Virus record (IMG/VR): IMGVR_UViG_3300027826_000002
Location: 1-40,356 of that record
DNA length: 40,356 nt
Source of the DNA: a virus
Direction: 5' to 3' (one strand)
Below are positions 1 to 40,356 of this stretch, piece after piece (position 1 is the first letter of the stretch; each line of letters begins with the position of its first letter). The notes under the pieces were generated by a model. That model was not told where the DNA came from and ran no database searches. It worked only from the letters and a program-made list of their open reading frames with translations. A program made the translations under genes and the position numbers.

Positions 1-127
1 ACTAAAAGACCTTCAAATCCATTGCGAGAAGCAACGCTGGTTAATGGAGCAACCCTATGGGAAATATAAATCCCTCAAGCTCTATATTAAGCTCACAAAA
101 TCACGCATCTGTTATCTATGTGGAAAA
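1..127. repeat. Terminal direct repeat, left copy (identical to 40230-40356)
   Basis: Bases 1-127 are repeated without a mismatch at the right end of the window. Exact end identity means either that the molecule is circular and the assembler left a k-mer-length overlap (127 is a common maximum k-mer), or that the phage has a short direct terminal repeat like many podoviruses. The HNH gene is open through the junction, so the joined circle of 40,229 bp is biologically sensible. Confidence 0.95.
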
Positions 128-277
128 TGGATTGAATGGAAAGATATAGAGGTTGATCATTTTATCCCTATCATTGCTCGCGGATATTCAATAGTATCTA
201 ATCTCTTCAATACCCATTCATGGTGCAATAAGAGAAAAGGACGAAAGATAATAAAACGCCCTGGACATTTCTTTTAA
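1..277 (+). CDS. HNH endonuclease, 3' part (gene spans the end junction)
   Basis: This is the C-terminal part of a 129-residue protein whose start is at 40117 near the right end. Read across the junction, the protein has a CxxC knuckle (CYLC, about residues 75-78), then VDH at 89-91 followed by FIP, an N-L at 105-106, H110 and the closing CNKRKG at 113-118. That order (Cys pair, D-H, N, H/CN-K) is the HNH nuclease fold. HNH proteins commonly sit beside terminase genes and assist DNA packaging; here terminase follows 2 kb downstream. An internal ATG at 44 would remove the N-terminal 52 residues but keep the HNH core; the longer form is preferred because its ATG overlaps the stop of the previous gene. 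A rho-independent terminator follows at 306-328. Confidence 0.85.
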   Translation, partial: LKDLQIHCEKQRWLMEQPYGKYKSLKLYIKLTKSRICYLCGKWIEWKDIEVDHFIPIIARGYSIVSNLFNTHSWCNKRKGRKIIKRPGHFF

Positions 278-292
278 AAACATCCAAGGCGT
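256..292 (+). other. Imperfect hairpin over the HNH stop codon
   Basis: ACGCC-C-TGGA (256-265) pairs with TCCA-A-GGCGT (283-292), nine pairs with one C/A mismatch, enclosing the stop codon of the HNH gene. It may protect the 3' end of the mRNA together with the terminator at 306-328. Confidence 0.5.
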
Positions 293-305
293 GGACACCG
301 ACAAC

Positions 306-328
306 AGAGCATTTATTGCTCTTTTTTT
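306..328 (+). terminator. Rho-independent terminator after HNH gene
   Basis: AGAGCA (306-311) and TGCTCT (317-322) form a six-pair stem with a short AT loop, followed by a run of seven T. It ends the rightmost early operon after the junction and separates it from the convergent gene at 313-627, whose 3' end it overlaps. Confidence 0.8.
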
Positions 329-627
329 GTGCGATGTTTGACTTCGCGTTTTTCCGGTATAGGGGCATCGCTCTTGCGCGCTGCGAGAGTATTCCCATTC
401 ACACGGAACTCGACGACGAAACCCGGCGTTGCGTTCCTCGCCTTTCTCGCCAAAGTTATTCTGATCCCCTTGAGTTGGGTTTCCGATTCAAACCCAATTG
501 ATATAGCTTTTCCCGCCTGCAATGCTGCAATGACTGGCGCGTAAGGATCATCCTTGGTAGGGCGAACAGGAGCAGGAAGCTTTTCCCATTCAGCAACGGG
601 GATTTCTTTAAAAGATACGTCTGACAT
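313..627 (-). CDS. Small phage protein of unknown function (reverse strand)
   Basis: The product is 104 residues from the chosen ATG at 627. That start is preferred over an upstream in-frame ATG at 684 because an AAAGGA Shine-Dalgarno-like stretch lies about 9 bases before it. The protein begins with an acidic/aliphatic segment, has a central beta-rich stretch with GIRITLARKARN and ends in a very basic tail rich in K, R and E. No signal peptide or membrane segment is visible. It is the only reverse-strand gene outside the 30-33 kb module and is convergent with the HNH gene. The position next to a divergent promoter pair is where a phage regulator might sit, but no helix-turn-helix is evident, so no function is assigned. 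Confidence 0.7.
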   Translation of the reverse strand: MSDVSFKEIPVAEWEKLPAPVRPTKDDPYAPVIAALQAGKAISIGFESETQLKGIRITLARKARNATPGFVVEFRVNGNTLAARKSDAPIPEKREVKHRTKKEQ

Positions 628-679
628 GAATAACCATCCTTTCATGGCTGTCAATAGAACTATCTCTAGGAAAAAGAAT

Positions 680-732
680 ACCATATAAATTTACTTATTG
701 ACAAGGGAAATAAAAACAGTTACACTCTGTTA
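680..732. promoter_or_regulatory. Overlapping divergent promoters (732 rightward leaderless; leftward for 313-627)
   Basis: Rightward: TTGACA (698-703), 17 bases, TACACT (721-726), then six bases and the ATG at 733, so transcription should start at or next to the A of ATG. Leftward: TTGTCA on the minus strand (704-699), 18 bases, TATTCT on the minus strand. The two -35 boxes share the same bases, so the two promoters should compete for polymerase. Confidence 0.75.
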
Positions 733-954
733 ATGGAAGATACATCAAGATACATGGACGACGAGAAATACCCACAAGAAAATAAAAGGAAAGAGCATAA
801 AAAGAGTAATCAAGGATTTGCGAGTCCGAAATATGATCCTGAGAAAAAGCGTGCTGCACAATCATTGGGTGGAAGTGCGTGTGTCCCAAAAGGTTTTGCA
901 AAGATGCATCCAGATAAAAGAAGAGAAATTGCAAAAAAGGGTGGAAAATCATAA
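733..954 (+). CDS. Small basic KGG-motif protein
   Basis: The product is 73 residues, strongly charged, with the C-terminal sequence KMHPDKRREIAKKGGKS. This matches the style of KGG/con-10 (general stress) small proteins, where a GF-x-x-M-x-P-x-K-R-x-x-I-x-x-K-G-G repeat occurs; a degenerate first copy lies at about residues 40-50 (YDPEKKRAAQSLGG). The family is of uncertain function and is common in phage and soil bacteria. The start is fixed by the promoter: TACACT ends six bases before ATG and no Shine-Dalgarno sequence is present, so the mRNA is predicted to be leaderless. It is followed by RusA. Confidence 0.75.
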   Translation: MEDTSRYMDDEKYPQENKRKEHKKSNQGFASPKYDPEKKRAAQSLGGSACVPKGFAKMHPDKRREIAKKGGKS

Positions 955-1003
955 TTTTTTGTATGCTTGGATACTACCCATGCATCGAGGCATACGATAA
1001 GCT

Positions 1004-1369
1004 ATGAAATTAATACTCTTCAATGAACGACCTACTTCTTGGAATACATTAAACGCAAGACTTCACTGGAAAAAACGTGAAGTAATAATGAAATCTTCAA
1101 AACAGGCTGTCTATGATGCATTACTAGCTGCTGGCATTACTCCACAATCAAAAATGTTTCTCTTCACACAACCAGTTAATATCAGCATAACCGCCTATTT
1201 CAAGAACAGACCATTAGATTCCGATAATATTTGCGACAAACCATATATTGATGGATTAAGAGAAATATTAATTCGTGACGATTCAAGGAAATATGTTAAA
1301 AAAGTAACAACGATTAGTGAGATAGATGATAAAGAGCCGAGAGTAGAAATAGATATTGAGCCTGTATGA
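1004..1369 (+). CDS. rusA: RusA-like Holliday junction resolvase
   Basis: The 121-residue length fits RusA. The signature is seen as RPLDSDNICDKPYIDGL at roughly residues 65-82 followed by IRDDS at about 90: the D-x-D-N segment and the later D-D correspond to the metal-binding aspartates of Escherichia coli RusA (D70, D72, D91). RusA cuts four-way junctions made during replication and recombination and often helps resolve branched DNA before packaging. It works with the ERF annealing protein at 39165 on the other side of the circle. A GTATGC/GCATAC hairpin lies just upstream at about 960-991. No Shine-Dalgarno sequence precedes the ATG. Confidence 0.88.
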   Translation: MKLILFNERPTSWNTLNARLHWKKREVIMKSSKQAVYDALLAAGITPQSKMFLFTQPVNISITAYFKNRPLDSDNICDKPYIDGLREILIRDDSRKYVKKVTTISEIDDKEPRVEIDIEPV

Positions 1370-1467
1370 GAGGATATTTAGAAGAATACGGCATTGAACT
1401 GATTATATTTCTACTCTGCATAGGGTTTACTATTTTATTGATAACGGGGGCAATTTTTTTGCCATAA
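1366..1467 (+). CDS. 33-residue single-span membrane peptide
   Basis: The ATG overlaps the stop of rusA as ATGA, so translation is probably coupled. The peptide has an acidic N-terminus (MRGYLEEYGIE) and then one continuous hydrophobic stretch (about residues 12-33) rich in I, L, F and G. A one-span peptide of this size could be a small phage membrane effector; the sequence shows nothing more specific. Confidence 0.6.
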   Translation: MRGYLEEYGIELIIFLLCIGFTILLITGAIFLP

Positions 1468-1472
1468 ATTAT

Positions 1473-1856
1473 ATGAAACGTACATTAATCAGTTATTCAC
1501 TATTAATTGGATTTATTATTTTAGTAGCTCTTGTTATCATTGGATATATCATGCATGTATCTGCTCATGAATGCCGTGATGATTGCCACGAAGATATGAG
1601 TCCAACGCCAACAATAAAAATAACTCCAACGATCATACCAACAGTAATACCCTCTCCTACCATTTCATTAACTCCAATGGCATCTCCCTCAGTAATTCCA
1701 ACCGCAACTCCATCTGCTACCCCAACACCTACAACGCCACCAGCAGGACATGGCGATGGACTGAGTGATGGTCGGAGTGATGGCAGATCAGATGGATTAT
1801 GTTCTAAGCCTCCATGTGTTCCATTAGCAGCTCCTATGACTGGTAGAGCAGAGTAG
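1473..1856 (+). CDS. Membrane-anchored Pro/Thr/Ser-rich protein
   Basis: The product is 127 residues. Residues about 5-28 form a hydrophobic anchor or uncleaved signal after MKRT. Next is a Cys/His/Asp patch (HECRDDCHED), a long Pro-Thr-Ser low-complexity stalk with repeating TPT/SPT units (about 42-90), then DG repeats (GLSDGRSDGRSDG) and a short CSKPPC segment. This architecture suggests an exported protein with a flexible stalk, perhaps acting at the host surface. The strand choice is clear because the opposite strand reads only Val/Gly low complexity. It is followed by the next gene with the stop-T-ATG spacing. Confidence 0.75.
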   Translation: MKRTLISYSLLIGFIILVALVIIGYIMHVSAHECRDDCHEDMSPTPTIKITPTIIPTVIPSPTISLTPMASPSVIPTATPSATPTPTTPPAGHGDGLSDGRSDGRSDGLCSKPPCVPLAAPMTGRAE

Positions 1857-1857
1857 T

Positions 1858-2190
1858 ATGAAAGAAGGACAACCACAATCACCTATTCCCCATGAATATT
1901 CGCAAGATCAACAAGGTTTATACAATACAAAGATTTATGAGCAAACAGGGGAGAAATATAGACCGATTGATTTTATAACCGATGGAGATGAAATAGAAGA
2001 TACTCATGTGGTCGTAATGGATGCTGCATTAGTATTTGATAGAGCATTGCATCAAATGAAGATTGAACAAGAACAGCATTTAGAAATGTCAGAAAGCTAT
2101 GGACTAACAGGACAGAGCAGGAATACAAAACGTGAGGTAAGCAAAACAGTTTCTCATAGAAAATATTTTTCGGCAGGTGATACAGTCTGA
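1858..2190 (+). CDS. Conserved-looking phage protein of unknown function
   Basis: The 110-residue product is soluble and acidic, with a DFITDGDEIEDTH segment near residue 40 and a Gln/Glu-rich helix (HQMKIEQEQHLEM) near 65-77. It starts one base after the preceding stop (TAG-t-ATG), without a Shine-Dalgarno sequence. It lies directly before the terminase genes, but no motif ties it to packaging. Confidence 0.65.
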   Translation: MKEGQPQSPIPHEYSQDQQGLYNTKIYEQTGEKYRPIDFITDGDEIEDTHVVVMDAALVFDRALHQMKIEQEQHLEMSESYGLTGQSRNTKREVSKTVSHRKYFSAGDTV

Positions 2191-2207
2191 TAAAGTATTT
2201 TAAAGGT

Positions 2208-2321
2208 GTGCATAGATCAGTTTACCATTATCCAATATCTCCAATGTATATCATTGCTCTTTTAATTCCTATTATATTTGTTTTAATTATTCTGATATAC
2301 TCAATTTATGGCAATACTTAA
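2208..2321 (+). CDS. Possible 37-residue membrane peptide overlapping TerS
   Basis: A GTG-started frame encodes VHRSVYHYPISP followed by a strong hydrophobic segment ending YGNT. It overlaps the first codons of the next gene in another frame. An inner ATG would give 25 residues. The single-span composition resembles the other small membrane peptides here, but start and expression are uncertain and the TerS promoter lies inside it. Confidence 0.3.
   Translation: MHRSVYHYPISPMYIIALLIPIIFVLIILIYSIYGNT
2291..2307 (+). promoter_or_regulatory. Extended -10 promoter of TerS, leaderless geometry
   Basis: TGA-TATACT (-10 at 2296-2301 with an extended TGn) is followed by exactly six bases and the ATG at 2308. 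No good -35 box is visible at 17 bases (TATATT). The -10-to-ATG distance equals that of the six complete leaderless promoters. Confidence 0.55.
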
Positions 2322-2694
2322 GCAACAAGTACTATTAGAGAAGTTGTTAGAAAATTACGGAAAACCAGAATCAGAACGTAAGGCGTTATATCATGTTCTT
2401 ATTGATGCAGGATATTCAGAAGATGCAGCGAGTAATCCAAAGAGAGTTTTAGAATCCGCTTCGTGGAAAGAGCTAGTTGCACAAATTCCACATAACAAAC
2501 TGATGGAGAAATTATTATCAAACGCAATGCAAGATAAGTCATATCTCGCATCGAATCAAGCTCTTGATATGTTAATGAAAGTAATCGGTGGCTATACTGC
2601 ACAGAAAGTACAAATACAAAATCCAGAAGATGATATGAGTGATGAGGAAATTGAAGAAGAGATTAAACGACTTGAATCTAAAGTGAAGAAATAA
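2308..2694 (+). CDS. terS: Terminase small subunit (probable)
   Basis: The product is 128 residues, mostly helical, placed directly before the large terminase. The N-terminal half contains a KALYHVLIDAGYSEDAASNPKRVL segment, the pattern of the small-terminase DNA-binding helix-turn-helix (compare terminase_2-type proteins with A-G-Y-S-x-x-x-A). The C-terminus is an acidic then basic helix (SDEEIEEEIKRLE), typical for the part that contacts TerL. It would recognise the packaging site and assemble as a ring. No Shine-Dalgarno sequence; predicted leaderless start. Confidence 0.72.
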   Translation: MAILKQQVLLEKLLENYGKPESERKALYHVLIDAGYSEDAASNPKRVLESASWKELVAQIPHNKLMEKLLSNAMQDKSYLASNQALDMLMKVIGGYTAQKVQIQNPEDDMSDEEIEEEIKRLESKVKK

Positions 2695-2701
2695 TTATGA
2701 T

Positions 2702-4231
2702 ATGCACACAAACTTTAACCCTGATGTTATCTATTCAGGTAATCCGCAAGACATACAAGAACAAGAGATAAAGCGACTGCGTGAACTCCGCAAGATCAAA
2801 CTCCACAGACTACAAAACGAACCGCACCGTTACTTTATGCCTATAGGCAAGTTTTCAGAGTTTGCAGATAAAGCAATGTCTGGAAACTACAAAGTATCAT
2901 TGTTAGAAGCTGCGAACGGCATTGGTAAAACTGTTGGCACAATAAACATGTTTGCTAATCTCTTCTGGCCTGTTCACAATCAATACTTCCAACAACCATT
3001 AATGCTTGATTGGCCGTTTCCAAAACAAGGACGTATCATTTCATACGCTAATACCATCACTGAAACGATTATTCCTGCGATGAAGCAATGGTTTCCCAAA
3101 GGCAGATATAACATTAATAAATATGAAACGACAAAAGATGGTAAGCGATACGAAGCACATTGGGAAACTGACACTGGATGGACATTCAATCTTATGACCT
3201 ATGACCAGGATGTAAGAGAGTTTGAATCCGCTAATCTTGGTTTCTTCTGGAACGATGAACCGCCGAGTCCTGCTATCTTTAACGCAAACTACTCACGTTT
3301 ACGTATGGGCGGGATTGGCATACTGACCGAAACACCCCTCAAAGGCGCACAGTGGATTTATGATGAGTTTGTTGATAAACCAGATTCAGAGCTTTTGAAA
3401 GAGAAGCGCAGCGTTACCCATGCAGTTCTTGAAGACGCTTGTGAGGAGCATGGAGATCGAGGATTCTTGACACATGTACAGATTCTTGACCAGATCGCCG
3501 GATACAATGAGGATGAAGTTAGACAGCGTGTATTTGGTAAGCATCACCATTTGACAGGATTGGTATTTAAGAAATGGGATAAACGAGTACATGTTATTCC
3601 GCCATTTAATATAACTAACCGTGATTATGTTGTTGCTCAAGCTCTTGATCCACATCCAAGAACACCCGATGCTGTATTGTGGGTAGCATTTGACCGTGAA
3701 GGTAAGGCGTGGAAATGTAATGAATTGTGGGGAGAATTTGAAACGGCAGAACTAGCCGAGCGTATTAAATCAATTGATAAGAACTATCGAATAGTAAAAC
3801 GACTCATTGATCCCTCAGCATATATCATTGATAAGCATACTGGTTATCAGTTAGCAGCAGATTTATCTACAAATTATCATCTTGATTACGAACCTGGAAG
3901 TAAAGAAAGACAAAATGCTATTGAAGCAATACGAAGATATATTGACTTTCAAATGGTTGGTGATGAGATAACTGTTCCTCCGATGCTCCGATCATTTGAT
4001 ACATGTGAGAGAGCGAATTGGGAAATAGGACGCTGGCAGTGGCAAGATTGGCGTGGAATATCAGCTCAATTTAAAAATCCAAAAGAGAAACCAATTGATA
4101 AAGATGATCATATGATTGAAAACTTAGGCCGTATATTATTAGCTAATATACGATTTGAAGAAGTAGTTATTGAAAGAACTGTTCCATCATGGGCTATCAA
4201 GAAAAAAGATAGTCTTGACCCATACGCTTAA
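2702..4231 (+). CDS. terL: Terminase large subunit
   Basis: The product is 509 residues, the usual length for TerL. The ATPase part has a Walker A-like LEAANGIGKT (about residues 63-72) and a Walker B-like LGFFWNDEPP (about 178-187) with the catalytic acid pair D-E. A C-terminal RNase H-type nuclease domain is suggested by ALDPHPRTPDAV (about 315), an LIDPSAY near 366 and KDDHMIENLGR near 470, the spaced acidic residues that bind metal. The protein pumps and cuts DNA into the prohead through the portal at 4659. ATG 2702 is used; another ATG five bases upstream is out of frame. The gene starts seven bases after TerS. Confidence 0.92.
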   Translation: MHTNFNPDVIYSGNPQDIQEQEIKRLRELRKIKLHRLQNEPHRYFMPIGKFSEFADKAMSGNYKVSLLEAANGIGKTVGTINMFANLFWPVHNQYFQQPLMLDWPFPKQGRIISYANTITETIIPAMKQWFPKGRYNINKYETTKDGKRYEAHWETDTGWTFNLMTYDQDVREFESANLGFFWNDEPPSPAIFNANYSRLRMGGIGILTETPLKGAQWIYDEFVDKPDSELLKEKRSVTHAVLEDACEEHGDRGFLTHVQILDQIAGYNEDEVRQRVFGKHHHLTGLVFKKWDKRVHVIPPFNITNRDYVVAQALDPHPRTPDAVLWVAFDREGKAWKCNELWGEFETAELAERIKSIDKNYRIVKRLIDPSAYIIDKHTGYQLAADLSTNYHLDYEPGSKERQNAIEAIRRYIDFQMVGDEITVPPMLRSFDTCERANWEIGRWQWQDWRGISAQFKNPKEKPIDKDDHMIENLGRILLANIRFEEVVIERTVPSWAIKKKDSLDPYA

Positions 4232-4249
4232 AACAATTAGAATACCGCT
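4215..4249 (+). promoter_or_regulatory. Leaderless promoter for 4250
   Basis: TTGACC (4215-4220), 17 bases, TAGAAT (4238-4243), then accgct and ATG 4250. The -35 box lies inside the last codons of terL. Confidence 0.8.
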
Positions 4250-4492
4250 ATGGCAGAGCAACAGCTAATCCCCATACATTTGACTCTCCGTGAGATAGCA
4301 TTAATCTCAAAACTACGAACGATTCCATTTGGTAAGATTGAAGTACACAAAGAAAATGGCGTTATTGAACGTGTCATTATAAACAAAAGCGAAGCAATAA
4401 CTGACAGGGATGGAATAACTGAAATTCAACGAGAAAATAGGGATATTGCAATTATTGAAAAAACTGTTAACATAGAGGCATATGTCAAGTAA
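4250..4492 (+). CDS. DUF2292-like small protein
   Basis: The product is 80 residues. The central segment LRTIPFGKIEVHKENGVIERVIINKSEAI has the pattern of the short DUF2292 (YezD-like) domain, in which an aromatic-G-x-I-x-V-x-x-x-x-G-x-I-x-x-V/I motif precedes a K-x-E. Function in that family is unknown; it occurs in Gram-positive bacteria and phages. The gene has its own near-consensus promoter with the ATG six bases after -10, and overlaps the next gene by 11 bases. Its site between TerL and portal suggests a late expressed accessory protein. Confidence 0.65.
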   Translation: MAEQQLIPIHLTLREIALISKLRTIPFGKIEVHKENGVIERVIINKSEAITDRDGITEIQRENRDIAIIEKTVNIEAYVK

Positions 4493-4655
4493 AAAGACAA
4501 ATAAAAAGGTCGGGAATAAAATACGAAAAATAATGCATGAAGGAGTACGCAAAAATACACATAAACCTGTTAGTAAATCTAATCCACGACGACCAGTTTC
4601 CCAAAAACAAGCAGTAGCAATAGCGTTATCAGAGAAACGCCGAGGGAAACTATGA
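4482..4655 (+). CDS. Small basic DUF6496-like protein
   Basis: The product is 57 residues and very basic. It ends QKQAVAIALSEKRRGKL, which matches the recurrent K-Q-A-(I/V)-A-I-A-L-S-E pattern of small DUF6496-type proteins found in many bacteria and phages, usually after a K/R/S-rich linker like the one here. A nucleic-acid-binding or virion DNA-condensing role is possible from composition only. The ATG overlaps the end of the preceding gene. Confidence 0.65.
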   Translation: MSSKKTNKKVGNKIRKIMHEGVRKNTHKPVSKSNPRRPVSQKQAVAIALSEKRRGKL

Positions 4656-4658
4656 TAT

Positions 4659-6683
4659 ATGGCCGATATTTCTCAAGTTATTAACCCCACGCAAAATAAA
4701 CCATCAGGTGAAGTACCTGATTCCTCAAGCGATTACAACAACCAACTCTCTCCATATATGAGTCTTATTGCTCAGATACGTGAGGAATATGAAATAGCGT
4801 ATCGCGCCCAGGTAGGACGTATCCAAATAATGCTTAAGCGTCTCAAGCTATATAACAACCAGCGAAGAGAACCTGATGCAGTTGGCGACACGACACTCTT
4901 TGATATTTTTCAATCTATCTTTGCTGCCCTTTATAATGATCAATTAACTACTGAGTTTGTTGGTAGAACTGAAGGTTCTTCTGATACTGCCGAAGCATTA
5001 AATAACACTGCAAAGTTTGATTATGATGAGATGCAGAAAGCAATCGTTGATTACGAATGGGATTGGGATACATTGTTCTTTGGTTACGGCCTGGTCGGAA
5101 TGACATATTTTGAACGAAAAAAGATGATTCCTGTCCCTGAAGTATGGGATCCATTAGTATCACTTCACGACCCTGATGCTGTCAGCGTTAATGGAAATAT
5201 CCTCAATGGTAAAGGTGCAGCTCGTTATTTTGGCCGTGAAATCCAAGTTAGAAAAATGGATATGGAGGATATACCAAGCGTTTTTGATGTTGATAGTCTT
5301 AAAGCAACACGCCCAACTCGTTCTCTCATTGAGCAAGCACGACAAGAACGTGAAAGCGCACAGGGTTTAAATAATCAAATACGATATGAAGAAAAGAACC
5401 TTGGTATCAATCAACGGTATCCTCTGATTGAATGGTATACATGGTGGAAACATCCAGAAAAAACTAATAATAAACCCGCTCGCGTTCTCGTATGGGTAGG
5501 GAATGATCTTCAGAAAGTTTGTCGGTTCAAAATCCTCAAAGAAAATAAGTGGCCGATTGTTCACCGAAAACTATTTCCAACCTCTCATTTTTGGGATGGT
5601 GTTTCTATTCCAGACCTCGTTGAAGATAAGCAACGTATGAAAGCTGTATTATTCAATCTTGGTATTAAGATGATGAAGTCAGACTTATTCGGAATGTACC
5701 TCTTTAACTCAAACCGAATCAAGAATAAGGGTGATTTGAATTTTGATATTGATAAGCAAGTACCTGTTGACTTAAAGCCTGGAGAATCAATAAATGACCA
5801 AGTAGCACCAATGCCAAAGGCACAACCAAACTACGCTATGTATAACATGATTCTACAAGCATTAGATACATCAGCGCAGCGAGCAACTTCAACACCAAAT
5901 ATGCAGATGGGTCAGCCAACAAAAGGACAAAAGACACTTGGAGAACTCAATAAGGTTGATAATAAGTCAGCAACTAGATATTCACTCGCTGCAAAAATTT
6001 GGCAATGGAGTGAAAAAGATTTCTGGGAGCAATGGTATGAAATGTATAAAGAACACTTCAAGCCTCGTATTGATGAGAAAATGGTAAGAATTAATACAGT
6101 CTTTGGCCCGAAATATAAAGGATTTGACCGTAAAGATTTAATTAGTGATATTGATCCAGATGTATTCATTACTTCTAAGTTCGTCACCGATCAGGAAAAA
6201 ACAAATGATAGAGCATTATCTTTGCAATTTGGTCAGATACTTGCACAAACACCAGGATCCAACATTCGATACTTTGTTAAGCGTATGGGGAAACTTCATA
6301 ATATTCCAAAAGATGAGCTAGATAGATTATTGCCTCCAACGCCTGATGAACTCAAAGCTCGGTATGAGAACGCAGCGTTGGAGGATGATAAAGTAGTTCC
6401 TGTTGATCCGAATGATAATGATGAAGAACACTTGCAGGAGCATGCAAAGGGGAAGGAAACGCCAGCGATGTTAGCTCATATCGCTACTCACCAACATGCG
6501 AGAGAACTCAAGAAGCAACAGCCTCAGTTATTCCCACAGCAGCAGCAACAACAACAAGCACAACAACAGCAAATGCAGCAAAATGGGAATCAGCAAGTAG
6601 GCGAACAAATGGGTAAGACCCAGAAGAAGAAGTTTAACCAACCACAAGTCATGTCTGGTGGATTTGGTATGCAACAACAATAG
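4659..6683 (+). CDS. Portal protein (P22-like)
   Basis: The product is 674 residues, in the range of podovirus portals. After a polar N-terminus it has a long amphipathic helix (LIAQIREEYEIAYRAQVGRI), TLFDIFQSIFAALYNDQLTTEF and DWDTLFFGYGLVGMTYFERKK, a pattern seen in P22/SU10-like portals. The latter half is DK-rich with RYSLAAKIWQWSEKDFWEQWYEMY, then a C-terminal Gln tract (about 615-650) and a GGFGMQQQ tail. The dodecameric portal is the DNA entry and ejection channel and the dock for TerL. Gln-rich C-termini recur in this phage (also 18063 and 19534), a compositional trait of its virion proteins. Start ATG follows the previous stop by three bases; no Shine-Dalgarno sequence. Confidence 0.85.
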   Translation: MADISQVINPTQNKPSGEVPDSSSDYNNQLSPYMSLIAQIREEYEIAYRAQVGRIQIMLKRLKLYNNQRREPDAVGDTTLFDIFQSIFAALYNDQLTTEFVGRTEGSSDTAEALNNTAKFDYDEMQKAIVDYEWDWDTLFFGYGLVGMTYFERKKMIPVPEVWDPLVSLHDPDAVSVNGNILNGKGAARYFGREIQVRKMDMEDIPSVFDVDSLKATRPTRSLIEQARQERESAQGLNNQIRYEEKNLGINQRYPLIEWYTWWKHPEKTNNKPARVLVWVGNDLQKVCRFKILKENKWPIVHRKLFPTSHFWDGVSIPDLVEDKQRMKAVLFNLGIKMMKSDLFGMYLFNSNRIKNKGDLNFDIDKQVPVDLKPGESINDQVAPMPKAQPNYAMYNMILQALDTSAQRATSTPNMQMGQPTKGQKTLGELNKVDNKSATRYSLAAKIWQWSEKDFWEQWYEMYKEHFKPRIDEKMVRINTVFGPKYKGFDRKDLISDIDPDVFITSKFVTDQEKTNDRALSLQFGQILAQTPGSNIRYFVKRMGKLHNIPKDELDRLLPPTPDELKARYENAALEDDKVVPVDPNDNDEEHLQEHAKGKETPAMLAHIATHQHARELKKQQPQLFPQQQQQQQAQQQQMQQNGNQQVGEQMGKTQKKKFNQPQVMSGGFGMQQQ

Positions 6684-6686
6684 TAT

Positions 6687-7052
6687 ATGGCAGCAAAGAA
6701 ATTAGTTAAGAAAATAAGTAAGAAAGTTGTAAGAGATAAGAAAGAAGTAGTTTCTATTCAGTTCGGTGAAATGCTTGATACTCCTGAGAAACGAAAGCAA
6801 GCACAATCACTACTTCTCAGTGGAAGAAATAGTGAATTTTGGAATTTCATTAAACAAGTTCTTGAATATAATATTAAAGAGACTGAACATATCGTATTAG
6901 AAGAAGATGAGCTAACGAATGATGAACGAAATCAATGGAGATGGAAAAGAATGTATCAAATGGAATTATTAAATCTTCCAGATTCTTTGATTAAACAGTT
7001 GTCAGCATATGACAACATATCTTTGTCTGAAGAACTTGATCCGTTCGAATAG
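6687..7052 (+). CDS. Structural-region protein of unknown function
   Basis: The product is 121 residues with a basic N-terminus (AAKKLVKKISKKVVRDKKE) and an acidic helical remainder (EEDELTNDERNQWRWKRMYQMELLNLP). It lies between portal and scaffold-like genes and begins three bases after the portal stop. It could be a small head-completion or DNA-contact protein. Nothing specific is recognised. Confidence 0.6.
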   Translation: MAAKKLVKKISKKVVRDKKEVVSIQFGEMLDTPEKRKQAQSLLLSGRNSEFWNFIKQVLEYNIKETEHIVLEEDELTNDERNQWRWKRMYQMELLNLPDSLIKQLSAYDNISLSEELDPFE

Positions 7053-7055
7053 TTA

Positions 7056-7090
7056 TTGACATATAAATAGTATTTTAGTAATATCACGCT
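7056..7090 (+). promoter_or_regulatory. Leaderless promoter for scaffold-like gene
   Basis: TTGACA (7056-7061), 17 bases, TAATAT (7079-7084), cacgct, ATG 7091. The AGTATTTTAGTA segment just before and into -10, and the CAC after it, recur at the 9290-9324 promoter, so these two late promoters are near copies. Confidence 0.85.
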
Positions 7091-7678
7091 ATGGAAGAAA
7101 ATAAAGGACAGGAGAAAACTCCATCCCCAGAACAAGACATAATTGAAGGTTTATTTGGCGAACAACAAGAGACACAAACCAAAACACCACAACAAACTCA
7201 AGAAACCCCTAAAGAAACACCAAAGCAAGATACTCAGAAAGATGATAAGGTTGATGTTCAATTAATCGTTAAACAGGCAGTATCAGAAGCAGTTGAACAA
7301 ATAAAACCACTAATTAATCAATCAGCAAATACATTAACTCGCCAACAACAATTGAATAATTGGTTTTCATCTGAGGACGGAAGAATGTTTTTGCAATATA
7401 GACAATATATTGAAAAAGCAGCACTTGACCATCGTTTTACAAATCTTCGTATTGATCAATTACCAGCAGCAGTATTAAAGCCAACTGCATACGCAAAGGT
7501 TTTAACTGATGCAAAAGAAGCAGCAGACAAAGCAGCAAAAGACGGCATTACAGGAGGTACAGGATCAGCAAGACCAACAAATACAGGAAAAGGTAATGAT
7601 CCAGACTATAAAAATATGAGCAGAGAAGACTTTCAAAAAGTATTACAAGAGAACCAGAGGAAAATGATTCGAAGATAA
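7091..7678 (+). CDS. Scaffolding-like protein
   Basis: The product is 195 residues, highly charged and without hydrophobic core in the first third: E/Q/T/K/P-rich (about 1-55), then helices (VQLIVKQAVSEAVEQIKPLINQ) and a basic C-terminus (QENQRKMIRR). That layout, between portal and major capsid, is typical of an assembly scaffold whose basic C-terminal helix contacts the capsid protein. No protease gene is seen, so scaffold would leave intact as in P22. Start is fixed by the leaderless promoter. Confidence 0.68.
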   Translation: MEENKGQEKTPSPEQDIIEGLFGEQQETQTKTPQQTQETPKETPKQDTQKDDKVDVQLIVKQAVSEAVEQIKPLINQSANTLTRQQQLNNWFSSEDGRMFLQYRQYIEKAALDHRFTNLRIDQLPAAVLKPTAYAKVLTDAKEAADKAAKDGITGGTGSARPTNTGKGNDPDYKNMSREDFQKVLQENQRKMIRR

Positions 7679-7680
7679 TT

Positions 7681-7884
7681 ATGCAACCGATTATATATAA
7701 TAAAGATAATAAAACATACTTCCATCCTCATAGACACGGAAATATAAATCAAACAAAAGATATTGAGATGAAAACATATAAAATATTTCTTACAGAAGTG
7801 AGATATGGGAAAAAAGTAAAAATTGTTGATAGCGAAGGATTTTATTGCCCTAGATGTTTCAGGGTGATACATAAAACTAATTAA
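7681..7884 (+). CDS. Small CxxC/His-containing protein
   Basis: The product is 67 residues from ATG 7681, two bases after the scaffold stop. It has an early HPHRHGN cluster and a C-terminal YCPRCFRVIHK that looks like half of a zinc ribbon. An inner ATG at 7768 would give 38 residues that keep the CxxC. Both are plausible; unknown function. Confidence 0.5.
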   Translation: MQPIIYNKDNKTYFHPHRHGNINQTKDIEMKTYKIFLTEVRYGKKVKIVDSEGFYCPRCFRVIHKTN

Positions 7885-7893
7885 TTTTGCCTA

Positions 7894-7986
7894 TTGACAA
7901 CTGGTTTTTAACCGTCTATATTGAAATCAATAACGTAATCAACAAACGATGCGTCTAACAAGAAATCTTGTTCAGACGCTTTTTTT
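7894..7986 (+). promoter_or_regulatory. Capsid promoter with hairpin-T7 leader abutting ATG
   Basis: TTGACA (7894-7899), 17 bases, TATATT (7917-7922) places the start near 7929. The leader then carries a 12-pair stem (GCGTCT-AACAAG 7951-7962 with CTTGTT-c-AGACGC 7967-7979, loop AAAT, one bulged C), and T 7980-7986 immediately followed by ATG 7987. It has the form of an intrinsic terminator, yet it sits between the capsid promoter and capsid start codon and leaves no Shine-Dalgarno sequence. It could be an mRNA 5' stabiliser, a U-rich ribosome entry, or an attenuator; inference. Confidence 0.8.
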
Positions 7987-8952
7987 ATGGAAACAGGAAC
8001 AAATCAAGTCACATACGCAGTAAATAACTTTTACGATAGATTGCTTCTTGAAAGAGCAGTCCCAACATTCATCCAAAACCGCTTCGCAGACGTTCGAGAC
8101 ATACCACAAGGAAATACTAATATTATCAAATTCCGACGATATACTAATTTGACAGCAGCAACGACACCACTTGTCCAGGGCGTTACTCCTGCTGGCTCTC
8201 AATTGTCTATTACCGATTTGACAGCAACCGTTCAGCAATATGGTGATTATGTCACATTGACTGATTTCTTAGAAATGACAACTCTTGATCCTGTTTTGAA
8301 TGAAACAGCAAATCTGCAAGGTGATCAAGTTGGTGATACGCTCGATCAATTAACACGAGATGTTATTACCGCAGGTACAAATGTATTCTATGCATCAACA
8401 GCAACAGCACGAAATCAAGTAACTGCTGCAATGAAGTTTACAATTACTGAAGCAAAGAATGTGGTAAAAATCCTCAAAGAGAATAAAGCAAAGAGAATCA
8501 CTGAAATGGTCGATCCTTCAACTGGTATTGCAACTCAAGGAATTATGCCAGCATTTATCGCTTTTGTTCACCCAGATACTACACGAGACTTGAAAGATGA
8601 TACGAGTTTTAAGCAAATCAGTAGTTATTCACGACCAGAACAAATAATGCCTGATGAGGTTGGAAGTATTGATGAAATCCGATGCATTGAATCAACTAAT
8701 TGCAAAATATTTACTGGAGCAGGTGCATCAAGTATCAATGTTTATGCAACAATGATTATTGCAAAACATGCATATGCAATTACAAGAATTTCAGGTGAAG
8801 CACTTCACATGATTATTAAACCTCTTGGAAGTGCAGGAACAGCAGATGCATTAGATCAACGCGCAACAATGGGATGGAAAGCAACTCACGTAGCAGTACG
8901 ACTCAATGAATCATGGATGGTTCGTCTTGAGCATGGAACAAGTAGTTCATAA
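7987..8952 (+). CDS. Major capsid protein, N4-gp56 type
   Basis: The product is 321 residues. It opens with NQVTYAVNNFYDRLLLERAVPTFIQNRFADVRDIPQGNTNIIKFRR in pieces characteristic of the N4-gp56 capsid family: F-Y-D-R-x-L-L-x-R-A, then I-P-x-G-x-(T/S)-x-x-I-x-(F/W)-x-R-Y, TPLVQGVTP and LTDFLEM-x-x-x-DP. The C-terminal part (MGWKATHVAVRLNESWMVRLEHG) matches the family's ending. It is an HK97-fold shell protein. No prohead-protease-type delta domain is visible. It has a dedicated strong promoter and the unusual hairpin-T7 leader, consistent with the highest late demand. Confidence 0.92.
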   Translation: METGTNQVTYAVNNFYDRLLLERAVPTFIQNRFADVRDIPQGNTNIIKFRRYTNLTAATTPLVQGVTPAGSQLSITDLTATVQQYGDYVTLTDFLEMTTLDPVLNETANLQGDQVGDTLDQLTRDVITAGTNVFYASTATARNQVTAAMKFTITEAKNVVKILKENKAKRITEMVDPSTGIATQGIMPAFIAFVHPDTTRDLKDDTSFKQISSYSRPEQIMPDEVGSIDEIRCIESTNCKIFTGAGASSINVYATMIIAKHAYAITRISGEALHMIIKPLGSAGTADALDQRATMGWKATHVAVRLNESWMVRLEHGTSSS

Positions 8953-8957
8953 AACAT

Positions 8958-9281
8958 ATGGCAACAACAATAAAAGCAACACAATATAATGGCGTACAAG
9001 GTGGATGGATTGAACGGGGAACTGTTACATTGACTCCAGCAGGTACAGCAACGATTACTGCTAACGCAGAAATTGAATGTACTACTGATACAAATATTTC
9101 TGGAAATACAGGAGATCAAATCTTTGTTAATCCAATAAACTTAACAACTGGTTTAGTTCCAAAAGGCGCACGATTTACCGCAAATGGAACGGTAAAAGTA
9201 AAGATTGCGAATGTAACAGGTTCTAATATTACCGATTCAACAGCAACTACTTACGACTACATCCTTATTCATTACTCCTAA
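8958..9281 (+). CDS. Small beta-rich virion protein (decoration-like)
   Basis: The product is 107 residues, rich in T, N, G and V with alternating polar/hydrophobic residues (VTLTPAGTATITANAEIEC, NGTVKVKIANVTGSNI). It lies five bases after the capsid stop. Position and all-beta composition suit a capsid decoration or head-fibre protein, but no signature settles it. Confidence 0.62.
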   Translation: MATTIKATQYNGVQGGWIERGTVTLTPAGTATITANAEIECTTDTNISGNTGDQIFVNPINLTTGLVPKGARFTANGTVKVKIANVTGSNITDSTATTYDYILIHYS

Positions 9282-9289
9282 AATTGTTG

Positions 9290-9324
9290 TTGACTTTCTT
9301 CAAGTATTTTAGTACTATCACTTC
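9290..9324 (+). promoter_or_regulatory. Leaderless promoter for 9325
   Basis: TTGACT (9290-9295), 17 bases, TACTAT (9313-9318), cacttc, ATG 9325. Shares AGTATTTTAGTA and CAC with the 7056 promoter. Confidence 0.85.
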
Positions 9325-9813
9325 ATGGCAGATAAGATTACAGAAGAAAGCTTAGGGAAAGTAGAACAGCCAAAATCTCAAGAAACTGCAACAGAATCTT
9401 CTATCAGCGATCAAGAAGCAGAACAAATAGCTGAAAAATCAGTTACGATAGCAGCAGTAGATCCCAAATCATTAACAGCAGCAGAAATAGAGAATTTCTT
9501 TTCATGGAAGCGTAAAAAAACACAAGAAATGCTTGAAAGTGAGCCAAAGGTTCGCATTTTTATTCCATTCAATGTCGGAGAAGATAAAAATAATAAGGCA
9601 AATCAATATGCTTTCTTTGGAATTAATGGATTTTATGTTCATGTAAGAAAAGGAATGTATGTTGATGTTCCTAAGACTATTGCGGATATGCATATGGAGT
9701 CTGTTGCAGAAACAGAAAGAGCATTAGATCACGAGAATTCAATTTCAAATATCGGAATGAAGATTGATCCAACAACAGGACAGAGAAAAACCATTGACGC
9801 ATTTAGTCAATAG
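9325..9813 (+). CDS. Head-associated protein of unknown function
   Basis: The product is 162 residues. The acidic N-terminal half (Q/E/S-rich, about 1-45) leads to a folded part with KVRIFIPFNVGE, AFFGINGFYVHVRKGMYVDVPKTIADM and an alpha tail. The G-x-x-x-x-V-x-x-G-x-x-V-x-V-P pattern is common in phage proteins encoded just after capsid. It may be a head-completion or minor capsid protein. Transcription from its own leaderless promoter fixes the start. Confidence 0.62.
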   Translation: MADKITEESLGKVEQPKSQETATESSISDQEAEQIAEKSVTIAAVDPKSLTAAEIENFFSWKRKKTQEMLESEPKVRIFIPFNVGEDKNNKANQYAFFGINGFYVHVRKGMYVDVPKTIADMHMESVAETERALDHENSISNIGMKIDPTTGQRKTIDAFSQ

Positions 9814-9828
9814 GAATACAATAACCGC
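9794..9828 (+). promoter_or_regulatory. Leaderless promoter for 9829
   Basis: TTGACG (9794-9799), 17 bases, TACAAT (9817-9822), aaccgc, ATG 9829. The -35 is inside the final codons of the preceding gene. Confidence 0.8.
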
Positions 9829-10650
9829 ATGACACCAGCCAATTTCGCCTCATATGTTCGATTAATGACTAAGACGAACTCTACGACCCTATCTGATACA
9901 AATTTAAAATTAATCATGAATATCGTAAAAGATGAGATATCAGGAATCATGGTTGATAAACTTGATGAGGAATATTTTGGAGTACCACAGACCACAGACT
10001 TGGTAAATAGCCAACGTGAATATCCGCTTGCAGTAGATATACCAGGAAAATTAAAGAAAGTAGAAGCAGTATTAGACCCAACATATTTAGACAGCAATGG
10101 AAATGTTGTTTGGGTAGATTTAAAGAAATTTGATCTTACTCAATACTCACAATTATCTACTAATCTTGTTGTCTCAGGAGATATTACTGATGGAGATTTT
10201 GGCATTCAGCCTACAACAGATGAAGATACAATACAATCAATATTTGGAAATAGACAAGGACAAGCAGCATATATGATATTTAGAAATTCTATTTGGATAT
10301 TTTCGGGTAAATTAACAGGGTTTACCGCAGGGAATAACTATCTTAAGATTTGGTCGTATGAATGGCCGAGCGATATAACAGATTTGACTAGTACAACACC
10401 ACTTGAAACTGATCCGACAACAACAAGCGCAGGTATACCAAGACAATTACATAGAGCATGGGCTGATAAAGTGAGTCTTCTATGGAAGCAAACATCTGAT
10501 AAAGAATATCAACCGAATGATTATGAAAATGAACTCGATACTATTATTGAAGATAGAATTATGTCGTTATCAAAAGTTGACAAAGATGAATCATACACCA
10601 TGACTCAGCCAATGGCGGGGCATGTCTATCACGACGGTTACGATTTATGA
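9829..10650 (+). CDS. Head-tail connector/adaptor-like protein
   Basis: The product is 273 residues. The N-terminus (NFASYVRLMTKTNSTTLSDTNLKLIMNIVKDEISGIM) is the helical bundle type seen in phage head-tail adaptors: a short helix, T-N/S-T-T-x-x-x-D, then a long helix. A YPLAVDIPGKLKKVEAVL segment and LKIWSYEWPSDITDL follow, ending in an acidic helix (ELDTIIEDRIMSL). The position after the head genes fits a ring below the portal. The assignment rests on layout and order, not a firm motif. Its end overlaps the next start (ATGA). Confidence 0.6.
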   Translation: MTPANFASYVRLMTKTNSTTLSDTNLKLIMNIVKDEISGIMVDKLDEEYFGVPQTTDLVNSQREYPLAVDIPGKLKKVEAVLDPTYLDSNGNVVWVDLKKFDLTQYSQLSTNLVVSGDITDGDFGIQPTTDEDTIQSIFGNRQGQAAYMIFRNSIWIFSGKLTGFTAGNNYLKIWSYEWPSDITDLTSTTPLETDPTTTSAGIPRQLHRAWADKVSLLWKQTSDKEYQPNDYENELDTIIEDRIMSLSKVDKDESYTMTQPMAGHVYHDGYDL

Positions 10651-11738
10651 AGTTTATCTTTATTTCACCTATCCACCTTGAGAAATGGGATTATCGTAAC
10701 CCTCTCGAAGTAGGAATTGGAGGCTCAGAAACCGCACATGTTGAAGTAGCAATACGACTTGCAAAACGTGGACATACGGTTATTTCTTATTCTCCTAAGC
10801 CAAAGGATGCACCAATTCATTATAAGGGTATTGAATGGCGTAACCTCAAAGAAGCAGATTATTCTCAAGATGGAATCTGGGTAGTTGGGCGAGCACCCTT
10901 TATTGCAAATAGATTTACAACAAAGCATACTAATAAAAAGTTATGGCTTGTAATGCAGGATGTTGTATATACACGAGCAACAAAACAGCAGATACAGAAA
11001 TTTGATTTACTCCTTCCACTTTGCCCTTCACATGTTAATCTCACGACCTCGCTCTATCCTTATATGAAAGAGAAGATTGTTCTCTCTTCGAATGGAATCC
11101 GATCAGACATAATCAAGCAGATAGAAAAGAAGGGTATTAAACGTAATCCCTACAAGCTCATTTTTGCATCCTCACCAGATCGAGGGTTATTAGCTTTATT
11201 GAAGATTTTTAAGACCGCCAGAAGGATGATTCCAGAGCTAGAACTTCATGTGTTCTATGGATTCAACAATATAGATAAAATGACTGATGCTGATGTTCCT
11301 ATTGGATCCGAACAAGTCACAAAACGACAAATTTTAGAAGAAATGGATCAGCCAGGAGTGTTCTATAGAGGACGTATTGGGCAGAGGCAGTTATATGAGG
11401 AGTGGTTATCTTCTGGTGTTTGGTGTCATCCATCGGCTGTATTTGCAGAGACTTCCTGCATTACCTCAATGGATGCTCAGGCATGTGGAGCAATCCCGAT
11501 CACGGCTCCTCTCTGGGCGATAGCCGATAATGTTCGGTATGGATATTTTGTCGATGGATACCCACTCACTGATAGTATTGCACGACAGCAATACGTTGAC
11601 TACCTCATTGATCTTTTGCAGAAGCGAGATAAAGATGAGGTTGAATCTATGCGGAAGGAGATGATGAGCTATGCCAGAAAAAGATTTGACTGGGAAAGGA
11701 TTGTTGACCAGTTCGAGCAGTTATCAGCAAAATCTTAA
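10647..11738 (+). CDS. GT4-type glycosyltransferase
   Basis: The product is 363 residues with a GT-B layout. Near the N-terminus VGIGGSETAHVEVAIRLAKRGHTV (from about residue 22) is the glycine-rich acceptor-side loop and helix of family 4. Near the C-terminus SAVFAETSCITSMDAQACGAIPI (about 265-290) is the E-x7-E-like nucleotide-sugar motif (ETSCITSMDAQA). It transfers a sugar from a nucleotide donor; the acceptor may be a virion protein or host envelope glycan. It starts by overlapping the connector gene and overlaps the next glycosyltransferase by 68 bases, so the two are co-translated. Confidence 0.87.
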   Translation: MKFIFISPIHLEKWDYRNPLEVGIGGSETAHVEVAIRLAKRGHTVISYSPKPKDAPIHYKGIEWRNLKEADYSQDGIWVVGRAPFIANRFTTKHTNKKLWLVMQDVVYTRATKQQIQKFDLLLPLCPSHVNLTTSLYPYMKEKIVLSSNGIRSDIIKQIEKKGIKRNPYKLIFASSPDRGLLALLKIFKTARRMIPELELHVFYGFNNIDKMTDADVPIGSEQVTKRQILEEMDQPGVFYRGRIGQRQLYEEWLSSGVWCHPSAVFAETSCITSMDAQACGAIPITAPLWAIADNVRYGYFVDGYPLTDSIARQQYVDYLIDLLQKRDKDEVESMRKEMMSYARKRFDWERIVDQFEQLSAKS

Positions 11739-12456
11739 AGGAAAACAGGTTTCGGGAACTATCTGTTATATGGGTGGTTGGCCGTTTGTCTATGAATTAT
11801 TTTCTTATTCCTGGGGAAAGATGATTCAATACACGACCACTCACCACCAGGGATTTATTAACTATGATACCATTCGTTCATCTTCTCATGCCTATGCACG
11901 AAATATAGCTGCTCAAAACATGAAAGGTGATTGGATATTAATGCTTGATACAGATATTCAATTTGATCCTGATATAGCCGTTAGAATGATTGAAACAATG
12001 GAGAAATATGAACTACATGTATTAACAGGTTTGTATTTGTATAAGAAAGATCCTCACTACCCAGTATTATATAGCTATAATCAGCGAAGGAAAAAATATC
12101 AAATCATTTCTTCGTGGAACTTGGAAGGAAATGAAGTATTTGAAATTGCAGCAGCAGGAGCAGGATGTTTACTAGTAAAAAAATGGGTATTCCAATATAT
12201 CAAACAACAATTACATGAAGATGCATTTGATATACGAAGACCGTTTGACAATAAAAAAGAGAAACAGTTAGGGGAGGATTTATCATTTTTTGATAGGTGT
12301 CGGCAACTTGATATTCAAGTTTTTTGTTCCCCATCAATTACTGTTGATCATATATTTCCACATCCATTAATCTTAGGAAGAGATCATGACTCAACGTTAA
12401 AACGCAAATCAAAGCAGTTTGAAGTGGTTGGATTAAAAAAACATCTTGCTTTTTGA
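11671..12456 (+). CDS. GT-A fold glycosyltransferase (GT2-like)
   Basis: The product is 261 residues. After a polar extension of about 30 residues the catalytic part contains ARNIAAQNMKGDWILMLDTDIQFDPDI (about 85-110): the A-R-N, the G-D-x-x-x-x-x-D-x-D motif that binds metal and nucleotide sugar. Later GAGCLLVKKWVF and GEDLSFFDRCRQLDI hold the acceptor-loop and the E-D-x-x-F-x-x-R motif. The second in-frame starts are unclear: 11671 lies 68 bases within the preceding gene. With the GT4 it forms a two-gene glycosylation unit inside the structural operon. Confidence 0.83.
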   Translation: MPEKDLTGKGLLTSSSSYQQNLKGKQVSGTICYMGGWPFVYELFSYSWGKMIQYTTTHHQGFINYDTIRSSSHAYARNIAAQNMKGDWILMLDTDIQFDPDIAVRMIETMEKYELHVLTGLYLYKKDPHYPVLYSYNQRRKKYQIISSWNLEGNEVFEIAAAGAGCLLVKKWVFQYIKQQLHEDAFDIRRPFDNKKEKQLGEDLSFFDRCRQLDIQVFCSPSITVDHIFPHPLILGRDHDSTLKRKSKQFEVVGLKKHLAF

Positions 12457-12538
12457 TAAAGAAAGGTCTATAAATTAGGTTAGCACAAGCAACAAATGCT
12501 ATGCTCATTCGATAGACGGAATCGAATGAGCTTTTTTT
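12453..12538 (+). promoter_or_regulatory. Promoter with hairpin-T7 leader abutting ATG (second copy of the architecture)
   Basis: TTGATA (12453-12458), 17 bases, TAGGTT (12476-12481), likely start near 12488. GCTCATTCGAT (12503-12513) pairs perfectly with ATCGAATGAGC (12521-12531), then seven T (12532-12538) and ATG 12539. Sequence of the stem differs from that before the capsid gene, but stem length, T-run and zero distance to ATG are the same. Confidence 0.75.
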
Positions 12539-13756
12539 ATGTTAATCAATACAGGAAACATAATCGCAAATGCAGGAGTCGTATTACTTAATGTTCGTGA
12601 TATTTCTGCACTCACAATACAACTAACAGGTTTTGGTTCTGCAACAATTCAATTTGAATTTACCCCCGATGGAACAAATTGGTATGCTCTTAATTGTTAT
12701 CCCAATGGGAGTACAACTGCCGTCACATCAGCAACAGCAAATGGTTTATGGTTTGCTAATGTCGCTGGAGCAGTTGAAGTACGAGCAAGAGCATCTACCT
12801 ATTCAAGTGGAACAATTGCTGTTGTTTTAGCAGGTTCAGGGAATGGTGATCTTTCAATTCCAGCATCTGGAGGAGGGGGAACACAATATGTAGATGGAGC
12901 TTCAACACCGGCTCATCCAACGGGAACGATGCCAATTTTTGACAATGGTGGAACGATTTCGGAAGTATCAGCAATAACAGGATTACCAATCCAAGGCGGT
13001 CATAAAGAAGTTTCATTTACTACCACGACAGCACAAGCAGTTGCATCAACAGATGTAAGTCAATATCGCTATATAGCAGTCCAGTTTACTTCACAAGGAA
13101 CAGGAGTTAATAATACATTTCAACAATCAAATGATAATTCTACATGGACTTCTTTAGCCCTCCAAAGAATAGATAATACTGGAACTTCTACACCAACTAC
13201 CTCTACAAATGATAATTCAGGACTCATTTTTGCTGGCCCTTTAAGTGGAAGATATTTCAGAATTAATGTTACTGGAATAAGCGCAGGAACAACCGCAGGT
13301 GTTGTAGAACTTTATTCAGTTCCTCCACAGCCATTTACTGGTGCAATTTTGCTTCAATCTGGAAATAATGGAATAGGAACTGTAGGAGTTACTGCACAAT
13401 CGTCGGGTGGATATACGCCAGGAAAATTAATTTCAGCAAATACTACTAATGCAACATCAGTAAAAGCTTCTGCGGGAACACTCGGAGGATTATATTTAGA
13501 GGGAAATACTGCAACTGTCTATTATGTGAAACTCTATGATAAAGCATCAGCACCAACAGTAGGAACTGATACGCCTATTGCAGTATATATTGTTCCAGCT
13601 AATTCAACAAATGGTGCAGGAAATAATGTTGTATTACCAGCACAAGGAATGAATTTTGCAAGCGGAATCGCTTTTGCAATAACAGGAGGGGTTGGAGATT
13701 CAGATACAACTGCTTGCGCTGCAAACGCAGTTGTCGTGAATTATCTATATAAATAA
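12539..13756 (+). CDS. Beta-rich tail/fibre-like structural protein
   Basis: The product is 405 residues, rich in G, T, S, A, N and with no charged helices. Two half-similar modules appear: an early one with FGSATIQFEFTPDGTNWYALNCYPN and a second with YRYIAVQFTSQGTGVNNTF, each a beta-sandwich-like repeat with W-x-x-L. The C-terminus (LGGLYLEGNTATVYYVKLYDKASAPTVGTDTP in pieces, then VPANSTNG...) matches a beta domain frequent in phage tail or head-fibre proteins, with T-x-Y-x-K-L-Y-x-K-A-x-A-P-T-x-G-T-D-T-P. High expression is suggested by the capsid-like leader. Confidence 0.7.
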   Translation: MLINTGNIIANAGVVLLNVRDISALTIQLTGFGSATIQFEFTPDGTNWYALNCYPNGSTTAVTSATANGLWFANVAGAVEVRARASTYSSGTIAVVLAGSGNGDLSIPASGGGGTQYVDGASTPAHPTGTMPIFDNGGTISEVSAITGLPIQGGHKEVSFTTTTAQAVASTDVSQYRYIAVQFTSQGTGVNNTFQQSNDNSTWTSLALQRIDNTGTSTPTTSTNDNSGLIFAGPLSGRYFRINVTGISAGTTAGVVELYSVPPQPFTGAILLQSGNNGIGTVGVTAQSSGGYTPGKLISANTTNATSVKASAGTLGGLYLEGNTATVYYVKLYDKASAPTVGTDTPIAVYIVPANSTNGAGNNVVLPAQGMNFASGIAFAITGGVGDSDTTACAANAVVVNYLYK

Positions 13757-13762
13757 TTATGT

Positions 13763-14455
13763 ATGAGCTTATTAACGAATATCGTATTTTATGCAAAATT
13801 TGATGATAACACAGGTTCTACCGTCACCGAATCAGTAGCTTCACATAATGGAACATGGCAGGGTACATTAGGTTCTCAATGGACAACAGGAATAATTAAT
13901 TCAGGAGGTAATTTTAACGGTACAAATAATTACGTTACCTTCGGAAGCCCCTCACTTGGACTTTCTGGAAATCAACCATTTTCGATAAGTTTATGGGTTA
14001 ATCCAACTGCTACAGCACTCGGAGCAGGCCCCTTCGATTATGGGATTCTTGCTAATAATGAACGTATTTCACTTCTTTTTAATGATACAGCAGGAACACT
14101 TCTTAGCTCCCATTTTGGAAATGATCATGCTTTTTCAACAAAGGCCACTCTAAGTGCCTGGAATCATCTTGTTCTTACCTATGATGGAACAACTGAACAT
14201 CTCTATAAAAATGGAGCAGATACAGGCGAATCTTGGACTCCTGCTTCACTTTCTATGTCAGGAGGATCACTTTTTGTGGGGGCTGGTCTTAGTCCTACTG
14301 CAATGAAAGCAGCGAAAATGGACGAAGTAGGTTTTTGGTCACGGGCATTATCTTCTTCTGAAGCTTCTCAACTTTATAATTCTGGTTCTGGTTTGCAATA
14401 TCCATTCACAACAGGATTGCCCTCACCGTTTTTATTAACGCAAGTAGGTTCATAA
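13763..14455 (+). CDS. LamG/concanavalin-A-like lectin domain protein
   Basis: The product is 230 residues and nearly all one LamG-type jelly roll: start IVFYAKFDDNTGSTVTESVASHNGTW, then GNFNGTNNYVTFG, FSISLWVNP, WNHLVLTYDGTTEHLYKNGAD, and DEVGFWSRALSSSEASQLYN. The order of these strands is diagnostic for the LamG_3/concanavalin-like family used for carbohydrate binding. In a virion it would bind host surface sugars. It begins seven bases after the preceding gene, with ATG found a few bases after TAA. Confidence 0.87.
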   Translation: MSLLTNIVFYAKFDDNTGSTVTESVASHNGTWQGTLGSQWTTGIINSGGNFNGTNNYVTFGSPSLGLSGNQPFSISLWVNPTATALGAGPFDYGILANNERISLLFNDTAGTLLSSHFGNDHAFSTKATLSAWNHLVLTYDGTTEHLYKNGADTGESWTPASLSMSGGSLFVGAGLSPTAMKAAKMDEVGFWSRALSSSEASQLYNSGSGLQYPFTTGLPSPFLLTQVGS

Positions 14456-14459
14456 GCAT

Positions 14460-15455
14460 ATGGCATTTGATGATATAGCAAATTTTGGAATAGGAGTAAT
14501 ACAAACACCGCCGAGTCCTGCAACATCAGGAACATCTTTCACGTTAACAACTGGAGGAGGGAATAACTTTCCAACTGTAGTTAATGGATATAACCTCGTC
14601 GTGTGGCCGAATCCTCAAACTATTCCTACCCCTGCTAATGCTGAAATAGTTCGTGTCTCTGCAAAATCTGGAGATACTTTCACGATAACAAGAACGCAAG
14701 AGAGTACAAGCGCACGATCAATTCAAGCAGGGGATTATGTTGCTCTTGTCCCAACGAAAAAAGTATTTACTGATATGCAAAGTCTGCTTACTGGGTTTCC
14801 AGTAGGTGCAATTGTTGGAACAACAGATACGCAGACATTAACACATAAAGATTTAACTTCATCGACAAATACATTTCCATCCACAATTCCAAACATTTCT
14901 AGTCCGTCACAAGGAGATTTCATTTATTACAACGGAACAACTTGGGTAAGATTAGGAGCGGGAACATCAGGACAAATTTTGCAGACACAAGGAGGTTCGG
15001 CAAACCCTCAATGGGCAAATGCACCTTCACTTACTCGTTGTGCCGTTCGAAATTCCGCTAATCAATCTATCAATAGCGCAAGCTGGACATCTCTTGCTTG
15101 GGATACAACAATTAGTGATCCTTCATCGCTCCATAGTACTGTTACAAATAACTCTCGTATTACGGCAAATGCTTCAGGCATATGGTTATTTTTGGCTCAT
15201 GTAATGTTTGGTTCAAGTGCTACCGGAGAAAGATATTTGCGATTACTCAAAAATGGAACAGCAATTTCTTCATGGGCTGGAACTCCTGCATTTACCGATA
15301 ATAGCGGGGCGCATGGAGTTTGGTTAATAGATGCCGTAAATACTGATTATTTTGAGGTACAAGCGTATCAATCAAGTGGAGGAGCATTAAATATCTTGGG
15401 TGGTACTCCTTCTGACCAAACATCAGAATTTAGAGCAATACAGTTATCAATATAG
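14460..15455 (+). CDS. Tail-fibre protein with C-terminal C1q/TNF-like domain
   Basis: The product is 331 residues. The N-terminal part (FGIGVIQTPPSPATSGTSFTLT, NAEIVRVSAKSGDTFTITR) is a beta domain repeatedly seen at the start of phage fibres. A middle shaft carries a TLTHKDLTSSTNTFP segment and GDFIYYNGTTWVRLGAGTSGQIL, both hallmarks of phage tail fibres. The C-terminal 130 residues (SITANASGIWLFLAHVMF, RYLRLLKNG, DYFEVQAYQSSGG) resemble a C1q/TNF-like trimeric head. Together these indicate a receptor-binding fibre. Confidence 0.8.
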   Translation: MAFDDIANFGIGVIQTPPSPATSGTSFTLTTGGGNNFPTVVNGYNLVVWPNPQTIPTPANAEIVRVSAKSGDTFTITRTQESTSARSIQAGDYVALVPTKKVFTDMQSLLTGFPVGAIVGTTDTQTLTHKDLTSSTNTFPSTIPNISSPSQGDFIYYNGTTWVRLGAGTSGQILQTQGGSANPQWANAPSLTRCAVRNSANQSINSASWTSLAWDTTISDPSSLHSTVTNNSRITANASGIWLFLAHVMFGSSATGERYLRLLKNGTAISSWAGTPAFTDNSGAHGVWLIDAVNTDYFEVQAYQSSGGALNILGGTPSDQTSEFRAIQLSI

Positions 15456-15458
15456 CTT

Positions 15459-15656
15459 ATGTATGGAGGAATGTTATTTGGACAAATTGGATATGGGTTT
15501 GGAGCATACTTTTCTAGTTTAGCGAAGAGTCTTCCAGTGTGGTTAAAGATTGCGAAGACTTCTGCTACGTGGACAAAGATAGCAAAAACAACGGCCACAT
15601 GGACGAAAATAGCAAAGCCAACAGCGACATGGATAAAGATACAAAAACCAGGATAA
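15459..15656 (+). CDS. Small protein of 10-residue tandem repeats
   Basis: The product is 65 residues. After MYGGMLFGQIGYGFGAYFSS it carries four tandem units of ten residues, of the form TW(T/L/I)KIAKTTA, mirrored in DNA as a 30-base period from about 15539 to 15650. Trp in register every ten residues suggests a stacked beta-type shaft. It sits between fibre genes, so it may be a short fibre stem or tip element. Starts three bases after the preceding stop. Confidence 0.6.
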   Translation: MYGGMLFGQIGYGFGAYFSSLAKSLPVWLKIAKTSATWTKIAKTTATWTKIAKPTATWIKIQKPG

Positions 15657-15657
15657 T

Positions 15658-17109
15658 ATGCCAAAAACACCAGCAATCATTATTGAAACACCAAATTTAG
15701 GAGGGATAGCAGATAGCCCATATCAAGGTATTAAACATTCCCTTGCTTCTATCGTTGGGTTTGATCTTCATTCTATTCCTGGCGTCCTTTTAGTGAATCA
15801 GAAGCTAACTATCGAATCAGGCGCACCAACAGATGATGTATATAAGATTGTTCCCTGTTCTGACGGGAACATCTATTTTTTCGGACAAACGACTGGTAAT
15901 GTCTGGAAAAAGTCCAGTGGAGTTTATAGCTCGCTTGGAACTGTGTCGCCAGCAGCAGGAAGCGCAGCGATCCTCGATGCGATTGAATACAACGGTTTCA
16001 TCTACTATGCGATGGGGCAAAGACTTGGACAATGGAACTTTGCAGCAGCGTTTTCAACGAGAAATGACAACTTCGGCACGTTCACCAATGGCAGTACAAG
16101 CTACCATCCAATGTATTTTCTTCCAAACGCGCAATACATCTTCATCGGGGATGGAAATGTTGTCGCCCAGGTCGATAACACGAACACGTTTACTGCATCA
16201 GCTCTCAATACGATAGCCAAAAATCTCACGGTTACTGCTCTTTCCTCACAAGGCTCTGATCTTCTTATTGGAGCATCAACACTCAATAATGTCGCCTTAT
16301 CCTTTGTCCTTAGATGGAATACATGGTCAACAACCCCGACCTATGCTTACCCGATCCGCGAGGCAGTTGTAAATGCTTTTATTCCTCTAGATAGTACTGT
16401 TGTTATCAATGCTGGTCTAAGTGGAAACCTCTACCAGCTTGACGGGACTGGATCCTTCTTTCAAAAACTAAAGCAAATTCCCCCGATCTTCCCAAACACT
16501 TACTCACCAACAAACACTGTTGTTGTGAACTATCCAGCAGTGGCAAACAAACAGGGAATACCATTATTTGGTGTGAGTAATACAGGAGGGAATGTAGCAC
16601 TTCAAGGTGTTTATTCCTTTGGAAGTAGAAATGTAAGTTATCCAACCATTCTTACTCTTGAATTTCCTGTATCAACTGGAAACTTTACTAACATATCTAT
16701 CTGGTCAATTGCAACATCAGGAAATGATATTTATGTTTCATCGCATGATACGGGAGCAGGAACGTTTCAGATTGATAAATTGGACTGGAGCAATAAATAT
16801 AGCGGAGCATATTTTGAGACATTGATTATTAAATATTCTCGTGTATGGCTGGATAACTTTGATAAGTTTATTACTAATTTAGCGCAAACCTTACCAGCAA
16901 ATACACAAGTGAATGTATCTTATAAAATAAATGGTGGTTCATACGTTGCATGGACACAAGGAACTGATCTATTATCTGATACTGATAGGAACTCAGTTAC
17001 AGCAGATAGAAGAGTTGATGCACGAACATTACAATTCAAAGTGCAAATAACGACTTCAGGGAATAATGCTCCAATTATTGAGGATTTCATTATTTTATTG
17101 AATGGATAA
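15658..17109 (+). CDS. Large beta-rich tail protein of unknown function
   Basis: The product is 483 residues with recurring beta patterns containing F-x-Y/N-G and Y-x-x-x-x (YNGFIYYAMGQRLGQWNF, TGNVWKKSSG, GSDLLIGAST, GNDIYVSSHDTGAGTFQIDKLDW), consistent with a propeller or a repeated-blade structure, followed by a C-terminal jelly-roll type end (NTQVNVSYKINGGSYVAW, LQFKVQIT). Encoded within the fibre cluster, it begins with the TAA-t-ATG spacing. Possibly a tail-tube or baseplate-hub protein of a short tail. Confidence 0.65.
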   Translation: MPKTPAIIIETPNLGGIADSPYQGIKHSLASIVGFDLHSIPGVLLVNQKLTIESGAPTDDVYKIVPCSDGNIYFFGQTTGNVWKKSSGVYSSLGTVSPAAGSAAILDAIEYNGFIYYAMGQRLGQWNFAAAFSTRNDNFGTFTNGSTSYHPMYFLPNAQYIFIGDGNVVAQVDNTNTFTASALNTIAKNLTVTALSSQGSDLLIGASTLNNVALSFVLRWNTWSTTPTYAYPIREAVVNAFIPLDSTVVINAGLSGNLYQLDGTGSFFQKLKQIPPIFPNTYSPTNTVVVNYPAVANKQGIPLFGVSNTGGNVALQGVYSFGSRNVSYPTILTLEFPVSTGNFTNISIWSIATSGNDIYVSSHDTGAGTFQIDKLDWSNKYSGAYFETLIIKYSRVWLDNFDKFITNLAQTLPANTQVNVSYKINGGSYVAWTQGTDLLSDTDRNSVTADRRVDARTLQFKVQITTSGNNAPIIEDFIILLNG

Positions 17110-17110
17110 T

Positions 17111-18040
17111 ATGCAACTCGATCCGATTGACGCTTTTTTATCAGTTATAAACCAAACAGATCAACAACAAAACCAACAGGGGCAAAGCCTTCTTTTACAA
17201 AATGGGAATCAAACACTTGCAAATCTTTCAACATTTCAAGTTGGATTTGGAAATATTGCTCTGTATGCTGATAGAAGAGGGATATGGTTAGGTAATTCAA
17301 ACTTTAATAATGCACCGTTTAGTGTTGATATGAATGGAAACTTAGTTGCTAATTCTGGGAAAATATTAACCTATCGAAAAAGCTTCATTTCTACAATGTC
17401 GTTTAGTCAAAATAATACGGGTTTAACTGTTGGATCCCCAAATACAACAATTGCGTACTCAGCATTCAATGTTTTGTTTAACGGAAATTCATACTCATTT
17501 GGGGGAAGTACATCAATTTCGCTTGGTTCTGGAACTATACCATCTGGAACATGGGGAGTGTTTACCGTGACAATAACAACAGGTGGATCAGTAACAGTTA
17601 CACCAGGAACAGCTAATTACACAACAGGATATGCAAGTCAATCTGCTGCAACTGCTGCTCATCCTTCAGTTCCAGCAGGACAAATGCTTGTCGGTATAGT
17701 TTTAATATCGGCTGGAGGAACTAATTTTGTTGTTGGGACAACAGCAATGGTTGGGGGAACAAATGCATTTTTTACTGCTGCTCATATACCTTCATGGACT
17801 TCAGGACAAATCAATTTTTCAGGAGGTTCAACTTATAGCATTAGTAGCGGTGTTGGTTTTCCTAATGACTTTAATATGGTTCAATATATATACTTCGATA
17901 CTTCTGTTTCAACGACTTCATTGTTATCTACTACTAGCACAACAACAGCAATAGGAATCACAAAAAGTCTTTTAAATATTTATACTGCTGATAGTAATGA
18001 CGCAAATAGTTATTATATAAATCAGGGTATTCAAGGGTAA
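17111..18040 (+). CDS. Beta-rich fibre protein
   Basis: Start ATG 17111 (309 residues) is preferred to an ATG nine bases earlier that overlaps the previous stop, because it restores the stop-T-ATG spacing used in eight other gene pairs. The N-terminus (QLDPIDAFLSVINQTDQQQNQQGQ) is helical and Gln-rich. The rest is T/S/G/N-rich beta with NMNGNLVANSG-type repeats, TIPSGTWGVFTVTITTGGSVTVTPGTANYTTGYASQ and AHPSVPAGQMLVGIVLISAGGT. The latter combination is frequent in phage fibre proteins. Confidence 0.68.
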   Translation: MQLDPIDAFLSVINQTDQQQNQQGQSLLLQNGNQTLANLSTFQVGFGNIALYADRRGIWLGNSNFNNAPFSVDMNGNLVANSGKILTYRKSFISTMSFSQNNTGLTVGSPNTTIAYSAFNVLFNGNSYSFGGSTSISLGSGTIPSGTWGVFTVTITTGGSVTVTPGTANYTTGYASQSAATAAHPSVPAGQMLVGIVLISAGGTNFVVGTTAMVGGTNAFFTAAHIPSWTSGQINFSGGSTYSISSGVGFPNDFNMVQYIYFDTSVSTTSLLSTTSTTTAIGITKSLLNIYTADSNDANSYYINQGIQG

Positions 18041-18050
18041 TAAAATGATG

Positions 18051-18062
18051 TAATATACGCCT
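18051..18062 (+). promoter_or_regulatory. -10 box with six-base spacing for 18063
   Basis: TAATAT (18051-18056) is followed by acgcct and ATG 18063. The -35 position has only TATTCA. The -10/6/ATG half of the leaderless module is intact. Confidence 0.5.
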
Positions 18063-19532
18063 ATGGCAACAATAGTAGGAAATAATCAAGTTAAATTAAG
18101 CAATGGACAAACAGTATCCGCACAAGAAGGTGGATGGTATGATGGGCAGCAATTTGTTGGAGGAACATTATCTAATTCTGGTCAAATCAATGCAAAAAGT
18201 AATCAACAAGGAGCAGGACAACAGGTAAGTTCACAAGTTGTAGCGCAAACAAACCCGAATAATGTTTCATTTATCCAGGGTGGTGGAGCGCAAGGACAGC
18301 AAGGAAAACAATTAACTACTCCGACAAATCCACAAGATGTTCAAGGATACCTCAATTCTTATCAAAATAATGTTAATCAAAGTCTTAGCGGTTCAACATT
18401 GACAGGAAATAATGCTGATACTGTGCTTGCTACTGCAATCAATGAGAACAGACCACAACCCCCAAATCTCTCACAAACCTATACCTCTCTCGCAGGACAA
18501 TTTAATATTACAGGTCTGAATCAGCAAATGACTGATCTTCAGACAAAGGCGAATACTATTCAAACCAGTCTCCAAACAGCACAGACACAAACAGAGTTCC
18601 AGCCTGGCGTAACGGCAGATGTTGTCGCTGGCCGAGAATCAGAACAACAACGCCTCGCACAGATACAACTTGACTCCGTTAACCTCCAAATGGGAGTTGT
18701 TTCTCAGCAGTTGACGAATGCAAACAACACTATTGGAATGATAATGAACTTCACCCAACAGGACTATACCAATGCATCACAATCATATGAAGCAAGTGTT
18801 AATGACATGCTGCAATTCCAGCAACTTACTCAGCAACAGCAACAGTTTCAGCAATCTCAACAACAGCAAGAAGCGCAATTTGAACAGTCTCAACAACAAC
18901 AATTAGGAGAATTTGGAGTTACTTCAACTCAACAACAACAGCAAATACAATTACAACAAAAGCAATTAGGATTTCAGGCACAGCAAGTCGCCTCTGCAAA
19001 TCTTGGTGTGGTTATGAGCATGGTAACTTCAGGACAAATCAATATGGCTAATCTAACACCAGATCAACAAGCACATATCCAAAGTCTTGAAACACAAGCA
19101 GGATTGCCAGCAGGAATAACAGCACAAATAACACAGAATGCGCCAGCAGGAGCAAAGATACTCAATGTTAATTCTGGAACAGGACAGGCAGTTCTACAGC
19201 TTGCAAATGGACGAATACAAACGATGGAGATTCCAAATGCGACACTTCAACCACAATCATTCTCATTTTCTGGAGGTAATTATATGTATGCATATAATAA
19301 GAATACTGGTAAATATGAATTAGCTCCAGGTCAAAAAAATTGGTTACAACAAATATTCCCAGGAATATTCAAATCTCCACCATCAGAAATTGATGTTTCT
19401 CAAATGAATAATCAATCAACGGGAGCAACAAATTCATTGAATCTTATTGACCCACGAACAGGAAATATTATACAAGCAGATAATCAGCAGGAATACCAAC
19501 AACTAATTAATCAGGGATATAGAGCGCAATAA
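18063..19532 (+). CDS. Gln-rich coiled-coil virion protein
   Basis: The product is 489 residues and about one fifth Gln. N-terminal 150 residues are G/Q/S/N-rich; a central helical part (about 180-330) has a heptad character (LNQQMTDLQTKANTIQTSLQ, then QQLTQQQQQFQQSQQQQEAQ) with uninterrupted Gln-rich helices. The C-terminal third returns to a folded G/N-rich part. Long Q-rich helices in this place suit an internal or ejected tail-extension protein of a podovirus. No lysozyme motif is apparent. The next gene starts one base after its stop. Confidence 0.65.
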   Translation: MATIVGNNQVKLSNGQTVSAQEGGWYDGQQFVGGTLSNSGQINAKSNQQGAGQQVSSQVVAQTNPNNVSFIQGGGAQGQQGKQLTTPTNPQDVQGYLNSYQNNVNQSLSGSTLTGNNADTVLATAINENRPQPPNLSQTYTSLAGQFNITGLNQQMTDLQTKANTIQTSLQTAQTQTEFQPGVTADVVAGRESEQQRLAQIQLDSVNLQMGVVSQQLTNANNTIGMIMNFTQQDYTNASQSYEASVNDMLQFQQLTQQQQQFQQSQQQQEAQFEQSQQQQLGEFGVTSTQQQQQIQLQQKQLGFQAQQVASANLGVVMSMVTSGQINMANLTPDQQAHIQSLETQAGLPAGITAQITQNAPAGAKILNVNSGTGQAVLQLANGRIQTMEIPNATLQPQSFSFSGGNYMYAYNKNTGKYELAPGQKNWLQQIFPGIFKSPPSEIDVSQMNNQSTGATNSLNLIDPRTGNIIQADNQQEYQQLINQGYRAQ

Positions 19533-19533
19533 T

Positions 19534-21048
19534 ATGAAAATTATCGGAAATATAAAAACAGGAATAAATAGCAATCCGTCTCAACATAAGCAAATGACTC
19601 CGCAAGAATATAATGCGATGCTACAAACGAAGCAGCCACAAGCACCAGATCATATAGGAGCGGATATAGGAGGAACAGTTGGAGGGACAATCGGCCAGAT
19701 TGTTGGAACTCCACTTGATCTTATTTCAGGGCCAGCAGGTACAGCAGCAGGTGGAGCAGTTGGTGGAGGACTTGGCGGAGCAATTGGTGAGGGAATACAG
19801 CAATTAGCAAGTGGAAAAGGAATTAACTTTGGAGACTTATTTTCCGAGGCTGGTCAAAATGCTGCTTTATCTGCTATTCCTGGCGAGCCAGAAGCAAATC
19901 TTGGAGTTAAACTTTTAACAAGATTAGGAGCAGGAGCATTAACGCAAGCTGGAGCTACAGTAATGAAAAATCATCAGGAGGGTAAGCCAATCACTGATGA
20001 CCTACTTAATAACATGCTCACGGGAGGAGTAGTTAATTCAATTCTTCCAGCAGCGACAGAACCAATATCACACTTTCTCTTTGGTGATGCGAAGAAGATA
20101 ACACAGGATATAGCAAGTAAGCTTGTTGGAGAACAGGCAGCAAAAGACCCAGAGATATTAAAACGAATTGACTTTGGGAATCCAGATAAGACCATACAAA
20201 ATCTTACTGATTATGCACAGCAGGTATATAAACCCGTTTCTGATGCTATTGCTAAATCAAATACAACACTTGGAGATTTCTTCGATGCTATTACAAATAA
20301 AGGGAGAACATACCTGAGTGATATGCAAAGGAATGATTTTAGAAATGCATTAGGTCATGCTGAAGATGTAGCTTCGGGAAAAGCAAAAGACATGGTTGCA
20401 TTTATGCGTGAAATGATTTCAAGTGATGCTCCTGCAAAGGTTCCAAATAATTATCGTGATATACAAATTCCTATGAAATTGGCTCATGAATTTAAAAAAC
20501 AGCTAAATTTCCAAGTAAATCCAGATCTTTACACAAATATTGACAAATTCATTGACACCTCAGTTAAGAAACAAACTGGCGTAGATATGCAGAAGGCAGA
20601 CACTCTTTGGAATACTATCATGGGGAGACATGAAGAACATGGAGTACCTGTAGAAGGAGCAGTAAAGAAAATAACTAAATTAAGGGAATCGGCAGGAGGA
20701 GCAAATATTAAAACAGGACAAGGACTTGATTGGTCACAACGAGCGCAAGTCATGTTAGGAGCAGCGTTTCTCTCTCATTTACTAGGGCTTGGGGGGAGTG
20801 GAGCAGAAATGTTAGGCGCACCACTTATGATAAAGGCTGGAATGAAACCACTTATGACGGAAACAGCACCACGAGCAAAAGGATATACACAAGCACTTGC
20901 AACGCAACCTGTGACCAAAATCACACAACAAATCTCTCAGCGATTAGTACCATTTATTCAACAGACGATACAAGATATAATGGGTGGTGGAGGACAACAA
21001 CAAAATCAGCAAAATCAACAAGATCAAAATAGTCCTTTTGGACAATAA
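19534..21048 (+). CDS. Putative internal virion/ejection protein (glycine-rich membrane-active)
   Basis: The product is 504 residues. A glycine/alanine-rich hydrophobic zone (about 45-92: IGADIGGTVGGTIGQIVGTP, then GPAGTAAGGAVGGGLGGAIGEGI) resembles the glycine-zipper segments of phage ejection and pore-forming proteins. A helical core follows (KMLTRLGAG..., LADYAQQVYKPVSDAIAK), then another Gly/Ala hydrophobic segment near 415-440 and a Q/N-rich tail. It probably leaves the virion and forms part of the DNA-ejection channel through the envelope, compensating for the missing long tail. Assigned from composition and place. Confidence 0.62.
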   Translation: MKIIGNIKTGINSNPSQHKQMTPQEYNAMLQTKQPQAPDHIGADIGGTVGGTIGQIVGTPLDLISGPAGTAAGGAVGGGLGGAIGEGIQQLASGKGINFGDLFSEAGQNAALSAIPGEPEANLGVKLLTRLGAGALTQAGATVMKNHQEGKPITDDLLNNMLTGGVVNSILPAATEPISHFLFGDAKKITQDIASKLVGEQAAKDPEILKRIDFGNPDKTIQNLTDYAQQVYKPVSDAIAKSNTTLGDFFDAITNKGRTYLSDMQRNDFRNALGHAEDVASGKAKDMVAFMREMISSDAPAKVPNNYRDIQIPMKLAHEFKKQLNFQVNPDLYTNIDKFIDTSVKKQTGVDMQKADTLWNTIMGRHEEHGVPVEGAVKKITKLRESAGGANIKTGQGLDWSQRAQVMLGAAFLSHLLGLGGSGAEMLGAPLMIKAGMKPLMTETAPRAKGYTQALATQPVTKITQQISQRLVPFIQQTIQDIMGGGGQQQNQQNQQDQNSPFGQ

Positions 21049-21049
21049 T

Positions 21050-22396
21050 ATGAAACCAACATTTTTATTTTACAACGAAAGCGGAAATTGGGAATCTGTA
21101 GCAATACGAATAAAATCTGAAGGGTACCCGATTTATTACTACAAAAAGAAGGGGATGATTAAAGGAAGAGAAGACACAGGTGAGGGAATATTTGATAAAG
21201 AAGAGATTGTTGACGATTTATATAAATGTCTTTATGAATTTAGGAACAGAAAAAATGAATTGATTATTTTAGTTGATGATAATGGACATGGATGCGAAGC
21301 CGATTATTTACGTAGTGAAGGATGGAAAGTAATCGGTGGTTCATCTTGGGGAGATCATATAGAATACGAACGATCATCAGGACTTGATTTAATGCTACAA
21401 ATAGGATTAGATGTACCATATGAAAAAGATTTTACTTCTATTAAAGATGGCATTACATTTGTGGAGGGAGAAGACGAAGATGCCAGATATGTCTTCAAAC
21501 CCGAAGGCGAGGACTTTGCTGGAGGAGCAAAGACGTACACAAGCAAAAATAGACAGGATTTAATTGATTACCTCAAATGGATACAATCAGATTGTGTTGA
21601 GAAGCACTATGATGTAAATAAGTTTGTTCTTCAGGAATTTGTGGAAGGAATTGAAGCTGATTTCTCTGCATATTTTAATGGACATGATTTTATCAATGGA
21701 TTAGTTATTATTGACATTGAAGAAAAGAAATCAGGAGATGGAAATAAAGGTGAAGCAGTTGGATGTATGGGTAACATTGTTCTTAATGTTGGCACGTGCA
21801 AATACTATACTGATTTCTTAAATAAACTTATTCCTATTCTTCGGGAAAATAAATACGTAGGACAGATTTCTATCAATAATATATTTTCTTCTAAAACGCA
21901 AGGAAAGCACAAAGAATATAAGGAAGGAATGCCTTATGGACTTGAATTTACTTCACGTTTTGGTTGGGATGCTCATACAACAGAGTTAGCTATATTAAAA
22001 GAATCAGGCAAAAGTATTGCTGAATTTTATATATCTCTGGTAAATGAGGATCAGTTCTCATTCCCTGTAGGTAAGGTAGGATGTGGCGTTAGAGTCTATA
22101 CAGGCTCTATATCATTAAAAAAAGAAGACGTGGCAGGAAGATTATTCTCATTTGCTAAGGAAATTGCTAAAAATTTGTGGTTTTATTCTGTATCCAGAAA
22201 GAAAGGGAACTTCATTATTGAAGATAACCCTGTTCTTGTGGTAAATACTGTAGGAAAGAATTTAAAAAATACGATAAGTGATTGTTATCAAATACTCAAA
22301 GATCAGGTTAATATTCCAGACGTATATTATAGAATGGAAATAGGACAGAGAGCAGAAGAGGTGCTAAAATTCCTCAAGCAATATAGTTGGATATGA
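21050..22396 (+). CDS. ATP-grasp fold enzyme (PurD/carbamoyl-phosphate-synthase-like)
   Basis: ATG 21050 follows the preceding stop by one base and gives 448 residues; a longer in-frame reading is out of register with that gene. An N-terminal Rossmann-like part (TFLFYNESGNWESVAIRIKSEGYPI) and LVDDNGHGCEADYLRSEGWKVIGGSSWGDHIEYER in pieces lead to the ATP-grasp core: YVFKPEGEDFAGGAKTY (about 140-156, the K and Gly-rich loop), FVLQEFVEGIEADFSAYFNG (about 195-215, the E-x-x-x-G-x-E). This is the layout of glycinamide-ribonucleotide synthetase (PurD)-type ATP-grasp ligases. A C-terminal part has GLEFTSRFGWDAHT (metal-binding R-F-G). Substrate unknown; possible role in peptide or wall modification. 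It is between virion and lysis genes. Confidence 0.8.
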   Translation: MKPTFLFYNESGNWESVAIRIKSEGYPIYYYKKKGMIKGREDTGEGIFDKEEIVDDLYKCLYEFRNRKNELIILVDDNGHGCEADYLRSEGWKVIGGSSWGDHIEYERSSGLDLMLQIGLDVPYEKDFTSIKDGITFVEGEDEDARYVFKPEGEDFAGGAKTYTSKNRQDLIDYLKWIQSDCVEKHYDVNKFVLQEFVEGIEADFSAYFNGHDFINGLVIIDIEEKKSGDGNKGEAVGCMGNIVLNVGTCKYYTDFLNKLIPILRENKYVGQISINNIFSSKTQGKHKEYKEGMPYGLEFTSRFGWDAHTTELAILKESGKSIAEFYISLVNEDQFSFPVGKVGCGVRVYTGSISLKKEDVAGRLFSFAKEIAKNLWFYSVSRKKGNFIIEDNPVLVVNTVGKNLKNTISDCYQILKDQVNIPDVYYRMEIGQRAEEVLKFLKQYSWI

Positions 22397-22725
22397 AGAT
22401 AGATGTTATTTATCAAATCATTATTGCTTTTGGAGTGATAGCTGGAGGAGCTATATACATATTCTCTCGGATTAGAAAAGAGGATATGAGGACTCTGAGA
22501 GAATCGAATGAAGACTTACGAAGCTCTCTTGATGATAAATCAAAAAGAATAGATGATCTTGAAAACACTCTAAAAGGCGTTCAAGATGAGATGGGACAAA
22601 TGCAATCGAAGCTAAAAGAGCTTGAAGATAAGAATAATGATTTATCATCTTTAGTTAAGGATGCATTAGTGCTATACTTTCAGAATAATCCATCTGTAGC
22701 ACAACGGATGGTACAAAAGATATGA
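22393..22725 (+). CDS. Spanin-like membrane coiled-coil protein
   Basis: ATG 22393 overlaps the preceding TGA (ATGA); a TTG two codons earlier is less likely. The 110-residue product has an N-terminal membrane segment (VIYQIIIAFGVIAGGAIYIF, about 5-24) and then a long charged coiled coil (about 28-92: EDLRSSLDDKSKRIDDLENTL, QMQSKLKELEDKNNDLSSLV). This matches an Rz-type inner-membrane spanin or a holin-associated coil, immediately before the endolysin. Coupled to the amidase by ATGA. No partner lipoprotein is seen. Confidence 0.6.
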   Translation: MKIDVIYQIIIAFGVIAGGAIYIFSRIRKEDMRTLRESNEDLRSSLDDKSKRIDDLENTLKGVQDEMGQMQSKLKELEDKNNDLSSLVKDALVLYFQNNPSVAQRMVQKI

Positions 22726-23513
22726 GAACAGTTACGACGCTTCCAGTAACAGAAAAAACAGTCGGGCCAAAATATGACGCAACAACTAAATTGGGTAATT
22801 GGGATGATAATAGGACTACTATTGATAAGATCATTATTCATACGATGGTAGGGTATGCAGAGGGAGCAGATGAGAGATTTAATGATGCTTCTTCTAATGT
22901 ATCTGCAAACTATGGAGTAAGAGAAACTGGTGAGATATGGCATTGGGTTGATGAGGATAAAGTTGCGTATCATGCTGGCGATTATCCTACAAATCAAAGA
23001 AGCATCGGTATTGAATTTGAAGATAATGGACAGCCAAATAATCCAAGACCAGATAGTTTATACACCTCAGGTGCTGCTCTTATTCGAGAAATAGCGCAAT
23101 ATTATAATATTCCAATTGATAGAGAACACATTCAGAAGCACTTAGAAGTATCTGATCAACCTACAAGTTGTCCTGACGCACTAGATATTAATCGGCTTGT
23201 TTCTCTTGCAAATAATCCACAATCAGATCCACTAACACAATGTCGGAATGATCGAGATTTAAATTGGAATTGCTATGTATTGCTTTTACAAGCATTAGAC
23301 TTAACACCAGATTCAAATGACAAAATGGCACAAGCGCAAATAGCAGTAAAAATGATAAATGACTTAAAAAATAAACCACAAGAAACGAATCAAATAGTTC
23401 AGACAGCTTCTTCAACACCATCTTTCTCATCTGAGCCAAAATCAAATACTACTCCCGTTACATTAGTTGTTGAGCAGATAGTAGAACGTCTACTTAACAA
23501 AATATTTCCTTGA
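22722..23513 (+). CDS. N-acetylmuramoyl-L-alanine amidase endolysin
   Basis: The product is 263 residues; amidase_2/PGRP fold in the first 165. Zinc ligands are visible as the IIIHTMVG histidine (about residue 40), and H...C in KHLEVSDQPTSCPDALD (about 141-155); substrate-loop features include NYGVRETGEIWHWVDEDKVAYHAG (H-x-G) and SIGIEFEDNG. It cuts the bond between muramic acid and the peptide stem. The C-terminal 80 residues are polar (S/T/P/Q) with a hydrophobic final helix, not a known wall-binding repeat. ATGA overlap with the preceding gene makes a coil-endolysin operon. Confidence 0.9.
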   Translation: MRTVTTLPVTEKTVGPKYDATTKLGNWDDNRTTIDKIIIHTMVGYAEGADERFNDASSNVSANYGVRETGEIWHWVDEDKVAYHAGDYPTNQRSIGIEFEDNGQPNNPRPDSLYTSGAALIREIAQYYNIPIDREHIQKHLEVSDQPTSCPDALDINRLVSLANNPQSDPLTQCRNDRDLNWNCYVLLLQALDLTPDSNDKMAQAQIAVKMINDLKNKPQETNQIVQTASSTPSFSSEPKSNTTPVTLVVEQIVERLLNKIFP

Positions 23514-23526
23514 GGAGGTGATGAAT

Positions 23527-23718
23527 ATGAGTAAAGTAAAACATGGTAGTCAAAAGAGTTATGGGAAAACGTTACCACGAGAAGGTGCATACAAACAACA
23601 TGGAGCTAAGCACCCAAAATCAACACATCGAAAATCTCATGCAATGCCTCATGTGACTGCATCAAGTATGCATGGAAGAACAGGCGCAGGAAACAGCACA
23701 GTAAAAAATGCTGCATAA
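23527..23718 (+). CDS. Small basic His-rich protein with strong Shine-Dalgarno
   Basis: Start ATG 23527 is chosen since GAGGAGGTG ends at 23520, leaving six bases; the earlier ATG 23521 is too close. The 63-residue product is basic and His-rich (KVKHGSQKSYG, KQHGAKHPKSTHRKSHAMPH). It resembles small disordered DNA-binding or virion-packaged proteins. It is one of few genes with a full GGAGGTG site, so it is translated independently. Confidence 0.6.
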   Translation: MSKVKHGSQKSYGKTLPREGAYKQHGAKHPKSTHRKSHAMPHVTASSMHGRTGAGNSTVKNAA

Positions 23719-23742
23719 CATTGCCTGTCGTTAACGGCAGAA

Positions 23743-23773
23743 AAGGAAGGTATTTACTTACCTTCCTTTTTTT
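23743..23773 (+). terminator. Rho-independent terminator after lysis genes
   Basis: A 10-pair stem (AAGGAAGGTA 23743-23752, TACCTTCCTT 23759-23768), six-base loop, and a run of T to 23773. A second nearly loopless palindrome CTGTCGTTAACGGCAG precedes it. Confidence 0.9.
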
Positions 23774-23788
23774 GTTACGATACATCCG

Positions 23789-24043
23789 ATGAAAAAGTTT
23801 GTGTATCTTAAGCTTTCAAAACAGGATGCTCAAAGCCTTGCAAGAATCTTTTCTCTCATGGAAATCAATATGAGAATTAACCCTGACGTATATTCCGAAA
23901 AAGCACATAATCTTCATTCCCTCTTTGAACAACTTGATTATCTAATCCATGAAAATGGAAAATGGTGTGACAGAAATGACTGCTCTTACTCTGTGAAAAA
24001 GAGAAAACTTCAAGAACAAAAGGAATCGAAACTTCTTAATTAG
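23789..24043 (+). CDS. Helical protein with C-terminal basic region, unknown
   Basis: The product is 84 residues: KKFVYLKLSKQDAQSLARIFSLMEI helix, then LHSLFEQLDYLIHENGKWCDRNDCSYSVKKRKLQ with a C-x4-C. A TACGAT box lies seven bases before the ATG, so it may have a leaderless start after the terminator. Unknown function. Confidence 0.6.
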   Translation: MKKFVYLKLSKQDAQSLARIFSLMEINMRINPDVYSEKAHNLHSLFEQLDYLIHENGKWCDRNDCSYSVKKRKLQEQKESKLLN

Positions 24044-24044
24044 T

Positions 24045-24395
24045 ATGTTAAAGAAAGAAGAAAAATTGGTAAGAAGGTATGCAAAAATCATGAAGTTTGA
24101 TCCTAAGATCGTTATGAAAATGTATGAACATGGAGACGAAACACAGAGGCAAATTGATTATGTTGCAATGGAAGCAACCATTATGCTTACAAAAGCAAAG
24201 AAAGAAGGAAAGATAATTGTTGATAAAAATGGACGACTTATAAAAGAAAGTCAAGCGCAGATAAATGAATTAATCCAAAAATATTTAGCAGGAAAAAAGC
24301 ATGTTCCGCAGTTTTTTAGAAAACCATTACCTATGATTATTAAAGAAAAATCAATTTCGGGAGATAAATCAAAACATAAGGAGGTGATAGAATGA
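24045..24395 (+). CDS. Charged helical protein, unknown
   Basis: The product is 116 residues, about one third K/E, with LVRRYAKIMKFDPKIVMKMYEHGDETQRQIDYVAMEATIM in pieces. It begins one base after the preceding stop (TAG-t-ATG) and its end overlaps the holin-like start (ATGA). Its place in the lysis-timing region suggests a regulatory or antiholin role at most. Confidence 0.6.
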   Translation: MLKKEEKLVRRYAKIMKFDPKIVMKMYEHGDETQRQIDYVAMEATIMLTKAKKEGKIIVDKNGRLIKESQAQINELIQKYLAGKKHVPQFFRKPLPMIIKEKSISGDKSKHKEVIE

Positions 24396-24763
24396 ATAAT
24401 TTAATAGATTCTTTGTGGAATTGGGGTAAAGGTAAGAAGACATATTTCTCAGCATTCCTTATGTTTTGCTATGCAATGTGGGGGTTATCATCTGAAACCA
24501 TGAAACCAGAAACTGCTGGAATGTTTATTAGCGGATCACTTCTAGCAGTCGGCCTTCGAAGTGCTATTAATACTGCTGTAACGAATCTTGCCGTCCTGGT
24601 AGCAGAATCGTTAGCTCAAAAGTTAGTGGAAAAGCAGACAGTAGATATGACACAAAATTCAAAGGATATTGTAAGAAAAGTACTCACTGATAGCATCAAT
24701 GCTTTATTAGAAAATACCGTTGTTGCTCAGCCATCGGAAACACAAATTACTCAATCCCAATAA
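24392..24763 (+). CDS. Holin-like membrane protein
   Basis: The product is 123 residues. It starts with a charged WNWGKGKKTY, then two hydrophobic helices (about 17-34 FSAFLMFCYAMWGLS and 42-60 AGMFISGSLLAVGLRSAI), an amphipathic helix (LAVLVAESLAQKLVEKQT) and a polar tail. The K-G-K-K-T-Y-x-x-A entry and two helices match small phage holins that sit by the endolysin. GGAGGTGATAG upstream is a near perfect Shine-Dalgarno. It would form the membrane lesion that frees the endolysin. Confidence 0.72.
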   Translation: MNNLIDSLWNWGKGKKTYFSAFLMFCYAMWGLSSETMKPETAGMFISGSLLAVGLRSAINTAVTNLAVLVAESLAQKLVEKQTVDMTQNSKDIVRKVLTDSINALLENTVVAQPSETQITQSQ

Positions 24764-24790
24764 TAGGGATGTTTGATTTGTTCAAGATAC

Positions 24791-24829
24791 GGGGTGTCTC
24801 TTCAGGGGAATAGGCACCCCCTATTTTTA
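24791..24829 (+). terminator. Terminator of the late operon
   Basis: GGGGTG (24791-24796) with CACCCC (24815-24820), two further pairs inside, then CTATTTTT. It closes the late transcription region before the higher-G+C cassette. Confidence 0.75.
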
Positions 24830-25260
24830 GGAACCTGTTTCCTATGTCGTGTCCTATTGCAACGCCACTCCACAGCTACGCTTTGGGGGTGTATCTTCGG
24901 TTTTCATTTTGGACAATTATCTCTTTTCCTCACGGCTCTTTCGTGTCCCAAACCCTTTTTGTGTTCACTCTTTCCGCGAACACAGATTGTCATCGAACTG
25001 GTACGCCCATCCACCCTCTGGCCTCGCTGCGGCTCGGCCCCCGATCTGTGCTACGTTGAGATTTGCACTCCGCACACCATACGGCGACGACTAGCAGGAT
25101 GACTTGATTATATGCTTGCTGATAATTCAACTTCTGGTAAGTATTGCAAACAAACGGTTCCTGCCACGTAGCTAATTATCCCCATCGTATCAAATACTTA
25201 TTGAATAATCAATGTTCCCTTGCTATCATGAGTTGTTGACCTTTGACAACTAGTAGATAG
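24830..25260. other. About 430 bp with no supported gene
   Basis: The base composition changes here to visibly higher G+C. Open frames in several phases read Cys/Phe/Leu or Arg/Pro-rich runs without RBS and are not believable genes. CACAGAT/ATCTGTG (about 24982/25046) can pair at a distance of some 60 bases. Near the right end AGTTGT-9-ACAACT (around 25231-25251) is an operator-sized inverted repeat preceding the next gene. No clear -35/-10 pair is seen. Confidence 0.5.
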
Positions 25261-25272
25261 AAAGGGGAACCT

Positions 25273-25590
25273 ATCATCAACTACGCGAAGTATCACCCGA
25301 ACTTCCGAAAGATTCGGAAGAAGCACCTGGAGCGTGCGAACTATCGCTGTGAACGCTGCGGAGCAAAACACCTGAGTATCGCCTACAACAAGTATGGCGA
25401 TATTTTTATTGTGTATTTGCATACCGCCCATGTGCTGATCAACGACACGCACAACCCCGATCCCTTTGTCAAAATGCTCTGTTGCCGGTGTCATGTCCAC
25501 CTCGATCACCCACAGTCTGAAGAGGATTGGAACTTCTATGGAACCGTCATAGCAGAGTACATTGCTTATGAAGCAAGGAGACAGCAATGA
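25273..25590 (+). CDS. HNH-like protein with apparent AUC start
   Basis: The frame opens after a TAG at 25258 and no ATG, GTG or TTG exists before residue ~45. AAAGGGGAA (25261-25269) is a good ribosome site 4 to 7 bases before two tandem ATC codons, so AUC initiation is the simplest reading; otherwise the start has decayed. The 104-105-residue product has YRCERCGAKH, a middle HTAHVL and then MLCCRCHVHLDHP: a C-x2-C, H-x2-H, C-x2-C-H set as in small HNH proteins whose H-x-D-H is altered (TAHV in place of xDHD). Ends with ATGA coupling to the next gene. Confidence 0.6.
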   Translation: MINYAKYHPNFRKIRKKHLERANYRCERCGAKHLSIAYNKYGDIFIVYLHTAHVLINDTHNPDPFVKMLCCRCHVHLDHPQSEEDWNFYGTVIAEYIAYEARRQQ

Positions 25591-25895
25591 TCACACCTGA
25601 GCCGACACCCATCTCACCACGCCGGATGGTCATTCCTGCACAAGCGCACGCTATTTGGAAGTCATGGGACGATCAGACGATCTGGTATGTGCTGAAGGTT
25701 TATCAAAACCCCGAAAACGAGATGAAGAACGCCTGGGCACGTTGGTACTGCGCTGTGCAGTCTCCTGCAACCTTTGGCCGATTCGAATACGGCGATGTGT
25801 ATGTGGCCGAGATTGTGACCTGCGCCCGTAAGCTCTCCTACAATCCATTGAATCAAGATGATCCAGAAGGAGACGACGATGGGACGCCCGCCTAA
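25587..25895 (+). CDS. Trp-rich protein of the higher-G+C cassette
   Basis: The product is 102 residues with IWKSWDDQTIWYVLKVYQNPENEMKNAWARWYCAVQSP in pieces, and an acidic tail (NQDDPEGDDDG). No family is recognised. AAGGAGACAG precedes the ATG, and its end overlaps the next gene by 17 bases. Codon use is richer in G and C than in flanking phage genes. Confidence 0.65.
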   Translation: MITPEPTPISPRRMVIPAQAHAIWKSWDDQTIWYVLKVYQNPENEMKNAWARWYCAVQSPATFGRFEYGDVYVAEIVTCARKLSYNPLNQDDPEGDDDGTPA

Positions 25896-26577
25896 AATCA
25901 AACTGGAGAGCCGAGAGTATACCATCGCCCAGGACGTGTATGACACCATCGTTCAGATGGTCATGGCATCTCTGGTCTGCGAGTATTGCGGATGGCCTTA
26001 TACCCTGGAGCGTCCTCGTGTTGGCCTCAACACCTGCCGCAACTGTTTCGTGAGAAAGTACGGCGAATATCATACGCTCGTCTATGTCGGTGTGCTGGCA
26101 GAGAATGGTGGAGAACAAGACCACAAATGGATTGATGCCAAGGGCATGATCTACGTAAGTTCAACCACCCAAGATCATAAGGCCGAATACTACCCTGGTG
26201 AAACCCTCAAGCATTGGGGCTTCATCTTACCGACAAAGGGCATATTCAACGGCCAGGAGATTGAGGTTTACGCGAACTACTTGACGATACATGGAGATGT
26301 GCAGAACAACTCTGTCGTGTGTGTGGAACTGATTAAGCCCTATGGGGAACACTACCACATACCCTTCCTGTGTTATCAAGATCGGCCAGCCCTTCAGATC
26401 AACAAGCGTATGTCCATCTATCAACAAGCCAAAGGACTCGTAGAACTCAGTCGTGATGCTCGTGGAACTTACCACGTCCATGATCGGGAGATTTCAGGGT
26501 TCTACGACTCAACAGTGTTTGAAGTTGTCTCAGACATAGCATCTGACCAATACGATGCTCAGAAAAAGCCTGAGTAA
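25879..26577 (+). CDS. Zinc-ribbon protein of the higher-G+C cassette
   Basis: ATG 25879 follows AAGGAG by seven bases and is preferred to ATG 25858. The 232-residue product has an N-terminal GRPPKIK, then CEYCGWPYTL...NTCRNCFVRKYGEYH (about 33-61), a C-x2-C/C-x2-C zinc finger, and a longer C-terminal region of mixed alpha/beta with YYPGETLKHWGFILPTKGIFNG in pieces. Unknown; an AT-hook-like GRPP and zinc finger suggest nucleic acid binding. Third gene of a tight three-gene operon. Confidence 0.7.
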   Translation: MGRPPKIKLESREYTIAQDVYDTIVQMVMASLVCEYCGWPYTLERPRVGLNTCRNCFVRKYGEYHTLVYVGVLAENGGEQDHKWIDAKGMIYVSSTTQDHKAEYYPGETLKHWGFILPTKGIFNGQEIEVYANYLTIHGDVQNNSVVCVELIKPYGEHYHIPFLCYQDRPALQINKRMSIYQQAKGLVELSRDARGTYHVHDREISGFYDSTVFEVVSDIASDQYDAQKKPE

Positions 26578-26580
26578 GCC

Positions 26581-26684
26581 GTAGCAAGGATGCTACTACC
26601 CAAATGCCGATACATCGAGCGATCCAGCACATGGAACTTGATATGTCGGCATTATTCTTTTTCTTCGACATATCAATCTTTTTT
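26581..26684 (+). terminator. Terminator with alternative pairing (attenuator-like)
   Basis: Directly after the stop, GTAGCA-AGGA-TGCTAC makes a small hairpin (26581-26596). TTGATATGTCG (26638-26648) pairs perfectly over 11 bases with CGACATATCAA (26666-26676), followed by TCTTTTTT. The 5' arm of that terminator can instead pair through TCGGCATT (26646-26653) with AATGCCGA (26603-26610). The two folds are mutually exclusive. Confidence 0.7.
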
Positions 26685-26724
26685 AAACAACTGAAATCTC
26701 AGTTCCTTGAAATAGAAATGACCA

Positions 26725-26759
26725 TTGACTATTACTATTAGAACTGTTATGGTTGAGAT
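26725..26759 (+). promoter_or_regulatory. Early promoter
   Basis: TTGACT (26725-26730), 17 bases, TATGGT (26748-26753), start expected near 26760. An ATG at 26762 opens a 22-codon frame (to 26830) that overlaps the next gene and could be a near-leaderless leader peptide. Confidence 0.7.
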
Positions 26760-26795
26760 AGATGTGTCGCCAATTGTCTAGTGCGACATGGAAAT

Positions 26796-27107
26796 ATGAA
26801 AAACGAAGATATATTAAAAAAGGCAATTGAGAAGGCAGTAAAAAATGGGTACTCTCACGGGTATTTTCTGAAGGTTTGGGAAATTAAAGGTGAAGGACTT
26901 ACTAAGTTAATGTCGCATTATTTCGAGATTATCTTCTCTCATGACTTCGCAAAAGCATTTTGGCCTTTATATAACAGGCATCGGTTAACCATTGAAGATC
27001 AAAATACAGTAGGGACAAAAGAAATAATATTAGATGACTGGCAATATCACTTGCAGCAAATGGTTATCTTCGAAGACCCAATTAAATACTTGGAGAGGTT
27101 TTTATAA
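26796..27107 (+). CDS. Phage/plasmid protein with FSHDFAKAFW motif
   Basis: ATG 26796 gives 103 residues; a GTG at 26781 would add five. The C-terminal half (FEIIFSHDFAKAFWP, DDWQYHLQQMVIFEDPIKYLERFL) matches a small protein often seen in phages and plasmids of uncultured bacteria, with H-D-F-A-K-A-(F/L)-W and W-x-Y-H-L-Q-Q-M-V. Function is unknown. First gene after the early promoter; no Shine-Dalgarno sequence. Confidence 0.7.
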   Translation: MKNEDILKKAIEKAVKNGYSHGYFLKVWEIKGEGLTKLMSHYFEIIFSHDFAKAFWPLYNRHRLTIEDQNTVGTKEIILDDWQYHLQQMVIFEDPIKYLERFL

Positions 27108-27109
27108 CT

Positions 27110-27148
27110 CCCGTCTAGTGCTTCTCTCTAACAAAAGCACCCGACGGG
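27110..27148 (+). other. Intercistronic hairpin
   Basis: CCCGTC-TA-GTGCTT (27110-27123) pairs with AAGCAC-CC-GACGGG (27135-27148): two perfect six-pair stems separated by a 2x2 internal loop, with an 11-base loop. It starts three bases after the preceding stop and ends eight bases before the next ATG. No T-run follows, so it is a processing or translation element rather than a terminator. Confidence 0.75.
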
Positions 27149-27156
27149 GTACATGT

Positions 27157-27384
27157 ATGAGTATGACAACGCAACAAAAAAATCCATTATATAAATACGG
27201 TTGGCACTTAAATGAAGATAAACAATGCTATGAAATGTTTGTATTTGATGAGGTAGTTGCGAGTATTGCCAAGGAGGAGATAGAAACATCAGAAGCTGGT
27301 ATACATGATTTAATGATTTTAAAAAGACGAGAGGCGCAAAAGAAATTTAAGGAAAACTATTCACGATGGGTACAAAGAACTTAG
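27157..27384 (+). CDS. Small early protein, unknown
   Basis: ATG 27157 (75 residues, MSMTTQQKNP...) is chosen because the longer frame runs through the preceding gene and the hairpin. The product has YGWHLNEDKQCYEMFVFDEVVASIAKE and a basic helical C-terminus. No family recognised. Confidence 0.6.
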   Translation: MSMTTQQKNPLYKYGWHLNEDKQCYEMFVFDEVVASIAKEEIETSEAGIHDLMILKRREAQKKFKENYSRWVQRT

Positions 27385-27397
27385 CCCCTCCAAGAAA

Positions 27398-27431
27398 GGC
27401 GACCCTTCGGCAAGCTCAGGGCAAGACACGG
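27398..27431. repeat. GC-rich mini-palindrome of the CTTCGGCAAGCTCAGG type
   Basis: The segment CCCTTCGGCAAGCTCAGGG is an imperfect palindrome between two early genes. Sequences of this kind (translating as TLRQAQGK) are dispersed in many environmental bacterial genomes. It interrupts the AT-rich background. Confidence 0.6.
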
Positions 27432-27443
27432 AGAAATAAATGT

Positions 27444-27611
27444 ATGAAAATAAAACTTAACGGTAAAGAAGTGAAAAATCCTATTATCAGATCCTTAGTA
27501 GCGATTATGGCAATATTTGCTGTGTATTTAATCATCATGCCTATTGTATACATGGTAATTTTACCTATTGGATTACTATTAATGTTTCTAGGATTATTAA
27601 AGAAGAAATAA
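27444..27611 (+). CDS. 55-residue two-span membrane protein
   Basis: After MKIKLNGKEVKNPIIR there are two hydrophobic segments (about 17-33 and 36-50) with a short break, ending LLKKK. ATG 27444 follows GGAG at a distance of about 10 bases. The upstream in-frame extension reads through a GC-rich palindrome and is not used. Possible membrane effector. Confidence 0.6.
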   Translation: MKIKLNGKEVKNPIIRSLVAIMAIFAVYLIIMPIVYMVILPIGLLLMFLGLLKKK

Positions 27612-27615
27612 CTCT

Positions 27616-27741
27616 ATGACCTATACAACCATACTTTTTGATTTATTTACACTTCTTGGCATTGTGTCTTTTATTTATTTCTTAATTGAAATACTGAAAT
27701 ATGGCATCAAAGAAACAATCAGAAGAATGTTAGGTAAATAA
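27616..27741 (+). CDS. 41-residue single-span membrane peptide
   Basis: The peptide reads MTYTTILFDLFTLLGIVSF and continues through one long hydrophobic segment to a basic end (ETIRRMLGK). It follows the previous gene by four bases, forming a pair of small membrane proteins. Confidence 0.55.
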   Translation: MTYTTILFDLFTLLGIVSFIYFLIEILKYGIKETIRRMLGK

Positions 27742-27801
27742 ATACATGAACGAAATGTTAATTATGAAAAACGCAATTGTTAATTAATAACTGAGAAAAT
27801 A

Positions 27802-27843
27802 ACACTTTTTAGCCTCATAGGTGTTAAATAAGAGAATGAGGCA
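27802..27843 (+). promoter_or_regulatory. H-type pseudoknot leader candidate
   Basis: Stem 1: AACACT (27802-27807) with GGTGTT (27821-27826, one T-G pair). Stem 2: GCCTCAT (27813-27819), inside the first loop, with ATGAGGC (27837-27843). Loops are 5, 1 and 10 bases, all sterically suitable. The second stem ends eight bases before ATG 27852 where a ribosome site would be. Confidence 0.6.
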
Positions 27844-27851
27844 ATGCAAAT

Positions 27852-28292
27852 ATGAACGAACAAATAGAAGCAAAAATTAAAGAATTTAGAAAAAGATGGT
27901 ATTTTGAAGGCGGATTTCAAAATACACCTATTTATGAGGATATTGAGCAATTTCTTCGTTCTTCTTTAGAGCAAATTGCAAAAGAGGCGAGAAAAGATGT
28001 TCTGAAGAAAGTTGATCTATCAGAAGCAACAATTATGGAAATGCTAACGGAAGCAAGGCAAGAGGTGAGAGAACAGACGGCAGAAGAGATAATTACTTTT
28101 GTGAATAAGGATAGATTAACAGGGTTTAATAAAAGAACTCCTTATGTTGAAGTGATTAAAGATCGTGATAGATTAAGGAGAGCAATTGTTAATGATATTA
28201 AAGACAAATACCTTCCTTCTAAGAAAATCTCTTTTGAAGAGGGGAAAAAGATAGTCAAAGCAATAGAAAAGAAACAGTCAAGGACAAAATGA
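27852..28292 (+). CDS. Helical early protein, unknown
   Basis: The product is 146 residues, almost entirely charged helices (KIKEFRKRWYFEGGF, YEDIEQFLRSSLEQIAKEARKDVLKKV, LTEARQEVREQTAEEIITF). No conserved motif is recognised. It is preceded by the pseudoknot leader and not by a Shine-Dalgarno sequence, and is followed by the next gene after TGA-t. Confidence 0.65.
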   Translation: MNEQIEAKIKEFRKRWYFEGGFQNTPIYEDIEQFLRSSLEQIAKEARKDVLKKVDLSEATIMEMLTEARQEVREQTAEEIITFVNKDRLTGFNKRTPYVEVIKDRDRLRRAIVNDIKDKYLPSKKISFEEGKKIVKAIEKKQSRTK

Positions 28293-28293
28293 T

Positions 28294-28611
28294 ATGAAAC
28301 ATTGCATTTATTATTCTGATAATTGCAAAATCTGTATGACTAATACAACCACCGCCAAGGCGGGGCAAACTGATATGACATTAAGAGAAAAACTTGAGAG
28401 GATGAAGGTACATTGCCCTACATGTCCTTTACCTCATAATTTGAGTAGCAGAAGTATTGATTCTATCCTCCAAGCCGTGAAGAAAGTTACCGATCAGATT
28501 ATTGGAGATGAGACAAAGGGATATGATGATTACGAATGGGGTAGTTTTGCTGAAGGTTGGAATGCTTGTAAAGAAGACCAGCGAAAAAGATATGATGAAT
28601 TATTGAAATGA
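28294..28611 (+). CDS. Cys-containing early protein
   Basis: The frame gives 105 residues from ATG 28294 with CKICM and later CPTCPLPH. A GC-rich palindrome (CCGCCAAGGCGG, about 28353-28364) lies within it, and an ATG at 28375 (MTLREKLERMKVHCPTC) directly after it could be the real start, leaving 78 residues. C-terminal WGSFAEGWNACKEDQRKRYDELL resembles small phage proteins where F-x-x-G-W-N-x-C-x-x-x is frequent. Confidence 0.6.
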   Translation: MKHCIYYSDNCKICMTNTTTAKAGQTDMTLREKLERMKVHCPTCPLPHNLSSRSIDSILQAVKKVTDQIIGDETKGYDDYEWGSFAEGWNACKEDQRKRYDELLK

Positions 28612-28790
28612 AAAAGAAATCTGGATACACTCGTAAAGAGATAATGTTCAAGTCAGGAGGAAATCATTTATTTTCTTGGGGAATAGAAAAAGAATGGGAA
28701 AACGATACGCTTATACGTGTTACCAAAACATTTAGAATATTGGGGTTTCCCCTATTTGAATATTATGAAAAAGAAACTCCCTACAAGTAA
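28608..28790 (+). CDS. 60-residue early protein
   Basis: Starts by ATGA overlap. The product has GNHLFSWGIEKEWENDTLIRVTKTFRILGFPLFEYYEKE. Beta-rich; unknown. Confidence 0.55.
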   Translation: MKKKSGYTRKEIMFKSGGNHLFSWGIEKEWENDTLIRVTKTFRILGFPLFEYYEKETPYK

Positions 28791-28992
28791 AAAGAAACTA
28801 ATCAACAAAGAAGAATTTGAGAAATCTGCAAAAGCTGCTTTTGATCTTTGTATTTCCTGTGGAGAACCTGTGAGATGGAGAGGAATTGTATCATTACAAG
28901 ATGAAGCTGATTTTCTTTTTAATATGGATATTCAATACTGTGATAACAAGGAATGTCAGAGACGTGGATTGCTTACTGCAATTACCTCTTGA
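28765..28992 (+). CDS. Zinc-finger-like early protein
   Basis: ATG 28765 overlaps the end of the preceding gene by 26 bases. The 75-residue product has a basic start (KKKLPTSKKKLINKEEF) and FDLCISCGEPVRW followed by IQYCDNKECQRRG: a C-x2-C and C-x4-C zinc-binding pair. Possibly a DNA-binding regulator. Confidence 0.62.
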   Translation: MKKKLPTSKKKLINKEEFEKSAKAAFDLCISCGEPVRWRGIVSLQDEADFLFNMDIQYCDNKECQRRGLLTAITS

Positions 28993-29076
28993 TTTTTTAT
29001 GATGAGAAGCGCATAGTTGAGTAATACCAAGCGGCGGGAACATGGTCTATTTTTTTGCCTAAGACGTTTTAGACAA

Positions 29077-29106
29077 CCCTCTATTCCCGCCGGAATGGAG
29101 GGTTTT
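29077..29106 (+). promoter_or_regulatory. Hairpin-T4 leader sequestering the RBS of the replication gene
   Basis: CCCTCTATTCC (29077-29087) pairs with GGAATGGAGGG (29092-29102) over eleven positions (one T-G), loop CGCC. The GGAGGG in the 3' arm is a good Shine-Dalgarno sequence and lies four T residues before ATG 29107, so folding would hide it. Confidence 0.7.
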
Positions 29107-29901
29107 ATGGAAAGAGTTGATGGTTCGATCACTACCGCTACTGATGAATACCAGACTGAAGACATGCTGTTAACCTACAGCGAGGAAGAGAAGCAGGACA
29201 ATGAAATAAATGCTTCTAATGCTAGTCTTTTATTTTCTCCTAAGTTTATTCCTGTATATCCTGATCTATTAGACAGGCTTACTTTCGCAGAAGCATTAAT
29301 CTTCGGCTTTATTGACTTCTATAAATCCTCTTCATCTGCAAGGTTCTATTTTACCAACGAGCAAATTGCAAGCATTGTCAAATGCAATCCTGATACCGTG
29401 AGCAGGGCAATTACAAGACTCCAAGAACTTGGACTCATTAAAACATCTAAGAGAATGCGTGGTGGAGGAGGTTTGATCAGATTCGTAACTGATATTTTCT
29501 ATGATCGCAAACCGACAAATTATCAATTTGGTAACCGGCAAATCCCACAAACAAATAATAATAAGATAAATAATAATAAGATAAAAGAGAATAAGAGAGA
29601 AGCATCTCTCGAATATTTAGAAAATATCTCACTAGAAGAAATCACTAAACTATCAGATACATATAAAGCTACCAAATCTCAGGTACGGGAGAAAGCTGAG
29701 GCTCTGGCTAACTACTGTCGTGGACATGGAAAAACCTATCGGGATTATGGAGCTATGCTTAAAAATGCGCTCCTGCGTGATTTTGGTAAAAGGGATATTG
29801 TTCCGAAAATTGTTATAGATATCCCCAAGCCTGAGAAATTGATAAGCCCTGAGAAATACGCCGAGTTCTTAGAAAAGAAAAAGCAACTCTTTGGTAGATG
29901 A
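29107..29901 (+). CDS. Winged-helix replication-initiation-type protein
   Basis: ATG 29107 is chosen from the GGAGGG site; a longer TTG-started frame would run through the hairpin. The 264-residue product has LTFAEALIFGFIDFYKSS, YFTNEQIASIVKCNPDTVSRAITRLQELGLIKTSKRMRG (about 82-120), a classic DnaD/phage-O-like winged helix, then an N/K-rich linker (about 149-163), and a C-terminal helical part (VREKAEALANYCRGHGKTYRDYGAMLKNALLRDF in pieces) like phage replisome organisers. It would open the origin and load the helicase. The linker is encoded by a tandem AT-rich repeat, as when lambdoid O genes contain their origin. Confidence 0.72.
   Translation: MERVDGSITTATDEYQTEDMLLTYSEEEKQDNEINASNASLLFSPKFIPVYPDLLDRLTFAEALIFGFIDFYKSSSSARFYFTNEQIASIVKCNPDTVSRAITRLQELGLIKTSKRMRGGGGLIRFVTDIFYDRKPTNYQFGNRQIPQTNNNKINNNKIKENKREASLEYLENISLEEITKLSDTYKATKSQVREKAEALANYCRGHGKTYRDYGAMLKNALLRDFGKRDIVPKIVIDIPKPEKLISPEKYAEFLEKKKQLFGR
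29553..29582 (+). repeat. Two tandem 15-bp AT-rich repeats inside the replication gene
   Basis: AAATAATAATAAGAT occurs twice without a gap (29553-29567, 29568-29582), followed by a related AAAGAGAATAAGAG. The unit is in frame (5 codons). Such AT-rich repeats inside an O-like gene can be a duplex-unwinding element. Confidence 0.75.
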
Positions 29902-30064
29902 TCTTTCCCCTCCGACTACTCCCAACGTAGCAACCTGCATGACGTTGACCACGCTAACAATGTCTGAGCCAAACCAAGTATGATAGTATCTCGTATTCCC
30001 CATGATTGTCTAAGTGGGAGCAGTGGGAGAAGAACGATAGATTGATTATAAAAGAGGAGTGTAA

Positions 30065-30096
30065 TAAACAAAAACGCTTCCATTTCTGAAAGCGTT
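30065..30096 (-). terminator. Terminator of the leftward coupling-protein operon
   Basis: On the minus strand AACGCTT, nine-base loop, AAGCGTT, then TTTTGTTT. It lies after the replication-relaxation gene. Confidence 0.7.
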
Positions 30097-30099
30097 AAT

Positions 30100-30144
30100 G
30101 TGGGGCCGTGTAGAAATGGTGAACCATTCCTTCGCCCTCCACCA
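30100..30144 (+). other. tRNA-like remnant or structured element
   Basis: The stretch starts GTGGGGC and ends GCCCTCC-A-CCA, as acceptor stem, discriminator and CCA of a tRNA would, with one T/C mismatch, and contains AATGG-TGAA-CCATT. It is 45 bases long, lacking D-arm, anticodon and T-loop consensus, so it is not a functional tRNA. Confidence 0.35.
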
Positions 30145-30205
30145 CGTTATTGTTTTAACGTCTAATAACTAAATGACGGAAACAAATTATTGCAATTCTA
30201 CTTTA

Positions 30206-30994
30206 TTATACCTCTAATAAACTAGTTTTTCCACTATAGGGAGTGAACCAAATAGGATTGAAAAAAACGTCGGCAGTTGAAACTTTTGGAATATACGCGA
30301 ATCGAAACTGTTGTGCTACATGTTTCCTTGCATTATGAAACAGTTCATTTTGAACAACCTTTAATAGTAACCTTGCTCTCTCTTCTGAAATCGGAGTGAG
30401 AAAACAAAAGGTAAACTGTTCGATAGGCGTATCAAACCAATCATCCCATACCTTCATTAATTCACATAAACGACGAATCTTTGCTTCTAGTTGATTTGGT
30501 TCCTCTGTTCCATTATCCCACTCAAACCAGAGAGCTTTCCCTGATGCAAACTTCACTAACAGATCAGGAATAAGCGGCGCACCCTGCATAATCCTCTTTA
30601 AATGAAAATCATGGAGGAGGTGTTCAATGGGATGGTTGTTGCGAATGGCATAGCAACACACTGCAAGCCCACTGACTTGTAATGCATGGGGAAAGTGACT
30701 GGATGCGATAAACGTCTTCATATCCGAGGGATACGGCCAGCTCGTAAAATCATACCCCTCTGCATGGAGAACCTTACGCCCAGATGCGCCTAAATAGTAA
30801 ATAAACGGTTCAATAGGGTAGTCATGTACCTTTGCACGATCTAGGTATCCAAAGTCCTCTGTAAGCGATTTTAAGGCACCGAGAACGAACTTTTTTGACG
30901 TAGGGCTATAGATCCCAAGGTTGGCTACCATTTTCCCCGTCATAAACGGTATTTGTGTGAAAGCGGTAAGAATCTCCTGCTCTTTTTTATTCAT
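30206..30994 (-). CDS. Replication-relaxation family protein
   Basis: The product is 262 residues. The N-terminus (NKKEQEILTAFTQIPFMTGKMVANLGIYS, FVLGALKSLTEDFGYLDRA) is a winged helix; then YYLGASGRKVL, HALQVSGLAVCCYA, and LIPDLLVKFASGKALWFEWDNGTEEPNQLEAKIRRL (about 138-172) with D...E-x-D/E: a PD-(D/E)xK-like strand set. This order (HTH, Y-x-L-x-x-x-G, P-D, E-x-D-x-G-T-E) is the replication-relaxation (Replic_Relax) family of plasmids and ICEs, which is thought to control initiation or DNA relaxation. Same operon as the coupling ATPase. Confidence 0.8.
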   Translation of the reverse strand: MNKKEQEILTAFTQIPFMTGKMVANLGIYSPTSKKFVLGALKSLTEDFGYLDRAKVHDYPIEPFIYYLGASGRKVLHAEGYDFTSWPYPSDMKTFIASSHFPHALQVSGLAVCCYAIRNNHPIEHLLHDFHLKRIMQGAPLIPDLLVKFASGKALWFEWDNGTEEPNQLEAKIRRLCELMKVWDDWFDTPIEQFTFCFLTPISEERARLLLKVVQNELFHNARKHVAQQFRFAYIPKVSTADVFFNPIWFTPYSGKTSLLEV

Positions 30995-31005
30995 ATAGCG
31001 ATTCT

Positions 31006-31027
31006 ACCTGCCTGACGGCAGTCAGGT
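31006..31027. repeat. GC-rich 22-bp palindrome, copy 1
   Basis: ACCTG-c-CTG, loop ACGG, CAG-t-CAGGT. The same element with two substitutions lies at 33525-33546. Located between the two operon genes. Palindromes of this kind are scattered through many Patescibacteria-type genomes (general recollection, not checked). Confidence 0.75.
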
Positions 31028-33162
31028 CAAAACACTTTCTTTTTGGGTGGACTCAGTGGTTGGTTCACATTTGCAGTATTTTGGACTACTGGCACTTCTT
31101 GTCGCCTCTTTATTTCGTCTTCTACGGCCTTTTTTTCGCGTAGATACCCATCTGCTAGGTTTTGTTGTGTAATGGCCGTTAAACGGGCTGTAATCGCGTG
31201 AGGAGACATAGTAATAGGTACTGGTTGAACAGTGATTTTATATTCCGGTTGGGTATGGACTCCACAGGTATCACAGAAGACTGGATATGCTGCAAGAGTA
31301 TTTACTTTCCCACAACAATGACACACAGAGGTTTTGAGATTCGGCGGATACTCTTTGAGTCTTACACGAGCAATCAGGACAGGAAGTTTGGATAGCTCGT
31401 CTTTGATTTCTGCTTGCCGTTCAGAACGAGTCTTTTGTTGGCCTGGGCGAGTAATGATTTCATCCTCCATCCCATCTGCTTTTAGTGGTTGATTGACTAA
31501 AATATCTATTACTTTCCGAAGGTCTAATAATATTTTCATAACTTGTTGATGAATGGCGGGAGTATAGGTATCTGCAATATTTCTTGGATTGAGGGGAAAT
31601 CGTAAAGATGAAAAGCGGTTGTACCATGCAGTGTAAGCTTCGATAAGAACAGTATTCATTTGCCCAAAAAGCGTAGTTGAGGTTTGCGCTCCATTTTGTG
31701 GCTGCATATACACATCATCAAAACATTGAGAGAGGTAATTGTAATTTTGTTGCATTGAGATGGTGATTTGGATACCCTGATACACAGGATGGGTATAATC
31801 TAACCATCCAAATGCTGAGGATTGTAATAACTCTTGTCCATATTTGATAAAAAATTGAACAAATAAATCTTGAGGAACGACAGCAACGCTTTGTGTTGTC
31901 ATTGCTTTATATAGAAGACTACTTAAATCAAGAAGAATAGTATTGTCATGTTTGGTTAGACAAATTTGTTCCAACTTAGCTAAGAAATTAATCACAAAAT
32001 CATTAATATCACGGTTAGGGTGTCCACCTTTATTATTAAGAAGATATTGCACAGGATTTAAAACAATCGTTTGTTTCTTTCGCCTGCCTATTTCTTCAGG
32101 CTTTGGCCTTTCCGCCTCATCAGAGAACTTCCCCACCATTTCATCACTGTCTGGGGGTGTTACCTGAAAGACTACGGTTGTCGCAGCTTGTAACACACTT
32201 CTTCCCAGTTCTGGTATTTGCGTATGCATGTAGATTCTGGTCTGATGGGCAAGTGTTGTTGCGACACCGAATTGGCGAGCCATATCATAGACTTGTTTAA
32301 AGTCTGATGTTGAAAACCGATCCGCTTCATCCACATAGAAGTTAAATTGCCGTCTTCTATTCTCAGGAATATTGAATCGAGACAGCGCAGCCTGTAACAC
32401 AAGCGCCACAATCATGCTACCAATCAGGCTTGTTGTTGCATCAAGTGTTGGATGGAGGGTAATAAGAAGGATTTTCCCCTCATCCATGATCTGTCGCATG
32501 TTAATTGTAGAACGCCCCTGTCCGATGATATTTCTTACCATAGGCGCTGTGAACTCACGAAGACGGCGCATAATAGTTCGTACTTCATCATTGCGATCTT
32601 TATTCGTCATTGCCTCAAAATCGCGCCAGAAGGTTAGCGCTGTATTATGGAAGACCTGGGGCAGAAGTTTATCCCGCATCCATTTATCGTGCAAGAGAAG
32701 CGGTATCTCTGCCATTGTATAACCAGGATTGGCGATAATTGTTGAGGCTAAGTTTGCCATGTACTCTTCCAACAGAGGTGTTTCCCGATCAATGCCAAAG
32801 ATTTTCTTCCAGACATGCATCACACTCTCAACTGTTTCCTGAAACTTAACGGGATGAGTTATATCAGGACATTCATAGAGGTTAATCCCAAACGGATGAT
32901 CAGTATCCATGAGATTTAGCAAAATAACATCCTTTAGTCGGTTCTGAGGAATACAGGGGATAATCTTTTGCACAAGTGTACCCAGAGCATCTAGGACGCA
33001 GATCCCTGTCCCTTGCTTCATGTCATCAACAATCAGGGAATGCATGAGAACAGTCTTGCCCTTACCTGTTGCCCCAATAATATACATGCCCTCACGTCTG
33101 TCCCGCATACCCACTTCAATTGGATTTCCATCACTATCAACGCCAAGCTTTGAGTAGGACAT
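31027..33162 (-). CDS. VirD4/HerA-type coupling ATPase (conjugation)
   Basis: ATG 33162 is preferred (711 residues) since AAGGAGC lies five bases ahead; the longer frame overlaps the HTH gene's end. Walker A GATGKGKT is at about residues 30-37. A later NFYVDEADRF (about 275) is Walker B, then QFGVATTLAHQTR with a sensor-like Gln-Thr-Arg. The middle region matches T4SS coupling/DNA-pump proteins of the TraD/TraG/VirD4 superfamily without N-terminal membrane spans. C-terminal CHCCGKV...CDTCG is a zinc ribbon. It would bring DNA to a transfer channel or act as a DNA pump in partition or replication. No pilus, mating-channel or recognizable relaxase gene is seen. Confidence 0.83.
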   Translation of the reverse strand: MSYSKLGVDSDGNPIEVGMRDRREGMYIIGATGKGKTVLMHSLIVDDMKQGTGICVLDALGTLVQKIIPCIPQNRLKDVILLNLMDTDHPFGINLYECPDITHPVKFQETVESVMHVWKKIFGIDRETPLLEEYMANLASTIIANPGYTMAEIPLLLHDKWMRDKLLPQVFHNTALTFWRDFEAMTNKDRNDEVRTIMRRLREFTAPMVRNIIGQGRSTINMRQIMDEGKILLITLHPTLDATTSLIGSMIVALVLQAALSRFNIPENRRRQFNFYVDEADRFSTSDFKQVYDMARQFGVATTLAHQTRIYMHTQIPELGRSVLQAATTVVFQVTPPDSDEMVGKFSDEAERPKPEEIGRRKKQTIVLNPVQYLLNNKGGHPNRDINDFVINFLAKLEQICLTKHDNTILLDLSSLLYKAMTTQSVAVVPQDLFVQFFIKYGQELLQSSAFGWLDYTHPVYQGIQITISMQQNYNYLSQCFDDVYMQPQNGAQTSTTLFGQMNTVLIEAYTAWYNRFSSLRFPLNPRNIADTYTPAIHQQVMKILLDLRKVIDILVNQPLKADGMEDEIITRPGQQKTRSERQAEIKDELSKLPVLIARVRLKEYPPNLKTSVCHCCGKVNTLAAYPVFCDTCGVHTQPEYKITVQPVPITMSPHAITARLTAITQQNLADGYLREKKAVEDEIKRRQEVPVVQNTANVNQPLSPPKKKVF

Positions 33163-33234
33163 GTATTGCTCCTTGGTGTTTGCTCGCTCTGCTTCTGTCG
33201 TCGGCAAAGCCGCGCCAGTAGCTTTCGCTCGCAA

Positions 33235-33417
33235 TTATTTCTTATTACGCCGAGCTTCTAAAAACGCAGCCAGATCAGACGGCTTCACCCTCCAATCCTT
33301 TGCCCCGCCAATTTTATACCCAACAAGCAAACTTCGCCTCAACCACTCCCGAACCGTTTCAACCTTAACACTTAGCTGCTCGGCTACTTGTTCAGGTGTT
33401 AACATTTTCTCGTCCAT
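33235..33417 (-). CDS. xis: Excisionase-like HTH protein
   Basis: The product is 60 residues: MLTPEQVAEQLSVKVETVREWLRRSLLVGYKIGG...WRVKPSDLAAFLEARR. This is the helix-turn-helix_17/MerR-like excisionase form, with the terminal A-A-F-L-E-x-R-R. A GGAGGGG site precedes the ATG. It is first gene of the leftward operon and is divergent from the serine recombinase, so it probably sets recombination direction or represses the divergent region. Confidence 0.82.
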   Translation of the reverse strand: MDEKMLTPEQVAEQLSVKVETVREWLRRSLLVGYKIGGAKDWRVKPSDLAAFLEARRNKK

Positions 33418-33437
33418 TATTCCCCTCCATTGTGTTC

Positions 33438-33465
33438 ATTATAAAACATACGAAAAGCTTGACAA
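33438..33465 (-). promoter_or_regulatory. Promoter of the leftward xis-coupling operon
   Basis: Minus strand TTGTCA (33465-33460), 16 bases, TATAAT (33443-33438). Immediately upstream AACCAAC occurs twice (33465-33471, 33475-33481), suited to an operator. Confidence 0.78.
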
Positions 33466-33733
33466 ACCAACGAAAACCAACGTAAACTAATGGTGACGGG
33501 TGGACACAGTTTCCCCTTCCCCCGACCTGCCTGTCGGCAGACAGGTCTTCGGGAGAGTGTAAACCCGTCCACCCTTGAGATTTGTTGGTTTACAGGGTAT
33601 GCTTGGAGTGGACAATGAAACAGGGGCTTCCCTGGTGGAACAGGAAAACCCCTCGACCCCGCAGGAACGTGACTTCACTGCGATTACCTCCATTATCGCA
33701 CATGGTCACGTACCAGGGTAGAAAGCACAGTAC
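33465..33733. other. Repeat-rich divergent control region (attachment/operator candidate)
   Basis: Contains AACCAAC direct repeats, GGGTGGAC (33498-33505) inverted at GTCCACCC (33567-33574), the 22-bp palindrome (33525-33546), TGTAAACC (33558-33565) inverted at GGTTTACA (33587-33594), a CAGGG/CCCTG hairpin near 33622-33635, and TCACGTAC (33706-33713) inverted at GTACGTGA (33730-33737) over the GTG start. The stretch adjoins a large serine recombinase, where attP sites usually lie. Confidence 0.6.
33525..33546. repeat. GC-rich 22-bp palindrome, copy 2
   Basis: Same element as 31006-31027 (20 of 22 identical), stem ACCTG-x-CTG, loop TCGG. Flanked by CCCCCGA and TCTTCGGG that extend the pairing. 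Confidence 0.75.
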
Positions 33734-35479
33734 GTGACTGCTATGCTCGCCACTTCAACGCTGCCCATTGATCCGCCTAGCGGAGAATGGGAGTATCTCT
33801 TGCCTAAAACCATTCGTAGAAACGCCCTCTATCGTCGTGTTAGTGGTGACGACCAGGAGCGAGGCTCTAGCCTCTCCGATCAGTTTGATGCCTTTGTAAC
33901 TCGTGTAGGTCAAGATGGTGGCGTGTTCAAGGAAGAACATATTTTTACGGATGTTCGTTCAGGTGATGGCAAGTATTGGCGAGATCGAGAAGGAATCCAA
34001 GCCCTTCTTGCCGCAGCGAAACGACATGAACTAGATTTTGTATACGTGGCTGCTTTGGATAGGTTCGGTAGAGATTATGCTGTGCAAGAGTTTCTGATTC
34101 AGGAACTTAAGTACTATGGCGTAACCCTCATCTCCATGAAGAAAGACGAACAGACCGAAGGACGTAACGACCCTTCTTCAGTTCTAGCCAGAACCTTTTT
34201 TGGGATGATGGCACAGGAGGAATTAAAGCGTATAAAAGATAGAACTCATCTGGGGATTAGAGGGCGAGTTACCAAAAAAGGTGCGCTCCTGGCTGGACGA
34301 AGACCCCTGTACGGCTACCATTGGGCTGATAAAGAAATGGAATGGGATGGACAGCTCATCACCGTTCCCAAGGCATGTTATGTCATCTACGAGCCAGAAG
34401 CCAAGGTTGTACGCTACGTCTTTGATCTTGCCTTAAAGCGTACACCTATTCGGCGTATTGCAATCATGTTGACAGAGATGGGTGTACCCACCCCTGACGG
34501 TAAACAGTTGTGGCGTCCAGCTAGTTTACATAATCTCTTACGGCATCAAGGGTATACTGGACAAGCTGTGGCGTGGAAACACCATTATGAGTACGTACCT
34601 GGACAGGGTGTACGCAAAACTGTCAAGGATAAGAGCGAATGGGTGTCAGTTGAAGGCTGTATTCCACCCCTCATTGATCTGTCTACCTACGAAAAGATAC
34701 AGGAGATTCTTGTACGCAATAAGGAGACAGCACCCCGAAATAACAAACATCCCCTTGATGCACTCTGCCGTAGTGGAATTGCAATCTGTGGGTATTGCGG
34801 TCACAATCTCATCGCCTTTACCGACGCTCATAAGAAATCCCCATCCTACATTTGTGCCATTAAAATACGTGGGTATCATGAGTGCAGAGGCGTGAGGGCA
34901 ACGACGTTTGCTGTCGATGGGGCAGCATGGACGAAGGCGAAAGAGATCATTTGTCATCCAGAGCTTATTGAGGAGGAGCTTAAAAAGCGTCGTGTGGAAG
35001 ACCCTGTAAGTGGTTCGTTGCACGCTGCTGAAACCCTTATGAAAGACGTAACGGAGGCGATCATTAACTTGACCAAGGCGATGGAGCATACCACCGACCC
35101 AACCACCATCATGATTCTTACGCAGCGTCTTGAGGAGCTTGCCAAACAGAAAGCAAGCTATGAGAACCAGTACGATCAGGTCATGCGTTATCGTATCAAT
35201 TGGGAAGATGCTATGCGTGCTTTGGATGATTTCAAAGCCTGGTGTGATGAGGTACGCCCCCATCTGTGTTCTCCTGATTTCGAGCCGACGTATCAGGAGA
35301 AGCGCGAAGCATTGGAGATGATTGGCATTCGGGTAGCCGTGTTTGGGAAAGATCAGAAACAGCGTTACAGAGTAGACGTGGAGCCGTCTGAGATCATGAA
35401 TAAGTTCTCAATTGTGTCAAGAACCTCTTACACATGTGATCACAATCAACCTCTCCTAAGTTACTTTGTCGAGGGTTGA
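33734..35479 (+). CDS. Large serine recombinase (integrase)
   Basis: The frame starts with GTG at 33734 (581 residues) or ATG at 33743. The N-terminal catalytic domain has ALYRRVSGDDQERGSSLSDQ (about 32-51; the Ser after V is the nucleophile), VYVAALDRFGRDYAVQEFL and ARTFFGMMAQEELKRIKDRT. A recombinase domain (PLYGYHW..., IRRIAIMLTEMGVPTPDGKQLWRPASLHNLLRHQGYTGQ) follows, then the zinc ribbon ICGYCGHNL...CAIKIRGYHECRG, a coiled-coil (KAMEHTTDPTTIMILTQRLEELAKQ) and a C-terminal domain. It cuts and exchanges DNA at att sites. The neighbouring xis and repeats support an integration module. Confidence 0.9.
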   Translation: MTAMLATSTLPIDPPSGEWEYLLPKTIRRNALYRRVSGDDQERGSSLSDQFDAFVTRVGQDGGVFKEEHIFTDVRSGDGKYWRDREGIQALLAAAKRHELDFVYVAALDRFGRDYAVQEFLIQELKYYGVTLISMKKDEQTEGRNDPSSVLARTFFGMMAQEELKRIKDRTHLGIRGRVTKKGALLAGRRPLYGYHWADKEMEWDGQLITVPKACYVIYEPEAKVVRYVFDLALKRTPIRRIAIMLTEMGVPTPDGKQLWRPASLHNLLRHQGYTGQAVAWKHHYEYVPGQGVRKTVKDKSEWVSVEGCIPPLIDLSTYEKIQEILVRNKETAPRNNKHPLDALCRSGIAICGYCGHNLIAFTDAHKKSPSYICAIKIRGYHECRGVRATTFAVDGAAWTKAKEIICHPELIEEELKKRRVEDPVSGSLHAAETLMKDVTEAIINLTKAMEHTTDPTTIMILTQRLEELAKQKASYENQYDQVMRYRINWEDAMRALDDFKAWCDEVRPHLCSPDFEPTYQEKREALEMIGIRVAVFGKDQKQRYRVDVEPSEIMNKFSIVSRTSYTCDHNQPLLSYFVEG

Positions 35480-35485
35480 CACCCT

Positions 35486-35545
35486 AAGTTTACACCCGCA
35501 TGGAAGCGGGTTGACAACCAATCGGTGTTTTGTTATTGTTGAGCT
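35486..35545 (+). promoter_or_regulatory. Leaderless promoter for 35546, preceded by small hairpins
   Basis: TTGACA (35511-35516), 17 bases, TATTGT (35534-35539), tgagct, ATG 35546. CCCGC/GCGGG hairpin ends directly before the -35 box and may be a weak terminator. Confidence 0.8.
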
Positions 35546-35851
35546 ATGCCACTAGACGGAACTTCTGAGACTGTTGGTTATTTTTCAACGACGAATGTAA
35601 CTTCATCGCCCAATACATATCAATGTTTTGGTCATACCGATTGGAGAGAAGATCATTGGAAGTGTGATGAATGTCATCAGTGGTTTAACAATGCATATGC
35701 ACATGGGCATTTCAGAAAACCAAAATTAGAGAATGAATTAACCCCACAGCAAAGGAATAAGCTTTGGTTATTCGAAAAGAGAAATGAACAGGTAATACGA
35801 GCTTGGAAGCGCGACCAGTATGGGAAAGTGAAAGCGCAGATCAGAATATGA
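35546..35851 (+). CDS. Zinc-finger-like protein
   Basis: The product is 101 residues with a middle WKCDECHQWFNNAYAHGHFRKP (about 39-59), a C-x2-C...H-x-H set, and a C-terminal basic helix. Starts leaderless. Coupled to the next gene by ATGA. A small DNA-binding protein is likely. Confidence 0.65.
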   Translation: MPLDGTSETVGYFSTTNVTSSPNTYQCFGHTDWREDHWKCDECHQWFNNAYAHGHFRKPKLENELTPQQRNKLWLFEKRNEQVIRAWKRDQYGKVKAQIRI

Positions 35852-36027
35852 AAAAGAAGATGTTCAAAGTTAAATTTTTAATACAAGGTGAATATAGCGT
35901 TCTTGCAGAAAACGAGGAACAGGCGAGGCATATTGTTTTGACAGATAAACCTGATGGACTAATTGAAATAACTGGAGTAGAAGATACTGGAACAATAATT
36001 AATATACGAGAAGAAATAAAAACTTGA
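35848..36027 (+). CDS. 59-residue beta-alpha-beta protein
   Basis: KKKMFKVKFLIQGEYSVLAENEEQARHIVLTD...GLIEITGVEDTGTIINIRE. The pattern resembles small phage proteins with V-x-A-x-(D/N)-E-E-x-A (DpnD/PcfM-like). ATGA-coupled. Unknown function. Confidence 0.6.
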   Translation: MKKKMFKVKFLIQGEYSVLAENEEQARHIVLTDKPDGLIEITGVEDTGTIINIREEIKT

Positions 36028-36387
36028 ATCAAACGTTCTACAGTCCAATATATAAAAGTCCTTCAATTGGTTGGCAGAATGGATGGAACCAATAAGTCTC
36101 CTGAACATCTTACAGTTCTCCGAAATTGAATAAAAACTCGAATAAGCGTTCTAAATGTTCTATGGATGTTCTAATAAAATGGAGAACTATAAGATGTGAC
36201 TTTTATAACAAATAGCTAACGAAATCGCTTCAGGGCCAGTTTCAAAAATGAAGTGATTCTGGACACAATCAATTACTGTCATCGTAGGGAAACAAAAATT
36301 TCGATTGTGTACGCATAGATGTAGTTGCTCATCTGGACAGAAACAACCCCTGCTAACGTACTGGATTGAAGGCTAAGGAGGCCACAA
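36028..36387. other. 360-bp region with GTTCTA repeats (iteron-like)
   Basis: No gene is supported. GTTCTA occurs at 36035, 36148, 36157 and 36168, GTTCT again at 36115 and the inverse AGAAC at 36183. A longer direct repeat of about 26 bases, with core CGTTCTA, is present at 36013-36040 and 36127-36153. A GGAGG site for the next GTG start is at about 36376. Confidence 0.65.
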
Positions 36388-37110
36388 GTGAAACAGTTTT
36401 CCTCGATAGAATGGCTGGATAACGCCATTCTTTACACGCTGGAGCTTATTGCATCCGTCTCAGTGTTGTTTCTGGCTGTTGGTCTCATCGCCAGCGTTGC
36501 TAACGTTCTGACCGAAGGCGAAATTCTCTCTAACAACGAGTTTGGCCGTCAGTTCTATGCTTGGAGCCAGGCAATAGGCATAGATGCTTCCATTCCTGGC
36601 GTGATGCTTCGCCTGGTCGTGTATGCTAAACAGAAAGAATGGTTCAAGTGTGGTGTGTACACAGTGCTTTCTTTGCTCGTTCTTTTCACGGCTTACAACA
36701 TCAGCAATATCGAATCAATCACCCAAACCTTTAACACCACCCTGACACAAGGGTATTCACACTCCCTTGTCAGTGTCGAGGTACTTGTTAACATCCGTTC
36801 CTTGACAGTGATCCTTATTATTGTGTCGCACAGTTTACGGCATGTACAGGCAGAGAACACAATTCATGTAAGGGGTGTAAAGGGTAAGAGTGTACAGCCC
36901 ACTGTGATACCTACGTCTCAACCTGTGAAGGATGTACAGACAAAAGAGCCAACACCGATTAGTAAGAACCTAGAGCGTGTACAGGCATATCTTGCTGATC
37001 ATCCAAACGCGAGTGCAAGGCAGATCGCCAGAGACTTAAAGATTAGTGCAACGGCTTCTGCTCGTTGGGTGAAGGTAATTAAGCAAGCAAAGACCATGCA
37101 GGCATCCTGA
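36388..37110 (+). CDS. Membrane protein with C-terminal helix-turn-helix
   Basis: The GTG start at 36388 follows GGAGG by about seven bases. The 240-residue product has membrane spans (about 14-40, 85-102 and 128-146), then a Thr/Pro/Lys linker, and a C-terminal HTH: NLERVQAYLADHPNASARQIARDLKISATASARWVKVIKQ (about 193-232). This membrane-plus-HTH layout is like plasmid/ICE proteins of actinobacterial or Ktedonobacteria-type elements (DUF2637/Spd-like). It may link element copy number or transfer to the membrane. Base composition is nearer to the ICE module than to phage genes. Confidence 0.68.
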   Translation: MKQFSSIEWLDNAILYTLELIASVSVLFLAVGLIASVANVLTEGEILSNNEFGRQFYAWSQAIGIDASIPGVMLRLVVYAKQKEWFKCGVYTVLSLLVLFTAYNISNIESITQTFNTTLTQGYSHSLVSVEVLVNIRSLTVILIIVSHSLRHVQAENTIHVRGVKGKSVQPTVIPTSQPVKDVQTKEPTPISKNLERVQAYLADHPNASARQIARDLKISATASARWVKVIKQAKTMQAS

Positions 37111-37163
37111 AGGGAGCTTGAGGCACGTCCTGGGGAAATCTGGAGAAACTACCCCGAAGCGAT

Positions 37164-37269
37164 AACAATTTTGTGATAGACTCAAAACAAGAAAGCGACC
37201 TGCGGAACTGTCCCATGCAGTGTATCCTTTGGTCGCTTTCGGCATCCATAGATACCCCACAAAATTGTT
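37164..37269. repeat. Nested inverted repeat of 106 bp
   Basis: Outer arms AACAATTTTGTG (37164-37175) and CACAAAATTGTT (37258-37269), 12 of 12. Inner arms GAAAGCGACC (37191-37200) and GGTCGCTTTC (37231-37240), 10 of 10. Innermost CTGC (37200-37203) and GCAG (37217-37220). No gene is within. It is at the end of the module, a fit for an origin of transfer, a single-strand origin or recombination site. Confidence 0.75.
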
Positions 37270-37339
37270 GAGCGGAGCGGGTGGAGTTCGGAAGATTTAA
37301 GGGGGATGGGCGTACTCAGTTCGATAGCCTCATACTACT

Positions 37340-37409
37340 CGTAACCAGGCGTAACCCCATTTTACCCCTTGACAAGCAAGCGGTTTTCTGTTATACTGCA
37401 TTTAATCAT
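37340..37409 (+). promoter_or_regulatory. Promoter with direct-repeat operator for 37410
   Basis: TTGACA (37369-37374), 17 bases, TATACT (37392-37397), then 12 bases and ATG 37410. CGTAACC occurs twice just upstream (about 37340, 37350), likely an operator. Confidence 0.8.
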
Positions 37410-37598
37410 ATGGAAATACAAAATAGAATACCAAAACAATTACTTACACCAAAACAGGTAAAAGAAATATTGAAAATAAAAGACACAAAATTAAACTCGC
37501 TTGATAGTATATTAAAACCTATCAGAATGAGTACTAGGGGAGATAGAAGATATGATTCAGATAAAGTGTATGATTTTATGGAGAAAGGAATTAAATAA
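37410..37598 (+). CDS. Small HTH/excisionase-like protein
   Basis: ATG 37410 is set by the promoter; 62 residues. PKQLLTPKQVKEILKIKDTKLNSLDSILKPIRMSTRGDRRYDSDKVYDFME has the helix-turn-helix_17-like form (wing, R-R-Y-x-x-x-x-V). Possible repressor or excisionase of the rightward early operon. Confidence 0.68.
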   Translation: MEIQNRIPKQLLTPKQVKEILKIKDTKLNSLDSILKPIRMSTRGDRRYDSDKVYDFMEKGIK

Positions 37599-37762
37599 TG
37601 AAACTGTATACCTTACCAGAATTAGCGAAAGAACTTAACGTAGATCAATTGAAAGCATTACATATCATTTACCTTGAAAAGAAATGGCATACCATAATAA
37701 CATCAGGTGGTTTGCGAGTAATGAAGATAACAACGAATGAATTAAAATCTAAATTTAAATAA
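37598..37762 (+). CDS. 54-residue HTH-like protein
   Basis: Starts at TAATG shared with the preceding stop. MKLYTLPELAKELNVDQLKALHIIYLEKKW has helix-turn-helix character, followed by a short beta wing and KITTNELKSKFK. Probably co-regulates with the preceding gene. Confidence 0.6.
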   Translation: MKLYTLPELAKELNVDQLKALHIIYLEKKWHTIITSGGLRVMKITTNELKSKFK

Positions 37763-37763
37763 T

Positions 37764-38324
37764 ATGAAACATTATTGTAATCAATTTTCACATCAATGCA
37801 CACACAATTGGAGAAAAGATCCAAAAGTAACAGTATCTCTTCTTATTACTCTGTTCTTTATTGTGCTAACTATCCTTGCAGTCTTCCAACATTTGGTATG
37901 GCGACCAGCTTTACAGCTCCTCAAGCCTACTACACTTGTTTCTCCGATTAAATTAGACGCTTATGCAGAAACTATTGATATAGCTGGATACTCTGCAACT
38001 CCTGTCTTTACCCCCGCCGAACAAGCACACATTCTCTCATACAAACATGGTGATATATTGTGGAGAATCTATACCCTTGAATCTTCACGAGGAGTTAATG
38101 GCTTCTTGTATTGTGAAAAGATTGGTGAGAGAAATGATTTCGGCATGGGTGTTTTAAATACTCCTCCAATGTGTTTTCAAACACTTGATGATGAACTTTC
38201 CTATGTCTCTAACTGGTTTGATAAGCACTTGCAAACAATGACATTATCAGAAAGTCTTTGCACATATAATGTTGGGATTAAAGAAGATTCTTGTGAATAT
38301 GCACGAAATTTCATGAACTTATGA
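37764..38324 (+). CDS. Membrane-anchored lysozyme-like protein
   Basis: The product is 186 residues. After CNQFSHQCTHNWRKD there is one membrane span (about 23-45), and the outside part ILWRIYTLESSRGVNGFLYC...NDFGMGVLN...CFQTLDDELSYVSNWFDKHLQTMTLSESLCTYNVG. An E-S-S-x-G, a G-x-x-x and YN-G resemble SLT/goose-type lysozyme-like folds with catalytic Glu in LESSRG. It could open a local gap in peptidoglycan. Follows TAA-t. Confidence 0.65.
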   Translation: MKHYCNQFSHQCTHNWRKDPKVTVSLLITLFFIVLTILAVFQHLVWRPALQLLKPTTLVSPIKLDAYAETIDIAGYSATPVFTPAEQAHILSYKHGDILWRIYTLESSRGVNGFLYCEKIGERNDFGMGVLNTPPMCFQTLDDELSYVSNWFDKHLQTMTLSESLCTYNVGIKEDSCEYARNFMNL

Positions 38325-38470
38325 ACACTGAACAACTTATATCAGATTTAAAGAATAAAGCAACTGTGTATGCTATTAGACGAGAATTAAATAAAGATAC
38401 AATAAAATTATTAGATTCATTCATAGAGTTTTACAGACTCTGCAAAATACAAGAGGAAACAGAATTATGA
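38321..38470 (+). CDS. 49-residue helical peptide
   Basis: ATGA-coupled start. MNTEQLISDLKNKATVYAI and DTIKLLDSFIEFYRLCKIQEE; all helical. Unknown. Confidence 0.55.
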   Translation: MNTEQLISDLKNKATVYAIRRELNKDTIKLLDSFIEFYRLCKIQEETEL

Positions 38471-38637
38471 CATACAGACCAACACCAGAGTTCTTTGATA
38501 GAAGTAACCGACAAGCACAAGATTATCATCAATGTGAGTTTGTCTATCCAGATGGAAGACGATGCTGGAGAAATGTAGATATGAAATATTTGTATTGTTA
38601 TGGACACAACAAGCAGGTAAAAGAACAATCAAAATAA
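38467..38637 (+). CDS. 56-residue zinc-finger-like peptide
   Basis: ATGA-coupled. Contains HQCEFVYPDGRRCWRN...YCYGH, a C-x9-C...C-x2-H arrangement that may bind zinc. Unknown function. Confidence 0.55.
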   Translation: MTYRPTPEFFDRSNRQAQDYHQCEFVYPDGRRCWRNVDMKYLYCYGHNKQVKEQSK

Positions 38638-38638
38638 T

Positions 38639-39178
38639 ATGAAAATATCAGTATCTCAAGAAATATATTTACATACAAAATGCGAGGCAAGCGTTTATGA
38701 AATAGGAGAATTGTTAGAACGTAAACCAAACTCGGTTTTAGTTAACCTTCGTAATCATGGCGTATTGAGAAAAGCGATGGGAAGGGATATTGAAGAAGAA
38801 GTAGCACAATGGTTTGAGAAACAGGGATTAGAAGTTAAAAGACAGAGAGGAGATGCACCATTTGATTTATCAATTAACAATGAAAGAATTGATGTAAAAT
38901 CTGCTCATTTAGGTGATAATAATGGATACCCTATCTATAGATTCCAGCTTCAGGATTTAGGTAAAAGAGTTACCGTCAAAAGATTTTCGAGAGAATTAGA
39001 TTCATTTATATTTGTTTTATTGGATGAAGATAATTCACCAATGTATAAACTCTCTTCATCAGATATAACAAATAAAGTGTCTATTTCTTTTCCAAAAAAT
39101 ATATTCCATAGCAAATATTCATTACATTTTATCGGGTATTTGAGATCGGAGGTGAATAACAATTATGAACAAAAGTGA
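38639..39178 (+). CDS. PD-(D/E)xK-like nuclease with N-terminal HTH
   Basis: The product is 179 residues. Residues 1-45 (ISVSQEIYLHTKCEASVYEIGELLERKPNSVLVNLRNHGV) look like a homing-type helix-turn-helix. The rest has GRDIEEEVAQWFEKQGLEVKRQ (conserved Glu), APFDLSINNERIDVKSA (D...D-x-K), the signature of restriction-endonuclease-fold enzymes. Catalytic set is E, D, D-V-K. It precedes and overlaps ERF, so a recombination nuclease is likely; host DNA attack is another possibility. Confidence 0.68.
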   Translation: MKISVSQEIYLHTKCEASVYEIGELLERKPNSVLVNLRNHGVLRKAMGRDIEEEVAQWFEKQGLEVKRQRGDAPFDLSINNERIDVKSAHLGDNNGYPIYRFQLQDLGKRVTVKRFSRELDSFIFVLLDEDNSPMYKLSSSDITNKVSISFPKNIFHSKYSLHFIGYLRSEVNNNYEQK

Positions 39179-39719
39179 TTCAATCAAAACCATAGCAGTG
39201 GCGTTACTCGCAGCTCAAAAAAATATGGGTGCAGCAAAAAAAGGAGCAGTAAACCCGTATTTTAAGTCAAACTATGCTGATTTAGGCGCAGTCATGGAGG
39301 CTTGCAAAGATGCATTAAACGAACAAGGAATTATGGTATTACAACCTGTCGGATCAGACGAAAATGGTGTATATGTGGAGACGGTTCTCCTTCACGAATC
39401 CGGCGAGTTTATTTCTGACCGTATGCGAATATCTGTAGCAGCACAGAACGACCCGCAAAAGCAGGGTTCAGCAATAACTTATGCACGAAGATACTCATTG
39501 CAATCAATGGTATTTATTCCGGCTGAAGATGATGATGCTAATAAAGCATCAGGTAAGGAAGTACAAGCACAATCAACAACTGAGAAGGTTCTACTCACTT
39601 GTGAAACATGTGGACAGGCAGCAGAAGAGAAGCGAGGACAGACGACAACAGGAATAATGTATCATGGTATTTTCTGTAAGTCTAAAGAAAAGTCACATAT
39701 AAAATGGATTCCTGATTAG
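39165..39719 (+). CDS. erf: ERF-family single-strand annealing protein
   Basis: The product is 184 residues. IKTIAVALLAAQKNMGAAKKGAVNPYFKSNYADLGAVMEACKDALNEQGI (about 7-55), VETVLLHESGEF and SAITYARRYSLQSMVFIPAEDDDAN (about 95-122) are hallmarks of the ERF family (N-P-x-F-K-S-x-Y-A-D-L; T-Y-x-R-R-Y). A C-terminal Cys/His finger (CETCGQAAEEKRGQ...YHGIFCKS) is an addition. It anneals complementary strands for recombination and genome circularisation. A GGAGGTGA site lies 12 bases before the ATG within the preceding gene. Confidence 0.9.
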   Translation: MNKSDSIKTIAVALLAAQKNMGAAKKGAVNPYFKSNYADLGAVMEACKDALNEQGIMVLQPVGSDENGVYVETVLLHESGEFISDRMRISVAAQNDPQKQGSAITYARRYSLQSMVFIPAEDDDANKASGKEVQAQSTTEKVLLTCETCGQAAEEKRGQTTTGIMYHGIFCKSKEKSHIKWIPD

Positions 39720-39759
39720 GCCATTACTACCGCTTTGTTCCTTAATGGCAACAAGGCGG
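39720..39759 (+). promoter_or_regulatory. Interlocking inverted repeats before 39777
   Basis: GCCATT (39720-39725) pairs with AATGGC (39744-39749); CCGCTTTGTT (39730-39739) pairs with AACAAGGCGG (39750-39759, one T-G). The second arm lies in the loop of the first, but with no bases between 3' arms both cannot form easily, so they are likely alternatives. Confidence 0.65.
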
Positions 39760-39776
39760 AAGCAAGGGAATAATCT

Positions 39777-40124
39777 ATGAAATCAATAACAACACCAATT
39801 ATTATTACAGGTATCAGAAGCAAAGTTGACCGCTCACTTGGTCTTACTATGTCTACGCCCGAATTATCAACCGAAGAGAAAGCAATCTTTCTTGAATTAC
39901 AGGGGATGAATTGTAGAGTAACGATAACACCAACTGATACAGAAAAGGTTGAAGAATATCAAATTCAAAAAGATTTAGATCAGAAACCGCCGAGTGTTAG
40001 AATGAGAAATGTTCTATATCTGCTTTTTAAACAGGATCCAGAAGGATATACAGACTTTGACAGTTACTATCGAATAAAGATGGAAAAGTTTATTGAACAT
40101 TTGAAATCAAAGTTAGATGATTGA
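39777..40124 (+). CDS. Conserved phage protein of unknown function
   Basis: The product is 115 residues. SKVDRSLGLTMSTPELSTEEKAIFLELQGMNCRVTITP and KPPSVRMRNVLYLLFKQ...FDSYYRIKMEKFIEHLKSKL are patterns of a protein recurrent in phages next to recombinases (L-x-x-S-T-P-E-L-(S/T)-x-E-E-K and P-S-x-R-x-R-x-V-L). AGGGA lies about nine bases before the ATG. It precedes HNH with an eight-base overlap. Confidence 0.7.
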   Translation: MKSITTPIIITGIRSKVDRSLGLTMSTPELSTEEKAIFLELQGMNCRVTITPTDTEKVEEYQIQKDLDQKPPSVRMRNVLYLLFKQDPEGYTDFDSYYRIKMEKFIEHLKSKLDD

Positions 40125-40356
40125 TTGGAATCTCCACCTACAATACCTCGGTTGTGAAGCACTCTCACAGATTTGTTACTTGCTTTATCTTAATGGTTGG
40201 TCTAAATACTGGAAGAAGCGGGCAAAAGGACTAAAAGACCTTCAAATCCATTGCGAGAAGCAACGCTGGTTAATGGAGCAACCCTATGGGAAATATAAAT
40301 CCCTCAAGCTCTATATTAAGCTCACAAAATCACGCATCTGTTATCTATGTGGAAAA
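40117..40356 (+). CDS. HNH endonuclease, 5' part (continues at 1-277)
   Basis: ATG 40117 overlaps the preceding stop by eight bases. The N-terminus (WNLHLQYLGCEALSQICYLLYLNGWSKYWKKRAKGLKDL in pieces) is helical and basic; after residue 53 the sequence is that of the 44-277 frame. The full length of 129 residues is obtained only when the ends are joined. Confidence 0.82.
   Translation, partial: MIDWNLHLQYLGCEALSQICYLLYLNGWSKYWKKRAKGLKDLQIHCEKQRWLMEQPYGKYKSLKLYIKLTKSRICYLCGK
40230..40356. repeat. Terminal direct repeat, right copy
   Basis: The 127 bases are identical to 1-127, marking circular closure or terminal redundancy. Confidence 0.95.

Follow-up and report, generated by a model that had tools for sequence, protein, structure and literature searches.

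The window analysed here is a stretch of 40,356 nt of viral DNA (IMG/VR record IMGVR_UViG_3300027826_000002, positions 1-40,356), in which two virion genes on the plus strand, the strand of all features given below, are each preceded by a hairpin and a run of seven T that leads without a gap into the start codon, as had been claimed in a first-pass annotation. The first gene encodes the major capsid protein (7987-8952; phrog_1357, E 9e-70), the N terminus of which, METGT, aligns with that of its relatives. The second is an ORF of 405 aa (12539-13756), fibre-like by position, for which no match was found in PHROG or Pfam and no relative was confirmed in viral contigs, so that the second copy stands without an orthologous comparison. 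In copy 1 the terminator hairpin, P2, lies at 7951-7979 (GCGTCTAACAAGA-AA-TCTTGTT(C)AGACGC; dG -15.3), with the T7 of its U tract at 7980-7986 and the capsid ATG abutting at 7987; copy 2 has an 11-bp stem with a 7-nt loop (12503-12531; dG -16.0), a T7 tract at 12532-12538 and the ATG at 12539. Both copies thus have a G+C-containing hairpin followed at once by a U tract, the form of an intrinsic (rho-independent) terminator. Across the whole window the zero-gap arrangement of stem, T6-7 and ATG occurs twice on the plus strand and never on the minus strand, and it was absent from 40 mononucleotide shuffles of the window.

The promoters with 17-bp spacing that had been described upstream of the two stems were also found, strong in copy 1 (a sigma-70 promoter, TTGACA-17-TATATT, at 7894-7922, matching 11/12 consensus positions, with a predicted RNA start at ~7929) and weak in copy 2 (TTGCTT-17-TATAAA, 12446-12474, 8/12). 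The distance from the end of the -10 element to the stem is 28 nt in copy 2, and the spacing is the same in copy 1. A second hairpin, overlapping and upstream of each stem, had been overlooked in the earlier annotation. In copy 1 it was found at 7933-7954 when the leader, shortened to end ahead of the 3' arm of the terminator, was folded to minimum free energy, and is composed of an outer stem P0 (7933-7937/7950-7954), an inner stem P1 (7939-7940/7948-7949) and an A-rich loop, AACAAAC (7941-7947); this antiterminator is weak (-3.5 kcal/mol), its P1 comprising only 2 bp and a bulge. Its counterpart in the truncated leader of copy 2 (12482-12505; dG -6.1) matches the architecture of the family, with P0 at 12482-12485/12502-12505, an internal loop CA/A, P1 at 12488-12491/12497-12500 and the loop ACAAA at 12492-12496. 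The 3' strand of P0 is the 5' arm of the terminator, for which P0 and P2 therefore compete, making P0+P1 and the terminator mutually exclusive, and such an overlap of an antiterminator hairpin with the terminator stem is also a feature of RAT switches. When truncated leaders were folded singly, P0, P1 and the A-rich loop appeared in ~35/37, both window copies among them, and a leader pairs better with its own terminator arm than with swapped ones (z -6.3; -5.8 when 31 distinct arms are used). Mean dG was -13.9 for the terminator vs -5.7 for the antiterminator. A pseudoknot between the A-rich loop and the U tract was also considered and became dispensable after P0 was found; the loop and the U tract vary too little to show covariation.

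The hairpin is present in 43 further capsid leaders of related phages, and P2 of copy 1 is kept, with differing sequence, in L002, L003, L004 and L006. P1 is paired in 100% of 51 distinct rows, with all three pairs changed on both sides, and covariation is seen in the terminator as well, which bears out the earlier statement that the stems differ whilst the structure is kept. Fixed, factor-free termination with partial read-through would likewise preserve the terminator. The first-pass annotation was to be refuted by a lack of conservation in relatives of the stem or of its zero distance to ATG; the former is conserved but the latter is not, as the distance from terminator to ATG ranges from 0 to 52 nt across the 45 leaders, with 5-52 nt in every leader but the two of the window, where it is 0. 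The zero gap is therefore ruled out as a conserved feature. The promoter, by comparison, occupies the same position in relatives, the -10 element ending 26-33 nt before the terminator in most copies, and a promoter of at least 9/12 lies upstream of the terminator in 40/42 copies vs 21% in shuffles. A covariance model of this leader RNA family (R1), trained on phages other than the window, gave 58/58 matches on the late-gene strand, and some genomes carry 3-7 copies of the element, before other late genes. R1 scores of the window copies are low (11.5 bits, rank 1 in the window, E 2.3; 9.3 bits, rank 4, E 8), and their membership of the family therefore rests on position, architecture and folding. 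A sequence-free descriptor found both of them, together with 23/68 in relatives, and among its controls hit 0/19 shuffled sequences and 2/92 unrelated terminators. No Rfam 15 family matched at gathering score at the element in the window, the relatives, the prophages or the DUF2292 loci considered below. One R1 match in 287 genomes of the Nealsonbacteria phylum and none in 149 Bacillota genomes mark the R1 form as essentially phage-borne.

A comparison of gene content singled out one partner of the element, a family of DUF2292-like proteins, which was encoded at 18/18 element-bearing loci (those with at least 5 kb upstream) vs 2/28 element-free loci of the relatives; because phages with the element group together on the capsid tree (3 changes, of which at least 2 are forced), these should not be read as 18 independent events. 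In L102, one of the two loci counted as element-free that encode the protein, the gene is followed directly by an element-like leader. The window member of this family, which tracks the RNA across relatives, is a candidate antitermination protein of 80 aa (4250-4492) located in a conserved late-gene neighbourhood. Its own promoter, TTGACC-17-TAGAAT (4215-4243), has a -10 element ending 6 nt before the ATG, so that its mRNA is predicted to be leaderless and without the attenuator. The window protein on its own has no significant Pfam match; the Pfam DUF2292 profile matches 3/19 members of the phage protein family (best E 6.9e-7), and the family also weakly matches NCBIfam OscA, a "sulfur starvation response protein". 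The AF2 model of the 80-aa protein (pLDDT 84) consists of a helix, a beta-hairpin and a helix. Profile comparison of the DUF2292-like and XtrA families indicated a common beta-hairpin (E 2.7e-5, probability 74%), and fold searches with models of both small proteins, which are of middling confidence, returned nothing significant and matched no solved structure.

The linkage of protein and RNA recurs in two further settings. In an independent set of Bacillus-type prophages, fetched by XtrA/DUF3954 only, 17/25 carry the RNA (E<=0.012), always on the strand of the XtrA/DUF3954 gene and downstream of it; loci that were not chosen by an RNA pattern gave 0 matches. For cells, a model of the matching RNA (R2) was built from cellular sequences and compared with the distribution of cellular DUF2292 in 149 Bacillota genomes. 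Seventeen of the 19 genomes with an R2 match were DUF2292-positive, as were 8/10 in held-out genomes (p=5.7e-7); two genomes have 10-13 copies, and copies occur on many contigs of the same genome. The R2 RNA lies upstream of several sulfur-assimilation genes, and R2 picks up the phage copies weakly. Bacillus subtilis, a control genome, has both XtrA and DUF2292. A tblastn search of annotated phages with one XtrA found no match. In all, the linked proteins range from 48 to 115 aa and match DUF2292, DUF3954 or XtrA.

Taken as sequence evidence, these results make it likely that the leaders in the window are protein-dependent transcription antitermination switches, flipped by the DUF2292/XtrA-type protein. 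Each copy would attenuate transcription from within the 5' leader of its virion gene: RNA polymerase would start ~20 nt before the terminator and the weak P0+P1 hairpin, with its purine-rich internal loop and A-rich loop, would be made first. By default P2 and the U tract would end transcription after ~58 nt, whilst the protein encoded at 4250-4492, by binding and holding P0+P1, would block P2 and allow the polymerase to continue into the genes for capsid and fibre. We infer the protein-RNA binding, the direction of control, the read-through and the termination in vivo from this arrangement.

It is possible, though unlikely, that the antiterminator/terminator switch is real and answers to another effector, such as an RNA-binding protein of the host, a different phage product or cotranscriptional timing, the small protein being linked by synteny only; its gene does lie in the conserved late-gene neighbourhood, and within one clade linkage by itself could account for the co-occurrence. 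However, in unrelated prophages, which were fetched by the protein only, the RNA again accompanies a related small protein; in cells it tracks DUF2292 at genome level, copies being found on many contigs of the same genome; and RNA and protein occur together in L063, although its clade is element-free. Strong hairpins close to a 5' end are known in general to stabilise RNA, and as both downstream genes are structural, a constitutive leader stabiliser, or fixed partial termination setting the dose of virion proteins, might be envisaged instead of a regulated switch. This seems improbable, since covariation preserves the pairing between the 5' segment and the 5' arm of the terminator, which a plain stabiliser would not need, and the A-rich loop is conserved and the protein linked. 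A translational role, in which the hairpin and U7 would form a U-rich site for ribosome entry or standby, has in its favour that Shine-Dalgarno motifs are scarce in the window genome (7/34 genes) and that leaderless genes are present, so that a U7-AUG start would be acceptable to the host; it is very doubtful given the gap of 5-52 nt in relatives, several of which have a Shine-Dalgarno-like purine-rich motif after the T run. The same variation leaves the 5' stability cap and the U-rich S1-type ribosome entry site, both suggested in the first-pass annotation, unsupported. Its third suggestion, a terminator for upstream transcripts that doubles as leader, came closest; a terminator in the leader is retained, but hardly one that serves upstream genes from which the capsid promoter is separate, for although it is terminator-shaped and lies in the intergenic gap after 7681-7884, a dedicated promoter precedes it in 40/42 copies and the window has no room for another between U7 and ATG.

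The proposed antitermination switch is best read as RAT-like in its working mode, with an RNA and a protein unrelated to LicT/RAT. As in the RAT switches of BglG, SacY, LicT and NagY, a leader hairpin that would be bound by protein overlaps a terminator, binding would permit transcription, and one regulator would serve several targets. BglG-type regulators have RAT-binding and PRD domains, whereas the small proteins linked here are without them and unrelated to the BglG/SacY family. SacY and NagY each have several target operons (PMC12502629). The RNA also differs, being ~22-26 nt long with a short P1, an A-rich loop and a mostly 2x1 internal loop, located at the 5' end of the RNA, and in phages the element would control virion genes. 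Phage gene control by antitermination is familiar from lambda N/boxB and Q and from HK022 put, and the boxB hairpin is likewise short and has an A-rich pentaloop; however, those systems modify the polymerase to pass distant terminators, whereas the presence of an overlapping terminator at each gene suggests a local, non-processive switch. The nearest parallels on the protein side are XtrA of PBSX and DUF3954 (PF17356, PF13128), small prophage proteins encoded just before a late sigma-like factor gene, with the same RNA downstream; an XtrA-domain ORF precedes an Xpf-like ORF (PMC8347963). The window protein differs in being DUF2292-like, resembling XtrA in the beta-hairpin only. DUF2292 (PF10055)/OscA is alike in that the phage family matches the DUF2292 profile and cellular DUF2292 genes accompany the same RNA architecture. 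DUF2292 is listed as uncharacterized in Pfam, and no description of an RNA that goes with it was found; the open-licence PMC literature searched yielded no function for DUF2292, DUF3954 or PBSX XtrA and no paper on this RNA.

On the sequence relationships described, the switch is probably under the control of the small protein both at phage late genes and at bacterial sulfur genes. With rather less confidence, though still on balance favoured, we propose that DUF2292, DUF3954 and XtrA form one widespread class of RNA-binding antiterminators with an attenuator RNA of their own, which in the Bacillota would control operons for sulfur assimilation and for cofactors (sulfate adenylyltransferase, adenylylsulfate kinase, sulfate transport and SAM synthetase, among others) and which phages of several lineages would use as a late-gene switch. 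If true, this would provide a function for DUF2292, including its YezD- and OscA-type members, for XtrA of PBSX and for DUF3954, would explain the timing of virion production in some phages by an RNA switch, and would add, in the Bacillota, an attenuator under protein control whose targets look like a sulfur regulon.

Both hairpins that the first-pass annotation had placed, each with seven T residues, directly against a start codon are present as described, one before the major capsid gene (phrog_1357; ATG at 7987) and the other before an ORF of 405 aa and unknown family (ATG at 12539). The first lies 28 nt downstream of a strong sigma-70 promoter, and the second follows a weaker promoter at the same spacing. 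This zero-gap arrangement of stem, T run and ATG occurred twice on the plus strand of the window, never on the minus strand and not once in 40 shuffles. Among capsid relatives collected from viral contigs and genomes, the four closest (L002, L003, L004, and L006) retain promoter, leader and hairpin, the stems differing in sequence, in agreement with the earlier proposal that structure is what is kept. The zero distance to the ATG is not kept: the gap is 9-21 nt in these four and 0-52 nt over the 45 leaders listed, being zero in the window alone, thus the hairpin is the conserved feature and the zero gap is local. In other relatives the hairpin is absent, and the leader is plain or forms a hairpin of another kind. 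In seven element-free relatives (L037, L039, L041, L047, L050, L081, and L102) the capsid ATG is preceded by a hairpin with the loop UGUCGCA(A) and a stem of variable sequence, followed by a second hairpin with no T run; this looks like a different structured RNA.

In all the hairpin-bearing leaders a short stem with an A-rich loop (P1; loop often AAAAA) lies immediately 5' of the terminator hairpin (P2). In a MAFFT alignment anchored on this loop P1 was 100% paired, with both-side changes at 2/3 pairs in 29 rows and at 3/3 pairs in 51 rows, the latter alignment having been fitted to the model. The segment 5' of P1 (P0) pairs with the 5' arm of P2; when cut before the P2 3' arm, about 35 of 37 leaders, including both window copies, fold singly into P0-P1-loop, and exchanging P2 arms among leaders weakens the fold (z -6.3; -5.8 with 31 distinct arms). 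As P0+P1 and P2 use the same strand they are mutually exclusive, antiterminator versus terminator, and since P2 is the stronger (mean folding energy -13.9 vs -5.7 kcal/mol), the default state of the leader should be termination. In most copies 26-33 nt separate the end of the promoter from P2, which puts the antiterminator at the extreme 5' end of the RNA. A third stem in the window, at 29075-29109 (CCCTCTATTCC-CGCC-GGAATGGAGGG-TTTT-ATG), precedes an ORF that matches helix-turn-helix families (Pfam HTH_Crp_2, 1e-6); no P0/P1 was recognised there.

A covariance model of the phage capsid leaders (R1) gave 58 matches across 88 loci, every one on the strand of the late genes. Some genomes hold 3-7 copies in front of further late genes, and one pair is in tandem. 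Tandem attenuators stand before a single capsid gene in locus L083 (9872-9919 and 9922-9973). A fold descriptor carrying no fixed sequence recovered both window copies and one other match among 10 window terminators, and elsewhere 0/19 terminators in shuffles, 2/92 in unrelated phage loci and 23/68 in relatives. The window copies score only 11.5 and 9.3 bits with R1, the lineage of the window having diverged in sequence.

A gene-content comparison between 13 phages that have the element and six that lack it gave one family exclusive to the former, a small protein of 65-115 aa whose gene (window 4250-4492, plus strand) lies upstream of that for the portal protein. Profile search found it in 18/18 loci that carry the element and have at least 5 kb of upstream sequence vs 2/28 others (Fisher p 7e-11, which overstates independence because the element label is clustered on the capsid tree, with three changes); of these two, L031 is a weak match, and in L102 the gene is directly followed by an element-like leader. 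Three of 19 members match Pfam DUF2292 (best 6.9e-7), and AlphaFold2 predicts helix, beta-hairpin, helix for the window's 80-aa candidate regulator (pLDDT 84).

A scan with the R1 core pattern also returned prophages in isolate genomes, with DNA matches including Anoxybacillus and Caldibacillus phages, in which the RNA (GCCUAA-CGG-AAAAA-CCG-A-GGGC plus terminator) lies downstream of a DUF3954/XtrA-family gene. To guard against circularity, 25 loci were picked by one XtrA-family protein alone, R1 having been trained on other phages; it found the RNA in 17 of them (E<=0.012), always on the strand of the gene and downstream of it, at distances between 4 nt and about 3 kb. The two sides of P1 change together (CGG/CCG, CUG/CAG, GGG/CCC, CCG/CGG). 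Control loci gave weak R1 matches only where they had earlier been picked by RNA pattern. Profile comparison aligned the beta-hairpins of the DUF2292-like and XtrA families (E 2.7e-5, probability 74%). In a PBSX-like region an XtrA-domain ORF immediately precedes an Xpf-like late sigma factor (PMC8347963).

DUF2292 genes occur in 27/149 Bacillota genomes, and adjoining them is GGCUGA-CCAG-ACAA-CUGG-A-GGCC plus terminator, which shares the phage design of P0, 2x1 loop, P1 and A-rich loop and is 100 times commoner there than in background DNA. A model built from nine such RNAs (R2; 98.6% of cells paired, both-side changes in 6/8 pairs) matched, at E<=0.002, 19 genomes, of which 17 are DUF2292-positive; with the nine training genomes excluded, DUF2292 was present in 8/10 matched vs 18/140 (p 5.7e-7). 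Two genomes hold 10 and 13 copies spread over many contigs, which suggests that the cellular copies are controlled in trans. Two lie in tandem, 105 bp apart, near a DUF2292 gene in L307 (303-362 and 408-467). Downstream genes encode sulfate adenylyltransferase, adenylylsulfate kinase, a sulfate transporter binding protein, an SsuA-like protein, a cysteine-synthase-like enzyme, SAM synthetase and NifB-like proteins, while some have no clear sulfur link; the sulfur genes fit the NCBIfam name for a related family, OscA, "sulfur starvation response protein".

Elsewhere in the window, exactly 6 nt separate the end of the -10 hexamer of a sigma-70 promoter (9-10/12) from the ATG in six genes (4250, 7091, 9325, 9829, and 35546, plus strand; 30994, minus strand), with no such promoter at offsets 10-39 and at most two at any other offset. 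Their mRNAs should be leaderless, and an SD-like motif precedes only 7/34 window genes. A serine recombinase type integrase (33734-35479; phrog_95, also DNA invertase phrog_125) means that the phage may be temperate, and two genes with glycosyltransferase family matches (10647-12456) separate the capsid and fibre-like genes.

Protein-dependent antitermination is the best reading of the leader, in which contact between protein and RNA, and the direction and timing of control, are inferred: the small protein would hold P0+P1, P2 could then not form, and the downstream gene would be transcribed. RAT switches follow the same logic (PMC12502629) but differ in RNA and protein. No Rfam family matches the leader RNA, and neither this RNA nor the function of DUF2292 or DUF3954 is described in the openly licensed papers searched; a prior description may exist in subscription journals or preprints. 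The leader is filed as a putative protein-controlled attenuator, a new version with its own RNA and protein.
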